Shown: positions 1 to 42,690 of the stretch, one piece after another
Position numbering within the stretch: position 1 is the stretch's first letter
Layout: the number at the start of each line of letters is the position of its first letter
Assembly: GCA_001871415.1 (NCBI GenBank)
Contig: MNWW01000002.1
Location: 1 to 42,690, forward strand
Reading direction: 5' to 3'
Source of the DNA: Candidatus Woesearchaeota archaeon CG1_02_57_44
Lineage (GTDB): Archaea; Nanobdellota; Nanobdellia; Woesearchaeales; CG1-02-57-44
Length of the DNA: 42,690 nt
Made by a program: the position numbers and the translations under genes
Notes under the pieces: generated by a model
Databases searched by the model: none
Seen by the model: only the letters and a program-made list of their open reading frames with translations
What the model was told of the DNA's origin: nothing

Positions 1-315
1 GGTATCCATATCTCTGAAGAGTCGGAGTGCCAGCATACGGACCGCGAGATATGGGAGTCTACCATCGCGACCTTCCTTGCCAAGTTCCTCTTTGCCAGCA
101 CCTTCCTGATTCCCGTGCTGTTGTTGCCCTTGCAGCACGCGATTGAAGTCAGTATCGTCTGGGGGCTGCTGGTGCTGAGCATGCTCTCCTGGCGCATGGC
201 CACCACCGAGCATAAGAGGCCCTGGCGCGTCGTCGCAGAGCACTTGTTCATCGCCATGGCGGTCATCAGCATAACGAACCTGGCGGGCAAGCTGGTGGCG
301 AGCGTGTTTGGATAA
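1..315 (+). CDS. C-terminal part of a VIT1/CCC1-like membrane transporter (5' truncated)
   Basis: The frame is open from the first base of the window to the TAA at 313-315, so this is the 3' end of a longer gene; the start lies outside. The 104 visible residues hold a charged stretch (EESECQHTDREIWES) followed by three hydrophobic helices, with a short cationic loop (TTEHKRPWR) before the last helix, which ends at a GKLV motif. Helix spacing and the final glycine-containing helix resemble the C-terminal half of VIT1/CCC1 vacuolar iron/manganese transporters. The match is by pattern only and another three-helix membrane family is possible. It is transcribed away from the next gene, which lies on the opposite strand. 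Confidence 0.45.
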   Translation, partial: GIHISEESECQHTDREIWESTIATFLAKFLFASTFLIPVLLLPLQHAIEVSIVWGLLVLSMLSWRMATTEHKRPWRVVAEHLFIAMAVISITNLAGKLVASVFG

Positions 316-404
316 GATGGATGAGGTGGCACCGACAGGCGGGTGTATATCAAGGTCTGATGTGTGCGCGAGTCTGGCAGGCGGTATCCGCTCACCTTGA
401 ACAG

Positions 405-1280
405 CTACATCCCAAGCTCATCCATGGCGTCGAGCACGAGTCGGGACTTCCACTCGTTGTTCGGATGGACGCTCGCCATGGAGTAAACGAGTGAATTTGC
501 GGACAGGTTAATGTCCGTGTGGTCCATGAGGGCGACGGTGCGTGGCGGGATGCCTGCTGCAAGAAATCCGCCCAATGCGGCGTAGGACGTATGCGTAGGA
601 AGTGCTGTCCACGCGTCGAGAAGATGCTCCCGTGCCATATAAGTCGCATAGCGCTCTTCCTGCGGTGTCACAGCCAGCGCAGCATGGTGCGAGAGGAGGG
701 TGTTCTGAATGCATATGGCATTCTCCCAGTAAGGATCCAAAGCAGTCTGCGTGGTGAAATATGCATCTCCCCATTCTCCGCGGACTTGTCTGAACGCGGC
801 CCTGCTGGCTGCTTCGGTCGCGAGGATCTCAAGATGCGGCCGGTCCCAGGGGAACTCGTAAACAGTGGGTGAAGTACCATGCTGATCTACGAGAATCACA
901 TGGTCTGGGAAATTGATGGTACCTGAATCTGACGCGACTTCAAAATAGGGCGGATAATCAAGGGCATCCACGCCATAGCCGAAGCGGGTTTTCGCTATGC
1001 GCTGCCGCTCGTCGCATGCCCGTGCATATACCTCAGGAGTATCGACCAGAAGGTTAAGCTCAAGTGTTTCGTCGTACCACGCGATGACGCGTTGCGCGGC
1101 CTCGCTTGCCGCTGCCATGACATCCTGCGGTGCGACAGGGTCTGCAGGGTGCAGGAGCGCATCCTGGGAATCCATGACTATACGGCCGAATAACTCGTTG
1201 GTTGGAACCAGTTCCGGACAGTGCAATCGTTCCCTGATGGGGCTCCAGAGCTGCTGGGGTGTGGGTGCGGAAAGTCTCAT
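405..1280 (-). CDS. Orphan 291-residue protein of unknown function
   Basis: A long minus-strand frame with typical codon use for the window, beginning at ATG 1280. I do not recognise a family. It has no signal peptide or membrane segment and looks cytosolic. The middle is rich in aromatic and acidic residues (for example YDETLELNLLVDTPEVYAR, then VYEFPWDRPHLE near residues 140-150), and the C-terminal third carries ALMDHTDINLSANSLVYSM. No nucleotide-binding loop or metal-binding cysteine cluster is visible. It starts 17 bases after the stop of the zinc-ribbon gene at 1298-1471, so the two are probably one transcript. The 89 bases downstream of its stop, before the truncated transporter gene, hold nothing obvious. 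Confidence 0.75.
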   Translation of the reverse strand: MRLSAPTPQQLWSPIRERLHCPELVPTNELFGRIVMDSQDALLHPADPVAPQDVMAAASEAAQRVIAWYDETLELNLLVDTPEVYARACDERQRIAKTRFGYGVDALDYPPYFEVASDSGTINFPDHVILVDQHGTSPTVYEFPWDRPHLEILATEAASRAAFRQVRGEWGDAYFTTQTALDPYWENAICIQNTLLSHHAALAVTPQEERYATYMAREHLLDAWTALPTHTSYAALGGFLAAGIPPRTVALMDHTDINLSANSLVYSMASVHPNNEWKSRLVLDAMDELGM

Positions 1281-1297
1281 ATTCTGCCAGAAAAAAT

Positions 1298-1471
1298 TCA
1301 GTCTTCATCAATGTTACTGGCTTCCTCGATGATGGCGCCACACTTCTTGCAGTAGTGCTCGCCGTCATCGTAGCCGATGTCATCGTCTTCAGCGCCGCAG
1401 TCAGGGCATTTGAGGACTTTTTCGTGCTTTCGCTCCTCTTCATCCTTGCTGTAGCGATCAATAAGTGCCAT
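1298..1471 (-). CDS. Small zinc-ribbon protein
   Basis: A 57-residue acidic protein with a basic N-terminal helix (YSKDEEERKHEKVLK), then CPDC and CKKC knuckles about 23 residues apart, the standard four-cysteine zinc ribbon. The frame is open to an ATG at 1489, but a BRE/TATA element at 1496-1510 (CCGAAAAG followed by GTTTTTAT) sits 29 bases upstream of the ATG at 1471, so I take 1471 as the start of a leaderless message. It is followed 17 bases later by the orphan gene at 405-1280. Small zinc ribbons of this kind usually bind nucleic acid or a partner protein; the specific role is unknown. Confidence 0.7.
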   Translation of the reverse strand: MALIDRYSKDEEERKHEKVLKCPDCGAEDDDIGYDDGEHYCKKCGAIIEEASNIDED

Positions 1472-1495
1472 AATCAGTTGATTTCTCACTGCAGG

Positions 1496-1510
1496 ATAAA
1501 AACTTTTCGG
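1496..1510 (-). promoter_or_regulatory. BRE/TATA promoter of the zinc-ribbon gene
   Basis: On the minus strand CCGAAAAG (BRE-like) runs directly into GTTTTTAT. Its centre is about 29 bases from ATG 1471, the normal distance from TATA box to transcription start in archaea, predicting a leaderless transcript. Confidence 0.55.
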
Positions 1511-1674
1511 GTTTGGTTAAAGGATATCGGTGTATTATTAGTGCAATTCGTATCAAAATAAACTATCTTTTCCGATTACTAACATCATATACACAGGTTC
1601 TGCCGCTGTCTTCCTGGTTTCAACCAAGAATGCTTCGAGCACCTGGAGAATAACTCCAGTCTACCTGAGGATAC

Positions 1675-1683
1675 CTTAAAATA
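1675..1683 (+). promoter_or_regulatory. TATA box of tRNA-Ser
   Basis: CTTAAAATA lies 27-35 bases upstream of the first base of the mature tRNA, the expected position for an archaeal TATA box driving a tRNA gene with almost no 5' leader. Confidence 0.5.
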
Positions 1684-1709
1684 CCATTGCTCAATCGTTA
1701 GCAAAGCAG

Positions 1710-1793
1710 GCCAGGGTGGCGGAATCTGGTAACGCGCTCGCCTCGAGAGCGGGTGGCCGCAAGGCCTTTTGGGTTCAAATCCCAACCCTGGCG
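1710..1793 (+). tRNA. tRNA-Ser (anticodon CGA)
   Basis: A complete class II cloverleaf: acceptor GCCAGGG/CCCTGGC, anticodon stem CTCGC/GCGGG with loop CTCGAGA (anticodon CGA, reading UCG), a long variable arm with a GGCC-GCAA-GGCC hairpin, and T-arm TTGGG/CCCAA enclosing TTCAAAT. The discriminator base is G, as expected for serine. No intron and no encoded CCA. It converges on the DEAD-box helicase gene, whose stop lies ten bases downstream on the other strand. Confidence 0.95.
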
Positions 1794-1802
1794 TCCTGCT
1801 CA

Positions 1803-3122
1803 CTACACGAACCTTCTCTGCAGCGGGTCCCAGACCTTGCCGCGCTCTGAGCGCTCTGACCGTTCATGGTCGCGATCGCTGCTGCGTGGGCCGGATTCAC
1901 TGCTGCGTCCAAAACCGCCTCTGCTTCCAGAGCTTCCTCGTCCATAGCTTCGCGGGCCGCCTCGTCCACGACCTTCCCTGTCGCCGCGATCGCCACGCGC
2001 ATCAAACGGTATGCGCTCGAACTTGACCATCGGCAGTTTCTGGATATTGACGTGGTGCCTTCCCTGGATCTCACGGAATGCGTCGTGGTCCTTGTTGGAG
2101 AGCAGCGTTATGGCTTTGCCCTGCTCGCCTGCTCGTGCAGTCCTGCCGATGCGATGGATATATTCCTGCGGGTCATTGGCCAGGTCGTAGTTGAAGATAT
2201 GGCTGACATCCTTGATATCTATTCCTCTTGCAGCCACTGCTGAGGCCACGAGCACAGGCGGCTTTCCCTTGTTGAAATCCTCCATGACCGCAAGTCGCCT
2301 GCTCTGGCTCAGCTTGCCATGGATGGCCTCATTGTCAATGCCCTGCTTCTTGAGGTTCCTGGAGACGATATCGACTGTCGCCCGCGTGCTGCAGAAGATG
2401 ATGCATCGATGCACAGACTCCTTACGAAGCAGGTGCATGAGCAAGGAGAATTTCTCCTGTGGTTTGACATCATAGTAGTATTGTTTCAACGCGTCGGCCT
2501 CGACCATGGCCTTGGCCTCAACGACCACCGGGTTTTGCATATGCCTTTGCTGGATGGCCTGTATCTCGCTGGAAAGGGTCGCGCCGAAGAGCAGCATCTG
2601 CTTTTCCGCTGGCATGAATGACATGATGCGTTCGACATCTTCGATAAATCCCATTTCCACCATCTTGTCCGCTTCGTCTAGGACGAACATACTCAGATGG
2701 CTCAGATCGCAATTTCCCTGCTGCAGATGATCGAGCAGTCTTCCGGGGGTCGCGACAATGACTTCGCACTTACGCATCTTCTGTATCTGCAGATCGTAGC
2801 CCACGCCGCCATAGACTGTGGACACACTGGTGTCCTTGCGCCACTTGCGCAATTCATTGGCTATCTGCACAGCGAGCTCGCGTGTGGGGGCCAAGACGAG
2901 CGCCTGAGCGGCTTTTCCCGCCTGCAGGCGCTGCAGCAGCGGGACACCAAAGGCTGCGGTCTTGCCGCTGCCAGTCCTTGATTTGCCGATGACATCCCTG
3001 CCTTCCAGCACCGCTGGAATGGCGTTTGCCTGGATGTCCGTAGGTTCAGTGATCTCCTGCTTGCGCAGGTTGTCGGCAATAGCTTGAGCTACTCCTAAGT
3101 CTTCAAATGTGGTTTCTTCCAT
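1803..3122 (-). CDS. DEAD-box ATP-dependent RNA helicase
   Basis: An ATP-dependent RNA unwinding or remodelling enzyme, probably acting on structured RNA or ribosome assembly in the cytoplasm. The 439 residues contain the full motif set in order: Q-motif region with F6 and Q31, Walker A RTGSGKT (49-55), PTRELA (79-84), DEAD (149-152), GAT (180-182, usually SAT), IIFCSTRATVD (241-251), ARGIDI (298-303) and HRIGRTARAG (323-332). The last 65 residues are a low-complexity Arg/Gly/Ser tail, a common RNA-binding extension. ATG 3122 starts right before the Q-motif helix, so the start is well placed. Its leader contains a hairpin (see 3146-3209). The neighbouring CNNM gene lies upstream in the same direction but has a separate promoter. 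Confidence 0.95.
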   Translation of the reverse strand: MEETTFEDLGVAQAIADNLRKQEITEPTDIQANAIPAVLEGRDVIGKSRTGSGKTAAFGVPLLQRLQAGKAAQALVLAPTRELAVQIANELRKWRKDTSVSTVYGGVGYDLQIQKMRKCEVIVATPGRLLDHLQQGNCDLSHLSMFVLDEADKMVEMGFIEDVERIMSFMPAEKQMLLFGATLSSEIQAIQQRHMQNPVVVEAKAMVEADALKQYYYDVKPQEKFSLLMHLLRKESVHRCIIFCSTRATVDIVSRNLKKQGIDNEAIHGKLSQSRRLAVMEDFNKGKPPVLVASAVAARGIDIKDVSHIFNYDLANDPQEYIHRIGRTARAGEQGKAITLLSNKDHDAFREIQGRHHVNIQKLPMVKFERIPFDARGDRGDREGRGRGGPRSYGRGSSGSRGGFGRSSESGPRSSDRDHERSERSERGKVWDPLQRRFV

Positions 3123-3145
3123 AGTGTTTTACACCTCTGCGACAG

Positions 3146-3209
3146 GGCAGAGTGAAACAGAAGGAGCATGATGGACTTGTAAGGACTATCAATACTCTCT
3201 GTTTCTGCC
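3146..3209 (-). promoter_or_regulatory. Long stem in the 5' leader of the helicase gene
   Basis: Bases 3154-3161 (GAAACAGA) pair perfectly with 3198-3205, and 3146-3149 (GGCA) with 3206-3209, leaving a four-base bulge on one side: a 12-bp stem with a 36-base loop. It ends 24 bases before the start codon, inside the transcript predicted from the TATA box at 3239-3246. Leader hairpins are a known way of tying helicase expression to cold or to the helicase's own unwinding activity; that role here is inference. Confidence 0.4.
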
Positions 3210-3238
3210 GTATCTATACAGGCAATAATGCTCCTGCA

Positions 3239-3246
3239 TTTATAAA
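3239..3246 (-). promoter_or_regulatory. TATA box of the helicase gene
   Basis: TTTATAAA (palindromic) in an AT-rich stretch between the helicase and CNNM genes. Minus-strand transcription would start near 3215 and give a leader of about 90 bases. Confidence 0.45.
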
Positions 3247-3265
3247 TCTTCCTCTGTCTAGGCTG

Positions 3266-4249
3266 TTAACGAGTCTTTCTCTTAATTACAGAATCGTACT
3301 CGTCAGCAATCTCTCCTACAATCTCCTCTAGCACGTCTTCCATTGTGATGATACCAACGAACTTGCGCCATTTGTTCTGCACCACAAACAGATGCACCCT
3401 TGCTTTGCGAAACCTGTTAAGCACATCGTCAAGCAACGCGTCATCTCGGATGAACTCTACCCGCCGGCGCATGACCGCGCTCACAGGGGTATTGGTATCT
3501 CCTTCCACCTTAATGAGGTCCTTGCTGTAGAGCATGCCCACTACGTGCTTTTTTATCTTGTCCAGAACAGGGATACGACTGTGTCCTTTTTCCTGTATTC
3601 TTGCCAGCAGGGCTATGGTGAGGACATCTGTTGCCTGCAGGGTGTATGCGAGCTCAATGGCTGTCATGGCATCCTTGACCCTCTTTTCAGAGAATTCCAG
3701 GCCGCCTTCCAAGATATCAAATTCGTCCTCATCCAGTTCAGAGCGCCTGGTCTTTTTCTGGTCATCCAGGAATAGCAATAGCTCTCTTCTACTGAGTACA
3801 TGCGGTCGTTCGTTCCCCATGAGCTTCTCCAGTATCAAGGATAGCGGCTTTGCCACTGGATACAGAATTGCCATGAAAAACCAGGCGAACCATGACATGC
3901 GCGAACCAAGATACATACTGTGACGATAAAAAACCGCTTGTGGCAATATTTCTCCAAAAATCACAATCAATGCCGTAGCAGTGATTCCCGCTATGATGCT
4001 GCTGGTGAGCGAGCCGAGATACACCGCCAGAGCCGCGTTGACAGCTACATTACCGAGCAGCAGTGTGGTGAGCAGAAGCATGGATTTATGCCGTAAAGGC
4101 AATATCTTGGCTGCTTGCATATTGCCAAGCTTAGCCCTGCGCTTGAGCGTATAATAATCAAGGCTCATAAGTCCCAGTGTCAATCCAGAAAATAATCCTG
4201 AAAATCCAATAAGCACAAGCACAACTAAAATACGAAGAAAAGAAATCAT
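3266..4249 (-). CDS. CNNM/HlyC-CorC family protein (DUF21 plus CBS pair)
   Basis: A 327-residue integral membrane protein of the CNNM/CorC group, thought to move or sense divalent cations, chiefly magnesium. The N-terminal half is a DUF21 transmembrane module with the diagnostic SGLFSGLTLGLMSLD motif at residues 17-31 and a GEILPQAV motif in the third helix region. Residues about 185-310 form two CBS domains, with DAMTAIE and GIITMEDVLEEIVGEI at their edges. The extreme C-terminal CorC_HlyC domain of longer relatives is missing. ATG 4249 lies inside the T-rich end of the last archaellin transcript, and I see no clear TATA box, so read-through from the archaellin gene is possible. Confidence 0.9.
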   Translation of the reverse strand: MISFLRILVVLVLIGFSGLFSGLTLGLMSLDYYTLKRRAKLGNMQAAKILPLRHKSMLLLTTLLLGNVAVNAALAVYLGSLTSSIIAGITATALIVIFGEILPQAVFYRHSMYLGSRMSWFAWFFMAILYPVAKPLSLILEKLMGNERPHVLSRRELLLFLDDQKKTRRSELDEDEFDILEGGLEFSEKRVKDAMTAIELAYTLQATDVLTIALLARIQEKGHSRIPVLDKIKKHVVGMLYSKDLIKVEGDTNTPVSAVMRRRVEFIRDDALLDDVLNRFRKARVHLFVVQNKWRKFVGIITMEDVLEEIVGEIADEYDSVIKRKTR

Positions 4250-4251
4250 AG

Positions 4252-4264
4252 GAAAAGAAAAAAA
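4252..4264 (-). terminator. Oligo-T terminator after the first archaellin
   Basis: The minus-strand transcript runs TTTTTTTCTTTTCC immediately after the archaellin stop at 4272, the typical archaeal T-tract terminator. It also lies next to the CNNM start codon. Confidence 0.45.
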
Positions 4265-4271
4265 TGTACCC

Positions 4272-4853
4272 TTATGGGTACAAGCTGATTCTCTTGTCCA
4301 CCATCAGGTCCGGTGTGGCGGTATCTACGACCAGTGGCGCACCTACCATGGGTACAAGTGTCAGCTTCACATCCTCGCTCTCATTAACAGAGCGGGGGGA
4401 TTGCAGGCATACTTGTACGACATCTCCCTTGGTCAGATATCCTGTCTTATTGTTGGTGCCTGTTATCTGCCACTTCACGCCGAAATTCAGACCGGCTCCC
4501 ATATACGCGGTGTTTGAGCAATCAATGGATTGATTATACTCATAATCTGACGACTGATCCTTTAGGTTTAAGCTTACCAGCGTATCAGTGAAACGTAGCT
4601 CTTCAGAACCTGAGGCGAGCTTTACTGTCCAGTAGATGTAATCCAGGTCTTGGTCGCTGCCATCTTCTCCATAGACCTCGACTGCGCTGAGGCTGGTTCC
4701 TACTTCCTGTGTTGTGGCTTTGCCTGTGGCAAGTGCCTTGTTTTGCAGGGTTCCTGTGGTGCTGATGAGCACGCTTGCGGCTACTGCTGCCACAAGAATC
4801 ATGGCGATGAATATAATCAATGTTCCCATTCCCATCTCAGCTTTCTTTTCCAT
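4272..4853 (-). CDS. arlB: Archaellin (copy a)
   Basis: A major filament subunit of the archaellum, 193 residues. A very short class III signal peptide (MEKKA, cut before EMGMG) is followed by the hydrophobic assembly helix [18 protein letters not shown]. The outer domain holds Cys112 and Cys149, the pair found in every copy, and N-glycosylation sequons such as NQS at 107. The gene starts 15 bases after the stop of copy b, with GGGAGG eight bases upstream of the ATG and no TATA box, so it is probably co-transcribed with copy b. Its first 160 bases are almost identical to those of copy g, 5 kb away, and both end in MVDKRISLYP. Confidence 0.95.
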   Translation of the reverse strand: MEKKAEMGMGTLIIFIAMILVAAVAASVLISTTGTLQNKALATGKATTQEVGTSLSAVEVYGEDGSDQDLDYIYWTVKLASGSEELRFTDTLVSLNLKDQSSDYEYNQSIDCSNTAYMGAGLNFGVKWQITGTNNKTGYLTKGDVVQVCLQSPRSVNESEDVKLTLVPMVGAPLVVDTATPDLMVDKRISLYP

Positions 4854-4868
4854 TGTTTTGTCCTCCCT

Positions 4869-5483
4869 CTATGGGTATATCGGAATTCTCGTATCCACCA
4901 TCAGATCTGGCGTACTCGAATCAATAACCATAGGTGCGCCCACCATAGGCATCATAGTCAATTTAACTCCTTCACTTTCATTAATCGCCCTTGGCGTCTT
5001 AATGCATACCTGCACGACATCTCCCTTTGTCAAGTACCCGCTCTTGTTGTTGGTTCCTGTAATCTGATAGTTCACTCCAAAATTTGATTGATTTAATAAG
5101 GTCATATTATAGGCAGCGCTGACATTCTGATAGTAACTCGTATTGGCACAACGCACCGACGTATTATACTGATAATCCAATGAAGAATCCTTGAGATTGA
5201 GGCTAAGCAGCGTATCTTGCAACCTGATTTCATCTGATCCGCTTGAAAGTTTTATTGTCATGAACAAGTATTCTATATCTTGGTCGGTTCCATCTTCGCC
5301 ATATGCCTCAATCGCTCTGAGTGATGTTCCAACTTCCTGGCTAGTCGCTTTTCCCGTACTCAACGCTTTATTTTGTAAAGTTCCCGTGGTGCTTATCAGA
5401 ACCTTCGCAGCTACCGCGGCGACCAGAATCATAGCTATAAAAATGATGAGGGTGCCCATGCCCATCTCGGCCTTTTTATCCAT
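4869..5483 (-). CDS. arlB: Archaellin (copy b)
   Basis: Archaellum filament subunit of 204 residues. The signal peptide MDKKA precedes EMGMG and the conserved assembly helix. The cysteine pair is at 112 and 160. It carries an extra segment of about ten residues ([18 protein letters not shown] region) shared only with copy c, rich in N-glycosylation sequons (NVS, NMT, NQS). GGAGGAG lies eight bases before ATG 5483. Its TATA candidates are at 5536-5544 and 5557-5565. First gene of a pair with copy a. Confidence 0.95.
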   Translation of the reverse strand: MDKKAEMGMGTLIIFIAMILVAAVAAKVLISTTGTLQNKALSTGKATSQEVGTSLRAIEAYGEDGTDQDIEYLFMTIKLSSGSDEIRLQDTLLSLNLKDSSLDYQYNTSVRCANTSYYQNVSAAYNMTLLNQSNFGVNYQITGTNNKSGYLTKGDVVQVCIKTPRAINESEGVKLTMMPMVGAPMVIDSSTPDLMVDTRIPIYP

Positions 5484-5512
5484 TGAATTCTCCTCCGCCC
5501 GACCAATAATCT

Positions 5513-5565
5513 ACATCCTTTTCCGGATGTTCTGATATATATACTTGTCGGTCGTCTTTATAAAC
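5513..5565 (-). promoter_or_regulatory. Promoter region of archaellin b
   Basis: Two minus-strand TATA candidates, TATATATAC at 5536-5544 and TTTATAAAC at 5557-5565 (as read on the plus strand). Between the nearer one and the gene lies the inverted repeat ACATCC/GGATGT (5513-5518 and 5525-5530), which would fall at the start site or within the leader depending on which box is used. Confidence 0.5.
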
Positions 5566-5597
5566 GAGGGGTGTGAATCTGTATCTTAGTTGGGGTT

Positions 5598-6218
5598 CTA
5601 TGGATAAATGGCTATGCGGCTGTCCACCATCAGGTCTGGCAGGTTCCCTTCGACCAGGAGTGGCGCCCCTATCATGGGGACGATAGTGACCCTAAACTTT
5701 TCACCCTCAAATATGTCTCGGGGCGTTTTCAGGCAGATCTGCACTACATCGCCTTTTGTGATATATCCGCTTCTGTTGTTGGTTCCCGCAATCTGGTACT
5801 TTATTCCAAAATTGGACTGGTTGAGCAGGGTCATATTGTAGGCCGCGCTGACATTGTGATAATAACTGACGTTATCGCAGCGCACAGAGCTGTTGTACTT
5901 ATAGTCGTAGGATTGATTGCTGAGACTGAATGAGAGCAAAGTGTCTCCGATACGTAGGGGATCTGAGCCTGAATTGAGCTTAATAGTCTGAAAATAATAC
6001 TGCACACTCTGATTCTCTCCATTCTCGGCGTAGGCTTCTACTGTTTTGATGCTGGTTCCCACTTCCTGGGTCGTAGCTCTTCCGGTTCCCAACGCCTTGT
6101 TCTGCAGATTGCCTGTGGTGCTGATGAGCACGCTTGCGGCTACTGCTGCGACCAGTATCATGGCTATGAATATGATAAGGGTTCCCATTCCCATTTCCGC
6201 TTTTTTATCAGTCATCAC
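5598..6218 (-). CDS. arlB: Archaellin (copy c)
   Basis: Archaellum filament subunit, 206 residues. It begins MMTDKKA before the EMGMG cleavage site and the conserved helix. The cysteine pair is at 114 and 162. It shares with copy b the inserted sequon-rich loop and has the highest number of N-X-S/T sites in the set (NQS, NSS, NVS, NMT and others), so it should be heavily glycosylated if the cell has AglB. ATG 6218 is followed by a second ATG; either could be used. Own TATA box at 6266-6276, leader about 26 bases. Confidence 0.95.
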
Positions 6219-6265
6219 TCAAATCGCCACCAATATACATAAGTCTATACTTATGGGGGATAGTC

Positions 6266-6276
6266 ATATAAATACC
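6266..6276 (-). promoter_or_regulatory. TATA box of archaellin c
   Basis: GGTATTTATAT on the minus strand, preceded by CGAAA as a BRE-like element, about 48-58 bases upstream of ATG 6218. Predicted start near 6244. Confidence 0.55.
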
Positions 6277-6629
6277 TTTCGATATTGTCTTACAAAGATC
6301 TCTGAAACCCAGCGTTTTTCGCACAGTCTCGCAGTAGTCGTGGCTGATTCATCTAGACTCACCTATTCCTTGCGTAGAAAGGGAATTCATCGTCAGAATC
6401 ATTAAGTCTGCAGAAACTTGAGACTCCTTGCGATGGGTACATGCACCGTCCTTCAGGACGCGCCACCTATCGCAAGAATCAGACGCAAAAATCCTTTGCG
6501 GGCTTTTGAGCGTGAACATCCTGGGGTGTTCGCTGAATCCCGCGCGGTTCGACAAGTCACACTCAATGTGAAGCAAACTCTTCTTACAAAGTCCTCTTTC
6601 ATATCAACGCTAATAATGCCCTGATTAGA

Positions 6630-6665
6630 AGCAGACTAAAAAGAAAAAAGATTAAAAAATAAAAT
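6630..6665 (-). terminator. T-tract terminator after archaellin d
   Basis: On the minus strand the sequence beyond the stop of copy d is a run of T tracts (TTTTATTTTTTAATC, then TTTTTTC and TTTTTAG), the usual archaeal termination signal. Confidence 0.55.
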
Positions 6666-7253
6666 TTATGGGTAAATGCTTACCCTGGTATCGACCATCA
6701 AATCAGGTGTTGTCGAATCAACGACCAGCGCTGAACCGACCATGGGTATCAGACTGATCTTGAGATCCTCAGCTTCATTGATTGGCCTTGGCATGTGCAG
6801 GCACAATTGGACGACATCACCCTTTGTCAGATAACCCGTCCTGTTATTAGTTCCTGTTATCTGCCATTTTGCTCCGAACATGGCCGAACTGGCATTGAAC
6901 TGGCTTGTATTCGTGCAATCAACGCTCTGATTATATCCATAATCGCTAGATATGTCATTCAAGTTCACGGTGACCAGCGTATCTATCAATCGAATCTCAT
7001 CTGATCCCGAGGCCAGTTTGATAGTCTCATAGATGTATTCCAGGCTTTGGTTGCTGCCGTCCTCTCCGTACAGCTCGACCGCGCTGAGGCTGGTTCCAAC
7101 TTCCTGCGTGGTGGCTTTGCCTGTGGCAAGTGCCTTGTTTTGCAGGGTTCCTGTGGTGCTGATGAGCACACTTGCTGCGACCGCTGCGACCAGTATCATG
7201 GCAATGAAGATGATGAGTGTACCCATGCCCATCTCAGCTTTCGTTCCTTTCAT
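6666..7253 (-). CDS. arlB: Archaellin (copy d)
   Basis: Archaellum filament subunit, 195 residues: signal MKGTKA, then EMGMG and the conserved assembly helix. The cysteine pair is at 113 and 151. Sequons include NQS, NTS and NAS. The start at 7253 is supported by GAGGT about eight bases upstream (GAGGTCGATATC before ATG), a leader shared with copy f. Own TATA box at 7325-7332 and T-tract terminator downstream, so it is a separate unit. Its 5' part is close in DNA sequence to copies a and g. Confidence 0.95.
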   Translation of the reverse strand: MKGTKAEMGMGTLIIFIAMILVAAVAASVLISTTGTLQNKALATGKATTQEVGTSLSAVELYGEDGSNQSLEYIYETIKLASGSDEIRLIDTLVTVNLNDISSDYGYNQSVDCTNTSQFNASSAMFGAKWQITGTNNRTGYLTKGDVVQLCLHMPRPINEAEDLKISLIPMVGSALVVDSTTPDLMVDTRVSIYP

Positions 7254-7324
7254 GATATCGACCTCATTTTTTATTGGCTACTCTCAAATGTCAATAATAC
7301 ATGTTATTTTTTTGGGAATACTTG

Positions 7325-7332
7325 TATATTAA
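7325..7332 (-). promoter_or_regulatory. TATA box of archaellin d
   Basis: TTAATATA on the minus strand, predicted start near 7301 and a leader of about 48 bases that ends in a good Shine-Dalgarno sequence. Confidence 0.5.
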
Positions 7333-7423
7333 TCTGTCGATTAACTTTCGAATCTATAAAATTCAGACTTTTTCAATCAAAACGGTCTTATGCCGTCTCT
7401 GACTCCATGCCCGGCCTGACTCT

Positions 7424-8008
7424 TCATGGAAATAAAGAGACTCTCTTGTCCGTCACCTGATCAGGAACCGAGACCTCCAGTATGGTTGGTGAACCTGCCA
7501 TGGGGGTGATGCTCACGCGTATTTTTTCCCCTTCCCGTATTTCTCTTGGTGCGATCATGCAGACCTGGATGACATCTCCTCTGACAAGATAACCACTCTT
7601 ATTGTTAGTCCCTGTGATCTGATATTTGACGCCGAAATCTCCCCCTGCGGCAAGCGTGCTTGTGTCAGTGCACGAACCTGAAGCGCTATAGAGGTAGTCT
7701 GCGGTCGTGTTTGACAATTGCATCCTGATAAGTGTATCACTGAATTTTATGGCGTCTGATCCTGCTCCAAGTTTCACGGAAAGGTAGAGGTGATCGACCG
7801 TCTGATTGGATCCATCTTCTCCATACAACTGGACGGTTGAGATGACCGTGCCGACCTCTTGTGTCGTGGCCTTACCAGTGGTCAATGCCTTTCCCCGCAG
7901 CGCGCCTGTTGTGCTGATGAGCACACTAGCCGCGATTGCTGCGACCAGTATCATGGCTATGAAGATGATGAGTGTACCCATCCCCATTTCAGCGTTCTTA
8001 TCCACCAC
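7424..8008 (-). CDS. arlB: Archaellin (copy e), GTG start
   Basis: Archaellum filament subunit, 194 residues, read from a GTG at 8006-8008. Signal MVDKNA, then EMGMG and the helix. It is among the more diverged copies: ALRGKAL replaces LQNKAL after the helix and it ends in QVTDKRVSLFP. The cysteine pair is at 113 and 150. A G-rich Shine-Dalgarno (GGGGGGTG) lies just upstream, and a TATA box at 8042-8051 gives a leader of only about 12 bases. Confidence 0.95.
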   Translation of the reverse strand: MVDKNAEMGMGTLIIFIAMILVAAIAASVLISTTGALRGKALTTGKATTQEVGTVISTVQLYGEDGSNQTVDHLYLSVKLGAGSDAIKFSDTLIRMQLSNTTADYLYSASGSCTDTSTLAAGGDFGVKYQITGTNNKSGYLVRGDVIQVCMIAPREIREGEKIRVSITPMAGSPTILEVSVPDQVTDKRVSLFP

Positions 8009-8019
8009 AACACCCCCCC

Positions 8020-8056
8020 ATGAGTATCAGGTAGGGGGGTCTTATTTAAAGATTTC
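8020..8056 (-). promoter_or_regulatory. Promoter of archaellin e with C6/G6 inverted repeat
   Basis: CTTTAAATAA (8042-8051) preceded by CGAAAT as BRE. Between the TATA box and the start codon an inverted repeat of ACCCCCC and GGGGGGT spans the predicted transcription start; the copy nearer the gene doubles as the ribosome-binding site. Confidence 0.5.
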
Positions 8057-8160
8057 GTCTATGCTGATGCGCCATGCCGCAGGATCGCCGACGACACAAG
8101 TGCCGCCTTGGGCCTCTGCGTCCGCAGCTGGCGGCCAAACAAATCTGGATGGCGCATGGG

Positions 8161-8187
8161 CCTTGAACAAAGAACCCTTGAACAAAG
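8161..8187. repeat. Tandem 12-bp direct repeat between archaellins e and f
   Basis: CCTTGAACAAAG occurs at 8161-8172 and again at 8176-8187, a 15-base period. It lies about 110 bases upstream of the TATA box of copy e. Function unknown. Confidence 0.6.
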
Positions 8188-8215
8188 CTCAACGCGTTCG
8201 GTCAAAGAACCCAGA

Positions 8216-8244
8216 ATAATAAAAAATTCCCGTATTCACGGGAA
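8216..8244 (-). terminator. Hairpin plus U-tract terminator of archaellin f
   Basis: On the minus strand TTCCCGT, a four-base loop and ACGGGAA are followed directly by TTTTTTATTATT. The stem begins in the last codons and contains the stop codon of copy f. This is the layout of a bacterial intrinsic terminator, while most units here have bare T tracts. Confidence 0.55.
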
Positions 8245-8856
8245 GATGTGGATGCGCTTGGCAATCATTAGCTCAGGTGCGCTGCTTTCCGTAACAACAG
8301 GGTTGCCGACCATGGGCACGATGGTGACCTTGATGTCTTCACCTTCGCGCACCTTCCTGGGCGATTGCCAGCACAGCTGGATGACGTCGCCTTTGGTGAC
8401 ATAGCCGCTTTTGTTGTTCGTTCCTGTTATCTGGTACTTCATGCCAAAATCTCCGCCCGCTGACATGGTGCTGATGTCATCACAATCAACACTTGCGCTG
8501 TATCCGTAGTCCTGGGACACGTTATTCAGACCTACGGTCATCAGCATGTCTGCCAGTCTGACGGGATCAGAACCGCTGGACAATTTCACGCTCTGATAAA
8601 AATAGTCCACTGTCTGCGCTGTCCCGTTCTCTGCGTAGATGCGCACCACCTGGATGCTGGTGCCAACCTCTTGTGTAGTAGCCTTTCCTGTCGCAAGAGC
8701 CTTATTCTGGAGATTGCCCGTGGTGCTGATGAGCACGCTTGCTGCGATTGCCGCGACAAGTATCATGGCTATGAAGATGATGAGTGTGCCCATTCCCATC
8801 TCAGCCTTGCGCCTCAGACGATGCATTCTCCTTCCGCTTTTTTCGTGATTCGACAT
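8236..8856 (-). CDS. arlB: Archaellin (copy f), longer signal peptide
   Basis: Archaellum filament subunit, 206 residues. Unlike the others it has an 18-residue basic signal segment (residues 1-18, ending RRKA) before EMGMG. The start at 8856 is backed by a near-perfect Shine-Dalgarno (GAGGTGAT) seven bases upstream; an internal ATG at codon 11 is possible but lacks one. The cysteine pair is at 125 and 162. It has its own TATA box at 8933-8941 and an intrinsic-type terminator. Confidence 0.95.
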   Translation of the reverse strand: MSNHEKSGRRMHRLRRKAEMGMGTLIIFIAMILVAAIAASVLISTTGNLQNKALATGKATTQEVGTSIQVVRIYAENGTAQTVDYFYQSVKLSSGSDPVRLADMLMTVGLNNVSQDYGYSASVDCDDISTMSAGGDFGMKYQITGTNNKSGYVTKGDVIQLCWQSPRKVREGEDIKVTIVPMVGNPVVTESSAPELMIAKRIHIFP

Positions 8857-8932
8857 GATATCACCTCTTATTATCCTGGTGTTGATGTTAATATGTCAAT
8901 ATACATTTTAGTACCCTAATTTGGTGTATCAT

Positions 8933-8941
8933 GTATATAAG
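8933..8941 (-). promoter_or_regulatory. TATA box of archaellin f
   Basis: CTTATATAC on the minus strand, predicted start near 8910, leader about 54 bases ending in GAGGTGAT. Confidence 0.5.
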
Positions 8942-9329
8942 CTTTTCTCTCTATCCCTTATAAGGTATTTAAAGAACTCGGGTATGGCGATGGCATCTTT
9001 ATAAGCAATATATCAACAAGACTAATGCTATCAATAGCTATCAATAAGACGTATGCGTCCTACCTGTCTTGGACGCGAATATCGATTGCCATAGCAACTG
9101 TCGCTGCCAAAATCCGGCATGTATCAGGTATTGCACAATTATCTGTACGAACCCTTTTCACAAAGAATTATTGCTGACCTAATCCTGGATTATCCTAACA
9201 TGCTATTGCATTAACTGGCACTCTCTTTTTTCAAGGAATCCTATACAGAACGCTATACATCACGCGCGTGGTTAAGTCGAGAATTCATTTCAACTTCTGG
9301 AGCACTACCTTTTCAGAGAAAACGGATTA

Positions 9330-9358
9330 GAAAAAATACAGTAAAAAAGAAAAAATAT
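9330..9358 (-). terminator. T-tract terminator after archaellin g
   Basis: The minus strand reads TATTTTTTCTTTTTTACTG and then TATTTTTTCT beyond the stop of copy g. Confidence 0.55.
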
Positions 9359-9364
9359 GTACCC

Positions 9365-9952
9365 TTATGGGTACAGGCTGATGCGCTTATCTACCATCAG
9401 GTCCGGTGTCGCTGTGTCAACCACCAGCGGGGAGCCGACCATCGGGATGAGACTTACCTTGATGCTCTCGCCCTCAAGCACTTCTCTTGGCGCGACAAAG
9501 CATACCTGCACCACATCTCCTTTCGTGAGATAGCCGCTCTTGTTGTTGGTGCCGGTGATCTGATACTTGATGCCGAAATCTCCACCCACTACCAGGCTTG
9601 TTGAAGTGTCGCAGTCATACGCTGATGCGTACTCATAGTCAGCAGATGTGTTGTCCAGATTCATGCTGAGCAAGGTATCGCTAAAGCGGATCTCGTCAGA
9701 ACCCGAGGCCAATTTAATGGTCATGTACATGAAATTGACAGACTGGTTGGTTCCGTCCTCGCCATACAATTCGACTGCGCTGAGGCTGGTTCCTACTTCC
9801 TGTGTGGTGGCTTTGCCTGTGGCAAGTGCCTTGTTTTGCAGGGTTCCTGTGGTGCTGATGAGCACGCTTGCGGCGACTGCTGCCACAAGAATCATGGCGA
9901 TGAATATAATCAATGTTCCCATTCCCATCTCTGCCTTTCGTTGCCAATGCAC
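9365..9952 (-). CDS. arlB: Archaellin (copy g), GTG start
   Basis: Archaellum filament subunit, 195 residues, from a GTG at 9950-9952 with GAGGTGAT eight bases upstream. An ATG a few bases earlier is out of frame. Short signal peptide MHWQRKA, then EMGMG and the assembly helix. The cysteine pair is at 114 and 151. It is the first archaellin downstream of arlJ but has its own TATA box (10046-10054). The 5' third and the last ten codons match copy a, whereas the central region matches copies e and f better (VGGDFG loop), a mosaic pattern. Confidence 0.95.
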   Translation of the reverse strand: MHWQRKAEMGMGTLIIFIAMILVAAVAASVLISTTGTLQNKALATGKATTQEVGTSLSAVELYGEDGTNQSVNFMYMTIKLASGSDEIRFSDTLLSMNLDNTSADYEYASAYDCDTSTSLVVGGDFGIKYQITGTNNKSGYLTKGDVVQVCFVAPREVLEGESIKVSLIPMVGSPLVVDTATPDLMVDKRISLYP

Positions 9953-10045
9953 CCCATATCACCTCAATTGGTTTACCAGTTCCATTTCGACAAATACTGC
10001 CATTAACTACCATTATACTATACTGCTCTACTCTGGCACACGTGG

Positions 10046-10062
10046 TATATATACTTTTTGGT
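10046..10062 (-). promoter_or_regulatory. BRE/TATA promoter of archaellin g
   Basis: CAAAAAG followed by TATATATAC on the minus strand. Predicted start near 10023, leader about 70 bases. Confidence 0.55.
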
Positions 10063-10197
10063 TTTCAAGCGATAGAGCGATACCTTGGATATGCCTTCGT
10101 ACTGGTCCAATTGACAAATGAATTTACCAATGTGTCCATCGTGGTATTCGCTTTTGAGAACCTGTTGCAGAATAGTGTCCTGACAATGGGCTCTGCG

Positions 10198-11874
10198 CTA
10201 TCCAAGCATGCTGCCAAATCCCGGGATGATGTTTTGCGTTGCTGCGGGGATGACGACGCTCAGTACTGCGCCTATCCAGAGCATGAAGACCAAATCTATG
10301 AAACTCGCGGATAACATACCGCCGTCTACCAACTTCACAATGACGCTAGAGATGACGCTGTGTACGATAATAAGGATGCCGATGAGCAGCAGGACCCTGT
10401 CCATATTCGTTGCGGCAAGGTTCGGCGAGATGCCTCCGAGCACATCCTGCATATTGCTCGCTCCTTGCATGGGCGAGGAAAAGACTCCTCCGATGATTTC
10501 TGAAATTTTTGCTGTGACATAGATGGACGCGGAGAACCCGACCAGCGACCCATACAGGGCGCCTTTGAGGCCTGATGCGAGCTGCAGTCGCTGCATGCGC
10601 AAGGATACAAGCCTCTGAAAGTTCCTGCTGACTATCTCTCCCACCTTCTCTCCATCGCCTCCGAGGTAGATGGATTCGCTGAAAATCTTGCTGAAGTGCT
10701 GGATAAGGTGGCTTCCGGACTCTCCTGCGAAAAACAGCCAGCATTCGAATTTCTCAGATCCGACACGAAGCCTGCGATACAGATTGTGCATCATATCATT
10801 GATGGGTCCGAAGTCGTGCACCAGGATGATTTTCAGGCTGCTGAGCATCGCGCCATTACGCGCGCGTACAGCTGAACCAAGTGATCTGACAAAAGCCGGA
10901 AAGAAGGTGTCTCGGCGGAGTACATCCTGCTCTTCCCGCGTGGCCAGCCATCCTGGAATAATCAACGGTGTCGCACCAATAGCGACGCCGACCAGGAATG
11001 GCAGTCGGGTAAAAAATACAAGAATTATCAGCAGTATGGCTGAGATGGGCGCTGTTATCAGGACTGTCAGACGCACTTTTCGCATGCCGGGGTCTTTGAC
11101 TTGCAGGTTATGGCAGATCTTGTCAGCAGGAACGAGCGCTTTGACCAGGAACAATATGACGCCGTCGATGACGACGATGGTGAGGATGGCGTACTGAGCA
11201 ATGACTTCCAGACTGATGCCCATGAGTAGTGGCATCAGCAAAGAGATGCTGAGCATGAACGCTATAGCCACGGTCAGCGAGGTGAACAGGCTTTCTATCA
11301 TCCTGATGCTTTCCAGGCTTTTCTTGTACTCTAGCTCATACGCGTCCATGACCGCGTCCTGTTCTTCCAGCAGGAATGTTTCGATGTCCTGGCCAAAGTC
11401 CATGGCGACCGCGAAGCGGTCAAGAAAATCCGCGAATGCCTCGCTTGGTGAGAGCGCGCCAATCCGCTTGCATGTTTTGGGAAACCCCATGGTCCATTTC
11501 TTGGCGAGATAGAAAATTTTTTCCGCTATCTTGGATATCTCGCCAAACGCGCGCTTGCTGGCTATAAGGCGGAACAACACGGTCCTGTTGATTTTCATGG
11601 TGCTGACTGTGCCAGCGTAGGTGATGAAGAAATGCAAGTTGCCGTCAATGTCTGTTTTCTTGTTGAGAAACAGACCAAATGGATAGACAATCATGAACAA
11701 TGTGCCAAGGACGAGAGGTATTGCTGCCAGGGAGCGGGTGATGGGAATGAACGCGAATACGACAGCGCAGGCGATACTGGTGCCCAGCGTGGGTAGGGCG
11801 AACTTGAGCAGATATTCTGACACGGACAGATACCCTAAAGTCGCTATTGCTCTGGAAAGGTTGAATCGTTTCAT
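10198..11874 (-). CDS. arlJ: Archaellum platform membrane protein ArlJ (FlaJ)
   Basis: The polytopic membrane platform of the archaellum motor, related to PilC/GspF, which anchors the ATPase ArlI and guides filament assembly. 558 residues, the family's usual length. It has two N-terminal helices (about 13-60), a cytoplasmic helical domain, a central group of helices (about 195-330), a second cytoplasmic domain with FAGESGSHLIQHFSKIF near 376, and C-terminal helices after residue 430: the duplicated T2SSF layout. In-frame stop codons just upstream fix ATG 11874. A 105-base gap separates it from arlI, longer than expected within an operon. Confidence 0.95.
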   Translation of the reverse strand: MKRFNLSRAIATLGYLSVSEYLLKFALPTLGTSIACAVVFAFIPITRSLAAIPLVLGTLFMIVYPFGLFLNKKTDIDGNLHFFITYAGTVSTMKINRTVLFRLIASKRAFGEISKIAEKIFYLAKKWTMGFPKTCKRIGALSPSEAFADFLDRFAVAMDFGQDIETFLLEEQDAVMDAYELEYKKSLESIRMIESLFTSLTVAIAFMLSISLLMPLLMGISLEVIAQYAILTIVVIDGVILFLVKALVPADKICHNLQVKDPGMRKVRLTVLITAPISAILLIILVFFTRLPFLVGVAIGATPLIIPGWLATREEQDVLRRDTFFPAFVRSLGSAVRARNGAMLSSLKIILVHDFGPINDMMHNLYRRLRVGSEKFECWLFFAGESGSHLIQHFSKIFSESIYLGGDGEKVGEIVSRNFQRLVSLRMQRLQLASGLKGALYGSLVGFSASIYVTAKISEIIGGVFSSPMQGASNMQDVLGGISPNLAATNMDRVLLLIGILIIVHSVISSVIVKLVDGGMLSASFIDLVFMLWIGAVLSVVIPAATQNIIPGFGSMLG

Positions 11875-11979
11875 GAGGGCTCACTGCTCTTGTCCGCCGC
11901 CTGGTGGTTTCGCGCAATACATCGCGGCGTTGAGGGGAATCTTACCAAGCTTCCTCTTCGGGGGCGGGTCTAGAGGGGA

Positions 11980-13605
11980 CTAGACCTTGAAGGGGAGCGC
12001 TTTGACGCCCCCGAAGTGGTAGAGCTTGGTGATCTTCCAGACATCGTAATAATTGAATATCTTCTCTTCTACCATACGCCTGATGATGTTCGCGCGCAAT
12101 GTCAGTTCATCGTATATCTTCCTTGGATCAGCGTAGCCCTGGGCCATGGCTATCTTCTGCTCGAGGATGTAGCTGTTGAACATGCCCCGAAAGTTGTGCA
12201 CATCGTCCTGCGCGTTCCAGTCAAAGACGGTCCTGGTAATCATTTTCTTGAGGGGCTCATAGTAGCGCTCGATCTCCGTGAGGCTGACAATGCGCCTTGC
12301 CATACTGCCATGCAGGCGGATAGCGAGCTGGATGAGCACCAGGTTGAGGTTGTCAACAAACGTGATGGGGACACTAATGGGATGGCCCGTGATACGCTGT
12401 ATCATACTGGTGGGACTTGCCGCGTGAAACGTGCTGAGTACGGGGTGGCCTGTCTGCATGGCCTGGAAGGCGATACTGCCTTCTTTTCCGCGGATCTCTC
12501 CCACAATGATGTAGTTGGGGCGTGACCTGAGGGCCGCGGCCAGCAAGTCATCGTAGGTGACATCAGAGCTTTTTCCGGCTTCCCTGGTGAGCAGGTGCTG
12601 CCACACATCATGGGGCAGCTTGACTTCTGGTGTGTTCTCTACACTGTAGACTTTGTCGTCTGGTTTGATGAAGGTGCAGATGGCGTTGAGTGTGGTGGTC
12701 TTGCCTGAGGCGGTCTCTCCGCAGATGAACATGTTCATGCCGTTTTCCAGGGCGATCCAAAGGTATGCGCCCAGTTCGGCGCTCATGGTGCCCCAATTGA
12801 CGATCTGCGGAACGCTGGTGGGTACATCGGAAAACTTACGCAATGTGAAGCTGCTGCCTTCCAGGCTGATGTCTCTGCCGTAGATGAAGTTGGCGCGGCT
12901 GCCATCGGGCATCATGGCGTCTACCACGCTATGGGCGTCTGATGTTGGGCGCTCGACGCGCTCGGACACCTCGACGATATAGCGGTTGAGCTCCAGATCA
13001 TCACGGAAGATGACGCTGGTGTAGACCAGGCCGAAGATCTTATGGACGGTCTTGATGGCGCCAACACCCGTGCAGTGGACGTCCTCCAGATACGGGTCTT
13101 TGAGGATGGGATCAATCTTGTGAAATCCTATCCTGTTGCGTATCAGGAAGTACTTGATGAGCTCGAACTGCTGAGGGGTCATGACTACTTTGCTGCTCAA
13201 TCCTGCTTTAGCGCCGCTTTCTGTGACCTGGCAGACCTTCTGGAGCAGCTCTATCAGGATCGGCTCGATTTTGTCCAGTTTTTCCGGGACTGGCAGGCTA
13301 TGGGCTATCTCGATGAGCTTGTCCATGACCCTCTCAAAGAGCTTCTCGTCTTCAGGCTCCATGACTGGCTCAATGGCATAGTACTGGACCTGTCCGAATT
13401 CGTTCTTGTAGATGTGGATGAAAATAGGATCCCCCACTGGATAGATGAGGTTGGGCATCTTCATGCTCTTCATTTCCCGGCCCAGTTCAGGGTAAAACTC
13501 AGGTACTCCTCTCTCAGCGGCAATAGACTTGAGATATTTTTCTACATGAGGAAACTTCTTGCGAGCTTCGTCCAGATTCTTTGTGATGACTTTTTCCATG
13601 CCCAC
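11980..13605 (-). CDS. arlI: Archaellum motor ATPase ArlI (FlaI)
   Basis: A hexameric secretion-type ATPase that powers both assembly and rotation of the archaellum. 541 residues, normal length. Walker A GETASGKT at 296-303, Asp box around VENTPEV (322-328), Walker B YIIVGEIRG (365-373), His box GHPVLSTFHAAS (386-397). The N-terminal domain (1-260) contains the TSDAHSVVDAMMPDGSR segment that leads into the nucleotide site. An ATG two codons inside the annotated start is an equally good start. It lies 27 bases after arlH and in the same transcript. Confidence 0.97.
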   Translation of the reverse strand: MGMEKVITKNLDEARKKFPHVEKYLKSIAAERGVPEFYPELGREMKSMKMPNLIYPVGDPIFIHIYKNEFGQVQYYAIEPVMEPEDEKLFERVMDKLIEIAHSLPVPEKLDKIEPILIELLQKVCQVTESGAKAGLSSKVVMTPQQFELIKYFLIRNRIGFHKIDPILKDPYLEDVHCTGVGAIKTVHKIFGLVYTSVIFRDDLELNRYIVEVSERVERPTSDAHSVVDAMMPDGSRANFIYGRDISLEGSSFTLRKFSDVPTSVPQIVNWGTMSAELGAYLWIALENGMNMFICGETASGKTTTLNAICTFIKPDDKVYSVENTPEVKLPHDVWQHLLTREAGKSSDVTYDDLLAAALRSRPNYIIVGEIRGKEGSIAFQAMQTGHPVLSTFHAASPTSMIQRITGHPISVPITFVDNLNLVLIQLAIRLHGSMARRIVSLTEIERYYEPLKKMITRTVFDWNAQDDVHNFRGMFNSYILEQKIAMAQGYADPRKIYDELTLRANIIRRMVEEKIFNYYDVWKITKLYHFGGVKALPFKV

Positions 13606-13632
13606 TACCCTGCCATGATGCCCGTCTGCGGC

Positions 13633-14376
13633 TCAGCTTGCGCTGGTGATTTCCATGACAATGCCGACTCCTGCCCTGACGCGAAACGCGATGTTCTCCT
13701 CCACATCAGATACCGCCCCGTTGAAGCGTTCTACTCTGATGAGTTTGGTCACCGTGCCAAAGCGCTCTACCGTGCCCAATTTCATATACACTTCTGAGAC
13801 GCTCTTGAGCAAGGTCGAGTAGGTGTTGTCATATTGCTCAGGGTCGATGGTGAAGATGATGCTCTTGTCCTGGCTGGTGACTTTGCGAAAGAACTTGATG
13901 ACCTCAAAGGCCTCCTTGAGCGACACATCATCAGGCACTATCCACCCATTCAGGGAATCGAAGATGATGACGTCGCTGTGAAACAGCTCTTCCATGCGTA
14001 GCCGTGAAAGAACGCTCCTGCCCACGTTAGTATCACCTACATACGGGAAGACTGACACGAAATTCAGCTGGCCGGTGACCAGCGCGTCATTGATATCGTA
14101 TTGCAATGATTTCATCTGATTGACGAAGCTCGGCAATGACAGCTCGGTGCTGACATAGGTGACTGAGACGCCGTGGCATACCAGACCATAGCAGAAGCGC
14201 TGGGCGATGATGCTCTTGCCAAGCGCGTTGCGGCCTTCAACTAGCATAAAACCATTCTTTGGCAAGCCTCCGCCGAACTTGTTGTGCAGTTCATCCTTGC
14301 GGATGCGGATGGGGAATACTCCTGAGGGTGCGGCAATCTGACTTGGATCCGGAACCTGTAATGCTGCTTCTGCCAT
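13633..14376 (-). CDS. arlH: Archaellum ATP-binding protein ArlH (FlaH)
   Basis: A RecA/KaiC-like protein that binds ATP and sits with ArlI at the base of the archaellum; nucleotide binding controls its association with ArlI. 247 residues, typical length. Walker A GRNALGKS at 48-55, Walker B VIIFDS at 135-140. A catalytic-type Glu after the first strand is present (STELS, residues 75-79). No strong Shine-Dalgarno before ATG 14376. It is preceded by a 128-base gap with a 7-bp hairpin just behind the arlF/G stop. Confidence 0.95.
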   Translation of the reverse strand: MAEAALQVPDPSQIAAPSGVFPIRIRKDELHNKFGGGLPKNGFMLVEGRNALGKSIIAQRFCYGLVCHGVSVTYVSTELSLPSFVNQMKSLQYDINDALVTGQLNFVSVFPYVGDTNVGRSVLSRLRMEELFHSDVIIFDSLNGWIVPDDVSLKEAFEVIKFFRKVTSQDKSIIFTIDPEQYDNTYSTLLKSVSEVYMKLGTVERFGTVTKLIRVERFNGAVSDVEENIAFRVRAGVGIVMEITSAS

Positions 14377-14470
14377 GGGATTGTTGCCGCTCTATTGATT
14401 ATGGGCTGATTGGTGGCGGACTCTTCGTGCCCCTGTCGCCTATTGAAGGTTGGACGTGGAAAACTTCACG

Positions 14471-14493
14471 GTCGGGATTCCGCGCCTCCCGAC
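14471..14493 (-). other. Hairpin between arlF/G and arlH
   Basis: GTCGGGA and TCCCGAC form a perfect 7-bp inverted repeat with a nine-base loop, 12 bases beyond the arlF/G stop. No T tract follows on the minus strand, so RNA processing or stabilisation is more likely than termination. Confidence 0.45.
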
Positions 14494-14504
14494 TGAAATC
14501 ATCA

Positions 14505-14969
14505 TCATGCGATACTAAAACTGTCAAGATCCTTTCCTCCATACTGCGTGGTCACCGTGACCGTGTGGGTACCCGCGCCGATATGATCATAGACAATGGC
14601 CTGGGCGCTCTCATCAGGGTCCCAGATGCCCGGATTGACCAGTTCGGTGTCATTGAGCACGGAGAGGTTTCGGGCGGTCGTATTGCGTAGGTAGCGTAGT
14701 CCATCAATGAACACGTCTGTCAGATTGACCGTGAGCTTGGTCTTGCCGCTGTTAAGGATGGTGATCGTAGTATAGTTATGGGTCGTATTGTAATTCACAT
14801 TAGTGATGGTTATATCTGTCTTAAGATTGCTGGCCATCAGATCCTGACGAACACCAAGCGCTGCGCCTGATTCCGTTATATAGCCTTTGAAAAGGATGGC
14901 GACCGTGGTCGTCACGGAGAGTAGTGCGATAAAGAGAATCAGGTGCGATGCCACATTGCCGAATCCCAT
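14505..14969 (-). CDS. ArlF/ArlG-type archaellum stator protein
   Basis: A membrane-anchored pseudo-periplasmic beta-sandwich protein of the ArlF/ArlG type, which forms the stator touching the S-layer. The mature start is taken at ATG 14969 (MGFGNVASHLILFIALL), giving 154 residues with one N-terminal helix and then a Thr/Asn-rich beta domain (ITNVNYNTTHNYTTITILNS). The frame extends to an ATG at 15044, but the promoter at 15061-15076 predicts transcription starting near 15040, which excludes it; GAGAGGGA precedes 14969. Which of ArlF or ArlG it is cannot be decided, and only one such gene is present in this operon. Confidence 0.85.
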   Translation of the reverse strand: MGFGNVASHLILFIALLSVTTTVAILFKGYITESGAALGVRQDLMASNLKTDITITNVNYNTTHNYTTITILNSGKTKLTVNLTDVFIDGLRYLRNTTARNLSVLNDTELVNPGIWDPDESAQAIVYDHIGAGTHTVTVTTQYGGKDLDSFSIA

Positions 14970-15060
14970 CCTCAGGTCCCTCTCGTCATGTTCATTGTGT
15001 TCATCTGCCCGAGCCCTGCAAAAGCGGTTATTCGGTAATCCCAAATAAGCAGACCAATGG

Positions 15061-15076
15061 CTTATATATTTTTCGG
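15061..15076 (-). promoter_or_regulatory. Strong BRE/TATA promoter of the arl operon
   Basis: On the minus strand CCGAAAAATATATAAG is an almost ideal archaeal BRE plus TATA box. It drives arlF/G-arlH-arlI-arlJ. The BRE half overlaps the inverted repeat at 15072-15086. Confidence 0.75.
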
Positions 15077-15086
15077 TTTTACCGAA
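15072..15086. promoter_or_regulatory. Palindrome between the divergent arl and regulator promoters, candidate operator
   Basis: TTCGGTTTTACCGAA is a perfect inverted repeat with six-base arms and a three-base centre. It overlaps the BRE of the arl promoter and lies 6-20 bases before the BRE of the regulator gene, so a dimeric winged-helix protein bound here could affect both directions. A half-site-like TTCGGTAAT also occurs at 15031-15039. Confidence 0.5.
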
Positions 15087-15091
15087 TTACT

Positions 15092-15108
15092 GGAGAAAAC
15101 CTTATATA
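15092..15108 (+). promoter_or_regulatory. BRE/TATA promoter of the winged-helix regulator
   Basis: GGAGAAAAC followed by CTTATATA. The TATA centre is about 26 bases from ATG 15131, so the message is leaderless. Confidence 0.65.
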
Positions 15109-15130
15109 GCCAATCATCACCCACCGCTGT

Positions 15131-15706
15131 ATGGAAGGCTGCGTCTCCTACAATCGCAAGAGCTTCGAGCTGCTGGATTTCCTGCCTTCAGACATGGACG
15201 CAGGGCTGAAAAGCACTATCAACCAGTATTGGCACCAGCGCATTGCCCGTGAGATTCTCATAGCGCTCAGTAGCGCCGAGGAGATACCCATGTCGCAGCT
15301 GCGCGACCAGATAGGTCACAGCGCATCGACGCTACATGAGAATATCAAGCGTCTACAGGAAGTGGGTCTCATTGAGGCTGAGATGAGCTTCAAGGGCAAC
15401 AAGCAGCTGCTGCTGCGGCCACGCGTCATCTTTGTGTCAGACAATCCGAAGGTGGCGGCCGCGTTCCAGAAATTCTTTCAGGGACTGTTTATTGACACCA
15501 ATGCCACTAAGATTGTCCTCGCGTTCCTCAACGAGAACCCTGACAAATTCTTCACCTCAGCGGAAATAAGCTCAAGGACCAATATGCCAAAGACGCAGGT
15601 GGAAATAGCGCTCTCAAACTTGGAATCCCCGATTACGCGCGCCTACTCAACGTTCTACCGCTCCGCACCATTTGAGAAGCAGATTAGCTATCGCATCCGT
15701 AAATGA
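15131..15706 (+). CDS. Winged-helix transcriptional regulator, candidate archaellum regulator (EarA-like)
   Basis: 191 residues, cytosolic, with two helix-turn-helix segments. The first (about 40-85) reads ILIALSSAEEIPMSQLRDQIG followed by SASTLHENIKRLQEVGLIEAE, an ArsR/MarR-like winged helix. The second (about 130-170) contains FTSAEISSRTNMPKTQVEIALSNL in part. It is divergently transcribed from the arl operon and shares its promoter region and palindrome, the arrangement expected of a dedicated regulator. In Methanococcus the archaellum activator EarA is a winged-helix protein of similar size; orthology is inference from position and fold. The message appears leaderless. Confidence 0.75.
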   Translation: MEGCVSYNRKSFELLDFLPSDMDAGLKSTINQYWHQRIAREILIALSSAEEIPMSQLRDQIGHSASTLHENIKRLQEVGLIEAEMSFKGNKQLLLRPRVIFVSDNPKVAAAFQKFFQGLFIDTNATKIVLAFLNENPDKFFTSAEISSRTNMPKTQVEIALSNLESPITRAYSTFYRSAPFEKQISYRIRK

Positions 15707-15839
15707 GTCGATATTCTGTGAGTGAGTGGATTGTTTTTATCTAGATTGCCACTGCATCGTCGATTATGTGGTCTCTCATCGATTATGTCATCTGCTATCG
15801 TCTCTTTAGCAAGTTTACAGCATACCGCCCCGGGCATGC

Positions 15840-17900
15840 TTAGAGCATACCGCGAAGCAATGACATGTCCTGCGCGAGCATCTGGAGCATGTGAGCCGCG
15901 TCTCGAGCACCAGCTATGCTTTGAGCGAGGTCAGGCATAGCCAGAACGCCTCCTACCCACAAGGAAAAGTCATTTCGCTGTCCGGTGACATGATGTTGAA
16001 ACGCTTCAGGCCTCATGCTGCCAAGCCCATGGGCTAATTCCAGGAGATTGCGCACGCATATCCTGTCACAGGTCCAGAACGCGCGCTCGGGAGCCGCTTC
16101 TTCGAGCAGTCGCATGACCTGCCGGAGGAATTCCTGCTGCTGCTGGCGAGGTACTGATAGATCAACAATGCTGGTGGCATTGGCCCAGGGGTTTTGGCCT
16201 TGAAGCACCTGTAGGACCAGGGTGGACCTGTTGTTGATCGCCAACAGCGCTGCCTGCCTTGTTGTGGTGCTTTCAAGTGCTCTTCCCAGTCCTGGCAGAT
16301 GCAAGCTATTAGACACCCAGGATGAAAAATCGCCGTGTTGCTGGTGGCCTTGGTATGTTGCCTCATCCAAAGACTGGATGCACTGCGCCAGTTCCAGCAC
16401 ATTGCGGACACAGGTGCCATTGACCGTCCAGAATGCGTGCTCCTGCGATGTCTCGTGCAGCAGCAAGAGCAGTTCTTGAATAAAGCGTTTCTGCTGCTCC
16501 GCTGGCAGCCGGGGAAGCAGCAACTGCAACTCCTTTGCGACAGCCTCTTGCTGGCGTAGCTCCTGCATGGTACGGTCCAGCAGAGCATTGCGCTCTTCCT
16601 CTGGCAGTTTGGCCAACAGACGGGTAAGGGTTTCATTGTCGCTGGCGGGGTTTGCTGCAGCGCCAGCCGCAACGGTCGTAGGTTGCCCGAACACAGGAGG
16701 AGTAGGCACCTGCACTGCGGCAGCAGTGATAGGCATTGGTTGCGTTGTAGCCTGAGGCGCAGGTGGCATCCCAGAAGGCGCACCTGTTTCGTTACTCGTC
16801 GTGGATTGCGAAGTGAGGGACTCTTTAGGTCGAAGGTCGCCCGCTCTTCCAATCATGGTCTGGTTGCTGGTCATGGATTCCATTATTTCGGATGCGCCAG
16901 ATGTATTGACCGTGGTGGAAGGATTCCTTGGCGTATCCTGATCTTGCAGCACACGGGGTATCTCGGGCATCACCGATATGGGTTGCGGCGCAGACTTCGG
17001 CGTATCTGCTGTCAGGTTATCAGCAGCTGTCGCAATGCTCGTCTCCGAGCCCTCGTCAGCATCAGGTGCAGTCCTTGATGCCTTATCGATATCAGGATTT
17101 CCAGCAACTCCTGCAACCACCGGCTCGACTGAAGCTGTAGGTCCGCTGATTTCTTTGGCGTGCAGGGATGCGATGGCATCCTCCAATTTGGGAATGGCTA
17201 TCTCCTCTGATGTATGCTCGACAGGATGCGCTTTTTGTGGAGAGCCGCCTAGTAGGTCCTTAGCGCCCCTGACAAATTCCTCTGACCTCTGAGCGCTATG
17301 TGCAGTGATGGCCGCCTCCTGGGTCTGTTTTGTGATGGAATCTTCGATACTGATAGACGCTGTTCCTGTCGATCCACCTGCTCCCGACGCATTGTTACCA
17401 GGCACGTGTATGCCTTCTTGCGGAGGCGCTGCACTAGCCTGCTGCCGCTGCTCAGCTGAGTGATTGGCGCTGCTGTGCCCATTGGTCTGCTCATCCACGA
17501 AGGGATTGAATTTATTCGTTATGAGTTCATACAGTCTGGTGAATTTTTCCAAAGAAGCCTCTATCTTGTCGATGCTCTTGAACTTCTCCTGCAGCGACAC
17601 CATGTCAATATCACCGCTGCTTTGCTTGGCCGCATCATTGACCTTCTTTTCCAGCGCTGCGACTTTGTCGTTCAGCGTATCATGAAGTTCCTTCAACTGG
17701 TCTTCTATCACTTGTAGTAATTGCTCTTCATGACCAGAACTCTCTTCCTGTTCATCAGCAGGAGCATCCGCAGTCTCTCCGGATGCAGCTTCAGCAGGGG
17801 CTTTGGCGTCCACTGCAGGCGCGCCAGGCACAGCTCCCGCAGGTCGTGCTTCTGGTTCTTTTTTTCGGCCTTTCAGGAAGGAAAAGCCTTTGACTGCCAT
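15840..17900 (-). CDS. Large ArlC/D/E-like archaellum protein with duplicated C-terminal domain
   Basis: 686 residues, soluble. After a basic start and an Ala/Pro/Glu-rich linker come a predicted coiled coil (about 57-122) and an ArlC-type motif, RLYELITNKFNPFVDE (122-137), the signature of the cytoplasmic ArlC/D/E proteins that form the motor ring and link to chemotaxis. A long Ser/Thr/Pro-rich disordered middle (140-430) follows. The C-terminus has two copies of a roughly 70-residue domain starting AFWT at 489 and 607 (AFW, CVRN, LELA, DFS-WV), which resembles the DUF5752 type. This combination is longer than any ArlC/D/E I know. GAGGGGG precedes ATG 17900; it follows the minor archaellin gene by 67 bases. 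Confidence 0.8.
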   Translation of the reverse strand: MAVKGFSFLKGRKKEPEARPAGAVPGAPAVDAKAPAEAASGETADAPADEQEESSGHEEQLLQVIEDQLKELHDTLNDKVAALEKKVNDAAKQSSGDIDMVSLQEKFKSIDKIEASLEKFTRLYELITNKFNPFVDEQTNGHSSANHSAEQRQQASAAPPQEGIHVPGNNASGAGGSTGTASISIEDSITKQTQEAAITAHSAQRSEEFVRGAKDLLGGSPQKAHPVEHTSEEIAIPKLEDAIASLHAKEISGPTASVEPVVAGVAGNPDIDKASRTAPDADEGSETSIATAADNLTADTPKSAPQPISVMPEIPRVLQDQDTPRNPSTTVNTSGASEIMESMTSNQTMIGRAGDLRPKESLTSQSTTSNETGAPSGMPPAPQATTQPMPITAAAVQVPTPPVFGQPTTVAAGAAANPASDNETLTRLLAKLPEEERNALLDRTMQELRQQEAVAKELQLLLPRLPAEQQKRFIQELLLLLHETSQEHAFWTVNGTCVRNVLELAQCIQSLDEATYQGHQQHGDFSSWVSNSLHLPGLGRALESTTTRQAALLAINNRSTLVLQVLQGQNPWANATSIVDLSVPRQQQQEFLRQVMRLLEEAAPERAFWTCDRICVRNLLELAHGLGSMRPEAFQHHVTGQRNDFSLWVGGVLAMPDLAQSIAGARDAAHMLQMLAQDMSLLRGML

Positions 17901-17967
17901 ATGCTACCCCCTCTTTTTTTACCATACAGGTGCCTGCCCCCGCATGCACCAGGCTATGTTGCCACTC

Positions 17968-18576
17968 TTACCTAATCCTGATACGCGCTCTCAGGAACAC
18001 GTCCGGAACACGCAGATCCAATATCTCACTCGCGCCGGAGCTCGCCACAAGAGACAACTCGAAATCATCTTGGCTGCCCAGCGCGTGCGTGGTATTCAGT
18101 TTATATCGCACAGCAAGCAACTCTCCAGCTTCCAGCAGGATATTGGTGTTACCGACTTTCGGGAATATGCAATATTCCTCCTGGTTCTGAAGGTTATCAA
18201 ACGTGCAATTGGCGATGGTGCTGATAGACTGATTCAGGTCCGCAGACAAGGTAGTCTCTCCGGAAACAAAGCTTAGTCCAACAGAACTGAAGGATACAGG
18301 ATCCGCGCCCGCTCCCAGCCTGGTTATCAACTCAATGTTCTCGATGTTTTCCGCGGTGAGGTTCGGATACGCATACACATTGAGGACCTCAAGGCCACTG
18401 ACCAGTCGCGTCCTTGCTGCCTCTTCCACAAGAAGCGCTTTCTGCTGCAATTGTCCTGTGACCTTGACAAGGACGCCTGCCGCGACCGCGGATACAAGAA
18501 TAGTCGCGATGAAGATAATGAGCATACCTATGCCCATAATGGCCTTACGGTCTTGGAACCAGTGAATTTTTGTCAC
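17968..18576 (-). CDS. Divergent minor archaellin / archaellin-like prepilin
   Basis: Read from GTG 18576 it is 202 residues: a short basic leader ending DRKA, then IMGIGMLIIFIATILVSAVAAGVL, a class III signal peptide and assembly helix like the archaellins, and an outer beta domain ending LRARIRIR. Two cysteines are 12 residues apart (NC and EYC), a different spacing from the main copies. The frame extends to ATG 18666, touching the stop of the 71-residue gene (ATGTAGATG), which would give an unusually long 42-residue leader. A TATA box 24-32 bases before the GTG favours the shorter form. It may cap or start the filament. Confidence 0.8.
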   Translation of the reverse strand: MTKIHWFQDRKAIMGIGMLIIFIATILVSAVAAGVLVKVTGQLQQKALLVEEAARTRLVSGLEVLNVYAYPNLTAENIENIELITRLGAGADPVSFSSVGLSFVSGETTLSADLNQSISTIANCTFDNLQNQEEYCIFPKVGNTNILLEAGELLAVRYKLNTTHALGSQDDFELSLVASSGASEILDLRVPDVFLRARIRIR

Positions 18577-18599
18577 CTGCAGGTCATTCCCCTTGTTGG

Positions 18600-18608
18600 T
18601 ATTTAAAC
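18600..18608 (-). promoter_or_regulatory. Internal TATA box before the minor archaellin
   Basis: GTTTAAATA on the minus strand, centre 28 bases from GTG 18576, consistent with a leaderless internal promoter inside the operon. Confidence 0.4.
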
Positions 18609-18666
18609 TTTTTGCTGACATGGACACAGATACTGATAGTAATCTATGCGCATCTAAAGATGGCAT

Positions 18667-18882
18667 CTACATGGTCTGCTCATAGATCTTGATGAGCACA
18701 GCTGTCTGGCCGAGCATAACCAGCACGACGATGATGAGCATCTCCATAATCGCCGTCTCCGGGGTCAGGTTCCCGCTGCCCATAGCGGCGTAAAAGACAT
18801 AGATCGCCGCGAGGCCGAAGAGCACCATGAACGTCATGATGACTTTTTCCAGAACATGCGATTGGACGCGTTTTTTTAGCAT
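18667..18882 (-). CDS. Small two-helix membrane protein in the archaellum operon
   Basis: 71 residues: a basic N-terminus (MLKKRVQSHVLEK), helix 1 (VIMTFMVLFGLAAIYVFYAA), a short polar loop with GNLTPETA, and helix 2 (MEMLIIVVLVMLGQTAVLI). GGAGGG sits five bases before the ATG at 18882, and a BRE/TATA at 18934-18950 starts the transcript. It is first in the operon with the minor archaellin and the ArlCDE-like protein, its stop adjoining the next open frame. I do not recognise the family; a role in archaellum assembly is suggested only by context. Confidence 0.75.
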   Translation of the reverse strand: MLKKRVQSHVLEKVIMTFMVLFGLAAIYVFYAAMGSGNLTPETAIMEMLIIVVLVMLGQTAVLIKIYEQTM

Positions 18883-18933
18883 TATTATCCCTCCTCAAAG
18901 AGTGGTGAACCTTTAGGGCAGTCAGGGGTATTT

Positions 18934-18950
18934 AACTGTTTCGGTAGTTC
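18934..18950 (-). promoter_or_regulatory. BRE/TATA promoter of the second archaellum operon
   Basis: CCGAAACAGTTAAATAC on the minus strand: BRE-like CCGAAAC and TATA GTTAAATA. Predicted start near 18912, leader about 30 bases with a strong Shine-Dalgarno. Confidence 0.55.
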
Positions 18951-19044
18951 TGCATACTGCTCTGCGGTGAGCACTAAGAATCTGACCCAAGTCTTTCTCC
19001 TGTGGAGTCCCATATACGAAATCCGCTGTATGATGAACAAAGGA

Positions 19045-19053
19045 CTAAATAGT
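19045..19053 (+). promoter_or_regulatory. TATA box of the 429-residue gene
   Basis: CTAAATAGT, centre 27 bases from ATG 19076; leaderless transcript predicted. Confidence 0.4.
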
Positions 19054-19075
19054 CACATGCATCCCTAATTGCTTC

Positions 19076-20365
19076 ATGGTTCCCCCCTCGCATCCTCTGC
19101 TCGCTTGGCAGGATGTGCAAGGCATCATCGACGATGGAAAGTTCGCTGTTGTGCTCATAGCTCATCGTGACCGCGACTTCCAGTCCGTCCCAGCCCCTGA
19201 CGCATGGTTGACTACGGATCAGAAGCCCGATGCGGGCGCTTGTTTCATCATCGCTGGACAATCACAACGGCCGCTGAACCGACATCATCTCTTGTTCCGT
19301 GAGATGCTTTCAGAAGGGGACTATGCTCTCTATTCCAGCGACTTGCAGATGATTGCCTTGCAGATGGCTGCTGACAACAGCGGGGAGTACTACTCGTTCG
19401 GTTGCATGCCTGTTCTGCGCAGCATGACACAGGACGCGCAAGGAGCACCATGCAGACCGACGGAAGGAGAGATGTTCTGCGTCTTGCAGGCGACCCCTGA
19501 TTCAGCGCGACGATATGTCCGCAGCTCCATCAGGCTTGCGGCAGGAGACGGAGCGTTTCCTCTATGGGGTTATGCAGGTCAAGGCGAATACGTGCCCGCG
19601 ATTCCGTTTGAACCTCCTGTCCATTATGATCCCTCAAAGGCATTCTACTTCACCCCCACGCAGCAGCACGTGCTCCCTGATGCAGACCGACGCATCCGAT
19701 TCGCAAGAATCGATGATGACGGCTCTGTGGTGGTGGCATGCGATGCCCCTGACGGGATTCTGCCTTTTGGCACCGGTTCCGTGGATGGCATCGCCTCCCT
19801 CGAATGTCGTGTGGAGACTTTCTGCTGGACACGCGTGCTGGTGGATGGGGACGAACTGGAGACGTGGAACTACTGGGAAACAGATGTAGGGTATCGCGCG
19901 CAGCTGGGTTTGGTATTTCACAGCGTGGACGCTTACGAGACACTCCAGACAGTTGACGCGCTAGGAGGGCCCTATGTCATCTATCAGCATCTGCCAGTGA
20001 GGGCGGGCCCAGAGGCATCTGGAGATGCTGCGGATACTCAGTCATCCCGGCCTTTGACCTGGTTGGCTTACGTTCCCGAAGATCGCTCGATGGCGGCGCC
20101 TGATATTGCATCAGAGCTATTAAGCAAGGCAGACTTGCCCATGGGAGATTTTCCTCGTGTTGCTCAGTCCTGTGGTCTGTGCGCTGTGACCTCTGCGGAC
20201 TTGCGCGAGCAGGAAGTCCGCCTGCCTGTGCAGCTGCATTACGGTTCGCTTGCCGCATTGCATGGCCCGCAGATGTTCCGCATCTCGCCCATGGGTGATC
20301 CTTTATATGGCTTTAAGCACGGTGAGCGGCTGCAACGACTGGCACATGGGCTTAAGGGCTCATGA
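19076..20365 (+). CDS. Orphan 429-residue protein
   Basis: A long, clean frame with codon use like its neighbours, starting at ATG 19076 directly at the predicted transcription start. No signal peptide or membrane helix. I do not recognise a family. It is rich in aromatic residues and beta-type sequence (for example SVVVACDAPDGILPFGTGSV near 220 and WTRVLVDGDELETWNYWE near 255), suggesting a beta-rich fold such as a jelly roll, and has a Cys-rich SCGLCAV segment near 372. It stands alone, divergent from the archaellum operon, and a 7-bp stem follows its stop codon. Confidence 0.8.
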   Translation: MVPPSHPLLAWQDVQGIIDDGKFAVVLIAHRDRDFQSVPAPDAWLTTDQKPDAGACFIIAGQSQRPLNRHHLLFREMLSEGDYALYSSDLQMIALQMAADNSGEYYSFGCMPVLRSMTQDAQGAPCRPTEGEMFCVLQATPDSARRYVRSSIRLAAGDGAFPLWGYAGQGEYVPAIPFEPPVHYDPSKAFYFTPTQQHVLPDADRRIRFARIDDDGSVVVACDAPDGILPFGTGSVDGIASLECRVETFCWTRVLVDGDELETWNYWETDVGYRAQLGLVFHSVDAYETLQTVDALGGPYVIYQHLPVRAGPEASGDAADTQSSRPLTWLAYVPEDRSMAAPDIASELLSKADLPMGDFPRVAQSCGLCAVTSADLREQEVRLPVQLHYGSLAALHGPQMFRISPMGDPLYGFKHGERLQRLAHGLKGS

Positions 20366-20397
20366 CCCGCTGGTTCGCATCCCCTCGTTGGCGGGTC
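20364..20397 (+). terminator. Stem-loop directly after the 429-residue gene
   Basis: GACCCGC (20364-20370) pairs with GCGGGTC (20391-20397) across a 20-base loop, starting within the stop codon. No T tract follows, so termination is uncertain. Confidence 0.3.
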
Positions 20398-20675
20398 GCC
20401 TCCCTGTACAGCTAACCATATATCCATCTACAGCTGACCTCACGCATTCACATGCTTTCTCTCCTGTGCGCGAAGGACCTAGGTGCTTGCCGCGCAAGAT
20501 AGGCGCTTCATAGATAAGCTGGCAGTCAAGATGCGTTGAGCGTCGATTGGCATCCTCAAAGCAAAATTGAGCCGCAACATCTCCTCGCGACCACGCATGC
20601 CAAGATATCTCGAGATGAATGTGGCGTCAGGCAATCGCGCTCCATCCTACCAGATTAAGCCCCTGCGTTCTTCTC
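20398..20675. other. Gene-free spacer between two convergent genes
   Basis: About 280 bases with no credible frame, no T tract and no strong repeats. I see nothing assignable in it. Confidence 0.4.
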
Positions 20676-23369
20676 CTACTTCTTCTCTTCCTTCTTCTGT
20701 TCCGTCTTCTCTGTGGATGTTCCTTTCTTGTCTGCTGATGCTGCTTCCGGGGGTGGCTGGTCGGCAGGTACCTGCACTCCATCAAGACCTTTTTCCTGCA
20801 GTTTCTTCGTGAGCGCCCCGTCATCCTTATTCATCGCACGGTTGAGCGCCTGCGCTATCTTGAGCATATCGCGCTCCGCCTTCTTGTGAGGTTTAGCGCT
20901 TGCAGTGGCACCTGCCTTTGCAGGGCCGCGTGAGGCGTCCTTCCCAGACCTTGGATGCTGGCCTGCCTTGGCGCCTTTCCCTCCAGTTGTTCCTTTTCTT
21001 TTCCTCATCATCCGTAGTATGATAAGGATGCCGACAATAATGAGCGCGAAGACGGCTATTTTTATTGCCCATCCCCTGATGCTGCTGGCAGGCTGCATGC
21101 GCACGTTGGCACGCTCCTCAAAGCTGAGCATGCGGACCACCAGGGTATTGTCGTAGGTATCAGACATATTCGCGTCAGGAAATGAAGAAAGAAGGAAACC
21201 GGTGGCCCTACCGTTTGGCGGCAGATCCAGGTAGCTATCTTCTACCTGGACAAATCTGTCCTGTTGCTCCAGATTGAGTTCCAGTGAGAGAGGAGTCTCC
21301 AGAAGGTTGATGACAACAAACGGTGTCCTTCCATCGACCGGAAGTTTCAGGAGACTCTGGGATATCCTGAATGGACGCGCCTTATATCTGCGGAATCGCA
21401 ATGAGAACGGACTCGTCACGCTGCCCAAGGAAGAGGTGCAGAAGAAATCCCCATCAAGTGAGCGCTCCCCTACTTCGTCATCTTCAAGGGTGAGGATCAT
21501 GCGCATGCTCTGCTCATTGGTGATATGAAAATCCTGAGGTGTGAGATAGGGGATGCTGCTCATGCAGGAAAATTCCATGCTGCTCTTGCGGACATGAAAC
21601 GTGATGTTGGTCTGGTTGCCGAACATGATTATCTCCTCAGGCGCTGAGAATTGGATGGTCGGCAGGTTGACAAGCGACACCGCAATCGCGCTGATATTCT
21701 TGCCATCGCCCTGAATCGTGATGATTCCCTCATACCTGCCGTCGTTCTCTGTTGTTTTCACCAGGGTGATGTTAGTGCTGTTCACGGAGAGATTGCCGCT
21801 GATGAGGATCTTGACGGCATCGGCGATACCGCTGTCCACATAGGCGGATATGTTCTGATAGCTCCAGGGTCCTTTGCGCAGGAGCAGTGCCTGGCTGTCC
21901 GCTGTGGTGAGCTCCAAGGTAGGTGGTCTTGCGAGGGCGTAGGGGATAAACGTGCTCGCGAGCGCTTGGTAGGTCAGGATATCCTGGTCAAGGTTGGACC
22001 ATCCGGACTTCGGGCGCGTGTCCTCTATCCAGGTCCTGGCGTCATGGATAGGCTCGGTGGTTTTTGCGCCTCCTGCCTTCTCCAGCGCCTCCAGCATGGT
22101 GGCGGTCTGCTGGATACGCTCGGCCGGAAGGCCTGTCCCCCAGGAGCCGTCATTGTTTTGCTGATAGAGCAACCAATCAAGGATGTCGTCGTTGTCCTCG
22201 ACCCTGAGGATGAAGAGCGCGTTGTTTTCCAGGGCGTTGCCCATCTCCAGGTACTTGCCCACTATGCTCCCTACGCGTAGTTTTTCCTTCAGGTATCCTA
22301 CTGCCGCGTCCTTGCGGTCACTATCAAGCAGGGGATTCATCGCCGCCAGCAGTGTTGCTTCAAGGTCGCAGCTTCGCCATGACTGATATCCCCAGCAAGG
22401 CGGGCTGACCGTGTATGTGATGTTGCCTGTGGTGCTGTTGTCCTCGATCACAAGGTGGTTCGCGCTATCATACAGGATGAGCCGCTTGGAATCAGTGCAG
22501 CTCAGGGTGATATTCATGCCCTGGCTGGCGGTCACATCGACAATGCTGAGCCACTCATCAGGCAGTACGACATCAGTGCTTTGCGTGCCCTGATACAGGG
22601 TGCAGCTGGTATTGTAATCCGCGATGATGTGAGCGGTCCATGCGCTGTCTGCGATGTAGTTCTGGTGATCATTCAGCCATATCATGCCGTCGCGAATCAC
22701 GCGTCCAGTATCATTGTAGCCAGCAAGACCCAGATACAGAAGAATCCTCGCATTGGTCCTCAGGTCGCAGGGATCACCCCAGCACTTCTGTGAGCCCTGC
22801 CGCTGCTGCTTGAGCCATTCCATGCCCGCGTCCTGGGACTTCTTGTAGGAATCATTGACCAAAGAGAAGGCGTAGATTGCCTGCGCGGTGCGCAGCGGAG
22901 TCTGCCACCCACCATCGGGCTGCTGCGCCGCGAGCAGCGTGTCCAGGAAGCGCAGCGCTTGGTCTTTGTCCACCGATAGATTTCCCTGCCAGTCATCGTG
23001 TGTGGCCCGTAGTTCTACGCTCGTGCAACTGCTGTTTGCCAGATCCAGTGTGGCCAACGTGCAGCCCTGCCAGGGCTGTTGGGCCAGTGGTTGCCAGGTC
23101 GAGGGCAGGCAGCGTGAACTGATAAGGGGCCTGCTGGATGACAGTCCATCATTGCCCGCATCCGGCGAACAAGCAAGCAGCAGCACCTGCTCATCAGCGA
23201 AGAATTGTCCATCATTGTTGATGATGCTGAAACTCGCGGCGCCAAGAACCCGAGGCGCGCTGGCAAGGACAGCAAAAAGCGTGATAGCGAGCGCCACCGC
23301 TAGCGCTGCGGCCGACAGCGGCCTTCGCGTCAATCCGGAAGAGCGCTTAAACTCTGCTGATCCCGTCAC
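20676..23369 (-). CDS. Large secreted, membrane-anchored protein with alpha/alpha-barrel repeats
   Basis: Read from GTG 23369 (AAAGGGGTGG upstream) it is 897 residues; an in-frame ATG at 23456 lies upstream of the promoter at 23402-23416. It starts with a signal helix (LSAAALAVALAITLFAVLAS). The outer part has repeats typical of squalene-cyclase/prenyltransferase-like alpha/alpha toroids (LLAAQQPDGGW, EWLKQQRQGSQKCWGDP, LLYQQNNDGSWGTGLP). A beta-rich Ig-like region follows, then one membrane helix (AIKIAVFALIIVGILIILRM) and a Lys/Ala/Glu-rich cytoplasmic tail of about 110 residues. No catalytic DxDD or thioester GCGEQ is seen, so it is likely a surface or binding protein. Expression is convergent with the orphan 429-residue gene. 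Confidence 0.8.
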   Translation of the reverse strand: MTGSAEFKRSSGLTRRPLSAAALAVALAITLFAVLASAPRVLGAASFSIINNDGQFFADEQVLLLACSPDAGNDGLSSSRPLISSRCLPSTWQPLAQQPWQGCTLATLDLANSSCTSVELRATHDDWQGNLSVDKDQALRFLDTLLAAQQPDGGWQTPLRTAQAIYAFSLVNDSYKKSQDAGMEWLKQQRQGSQKCWGDPCDLRTNARILLYLGLAGYNDTGRVIRDGMIWLNDHQNYIADSAWTAHIIADYNTSCTLYQGTQSTDVVLPDEWLSIVDVTASQGMNITLSCTDSKRLILYDSANHLVIEDNSTTGNITYTVSPPCWGYQSWRSCDLEATLLAAMNPLLDSDRKDAAVGYLKEKLRVGSIVGKYLEMGNALENNALFILRVEDNDDILDWLLYQQNNDGSWGTGLPAERIQQTATMLEALEKAGGAKTTEPIHDARTWIEDTRPKSGWSNLDQDILTYQALASTFIPYALARPPTLELTTADSQALLLRKGPWSYQNISAYVDSGIADAVKILISGNLSVNSTNITLVKTTENDGRYEGIITIQGDGKNISAIAVSLVNLPTIQFSAPEEIIMFGNQTNITFHVRKSSMEFSCMSSIPYLTPQDFHITNEQSMRMILTLEDDEVGERSLDGDFFCTSSLGSVTSPFSLRFRRYKARPFRISQSLLKLPVDGRTPFVVINLLETPLSLELNLEQQDRFVQVEDSYLDLPPNGRATGFLLSSFPDANMSDTYDNTLVVRMLSFEERANVRMQPASSIRGWAIKIAVFALIIVGILIILRMMRKRKGTTGGKGAKAGQHPRSGKDASRGPAKAGATASAKPHKKAERDMLKIAQALNRAMNKDDGALTKKLQEKGLDGVQVPADQPPPEAASADKKGTSTEKTEQKKEEKK

Positions 23370-23401
23370 TAGCCACCCCTTTTTGGTCCTTATCGTCACG
23401 G

Positions 23402-23416
23402 CGCGATAATATAAAT
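23402..23416 (-). promoter_or_regulatory. TATA box of the large secreted protein
   Basis: CATTTATATTATCGC on the minus strand contains TTTATATTAT. Predicted start near 23384, downstream of ATG 23456, which favours the GTG start at 23369. Confidence 0.45.
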
Positions 23417-23541
23417 GTTTGCCTTCATTGCATTGACCCGTATTCTGGGATGTCACGTGCTACGCGAGGATGAGCTCTTCAGGGAAGGTCCGCATGATCA
23501 TATCGCTCTGAAGCTGCATGATCCTGTCGGACCGAATGCCC

Positions 23542-23997
23542 TTATTGCACACGGATGGAGGGGATGGAGAAATAGCGTCGCAGGAGCTCCTCCAGGAACA
23601 ACTGCCGCTTGCGCTCCCTGCCGATGATGGTAGCTCTTGTCTGGTGATCAGGCGCTGTGATGATGATGCGCGGCCCTGCTCCTGTCCCGGCTCCCTGATC
23701 GGATCCTGCCTGTCCGGCAGCGGCTTCCAGTCGGACATCCACCTTGAGCGGAAAGAGCGCATTGCGGATGAACTGCGCGGGATCCTCATGGTATTCGATG
23801 ATACGCACCTGTTTGCCTAGCGTCTTCTCTAAACGTTTGAGGTGCGTTGCTTGCTTGCCGATGACCCTGCCGGCTGCATGCTCAGGCACTATTAAGGTGA
23901 TGGCATCATCTAGGATGATATCCTTGGGCGTGACCCCTGTCAGGGTATGCACCAGGGAGCCGAGCCGCAGGTGCTCTGGCGTGTAGCGTCTACGCAT
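23542..23997 (-). CDS. nusA: NusA-like transcription factor (two KH domains)
   Basis: The archaeal short form of NusA, 151 residues, lacking the N-terminal RNAP-binding and S1 domains of bacterial NusA. First KH: ITLIVPEHAAGRVIGKQATH with the GKQA turn, then LKRLEKTLGKQVRIIEY. Second KH: IIITAPDHQTRATIIGRERK. Binds RNA during elongation or rRNA transcription. It overlaps the rpl30e stop by eight bases and ends the rpo operon; rps12 and rps7, which usually follow, are absent. Confidence 0.95.
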   Translation of the reverse strand: MRRRYTPEHLRLGSLVHTLTGVTPKDIILDDAITLIVPEHAAGRVIGKQATHLKRLEKTLGKQVRIIEYHEDPAQFIRNALFPLKVDVRLEAAAGQAGSDQGAGTGAGPRIIITAPDHQTRATIIGRERKRQLFLEELLRRYFSIPSIRVQ

Positions 23998-24253
23998 GGG
24001 GGATGCCCAGAAGCGCGATGGGAAATGGCTTCTTGCACATGATCCCGAAATCCGCTGCAGTCAGGTCCACCACTTCCAGCGGTCTTCCTGCGGCCTCGCA
24101 AAGGCGTCGTGCTTCCCTGAGCGCGTCAGGGCTGCAGTTCGAGGCCGCGATGACCTCGGCGAGGGTGTTCCTGCGCAGCTCCTTGAAGATGCGCTCAGTC
24201 CCGATGATTGCTTTGCCTTCGATGGCCAGACTGCGTATCATTTTCTTGTCCAT
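23990..24253 (-). CDS. rpl30e: Ribosomal protein L30e
   Basis: 87 residues of the L7Ae/L30e fold, large ribosomal subunit. The opening helix, GKAIIGTERIFKELRRNT and IAASNCSPDALREA are the family hallmarks; the C-terminus LLGIPHA is slightly short. Its usual place between rpoA'' and nusA supports the call. Starts at ATG 24253. Confidence 0.95.
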   Translation of the reverse strand: MDKKMIRSLAIEGKAIIGTERIFKELRRNTLAEVIAASNCSPDALREARRLCEAAGRPLEVVDLTAADFGIMCKKPFPIALLGIPHA

Positions 24254-24336
24254 GAGTGTTCACCTTTCCTGTTGCGTCAGCTTGCGCCTGTTGCAGACCC
24301 GCTCATCCTCGCGGCTATAGCTGGACGCTTCATTGC

Positions 24337-25494
24337 TCAGCGTTTCGCGCTCAGCTGCGGCAGTCCTGTCCCCAGCGGCACAGGCTGATTGATCATCACA
24401 TTCTCGATCACGCTGGTCAGCTGGTCTATCTCGCCAGCCATGGCCGCGAGGAACACGTGCTTGATGGGCGTCTCAAAGGAAGCCCTCGCGAGCACGGAGC
24501 TCTTCTCCGCGATGATGCCGTAGCGGGTGATGCCTTTGATAGTGCCGCCGGAGCACATAGTGTCCGCGACTAGCATGATGTGCCTGACATCAACATTGAG
24601 GCCCTGGGTCTCAATGACCTTCATGAGCTCCAGAACAATCATCTCACGCGCGGCCTCGATGCCCAGGATGTCGCGAACCTCGTGCACATCATTGCTGATA
24701 GTGCGCTCGCTGTCCACGAAATCCAGACTGATGACATCCTTCAGGTTGCTGCCGGCCGTGATGATCATATACTCATCGTCCCGTTTGATGGGCAATATCT
24801 GCGTGATGCCTTTGATGCCTTTGACATGCACGCCCTTGAGCTTCTCTTTTATCTTGAATATCTCATTGATGGGTGCGCCCTTGGTTGGGTTCAGCGTCAC
24901 GGTGAGCTCATTATCGCTGCGCGAGATCTTCGCTGAGCGAAATGATTTTCCAAGTGGTTTTTGCACGTCAGCCGCGCTCATGTCAAGGCGCTCCAGCGCT
25001 TTTACGTCAAGCTCGATAACAATGGTATTTTCCAGCAGGTTGGTCCGAAACGCCAGCACCAGGTCCTGCAGCGTGGTCATCTTTATTTGCATGGCCAGCT
25101 CACGGATGTTCTTGCCGTTGTTGTGCGGCTTTTTCAGGAAAATCTCCATCATCGGGGTGCTGATGGTCTTCCTGCCGTCGAGGATCTCAATGATGCGAGG
25201 CAATCCGACGGTGATGTTCATCTCCGAGACTCCCGCAAAGTGGAATGTGTTCAGGGTCATCTGCGTTCCGGGCTCGCCGATGCTCTCCGCCGCGACCAGA
25301 CCGACACTCTCGCCAGGTTCCACCTGCATCGCGTGATAAGCGGCGTTGATGCGCTCTTCAGCCTGTTTCTTGCCTGCACCGTTCAGTCCGCTGCTCGCGT
25401 TCTCTAGTTCCTCGCGCAATCGCGGGGGCAATGAACGTGTTATGACAGCGGGGATATCGGGTATCCGCGTGCTTGGTCTTGTTGATGCGGTCAT
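24337..25494 (-). CDS. rpoA2: RNA polymerase subunit A'' (Rpo1C)
   Basis: The C-terminal part of the largest RNA polymerase subunit, 385 residues. It carries the bridge-helix/trigger-loop region [24 protein letters not shown] (part; residues about 60-83) and the C-terminal jaw and clamp segments, ending with the conserved GTG-proline region (PLGTGLPQL). ATG 25494 overlaps the rpoA' stop by four bases (ATGA), typical of translational coupling. No inteins or insertions. Confidence 0.97.
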
Positions 25495-28091
25495 TGTTCC
25501 ACCTCCAGGGCGCGCTTCACATTCAGCGTGCCGGATTCACTCTTGGACACATCGATGCCATCTTCGCCATAGGCGAACTGCACGATTCTGCCCGCGGAGT
25601 CCCGCACCGAGCCGTCGTATTCTACCTTGAGATCCTGCATGGCATTGGCCAGCCTGCGGTAGAGGTATCCTGATTTCGGCGTTCGCAGCGCCGTATCCAT
25701 GAGACTGTCTCTTCCCGTCATTGCCTGGAAGAAGAACTCCTTCGGATTCAGGCCCTTGCGAAAGCCGCTGCGGATAAAGCCGCGTGACTCGGGCAAAAGG
25801 TCACCTTTGCGAAAGCAACTGAGCGTGCGCTGGTAGTATCCTTTGTCGATGCGCTTGCCGCGCATGGCTTGCTGTCCGACGACCGCTGACATCTGGGCCA
25901 GGTTGATGATGTTGCCGCGCGCTCCGGAATCAGCCATGATGCGCGTGTGACTGGTGCCGGTGCCCTGTTGTTGCACCACGCTTCCTGCCTTGTTACGCGC
26001 ATTATTGAGGTTCTCCAGAATGCGTATCTCCAACGTCTCTTCCACCGTGCGACCTGGAAGCGCTTCCAGATTGCCCGCTGCGTAGTCATTGATGAGTATG
26101 CGCACATCCTCATCCGCCTTGTTGAGCTCTGCATTGACTTGCGCCCAGGTGTCTTTGTCCAGGTCCGTGTCCGCGATACCCGCGGTGAATCCGCGATAGA
26201 GCAGATAGTGTACACCGAGCCGGAAGATCTTCTCGAGTATGTCGATGGTCTGGTCTGGTCCGTATTGCTTGTGCAGATTACGCAGAAGCAGTCCGGAGCC
26301 CTCACCAAGATTTGCCCGGTCAAGGATGCCTTGTTGCAGCTTGCCCTTCTTGATGATGACATACGAGGGATCCTTCTCTTCTTTGCCAGATTTCTTGGAC
26401 CTGCGGGAATGTCCCGAGAAGTTGAAGTCCGAAGGCAGCAGCACGCTGAATATCTCGCGGCCGCTCACGGTGTTCTTGTTGGGCAGTGTTTTGAACTCCA
26501 TTACGCCCGCCTGCGCGAGCATTCGGATAGCGACATGACGTGGTATGGCTTCTTCCTGGCTGAGCAGGTAATTGCCGCTGATAGCGTCCTGGATGCAGCC
26601 GATGACCGAGAGTCCATAGCGTGGGCTGATAAGCTGGGTCTGCACCATCATCAGGAACTTGGCCTCCGCGCGCGCTTCCTCGGTCTGGGGGATGTGTAGG
26701 TTCATCTCATCACCGTCGAAATCGGCGTTGTACGGATGGCACACGACCGGGTTGAGGCGGAATGTGCGGTACGGCAGGATGCGCACCTTGTGGCACATCA
26801 TGGACATGCGGTGCAGCGATGGCTGCCGGTTGAAGAGCGCGATGTCCCCATCCATCAGGTGGCGCTCGACGAGGAATCCGGGCTGCAGCTCTTCGAGCAG
26901 CGCCTCCTTGGTTTCGTCTGTGATTTTTTTCCTGCGTCCATCAGGCCTGATGACATAGTTCGCGCCCGGATAGGCGTTTGGTCCGCGCTCAACAAACTGC
27001 TTCAGGCGCTCAAAATTCCATTCCGTGACGCGCTCAGGGACCGTGAGTTTCTTGGCGATAATTTTTGGAACACCGACCTCGTTGACGGATATCATCGGGT
27101 CTGGGCTGATGACGGTTCTTGCCGAGAAATTGACGCGTTTTCCGGCCAGGTTGTGCCTGATGCGTCCTTCTTTGCTCTTGATGCGCTCGCAGAGCGTCTT
27201 GAGCGGCTGGCTGCTGCGGTGGCGCGCGGGCGGCAACTGGGCGATGTTATTATCAAAGAACGTGGTGATATGATACTGCAGCAGATCCCAGAGGTCCTCG
27301 ATGATGATCTCTGGGGCGCCGGCATTGATGTTCTCAAACAGGCGCTGGTTGATGCGCACGATGTCGCCGAGCTTGTGCGTGAGGTCATCTTCACTGCGCT
27401 CTCCGGTCTCCAGCGTGATGCTTGGGCGCATGGTGACAGGAGGTATGGCGAGAATGGTCAGCACCGTCCACTCCGGGCGCATGACGTGCGGGTTCAGGCC
27501 AAACAAGGGCAATGCTGCGTCAGGTATCTTCTCGAGCCGTGTGCGCACCTCGATAGGGCTGATGCGCTTCTCGTCCTCCAGGTACGTGGTCGGCTTCTCT
27601 ATGGTGATCTTGCCTTGCTTGGCATTGCAGTGAGGGCATTTGCCCGTTACCTTCATGCTGGCCAGCAGTTCCTTGACCGCGACGTGCTTGTTCGTGACGC
27701 CCGATTCAGCTTCCACCTGCTCAAGGCGCTTGAGCGCGACAGTCTGTTTCTGCTTGGTCATCAAAGGCTGGCTGCACTCGCGGCAGCTGGCGCGCAGGAT
27801 GTTCAGCAGTACGCTCGCGAACTTGACGTGCATGACAGGTCTTGCCAGCTCGATGTAGCCGAAGTGTCCAAGGTCCTCCTTAAGCTTGGCGCCGCTGGTC
27901 TTGCATCGCAATCCTGGGTCAATGACGCCCATGCGCGTGTCCATCAGGCCGCCGTCCACAGGATAGCCTTCGCGGTCATAGAGCTCGGGCGTGATGACCT
28001 TGACAGCAGCCATCTTCTTCACGAGCTTCGGGGAAAAGATGCCAAACGTGATTGCCTTGACTTTTTTTGATGCGACTTGCGGTTCTTCCAT
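25491..28091 (-). CDS. rpoA1: RNA polymerase subunit A' (Rpo1N), degenerate first zinc site
   Basis: The catalytic largest subunit, N-terminal part, 866 residues. The Mg-binding [10 protein letters not shown] motif is at 455-464, with DFDGD at 457-461. The clamp-core zinc site normally reads CxxC...CxxH; here the ligands are Cys63, Ser66, Asp73 and His76, so two of three cysteines are gone. The second zinc site keeps CREC (103-106) and CPHC (152-155). The remainder (switch regions, funnel) looks ordinary. ATG 28091 lies 135 bases after the rpoB' stop. Confidence 0.97.
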
Positions 28092-28225
28092 GGTAGTCCC
28101 TCTGATTGTATTGCCGTGGTATCGGTGAGCGTTGCGTCACTGTTGCATTTCTCAACTGGTCAGCCATTGTTCGCAGGTATCAGCGGCAAATCGAAAACCG
28201 CCGCGTGTGGTTGCGAGGTGATGGT

Positions 28226-30028
28226 TCAGTAGCGGTCCTCCAGTTGCAGCTTCGGGTAAATGCCCAGGCTCATGAGCTCGTCGAGGAAGAGCTTGAACGC
28301 GTAGCTCATTTCAACAAAGCTCACCTTGGGGGTGTCCCCATAGATAGGACTGACCGTCACATTCCGGTACCGGTCTATATACGCGATAAGTCCTGACTCT
28401 TCGCAGACAGGAACCAGTGTCCTGTCAGAGTCAAAGCGCTCCTTGAGCAGCAGGCTGGCTCCATGCGCCACGAACGTATCCTTCTCCATCTCTCCCAGGC
28501 GCAAACCGCCTTCCTTTGCGCGGCCCTCGGTGGGCTGCCTGGTCAGCAGCTGGATAGGGCCTCTGGCCCTGCTGTGCAGCTTGTTGGCGACCATGTGCTT
28601 GAGCTTGAGGTAGTACATGCTGCCGATAAAAATCTGGGCCTGCATGGCTTCTCCCGATTCCCCATTGTAGATCTGTTCGGTCCCTGATTCACGGAATCCA
28701 TGACTGACGAGCGCTTTGCGAAGCGCGTCTGGATCCTCGGCGTCAAATGCCGTGCCGTCGATATATCTGCCCTCCAGGGAGCCAAGCTTGCCACCGACCA
28801 GCTCGATGAGATGGGCGATGGTCATGCGGCTGGGAATACCGTGCGGTGAGAAGATGATGTCCGGTGTGATGCCCGATACAGAGAAAGGCATGTCACTCTG
28901 CGGCACGATGAGGCCGATGACGCCCTTCTGTCCGTGCCTGCTGGTGAACTTGTCTCCGATTTCAGGGACACGCTGGTCGCGGATGCGAACCTGCACCATG
29001 CGGTTGCCTTCATCATTCTCGGTCAGCAGCACAAAATCCACCTTTCCCTTTTCTCCATGCGGCATGGAGACGCTGGATTCGCGTCGGATATTGCTCGTGA
29101 GCGAATACTCGTCCATGCCAGAAAGGAATCTTGGCGGGCTGGTCTTGCCGATGATGACATCTTCCTCTTGCACGCTGGCCTCAGGGTAGATGATGCCGTC
29201 TTCTTCCAGGTAGCGGTAGTCCTTCTCTGAGCGATAACCCTTCACATCTTTGTCCGGGATGCACACTTCATCGACCAGGCCGCCGGAATAGCGGAGCTCT
29301 TCAGCTACACTGGGTCGAAAATAGGTATTGCGCGCCAGGCCGCGATCAAGGCTCGCCTTGTTGATGATGATGGCGTCCTCCATGTTGTAGCCCTTGTAAC
29401 TCATGATGGCGACAATCATGTTCTGCCCGGAGGGGTGGCTTGCATAATCAGAGATGATGTGCATATCGCTGCGAACGATAGGCATCTGCGCCTCGTGCAG
29501 GACATTGGTGTCCATGTCCATGCGCACCAGGTAGTTGGCGGCGTACAAGCCGAGCGCCTGCTTCTGGTTCTTGCTGCCCGCGTTCAGGCGCGCGCTCTGG
29601 TTGTAGTTGGCGAAGGGGACCAGCGACGTGCACAGGCCAAGTATCGCGAGCGGCGTCACTTCCATGTGCGTGTGCGCTTCGGTGAGATCCGATGCAGTGA
29701 ATGCTACCAGCGTGTTCTCCTCTTCAGCTGCGTCCAGATGCTCGATGACTCCCTGCTTGACCAGGTCCTGCCACGAGAGCTCGTGCTTTCGCAACTGCGT
29801 GAGATGCGCGTCCGTCAGCAATGGCTTGCCATTCTTGACCACGATGAGCGGGCGTTGCACACGGCCTTTGCCCGTCTCCAGATTGACGTCGCCGGTGACT
29901 TCCGCCACCTGTACGCTCATGCGCTCGGGTAGCGCGCCACGCCGGCGCTCTGCGATAATCTTGTCGCGGAATTCTTCAGCATTGTCCACTTCACCTACAA
30001 AGACGCCGTTTAAGTATACTTCTGCCAT
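28226..30028 (-). CDS. rpoB1: RNA polymerase subunit B' (Rpo2C), zinc ribbon lost
   Basis: The C-terminal part of the second-largest subunit, taken from ATG 30028 (MAEVYLNGVFVGEV), 600 residues; the frame extends upstream into rpoB'' but the N-terminal motif and a GAGG upstream support this start. It contains GDKFTSRHGQKGVIG and the SPHGIPSRMTIAHLIE catalytic/hybrid-binding motifs. The C-terminal zinc ribbon, usually CxxC...CPxC, reads C542, S545, S560 and Y563, so three of four ligands are replaced. The gene starts ten bases after rpoB''. Confidence 0.97.
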   Translation of the reverse strand: MAEVYLNGVFVGEVDNAEEFRDKIIAERRRGALPERMSVQVAEVTGDVNLETGKGRVQRPLIVVKNGKPLLTDAHLTQLRKHELSWQDLVKQGVIEHLDAAEEENTLVAFTASDLTEAHTHMEVTPLAILGLCTSLVPFANYNQSARLNAGSKNQKQALGLYAANYLVRMDMDTNVLHEAQMPIVRSDMHIISDYASHPSGQNMIVAIMSYKGYNMEDAIIINKASLDRGLARNTYFRPSVAEELRYSGGLVDEVCIPDKDVKGYRSEKDYRYLEEDGIIYPEASVQEEDVIIGKTSPPRFLSGMDEYSLTSNIRRESSVSMPHGEKGKVDFVLLTENDEGNRMVQVRIRDQRVPEIGDKFTSRHGQKGVIGLIVPQSDMPFSVSGITPDIIFSPHGIPSRMTIAHLIELVGGKLGSLEGRYIDGTAFDAEDPDALRKALVSHGFRESGTEQIYNGESGEAMQAQIFIGSMYYLKLKHMVANKLHSRARGPIQLLTRQPTEGRAKEGGLRLGEMEKDTFVAHGASLLLKERFDSDRTLVPVCEESGLIAYIDRYRNVTVSPIYGDTPKVSFVEMSYAFKLFLDELMSLGIYPKLQLEDRY

Positions 30029-30038
30029 GGGTATCGCC

Positions 30039-31562
30039 TCAGAGATAGGGCCGCAGGCCCAGCGCGCGAAGGTGATTGTACACTTCCTCTTCATCCGCGC
30101 CTTCAGTGATGCTGGCCAGGAGCGCGAGATTCTTGCGCAGGCCGATGTTGGTTCCTTCAGGAGTCTCTATGGGGCACAGCCTTCCCAGGTGTGTCGCGTG
30201 CAGTTCGCGCGCCGCGAAATTCTCCTGGCTCGCGGACAGCGGGCTCACGACGCGTTGCAGGTGGCTGAGCGTGTCCAGGTTGTTGAGCCGCTGGATGCGC
30301 TGTGCGATGCCCTTTCGGCCGCCGACCCACGAGCCTGTGGCCATGGCGCTGTAGATGCGCTGTGTGAGCAGCTTGTCACGTATGACGACCTTGACGCTCG
30401 GGAACTTGCCCCGCTTGACGATGCGCTGGAAGTTGTAGAGCATGTCGTGGATGAGCACCTTCAGGTTCATGCGGAATAAATCCCCCAGCAGATCGCCGGA
30501 GAGCTTGAGCCGCTTGTTCTGGTAGTGGTCCTTATCATCCAGCGGCACCTCCCTGTTGCTGACCATGATGTACTTGCGCAGCATCTTGCACAGGTTATGC
30601 GCCTTGATGAGGCGTCCCTCAGCTTCGGTGCCAAGGTGCGGAAGCAGGTATTTGTCAAGGATCTCACGCATACGCTCGACACGGATGTCCTTGCTCTGGG
30701 TGATGCCTATCTTCTTGGCTATCCAGTCGACCGCGTCATCCTCGCTCTTGATGTCCGCGAATTCCATGAGGTTGACGATGACTTCGTCGAACTGGCGCTC
30801 CTCGCTCACCGCTTTCATCAGGTCTTCGTCCGTGGTCATGCCAAGCGCCTTGATGATGACTATCACCGGTATGCGCTTGACCCTGGTGAACGAGAGGTAG
30901 AAGACGACATCCTTTGCCTTCTCCAGGACGTGCGGTATCTTAAAAGAGCCACGCTCGGAGAACATCTTGCCAACGAACTGGCTGATGCCTGTGCTGGTCT
31001 CTTCCACCATGAATCTGTTCTGGCAGAGGTCTTCGAGACTGATGAGTACTTTCTCTGATCCATTGATGATGAAATAGCCTCCAACCTCGTCGGGATCCTC
31101 GCCTTTCGCGATGAGTTCATCACGGTTCAAGCCATGCAAATGGCAGTTCTTGGACTTTATCATAACAGGCAAATTGCCCACCTGGGTCGTGAAGCTCTCG
31201 CGTTGTACGCCATTGATGTGACTGGACACCTTCATGAAAATAGGTGAGGCGTAGGTCATTTTTCTCAGGCGCGCTTCTACAGGGTAGATGGGCCTTTTGC
31301 TGCCATCCGCCTCAGTGATGCTGGGTCCGCTGGGTCCTGCTTCCTCTGGTCGGTTAAGGCCTGGCCTGCTGACCCATATCTCGTCGAGCCTTATCTTGAA
31401 CTCGTCGACATTTTGCGGGATGATGGTCGGTTCGATCTCGCGATTCTCTTCGATGATGGCCTGCATTTCATGGTCAACAAAGTGGTTGAAGCTTTGGATA
31501 TTGGAGTTGATGATGCTGTGGTCACGGAAGAACTGCTCCAGCAATATGGTTGATTGTTTCAT
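30039..31562 (-). CDS. rpoB2: RNA polymerase subunit B'' (Rpo2N)
   Basis: The N-terminal part of the second-largest subunit, 507 residues (protrusion, lobe and fork). Hallmarks: NGSEKVLISLED region (about 168-179), GSWVGGRKGIAQRIQRLNNL, SHLQRVVSPL and HATHLGRLCPIETPEGTNIGL (part), the fork-loop region near the C-terminus. Its ATG overlaps the last base of the rpoH stop (TAATG). Splitting of subunit B is a feature of many Euryarchaeota and DPANN. Confidence 0.97.
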   Translation of the reverse strand: MKQSTILLEQFFRDHSIINSNIQSFNHFVDHEMQAIIEENREIEPTIIPQNVDEFKIRLDEIWVSRPGLNRPEEAGPSGPSITEADGSKRPIYPVEARLRKMTYASPIFMKVSSHINGVQRESFTTQVGNLPVMIKSKNCHLHGLNRDELIAKGEDPDEVGGYFIINGSEKVLISLEDLCQNRFMVEETSTGISQFVGKMFSERGSFKIPHVLEKAKDVVFYLSFTRVKRIPVIVIIKALGMTTDEDLMKAVSEERQFDEVIVNLMEFADIKSEDDAVDWIAKKIGITQSKDIRVERMREILDKYLLPHLGTEAEGRLIKAHNLCKMLRKYIMVSNREVPLDDKDHYQNKRLKLSGDLLGDLFRMNLKVLIHDMLYNFQRIVKRGKFPSVKVVIRDKLLTQRIYSAMATGSWVGGRKGIAQRIQRLNNLDTLSHLQRVVSPLSASQENFAARELHATHLGRLCPIETPEGTNIGLRKNLALLASITEGADEEEVYNHLRALGLRPYL

Positions 31563-31789
31563 TAGATCACCGTCCTGTAGAACACGGACTCGCCCGCGGT
31601 CTTGCTTTCCCGCACAATCTTGATGATGTCGCCTTCAGCGCAGTCCAGGTGCGCGATGGCCGCATCAGTCTTCAGAATCTTTGGCAAATCCTGTGGCCGT
31701 ACCTGGAACTGCTCGAGGAGCGCGTCGCGCTCTTTCTGTGAAACTTTGCTATGCTTGGGCAAAAGCCCGTGCTTGATTGCGTCACCCAC
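31562..31789 (-). CDS. rpoH: RNA polymerase subunit H (Rpo5)
   Basis: 75 residues: the archaeal homologue of the C-terminal domain of RPB5, ending in KTAGESVFYRTVI. HGLLPKHSKVS and LPKILKTDAAI are family motifs. The start is GTG 31789 with AGGTGG nine bases upstream. First protein gene of the rpo operon, 33 bases downstream of tRNA-Lys. Confidence 0.95.
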   Translation of the reverse strand: MGDAIKHGLLPKHSKVSQKERDALLEQFQVRPQDLPKILKTDAAIAHLDCAEGDIIKIVRESKTAGESVFYRTVI

Positions 31790-31822
31790 GTTTGACCACC
31801 TTTGACTTCACTGCTCTTGCTA

Positions 31823-31923
31823 CGGGCCGGACGAGATTCGAACTCGCGACCCCCTGGTTTCTTAGCATGCTGGTATGCATGTGCTTAAAAGCCAGGTGCT
31901 CCTCCAGGCTGAGCTACCGGCCC
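31823..31923 (-). tRNA. tRNA-Lys (anticodon TTT) with canonical intron
   Basis: Acceptor GGGCCGG/CCGGCCC, D-arm GCTC/GAGC, anticodon stem CCTGG/CCAGG, variable GGGTC, T-arm GCGAG/CTCGT with TTCGAAT, discriminator G. The loop reads CTTTTA, a 27-base insertion, then A; removal gives a 74-base tRNA with anticodon TTT. The insertion sits after position 37, the canonical archaeal intron site. CTT of the loop can pair with AAG at the intron end and AGCA with TGCT, leaving three-base bulges. Confidence 0.93.
31859..31885 (-). other. Intron of tRNA-Lys (position 37/38)
   Basis: 27 bases; the exact ends can slide by one or two because of repeated A residues. Inner stem AGCA/TGCT. Confidence 0.75.
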
Positions 31924-32009
31924 AGTGCATGTCACTGGCACCCCTACTGTTGCGGATGGCACATATGCGGCGACATCCCCTGAATTGCATTCTTGCGCTA
32001 AAAAAATGG

Positions 32010-32106
32010 CGCCCTGGCCGGGATTCGAACCCGGGTCGAAGCCTCGACAAGGCTTCATGATACTCCGGGCAGTTTTTAGCTGCTGGCCGGACTACACTAC
32101 CAAGGC
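32010..32106 (-). tRNA. tRNA-Asp (anticodon GTC) with D-loop intron
   Basis: Acceptor GCCTTGG/CCAGGGC, anticodon stem AAGCC/GGCTT with loop TTGTCGA, variable CGAC, T-arm CCGGG/CCCGG with TTCGAAT, discriminator G. The D-arm contains 23 extra bases between positions 20a and 21. Removing them gives GTGTAGTCCGGCC then ATCATG, with A14, G18, G19 and A21 exactly in place and a 74-base product. The anticodon loop itself is uninterrupted. Confidence 0.92.
32062..32084 (-). other. Non-canonical intron in the D-loop of tRNA-Asp
   Basis: 23 bases. The exon bases TCCGG pair with intron bases CCGGA, the inner stem is GCAG/CTGC, and the three-base bulges are CC|A at the 5' cut and GT|A at the 3' cut: a full bulge-helix-bulge motif. 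Confidence 0.85.
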
Positions 32107-32260
32107 AACACATGTCTGATTTCACAGTGGATGTTCCCTGGGCTATGCCTCTAATACTTCCAAATACGGCAAGCATAGAGAATGCCCTTTTGTACTGCCC
32201 CAGAAAACCACCGTTCGCCTTTATTGTCTCACCCATTTGCAAAAGGTCCCCTCACCCGGA

Positions 32261-32288
32261 TGCTCAGCCACAAAGACTCTTTGCGACT
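32261..32288 (-). other. Non-canonical intron in the T-loop of tRNA-Tyr (position 59/60)
   Basis: 28 bases. Exon TTCA pairs with intron TGAG, bulges are AG|A and CA|T, and the body of the intron is a 9-bp hairpin GTCGCAAAG/CTTTGTGGC with a three-base loop. Splicing gives the T-loop TTCAAGT. Confidence 0.87.
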
Positions 32289-32310
32289 CTTGAACCGGGG
32301 ACTTTTCGGT

Positions 32311-32367
32311 GACTATTGCTGCCTATGATTCATCCTTTCCTGACCTCAGGAACGTCGCATAGGGGAT
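32311..32367 (-). other. Canonical intron of tRNA-Tyr (position 37/38)
   Basis: 57 bases. Loop bases CTGT pair with intron bases ATAG, with bulges AG|A and TC|A. Inside are nested stems CCTATG/CATAGG and TTCCTGA/TCAGGAA. Confidence 0.85.
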
Positions 32368-32433
32368 CTACAGCCGAACGCTCTAGCCACTGAGCTATGA
32401 GGGGACACCGACGACTACGAGAAAAAGGGTCCC

Positions 32434-32441
32434 TTTAAATA
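32434..32441 (-). promoter_or_regulatory. TATA box of the tRNA-Tyr/tRNA-Asp/tRNA-Lys cluster
   Basis: TATTTAAA on the minus strand, about 30-37 bases upstream of the tRNA-Tyr 5' end. No clear TATA box precedes tRNA-Asp or tRNA-Lys, so the three tRNAs, and perhaps the rpo operon, may share this promoter. Confidence 0.5.
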
Positions 32442-32744
32442 GTTTGCGGATTTCGGACGGGAAGTGAGCAGTTTCTGATTTTGCTGTTATTTGCACTTTT
32501 ATCGGCATCCCTGCTCGTTTTTTCTGTTTTTGGTTCGGCTAACCTGGGGGTATGCGCAGCAGCGTCTCTTCCATCGCACCTCGTCATGGTGAATGAGGCA
32601 TGCCAGCGACAGGAGGTGTGTGTCTGTCTACTGTGTATCTACTATGTACTATGGCTTTAGCCGTTCTGTCTGCTGTCGCTTTAGCCGTTGAATGGGGTCA
32701 TTTGGTGCTTCGGGGTGCAATGCTGAATATGCGCTTTGCAAAAC
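32442..32744. other. Spacer of about 300 bases between two divergent promoters
   Basis: No credible coding frame. It contains the 12-base direct repeat GCTTTAGCCGTT at 32654-32665 and 32678-32689 (24-base period), some 60-90 bases upstream of the promoter of the secreted protein gene. Otherwise nothing assignable. Confidence 0.45.
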
Positions 32745-32747
32745 CTT

Positions 32748-32757
32748 TAAATAATAG
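32748..32757 (+). promoter_or_regulatory. TATA box of the secreted beta-domain protein gene
   Basis: CTTTAAATAA; predicted start near 32778, leader about 40 bases before ATG 32818. Confidence 0.45.
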
Positions 32758-32817
32758 TTAAGCCAAAAAAAACATGGGTGTGGGCCCGCAGATGGGTGGA
32801 TAGTAGGTTCGAGAACA

Positions 32818-34383
32818 ATGAAACATCGTACTCTCCAAAACAGTGCCATTCCTCAGGATGAGCGGTTTCTTGAAGCCCGGCTGGTGCGTTCGACATCAGG
32901 CGTATCTTCGCAGTTGTCGGTCAGTCGCACAATCCCTCTTTGTGCGGTTCTCGCCGTGGCATTGCTGATCCTGGGCATATTGCCCTCATCCCTGGCATTC
33001 ACTGCGACGCTTGAGCCGCTGCAGAACCGCGTTGATCGCAATGAGTCCGCGCTACTCGATCTTGCCATCACCAATACCGGCAAGGTCCCGGACAGCTATA
33101 ATATCGGTATGGTGGATGGGCTCTGGGAGGTCTCCAGTCAGCCCGTTTACGCTTACCAGAGCGAGTATGGCGTGGATGTCGCTCCTGGCGAGACAGTCCA
33201 TACGACCCTCTATCTCAGGCCCATTCTGCAATTGCCATACGGTACCTACAGTATTCCATTCGAGATTGGGGCCAAACAGGAAAAGACCCTCCAGTCGCGC
33301 TCAGCAATTGTCAGTCTCCGTTCTGCTGATGAGGTCGCGCTGGTGCGCGCATATCAGCCAACGGTCCAGGTGGATGTGCAATTGCCCAACCGCGGTCTGC
33401 TCGACCCACGTGAAGAGGCCATCATCGCAATAAAAATGGACAACCAGAATCCTCTCAACCTGAGCGCTCTTCGGATAGTTGTCAACAGCCAGCTCATCAA
33501 TTACAACCTAAGCACGCGACTTGCTCCGCTAGAGCAGCGCACTGAGCAGTTCAGGGTTTCCTTTGATGCATTGGAAGCTCCGCGAAAAGACCAGCTTACC
33601 GTGGTCCTGTTCCGTGACGATGAAGTCCTCAAGACCGTGAGACAGCAGTATGAGATTATCGCCTACTCGTCGCTATCCAGGGAACAGCAGGAAGAGTCAT
33701 CGCTGCTAGGGGTCGTACACCATAAGACTCTGACGTTGCGTAATGACGGCAATATCGCCAGAACAGAGACGGTCGCTCTGCCGGCGTCCTGGTTCAACAG
33801 ACTCTTTTCTGGCGCGTCATCTGGTCACATAGTCAAGGACAACCAGTATGTCTGGAGCCTAGAGCTGTCACCTGGACAGCAGGTGCAATTGCAGGTGACC
33901 ACTAATTATGGGTTGCTCGTACTCATGTTGGTGCTCGCGGGCGCGGTGATTGTCCTCTACTATATCTATCGTAGTCCCCTCATAGCTATCAAGGAGGCGT
34001 CTGTCGACGTCCACGATGAGCGCGATGTCTCTGAGATGAAGATACTGCTGTTCATCAAGAACCGTTCTGGAAGGCAACTGCCTAATGTCAGGGTGCTCGA
34101 CAAGGTGCCTCACATCGCGGAATTGACAGATGAAGTGATTGTGGGGACCTTGCGCCCGGTCAAGATGAGCCGCTCTTCTGATGCGACCATTGTGGAATGG
34201 GTCGTACCGACCGTGGAGCCCTATGAGGAACGCATCATCAGTTACAAGATTCGCTCGAAACTGAGCATTATTGGCATGTTCAATCTGCCTCCTGCGATGC
34301 TCAAGTTCAAGCACCGCGGGGACAAAGAGCGTGTGGTGCTTTCCAACGCGCTCAAGTCAACCGAGTGCGCATCGGAGGACTAG
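32818..34383 (+). CDS. Secreted/membrane beta-domain protein (NEW3-like)
   Basis: 521 residues. A signal or anchor helix (about 40-60, LCAVLAVALLILGILPSSLA) is followed by Ig-like domains; the first (LDLAITNTGKVPDSYNI...VAPGETVHTTLYL, about 78-135) is the pattern of NEW3/archaeal CARDB-like domains. A second helix is at 365-384, followed by a further beta domain on the other side of the membrane (ILLFIKNRSGRQLPNVRVLDKVP). Probably an envelope scaffold or adhesin-type protein; the partner is unknown. It is followed by the MscS-like gene with a three-base gap and is likely co-transcribed. Confidence 0.8.
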   Translation: MKHRTLQNSAIPQDERFLEARLVRSTSGVSSQLSVSRTIPLCAVLAVALLILGILPSSLAFTATLEPLQNRVDRNESALLDLAITNTGKVPDSYNIGMVDGLWEVSSQPVYAYQSEYGVDVAPGETVHTTLYLRPILQLPYGTYSIPFEIGAKQEKTLQSRSAIVSLRSADEVALVRAYQPTVQVDVQLPNRGLLDPREEAIIAIKMDNQNPLNLSALRIVVNSQLINYNLSTRLAPLEQRTEQFRVSFDALEAPRKDQLTVVLFRDDEVLKTVRQQYEIIAYSSLSREQQEESSLLGVVHHKTLTLRNDGNIARTETVALPASWFNRLFSGASSGHIVKDNQYVWSLELSPGQQVQLQVTTNYGLLVLMLVLAGAVIVLYYIYRSPLIAIKEASVDVHDERDVSEMKILLFIKNRSGRQLPNVRVLDKVPHIAELTDEVIVGTLRPVKMSRSSDATIVEWVVPTVEPYEERIISYKIRSKLSIIGMFNLPPAMLKFKHRGDKERVVLSNALKSTECASED

Positions 34384-34385
34384 CA

Positions 34386-35120
34386 ATGCTGGTTGAACAT
34401 CCTGCAATTGTCGCCCTGCTCAAGGCGGTCGTCATTCTTCTGGTGACGGGATTCGCGGCGTACGTGGTCCGAAAAGCCTTTGGCAGTGCGCTGTCGCACT
34501 CGGATGCGCGCATCATCAGTCCTGTGCTGCTCATGGCATCGCTTCTCGTCTGGGTGACCGGGACGCTGATTGCCGTGGGGACCCTGGGTGTTCCTATCGA
34601 GGCGATTCTTGCGGTATTTGCGGCCATCGCTTTTGCCTTCGGGCTGGGCATGGCGCGTCCGCTGGAGAATCTGCTGGCGCGCTCCCTCATTGATATGTTC
34701 TCCGGCATGGGCAAGGGTCGAACCCTGGTGATTGATGGTATTAAGGGGGTCATTACGGATATCAACGCGTTGTACACGGTCATTCTTCGTGATGACAATA
34801 GCTTGCTATTCATTCCCAACAGCAGGTTCCTTCGTGAGGGCTTCGCAGTGGAATTGGCAAAGTCAGGGCAGGAGATGATGCTGCAGGAAAAGGTGCCTGT
34901 CGGTATCGATCTTTCCCGGCTGGAATCTGCCGTGCTCGGGCAGCTCAAGCGCATCCCTGGAATTGTGCGCAAGCCCGGTCCACTGGTCGCACTGTCTGGC
35001 ACGGGCCGGGGAACGCAGGAGATATCTATGGTGTTCAATATCTCTGACCTGGGTCAGCGGGCGGAAATCATCCGTAAGGTGCGAAGGGCTTTTCGGAAGT
35101 GCATTGAGGATGTGTCATGA
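34386..35120 (+). CDS. MscS-type mechanosensitive channel
   Basis: A small-conductance mechanosensitive channel family member, 244 residues from ATG 34386, which has GGAGG six bases upstream; an ATG 21 bases earlier overlaps the preceding gene. Helices lie at about 8-28, 45-70 and 75-100, the third being the Gly/Ala-rich pore helix (AVFAAIAFAFGLGMARPLEN). The beta domain contains the family signature GVITDINALYTVILRDDN and IPNSRF. The long C-terminal cytoplasmic domain is truncated compared with E. coli MscS. Probably in an operon with the preceding secreted protein. Confidence 0.9.
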   Translation: MLVEHPAIVALLKAVVILLVTGFAAYVVRKAFGSALSHSDARIISPVLLMASLLVWVTGTLIAVGTLGVPIEAILAVFAAIAFAFGLGMARPLENLLARSLIDMFSGMGKGRTLVIDGIKGVITDINALYTVILRDDNSLLFIPNSRFLREGFAVELAKSGQEMMLQEKVPVGIDLSRLESAVLGQLKRIPGIVRKPGPLVALSGTGRGTQEISMVFNISDLGQRAEIIRKVRRAFRKCIEDVS

Positions 35121-35480
35121 GTTGTATGGCCTAGCTGCCACAGGTCAGGTGCATATGCCAATAGGTCATGCCAGGCGTGTCTCAGGCCACGATTATATCT
35201 AAGGGTCATGACTGCGCCTGTGGGTTGTATGGATAGGTTATATGATGACTGCGCCTGTGGGTTGTATGGATAGGTTATATGATGACTGCGCCTGTGGGTT
35301 GTATGGATAGGTTATATGGATAGTATTATCTCATCATAGGCATCAGATGCTTGAAGGGATGCTTGATGGTCCACGGCGGTCTGGTGAGCAATACGAGGTG
35401 GCAGCAGTAGGGTGGTCTCAATAACGTATCAATAACAAGAGCTTCGGTATGAGACGTCTAGGTGACAGGAGTTTTATACA
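35121..35480. other. Intergenic region with tandem repeats, upstream of the stress protein gene
   Basis: 360 bases without a gene. It holds three exact 37-base repeats (35208-35318), a degenerate partial copy close to the MscS stop (GAGTTGTATGGCCTAG), and at its right end AGGTGA plus AGGAG (35460-35471) as ribosome-binding sites for ATG 35481. Confidence 0.7.
35208..35318. repeat. Three perfect 37-bp tandem repeats
   Basis: Units at 35208-35244, 35245-35281 and 35282-35318, identical, each containing GGTTATATG near the end and ATGACTGCGCC at the start. 37 is not a multiple of three, so they are not coding. Each unit carries a TATA-like element. Confidence 0.95.
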
Positions 35481-36335
35481 ATGAGTAAGTATCAGGGTAA
35501 GTATCAGATAGTGGCTGCCATTGCCAGCCGTGAGACGGTCAAACCAATCATGCTTGTTGCGACTGCGATAGCCAAGCAGAAGCATCAGGGGGTCACCGTC
35601 ATCACTGTGGTGGGCGCTTCGCTGCGTGAAGGACGCGCTCCTCTAGATGAAGCCAAGAAGGTCCTGGACGCGGCGAGTGTCATCGGCAAGGCGCAGCAGG
35701 TGCCTATCACTGCGCATACCCTCATGCACCAGGACGCGGGCACTGCCATTGCGGGGTTCATCCTGCGCAACAAGAGTGATATAGCAGTCCTTGGATGGAG
35801 CGGCAGGATATTCGCGGCAAAGATTCATCGTAGTGTCCCTGACCGTGTCCTGCAGGAAGGGCGGTGTGCCACTTGCATTATCAAACCAAAGGCGCCTACA
35901 GCAATCAAGCGCATCCTGGTTCCGGTCAGCCAGGGAAGCCCGGAGCATTTCTACAGACTCTCCATAGCTGCCCATGTGGCTAAGTCCATGGGTGCCAGCG
36001 TCACCTTGGCGACAATCGCCCGTGGCAAGCCATCACAACAGGAGCGCGCGTTGCTCGAGCGCGCGCGACAGCTGATGGGGATGCGCGCGGATAAGAAAAT
36101 AGTCTCCGGGACAAGTGTTGAGCAGGGTATCATTGATTTGTCAAAAGCGCATGACTTGGTCGTGCTCGGGCCAAGCAGGGATTGGGTGCTCCATGACTTC
36201 CTGTTCGGCCGCATGGTGGATGGCATCGCCAATGGCTCGCATTGTTCCGTTATGATGGTCAAGCGACCAAGCAGGCACGAAGGCGTGCTCGTAAGGATGG
36301 TTCAGCGTTTCCATAGTTTCAGGGCGCGCTCATAA
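35481..36335 (+). CDS. Tandem universal stress protein (two UspA domains)
   Basis: 284 residues made of two UspA-type alpha/beta domains (about 8-136 and 143-270). Domain 1 opens YQIVAAIASRETV and ends DIAVLGWSGR...ATCIIKP; domain 2 opens IKRILVPVSQGSPEH and ends HDLVVLGPSRDW...CSVMMVK. The G-2x-G-9x-G(S/T) ATP loop is imperfect in both, so nucleotide binding is uncertain. Cytosolic. AGGAG is nine bases before the ATG. Its last 34 bases overlap the end of the convergent cupin-nucleotidyltransferase gene. Confidence 0.9.
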   Translation: MSKYQGKYQIVAAIASRETVKPIMLVATAIAKQKHQGVTVITVVGASLREGRAPLDEAKKVLDAASVIGKAQQVPITAHTLMHQDAGTAIAGFILRNKSDIAVLGWSGRIFAAKIHRSVPDRVLQEGRCATCIIKPKAPTAIKRILVPVSQGSPEHFYRLSIAAHVAKSMGASVTLATIARGKPSQQERALLERARQLMGMRADKKIVSGTSVEQGIIDLSKAHDLVVLGPSRDWVLHDFLFGRMVDGIANGSHCSVMMVKRPSRHEGVLVRMVQRFHSFRARS

Positions 36336-37507
36336 CGTTCCAGGTTGCCCGTGTCAAACCATTGCCCTGAGAAGGGGAATCCATACAGACGGCCTTCTTT
36401 GGCCAGGACCGGAAACACATCTTTCTCGAACATGGCGAAACCGTCGGGTATTCTCTGCAGCACTTCGGGTTCAAGGATATAGAACCCTGCGCTGATGAGA
36501 TTGCTTGGCGGGTCCTTTGGTTTTTCCACAAACGCCAGGATGCGCTCACCTTCCATCAGAGCCACGCCATAATGTTGTGGTTCAGCGACCGTGGTCAGTG
36601 CGATAGTGGCCAATGCTTTGTGCTTGCGGTGGAACGCGTACATGGCCGCGATGTCAATATCCTTGAGCTCATCGCCATTGCTGACAATGAACGGACCTTT
36701 GAAAGAGAGTCCCTGAAGAGATCCTGCCGTGCCAAGCGGCTCGTTCTCCTCCACGTAGCTGACGCGCAGGCCAAATCGCGCGCCGTCCATGAAGTACGCC
36801 TTGATGCGCTCACGCAGGTAGCCGACGCTCATGGTGACGTCCCTGACACCATACTTGAGCAGCAGGTCAAAGAGATGCTCAGTGATGGTCTTGCCATGCA
36901 CCGGGATGAGTGCTTTGGGAATCTCGTAGGTGATGGGCCTAAGACGGGTTCCTTGGCCTCCCGCGAGGATGACTGCCGCGACGGGTGCTTCGCGCAAAGC
37001 TCCGCTCACCATACGCTCGAAATCCGCCCTGCCATAGTCATCGGAGAAGCGTTCAATATCATTCTCATCAAATGTGCCAAATGCCACCTCGACGATGCGT
37101 ACCTTGCCCTGGCTTGCGTACGCCCGGTGACGAGCGCCGCAGGGGATCTTGACCTGCTGATATGGCCTGGCGTGATAGACTTCATCCCCTATCTCGACGA
37201 GGAGGCCTTCTCCCAGCGGTATCCAGAGCTCGTCGCGCTCCTTATGGCTCTGCAGGCTGAGACGCTGGCCTCCTTTGAGTGTGATGACCTTGACCGTGCA
37301 GGTGCGATTATAGGCGAGCCGGTCAAAATAGCCCCAGGGTTTTTCCACATGGATGATTTCATCAAAGCCGGATGCGCCCGATAGTGGACCGTTGCCTGCT
37401 GAGCCGCACCTTGCTTGTTCCGGCGTGTGCGTCCTTTGGCTGTCCTGTTCAGGCGTATGCTCCGCTTGCGTCCCTTGGCTTTCCGCGTCTCGCGTGGGTT
37501 TTGCCAT
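36302..37507 (-). CDS. Cupin (phosphomannose-isomerase type) fused to sugar-nucleotidyltransferase
   Basis: 401 residues. A low-complexity start (1-45, with HTPEQ twice) leads to a cupin (about 50-160) that contains VEKPWGY and a QSHKERDELWIPLGEG metal-site segment, as in type II mannose-6-phosphate isomerases. From residue 175 comes a Rossmann nucleotidyltransferase with GGQGTRLRP (183-191), IPKALIPV, NEPLGTAGSL and VSNGDE. It probably makes GDP-mannose or another NDP-sugar. The bacterial ManC/AlgA fusion has the opposite order. The TATA box at 37532-37539 predicts a start within a few bases of ATG 37507. Lies next to a GT2 glycosyltransferase transcribed divergently. Confidence 0.9.
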   Translation of the reverse strand: MAKPTRDAESQGTQAEHTPEQDSQRTHTPEQARCGSAGNGPLSGASGFDEIIHVEKPWGYFDRLAYNRTCTVKVITLKGGQRLSLQSHKERDELWIPLGEGLLVEIGDEVYHARPYQQVKIPCGARHRAYASQGKVRIVEVAFGTFDENDIERFSDDYGRADFERMVSGALREAPVAAVILAGGQGTRLRPITYEIPKALIPVHGKTITEHLFDLLLKYGVRDVTMSVGYLRERIKAYFMDGARFGLRVSYVEENEPLGTAGSLQGLSFKGPFIVSNGDELKDIDIAAMYAFHRKHKALATIALTTVAEPQHYGVALMEGERILAFVEKPKDPPSNLISAGFYILEPEVLQRIPDGFAMFEKDVFPVLAKEGRLYGFPFSGQWFDTGNLERYERALKLWKR

Positions 37508-37531
37508 AGTGGACCAGGCACATGCCCTGTG

Positions 37532-37539
37532 TTTTATAG
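37532..37539 (-). promoter_or_regulatory. TATA box of the cupin-nucleotidyltransferase gene
   Basis: CTATAAAA on the minus strand, preceded by CCAAAAA as BRE; its centre is 29 bases from the ATG, giving an almost leaderless message. Confidence 0.5.
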
Positions 37540-37613
37540 TTTTTGGCTAGATGTACATCCCATAGGGGCTACTCGATGATGTATGCCCTTGCTGTGTCCG
37601 ATGATTTGCCGAT

Positions 37614-37624
37614 TATTTTTTATA
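37614..37624 (+). promoter_or_regulatory. TATA box of the GT2 glycosyltransferase gene
   Basis: TTTTTTATAAT, centre 27-28 bases from ATG 37647; leaderless transcript predicted. Confidence 0.5.
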
Positions 37625-37646
37625 ATGGCTTGTTCATCAGCAGGGT

Positions 37647-38417
37647 ATGGGCGCACGAGGTAAGGACCTGGCCGCATGGCATGATACTACAATTATCATT
37701 CCCACCTATAATGAGGAGCAAAATATAGGTCAGCTGTTGCCCGTTCTGCTCCGGCAATACCAGGGTGTCAGTATTCTGGTCGTCGATGATGACAGCACCG
37801 ATAGGACCGCGCAGGTGGTGCGGCGAATAGCTGGCGAAAAACATCCCTCGGCAAAAGCAGTGCGAGGGGCAGCGCGGGTGCGCCTGCTCCAGAACAAGGG
37901 GCGAAGGCAGCGAGGACTGACAGCATCCGTGGTAGAAGGCATGATGGCGTGCGCATCGCCGACCAAAGCCACGGTTCACAGGTACTGTGTCGTGATGGAC
38001 GCTGATTTTCAGCACCCCCCTGAAAAAGTCGGGGATATTATCCATGCGCTGCGCGACGGAGCTGACCTTGCCGTCGGTGTGCGTGAGTCCTTGCCTGGTG
38101 ACTGGCCTATCAGCCGCAGGCTCATCTCCCGTGGAGCCATTTTGCTGGGCAACTGCCGTCTGCTATTGTCCGGAAGAGTCTGCCGGGATATCGCATCAGG
38201 CTTCTTCGGTTGCGACGTGGCTGTGGCGCAGCGCGCCATCAACCGCTCAGCTGGCAGTTTTGAGATGCCAGGCTACAAAGTGCTCTTCGATATCCTCAAA
38301 TACGGTGACATGCGCCGCATCGGTTACGTGCCCTACACATTCGCGTTGCGCAAGCACGGGGACTCAAAGCTCGGCAAAAAACATATTGTATCCTTTCTCA
38401 AGGCGCTGGTGAAGTGA
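37647..38417 (+). CDS. GT2 glycosyltransferase, dolichol-phosphate mannosyltransferase type
   Basis: 256 residues, GT-A fold. TIIIPTYNEEQNIGQLL at 15-31 and VVDDDSTDRT at 45-54 bind the nucleotide-sugar; the DXD-like MDADFQHPPE is at 117-126; the C-terminal part has RKHGDSKLGKKHI, the usual acceptor-side motif of polyprenyl-phosphate mannosyl/glucosyl synthases. No C-terminal helices, so it is peripheral. It would load a sugar onto a lipid carrier for glycosylation, which fits with the neighbouring NDP-sugar enzyme and the GT-C-like membrane protein. Confidence 0.9.
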   Translation: MGARGKDLAAWHDTTIIIPTYNEEQNIGQLLPVLLRQYQGVSILVVDDDSTDRTAQVVRRIAGEKHPSAKAVRGAARVRLLQNKGRRQRGLTASVVEGMMACASPTKATVHRYCVVMDADFQHPPEKVGDIIHALRDGADLAVGVRESLPGDWPISRRLISRGAILLGNCRLLLSGRVCRDIASGFFGCDVAVAQRAINRSAGSFEMPGYKVLFDILKYGDMRRIGYVPYTFALRKHGDSKLGKKHIVSFLKALVK

Positions 38418-38470
38418 GGCCAGCTCCTACAACGACCCAAAGCATACGGGAATGGTCCTTGAAGGCCGAT

Positions 38471-38513
38471 CCCTGTTCCTGGAAGTGAAGACCCAGGCCC
38501 TGTTCCTGGAAGT
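38471..38513. repeat. 16-bp direct repeat after the GT2 gene
   Basis: CCCTGTTCCTGGAAGT at 38471-38486 and 38498-38513 (27-base period), between the GT2 gene and the promoter of the membrane protein gene. Confidence 0.8.
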
Positions 38514-38579
38514 ATCTTCTTGCGGGCGACATTAAGTTCTTGCGACGTAACTAGGATGCGCCTTCTTTCTTTGGGCAAG

Positions 38580-38588
38580 CTAAATAAA
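38580..38588 (+). promoter_or_regulatory. TATA box of the large membrane protein gene
   Basis: CTAAATAAA, centre 27 bases from ATG 38611; leaderless transcript predicted. Confidence 0.45.
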
Positions 38589-38610
38589 GCAGTCTCGCAT
38601 CGCAGGGCTC

Positions 38611-40662
38611 ATGGGGGACAAACAGATGAATGGTGAGCTGACAGCGGAGGGGACCAAAGTTGCGGCAACAATAGCCCCCGATGAGCACGTAGTCGAACAC
38701 GCCGCTCCCGCAAGCTCAGATTCTGTCAGGCCGATGCGCCTGCAGCTGCCCGCCATAATTATTATTGTATTCACGCTGATAGGCCTCTACCTGGCGGCCC
38801 CCCTCTTTGCACCAGGAATTCCCGCGAGCCAGGATCTGCCCTTGCACTACGCGCGCTTCTGGTGCGCACAGCAGTCAGGATTACCGCTTGCCGCGTCGTG
38901 GTGTCCTTACTTTGACGCTGGCACTCCATTTTTCCGTGGCTATCCCATCCTGCCCTTTGAGTTGGCAACTATCTTTTCCTGGACGGTTGGCAGTGTTCTG
39001 GGCTACAAGCTCATGCTGCTGGTCATCTATTTTGTCGCGCCAGTGGGCGCTCTATTGCTCTTGCTTCAATTAGGATATCCTCTGGCGGGCGCCTTCGCAT
39101 ACGCTCTGCTGCTTGTCGACAAAGGAGGATGGCACTCCGGCGGCTATCTGCAGACGTTTCGCATCGGCATGTTCGCCAACGCCCTAGCGACGGGTATGAT
39201 GCTGGTGGCGCTCGCAGCGCTCTTGCATTTTTTGCATCATCCCGTCAAGCGTTCCTCCTTGATACTCGGGGTGGCGATGGCATTGCTGATCATGAGCCAT
39301 CTGACCCCGTTTGGTATATTCCTGCTGGCAGCTCTGGCGCTGCTTGCTCTGCGGGGCCGCAAGGTACTCGCGATGTGGAAAGAACTGCTGTTGTCCGCCG
39401 TACTCGCGTTGGGATTGGTGACGTTTTGGCTCGTCCCGCTCCTATTCACTCACGCGCAGGGTTATTTCAATGACATCACTTTCAAGCTGCCGTTTACGGT
39501 ATCTGACTTGCAGCTATTCCTGCTGCGCGACCTGCATCCTGGTCTGTTGTGGCTGGGTCTCTTTGGCGCTCTGGCTGTCCTGGTGCTGCGCCCGAAGCAA
39601 TGGCAAGCGCTGATGGTGGTGCTGTTGGTTGCTCCTGCTGTATATCTGTTCGGCATGCTGCTGCCAGGCGTGTACTTTTCCCTCCCTCTCTACAAGCTTA
39701 TCATTCCCGTGCGGCTCACAGCACAGCTGCGAACGTCATTGGCCATTGGGGCTGCCATGCTGCTGGCATTGCTGCCTCGCTTACCAATACCTGGCATCAC
39801 CAAACAGAATCGTCGACAGACATTGCTTATGCTCTCCCTGTTGGTGTTCGTTGTTATTGCTTGGGGCGCATTGCAGCAGACGCTTCAGACCCGTCAGCTC
39901 GTGCTCACAGACGCCAATCCTGCGTTCGCATGGCAGGAGCAGGTGTATAGAGAGGTCGCAGCGACGAACGCCCGAATCCTTCCCCAGGAGCTCTACAATC
40001 AGCCCGTGCCGCAGGAAGCAGCGGTATTGGCGATTAGTCATCTGGAATCATTGTATCCAGTGCTTGCGGGTGCGGATGTGCTTACCTACAATGGCATCAG
40101 CTTCCGGGAGAATTATGGCGAGTATGGTCATCGTGACCTGTTGCAGCTTCTGGCAGGAAAGCCGGCGGTTAATTTTTCCCGTCTCAATGATTTCTTTTTG
40201 CGCGCGAATGTGAAATGGGTGCTGCTCATGGATCCGGCCGCGCGTCTCGTGATGGAACAGGCGAATGCGAGCGTGCTGCGCGAGATAGGTCCGTACGCGC
40301 TCTATGACACCGGCGTCACGCCATCGTATTTCGCGGTGCTCTCCGGCGACGCCATCTTGAGCAATGAGCGGTATGTTCCCTCGGACGGCAATCATGCGTC
40401 CGTGCGTGTCAGCGCAAGTCAGCGATCGCGTATCTTGTTCAAGGTGCATGATTATCCAGACTGGCGTGTCACTATCGATGACGCCAGGGTGCAGACCGCC
40501 AACGGGCCAGGCATGCTCATGGAAGTTATGGTTCCAAAGGGCGATCATGTGGTCAGATTCTCCTACGGGCTGCGCGCCCTTGATATTGCCTGTTACCTGG
40601 TGACGGTGGTGTCATTGCTCCTGCTTGTTGTGCTCTGGCGCGACGCGAAGAACGAGCAATAA
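38611..40662 (+). CDS. Large polytopic membrane protein, GT-C/PTPS-related type
   Basis: 683 residues. After a 45-residue soluble N-terminus there are about 11-12 membrane helices up to residue 430, then an outer domain (about 430-655) and one last helix (IACYLVTVVSLLLLVVLWRD). The first outer loop contains SQDLPLHYARFW, an acidic-His motif found in GT-C glycosyltransferases and in the COG5617/6-pyruvoyl-tetrahydropterin-synthase-related membrane family. It probably uses lipid-linked sugars to modify surface proteins or glycans. The outer domain with ARILPQELYNQPVPQ and KVHDYPDWRVTIDD is typical of YfhO-like proteins as well, so the exact family is open. Confidence 0.75.
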   Translation: MGDKQMNGELTAEGTKVAATIAPDEHVVEHAAPASSDSVRPMRLQLPAIIIIVFTLIGLYLAAPLFAPGIPASQDLPLHYARFWCAQQSGLPLAASWCPYFDAGTPFFRGYPILPFELATIFSWTVGSVLGYKLMLLVIYFVAPVGALLLLLQLGYPLAGAFAYALLLVDKGGWHSGGYLQTFRIGMFANALATGMMLVALAALLHFLHHPVKRSSLILGVAMALLIMSHLTPFGIFLLAALALLALRGRKVLAMWKELLLSAVLALGLVTFWLVPLLFTHAQGYFNDITFKLPFTVSDLQLFLLRDLHPGLLWLGLFGALAVLVLRPKQWQALMVVLLVAPAVYLFGMLLPGVYFSLPLYKLIIPVRLTAQLRTSLAIGAAMLLALLPRLPIPGITKQNRRQTLLMLSLLVFVVIAWGALQQTLQTRQLVLTDANPAFAWQEQVYREVAATNARILPQELYNQPVPQEAAVLAISHLESLYPVLAGADVLTYNGISFRENYGEYGHRDLLQLLAGKPAVNFSRLNDFFLRANVKWVLLMDPAARLVMEQANASVLREIGPYALYDTGVTPSYFAVLSGDAILSNERYVPSDGNHASVRVSASQRSRILFKVHDYPDWRVTIDDARVQTANGPGMLMEVMVPKGDHVVRFSYGLRALDIACYLVTVVSLLLLVVLWRDAKNEQ

Positions 40663-40706
40663 TCAACAGCAGTGGATGACGGGCAGGGAATCCTTCAGGC
40701 CCACCA

Positions 40707-40717
40707 AAGACTTAAAT
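40707..40717 (+). promoter_or_regulatory. TATA box of the antiporter gene
   Basis: GACTTAAATAC, centre about 29 bases from ATG 40742; supports the downstream start and a leaderless transcript. Confidence 0.45.
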
Positions 40718-40741
40718 ACTCGGGCGCCCCGAATGCGCTGC

Positions 40742-41977
40742 ATGGTGGAAGTCCTGTCCGTGTTTCTTCTTATCGCAGGCATTCTCATCTTCGGTTTCCT
40801 GGGCGACCTTATCTTTCAGCGCTACAATATTCCGGACATCCTGTTTCTCATCCTGCTTGGCATGGTGCTCCAGCGATATGTGACCGGCTCTGCCGAGCAC
40901 GAACTCATCGTCCAGTTCGCTCCATTATTCACGACGTTCGCCCTGGTCTTTCTCATCTATGACGGCGCGTTCAATATCAATCTGGAGTCGTTTGCCAAAG
41001 GCATCGGCCCTTCCATGCTCGTGACACTCCTGAATTTCATCACATCCGTGTTCGTGGTGACGCTGGTCGCGCGTGCCTTCGCGCTCGTTGCGGGTATTGC
41101 AGGATTTGGATGGAGCCAGGCTCTGCTCATGGGATTCATCCTTGGCGGGGTATCCTCCGCTTTTGTCATCCCGGTAATCAAGAAAATTGCCCTCAGCAAG
41201 GACACCTACAGCATTCTGACGCTCGAGTCGGCGATGACTGATGTGTTCTGCATTGTTTCTTCGCTGACCATGATGGAGATCATCCAATTGAGCACGTTCA
41301 ACTTGGCGGTGGTTGCGGGAAAGATAACCACGTTGTTCGCGGTCGCAGGATTCATGGGCATCCTGGCGGGCATGCTCTGGATTTTCCTCACAAAAGTTTT
41401 CTTCCGCGAGAACAAGTCGTACATGATTACCCTCGCGTATCTGCTGCTCTTGTATGTGGTGACTGAGCTGCTCGGCGGCAATGGCGCGATCGCTGCGTTG
41501 TTCTTCGGCCTGGTGCTCAAGAATTCGCGGCAATTGATGCGCATAGGTGCGGCCATCATGGGTTCGCGCCAGGAGCACAAGGCGCTTATCGTGACCAGCC
41601 AGATGGAGCAGTTCTTCTATTCCCAGATATCCTTCTTGCTCAAGACGTTCTTTTTTGTCTTCATCGGTCTGCAGTTCAACTTCCACAGTACCAAGACCCT
41701 GGTGTTCGGTCTGCTGGTCGCGCTAGCCGTGGGTGCTTCCCGGCAGGTGACCTTCCTGCTCACTAAGAAGCGCAAGGAGCTAGACCAGAAGATAAGCGCG
41801 TCCATCTTCGCGCGCGGACTGGCAGCCGCAGCTATCGCGCAGTTTGCCATTGATCGCAATCTCTTTAACGCGGGGATCATGTTGGACATGACGTACGCGG
41901 CAATAATATTTACCATCCTCTTCAGCTCCCTGCGCATCTTCCAGGTCCTGCGCGCGCATCAGCAGCCTGTGCAGTGA
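40742..41977 (+). CDS. CPA2-type cation/proton antiporter
   Basis: 412 residues from ATG 40742, about 12 membrane helices. The frame extends 39 codons upstream, but that stretch overlaps the previous gene, is not hydrophobic and lies upstream of the TATA box. VFLIYDGAFNINLESFAKG, GGVSSAFVIPVIKK and LESAMTDVF (the ion-site DV/TD region) are hallmarks of Na+/H+ and K+/H+ exchangers of the KefB/NhaP type. No C-terminal TrkA-N domain. The last 378 bases before the stop are repeated in reverse at the window end. Confidence 0.9.
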   Translation: MVEVLSVFLLIAGILIFGFLGDLIFQRYNIPDILFLILLGMVLQRYVTGSAEHELIVQFAPLFTTFALVFLIYDGAFNINLESFAKGIGPSMLVTLLNFITSVFVVTLVARAFALVAGIAGFGWSQALLMGFILGGVSSAFVIPVIKKIALSKDTYSILTLESAMTDVFCIVSSLTMMEIIQLSTFNLAVVAGKITTLFAVAGFMGILAGMLWIFLTKVFFRENKSYMITLAYLLLLYVVTELLGGNGAIAALFFGLVLKNSRQLMRIGAAIMGSRQEHKALIVTSQMEQFFYSQISFLLKTFFFVFIGLQFNFHSTKTLVFGLLVALAVGASRQVTFLLTKKRKELDQKISASIFARGLAAAAIAQFAIDRNLFNAGIMLDMTYAAIIFTILFSSLRIFQVLRAHQQPVQ

Positions 41978-42121
41978 TAGCTCAGGTCTTTTTCTGGTTA
42001 CCCTGGCAGGGTCATCAGGAATGTTCAGCAAGGCTGCAAGAAACCAAGCATCGTAGGCGACCAATACTCTTGACTACCATGTAGGCTTCTGGATGACTGA
42101 AATAACAAAAATCCGCCACTC

Positions 42122-42161
42122 GGCGCTAACCGCGGCCTGAAGGCCGCGGTATTACCGCGCC
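42122..42161. other. GC-rich hairpins at the centre of the inverted repeat
   Basis: ACCGCGGCC-TGAA-GGCCGCGGT (42129-42150) is a perfect 9-bp stem with a tetraloop, extended outside by GGCGC/GCGCC (42122-42126 and 42157-42161). GCGGTA-T-TACCGC (42146-42158) is an alternative palindrome sharing one arm. Confidence 0.8.
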
Positions 42162-42312
42162 TCGTCATTGCAGGCGGATTTTTGAATTTTCAGTCATCCA
42201 GAAGCCTACATGGTAGTCAAGAGTATTGGTCGCCTACGATGCTTGGTTTCTTGCAGCCTTGCTGAACATTCCTGATGACCCTGCCAGGGTAACCAGAAAA
42301 AGACCTGAGCTA

Positions 42313-42690
42313 TCACTGCACAGGCTGCTGATGCGCGCGCAGGACCTGGAAGATGCGCAGGGAGCTGAAGAGGATGGTAAATATTATTGCCGCGTACGTC
42401 ATGTCCAACATGATCCCCGCGTTAAAGAGATTGCGATCAATGGCAAACTGCGCGATAGCTGCGGCTGCCAGTCCGCGCGCGAAGATGGACGCGCTTATCT
42501 TCTGGTCTAGCTCCTTGCGCTTCTTAGTGAGCAGGAAGGTCACCTGCCGGGAAGCACCCACGGCTAGCGCGACCAGCAGACCGAACACCAGGGTCTTGGT
42601 ACTGTGGAAGTTGAACTGCAGACCGATGAAGACAAAAAAGAACGTCTTGAGCAAGAAGGATATCTGGGAATAGAAGAACTGCTCCATCTG
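42313..42690 (-). pseudogene. Second, inverted copy of the antiporter 3' end (partial)
   Basis: The reverse complement of the last 378 bases of the antiporter gene: 125 C-terminal residues plus stop, identical in sequence, running off the window. If the inverted repeat is real, this is either a second antiporter gene whose start lies outside or a truncated copy; if the repeat is an assembly fold-back, it does not exist as a separate gene. Confidence 0.5.

Follow-up and report, generated by a model that had tools for sequence, protein, structure and literature searches.

The tRNA-Tyr gene and its copy number

Why tRNA-Tyr genes keep their introns is an old question. It is raised twice over by the tRNA-Tyr(GUA) gene of an archaeon of the order Woesearchaeales, which is interrupted both next to the anticodon and within the T-loop: is such a gene the working tRNA-Tyr of the organism, can its splicing endonuclease remove both introns, and what might the introns do? 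The gene lies in a window of 42,690 nucleotides (the whole stretch of DNA that was analysed), which is contig C26 of an assembly of 1,534,662 bases in 77 contigs with an estimated completeness of 82%. RpoB' is about 70% identical to that of Woesearchaeota and the genome is assigned to the Woesearchaeales; the nearest relatives that were compared all belong to the same order, in other families.

The mature sequence is divided into three exons of 37, 22 and 14 nt (Table 1). The intron positions (37/38 and 59/60), lengths (57 and 28 nt) and coordinates given in a first-pass annotation of the window are confirmed, and so is the C1-G72 pair. The spliced 73-mer, which has this pair, A73 and the anticodon GTA, is recognized by ARAGORN as tRNA-Tyr(gta), while the same program makes no tRNA call on the precursor or on either half-spliced form. 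The fold of the precursor has a z-score of -2.5 and that of the T-arm segment a z-score of -4.0. Neither ARAGORN nor the Rfam tRNA model picks up the locus when the window is scanned, nor does the Rfam model when run on the genome; the practical point is that two standard tRNA searches overlooked an intron-bearing tRNA-Tyr gene.

Table 1. Features of the tRNA-Tyr gene and of the neighbouring tRNA genes, in window coordinates
Feature	Position	Strand	Basis
tRNA-Tyr(GUA) gene, three exons, mature length 73 nt	32247..32404	-	sequence; ARAGORN (spliced form only); covariance model R1
Exon 1, positions 1-37, anticodon GTA	32368..32404	-	sequence, ARAGORN on spliced form
Intron 1, 57 nt, canonical 37/38, kink-turn and guide-like element	32311..32367	-	sequence, relatives
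Kink-turn hairpin of intron 1 (CCTATG-C-GA-C ... G-GAT-GA-AT-CATAGG)	32322..32363	-	parse; covariation of homologous helix
CAGC, complementary to G31-G34; the kink-turn GA lies exactly 8 nt to its 5' side	32318..32321	-	sequence
ATAG, forms the central helix of the 37/38 BHB with C32-U35	32313..32316	-	sequence
Exon 2, positions 38-59	32289..32310	-	sequence, ARAGORN on spliced form
Intron 2, 28 nt, T-loop 59/60, strict BHB	32261..32288	-	sequence, fold
Exon 3, positions 60-73	32247..32260	-	sequence, ARAGORN on spliced form
tRNA-Asp(GTC), 22-nt D-loop intron at 32063-32084, BHB geometry	32010..32106	-	sequence
tRNA-Lys(TTT), apparent canonical 37/38 intron	31823..31923	-	Rfam tRNA and sequence

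This is the only tRNA-Tyr gene detected in the organism. A second intact tRNA-Tyr(GTA), which the first-pass annotation would have taken as the sign of a decayed copy here, is not found in the 82%-complete genome, whether by the tRNA model, by DNA similarity or by the intron model, a result that is strong, though short of absolute in an incomplete assembly. Although a second tRNA-Tyr could lie in the missing part and do the work of a decayed copy, the chance of this is close to negligible, since the stems of the mature tRNA are all intact, near-complete relatives show the same architecture and no other GTA tRNA is present in these searches. With one gene, intact pairs and a recurring architecture, the pseudogene reading was dropped. 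Judged from the sequence, both introns are very probably spliced functionally.

T-arm introns in the Woesearchaeales

The T-loop intron forms a strict bulge-helix-bulge (BHB) motif. The 5-bp T-stem serves as the outer helix, 3-nt bulges (AG|A and CA|T, as first annotated) flank a 4-bp central helix (TTCA/TGAG), and the 9-bp hairpin of the intron, also noted in the first pass, forms the inner helix. Among shuffled 28-nt inserts, the combination of the central helix with an inner helix of at least 8 bp occurs at a frequency of about 2 × 10⁻⁵. Removal of the intron restores a complete standard tRNA, as judged by ARAGORN on the spliced form.

The first-pass annotation had considered a T-loop intron unexpected in a genome with a split rpoB and an archaellum. 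Both of these features are indeed encoded, as is a split RNA polymerase A, but the intron is not unexpected in this lineage, since about one-fifth of the parsed Woesearchaeales tRNA-Tyr genes have T-arm introns. The tRNA-Tyr genes of the order were collected by exon similarity, not by intron, and 64 of them were parsed. T-arm introns are present in 14 of the 64 (the gene described here included), 11 at position 59/60 and three at 53/54. In all 11 T-loop-intron genes of this first set, 59/60 is the best BHB register, with a 5-bp outer helix; the central helix is complete (4/4) in seven genes and has three of the four pairs in the other four. The three 53/54 introns are without an outer helix in the BHB-register count. 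A second set of loci, picked by the intron model, yields further T-arm introns. The T-loop intron thus belongs to a class of BHB introns, at 59/60 or 53/54, that recurs across the lineage. Local alignment scores give no support for a shared ancestry of the T-loop intron sequences.

Both 53/54 and 59/60 are listed archaeal intron positions (PMC4090602), while no report of T-arm introns in the Woesearchaeales was found in the literature searched. The kind of intron is therefore already known, and it is its occurrence in this lineage that appears to be new. The closest counterparts are the archaeal non-canonical introns at 53/54, 56/57 and 59/60 in the Thermoproteales and other groups (Sugahara 2008, as presented in PMC4090602), where a T-arm BHB and a 37/38 intron likewise occur in one gene. 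In contrast to those introns, as far as that account goes, the present ones occur in the Woesearchaeales together with a single alpha-type EndA, with no beta subunit or CSL/ASL-type insertion detected.

Individual loci show further variation. The tRNA-Tyr gene at L236 has, by eye, T-arm introns at both 53/54 and 59/60 in addition to its canonical intron. Those at L157, L166 and L188 have an apparent extra intron inside the anticodon (at about 35/36), with a stretch CAAAGATGC in common. At six loci from other orders (L237, L246, L255, L264, L270 and L271) the automatic parse misread the genes, and the apparent T-arm introns were discarded by eye.

The splicing endonuclease

A broad-specificity endonuclease of the alpha2beta2 or epsilon2 type had been expected in the first-pass annotation, an expectation that is not borne out. 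The genome has one EndA gene, as have nearly all related genomes. Counted from a plausible start, the alpha-type product is mostly about 170-190 aa long, and its catalytic residues Y, H and K are conserved. A second full homologue at E ≤ 1 is absent from 39 of 40 genomes; G034, with two alpha-type EndA genes, is the exception. The family-profile search of the 40 genomes gives only alpha-type genes, split pieces and fragments, and no beta-like subunit. Based on sequence alignment rather than structure comparison, the catalytic region is nearly gapless against the alpha4 EndA of M. jannaschii and has no insertion. The closest solved relatives include the M. jannaschii enzyme (1a79) and the N. 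equitans alpha subunit (3iey_A), both of the same family by sequence. The N. equitans alpha subunit works with a beta subunit, whereas no beta gene is seen here. By size and copy number this EndA is of the alpha type and would most simply be a homotetramer.

Since the T-loop motif of the present gene is strict, it is within reach of an alpha4 enzyme, and a motif of this kind does not necessarily call for a broad-specificity endonuclease. The 37/38 motif is a different matter. Relaxed motifs have been reserved for two-subunit and three-unit enzymes (PMC6379350; PMC7714728), yet the central helix at 37/38 is fully paired in just 10 of the 64 genes, and 50 of the 64 have a U33·pyrimidine mismatch. 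Because complete central helices are so few, the EndA of these organisms probably tolerates relaxed motifs. The T-arm introns, for their part, call into question the rule that ties non-canonical introns to two-subunit or three-unit splicing endonucleases.

Structure and conservation of the canonical intron

The canonical intron, which the first-pass annotation passed over, has the more informative conservation of the two. In the present gene its BHB has a 4-bp central helix (CTGT/ATAG, with one G·U pair) and the 3-nt bulges AG|A and TC|A, as had been seen before, and the adjoining intronic helix is a single base-pair. All 64 parsed tRNA-Tyr genes have a canonical intron. In 60 of them the 3' strand reads TGA, 8 nt, YAGY, and no other spacing occurs in more than 10 of the 64; because the genes were chosen by exon similarity, the fixed 8-nt spacing does not stem from the way they were selected. 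In most of the 64 introns the automatic parse also shows the G-A strand that completes the kink-turn. The YAGY element forms at least four contiguous pairs with residues 31-34 in 60 of 60 introns, and six pairs with residues 29-34 in 48 of them. With G34 paired, U35 is the first free base beyond the YAGY pairing in these 60 introns.

The stem between the kink-turn and YAGY varies freely and compensates, all six of its pairs changing on both sides. Over the 15-pair structure, 145 cells have double changes as against 48.7 in shuffles, and 86.8% of the cells are paired as against 63% in shuffles and 25-43% in slid controls. Within the phylum, the covariance model R1 matches 238 of 371 genomes, among them members of other orders of the class; it is found in 191 of the 243 near-complete genomes, nearly always once per genome. 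What is conserved in the 37/38 intron is an RNA element in which a kink-turn hairpin and YAGY keep a constant relation to each other and to the anticodon. A degenerate canonical intron of 17 nt, without the kink-turn element, occurs in the tRNA-Tyr gene at L151 of the complete genome G014.

A possible H/ACA-like guide for position 35

On balance, the 37/38 intron is slightly more likely than not to be an H/ACA-like guide, embedded in the pre-tRNA-Tyr, for pseudouridine at position 35 (Psi35). The kink-turn would hold YAGY, 8 nt from its 3' G-A, against residues (29)31-34, so that U35 would be left unpaired and placed for Cbf5, which would convert it to pseudouridine. The single EndA would cut both introns at the BHB motifs of the transcript. 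The guide would probably act in cis, which is favoured because the intron shows no evident 5' guide with which it could work in trans. A trans guide acting on the spliced tRNA was also considered and is disfavoured, since on inspection the 5' guide strand forms no more than about two pairs. While the structure and its conservation are seen directly, the enzyme, the modification and the action in cis are what we infer.

In productive archaeal H/ACA guides, the stem has 10 layers, GA pairs included, from the pocket to the second G·A pair (PMC4652768), and the K-turn lies 5-6 nt above the pocket (PMC7991803). On the 3' strand, 60 of the 64 introns have these 10 layers as 8 nt plus two G·A pairs. 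On the 5' strand there is usually one nucleotide fewer, 7 nt plus the G-A, so that one nucleotide is bulged. The upper stem carries the kink-turn characteristic of H/ACA guides, and the 3' guide forms 4-6 contiguous pairs that end at G34 and adjoin U35. On the other side of the pocket, the 5' guide strand has, when read by eye, at most about two pairs 3' of the uridine. The anticodon stem is all that could stand in for a lower stem, and inspection reveals no conserved ACA box, nor any fixed ANA, 14-15 nt from the pocket.

Known guides show the same features in other combinations. In Sulfolobus, an H/ACA guide directs the formation of Psi35 in pre-tRNA-Tyr (PMC4652768; PMC7991803). According to the citations of Muller 2009 in these two papers, the Sulfolobus/Aeropyrum H/ACA sRNA has the same target and a kink-turn, and its 3' guide matches the residues 5' of U35 by complementarity; it is described there as free-standing, with a lower stem and an ACA box, whereas the present element is intronic and has neither in clear form. 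The H/ACA-like sRNAs of Pyrobaculum (PMC4652768) likewise consist of a kink-turn hairpin flanked by guide sequence, with the lower stem lost or residual, but they are separate genes with two guide arms, while here only the 3' guide is clear. Guides within introns have precedents in the acting or proposed guides of the Haloferax tRNA-Trp intron (PMC11408192) and the N. equitans tRNA-Met intron (PMC3491384), although these are box C/D guides for 2'-O-methylation and an H/ACA-like pseudouridylation is proposed here.

Among the proteins of such a complex, Cbf5 is found in the genome, and Nop10 in this genome and others (92 of 99). Gar1 is not detected in this genome or in 29 relatives (30 Woesearchaeales in all) by a model that passes its cut-off in just two of four archaeal controls; it is either lost or too divergent. 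An L7Ae-family match is located in the window at 24002-24238, beside rpoA''; the L7Ae-family match of this genome is probably L30e.

TruD/aPus7 makes Psi35 in many archaea (PMC6313347). Since it is present in 88 of 99 genomes, this one included, the guide is not strictly needed for Psi35, and loss of TruD as the driver was rejected. It is conceivable, though somewhat doubtful, that most tRNA-Tyr genes of the Nanobdellota, in the Woesearchaeales and other orders, keep the intron as a self-modifying cis guide on U35. The intron-dependent modification of eukaryotic tRNA-Tyr would be a parallel to such a cis guide, and the guide, if real, would represent an independent archaeal route to intron-dependent modification of tRNA-Tyr.

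Alternative roles of the element

The kink-turn and YAGY might instead aid splicing or folding and guide no modification, a role that is rather unlikely. L7Ae would bind the kink-turn, and the YAGY pairing would steady the anticodon for EndA at a relaxed 37/38 motif. A helper would be useful where 50 of 64 genes have the U33·pyrimidine mismatch and the intronic helix is weak, and YAGY often overlaps the splice-site helix. However, such an aid alone does not predict a fixed 8-nt spacer, and YAGY is kept even where the splice-site helix is separate and fully paired. The distance from YAGY to the splice site is 8 nt in 51 of 60 introns and otherwise 5-22 nt. Where YAGY stands apart, the splice-site helix is fully paired in seven of nine genes, compared with three of 53 where the two overlap (Fisher p = 8 × 10⁻⁶, for a comparison picked after the data were seen and among related genes that are not fully independent). 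A splice-site helix that is fully paired when YAGY is separate supports a job of its own for YAGY.

An improbable alternative is that TruD/aPus7 makes Psi35 in an intron-dependent manner, the intron being its recognition element, as with Pus7, the enzyme of intron-dependent Psi35 formation in eukaryotic tRNA-Tyr. The wide occurrence of TruD noted above would allow this, and the intron of yeast tRNA-Tyr has long been known to be required for correct modification (Johnson and Abelson 1983, as cited in PMC11408192). Several near-complete genomes in which TruD has no match (G011, G036 and G050 among them), however, keep both the intron and the element, and recognition by TruD leaves a kink-turn with H/ACA spacing unexplained.

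Even though the two strands of the kink-turn look like box D (YUGA) and box C (NGAUGA), a box C/D guide like the Haloferax tRNA-Trp intron is very improbable: the box-like strands are in D-C order around a hairpin, and what precedes the D-like box is a strand of the freely covarying stem, not a conserved antisense element, which is the reason for rejecting it.

Other intron-bearing tRNA genes

The tRNA-Tyr gene belongs to a tandem array of Tyr, Asp and Lys tRNA genes (31823-32404), all intron-bearing, which lies upstream of the RNA polymerase operon and in the same orientation. The tRNA-Asp(GTC) gene is given no identity by ARAGORN. A 44-nt D-loop intron with BHB geometry is located in the tRNA-Arg(TCT) gene L138 of the same genome (G000, contig C22, about 11632-11750). 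Since D-loop BHB introns occur in both tRNA-Asp and tRNA-Arg(TCT), splicing in the T-loop is no lone oddity in this genome. The tRNA-Met(CAT) gene L023 (contig C55 of G000) has a canonical intron of about 49 nt with UGAUG-like boxes, which may be compared with the N. equitans tRNA-Met intron and its proposed C/D guide.
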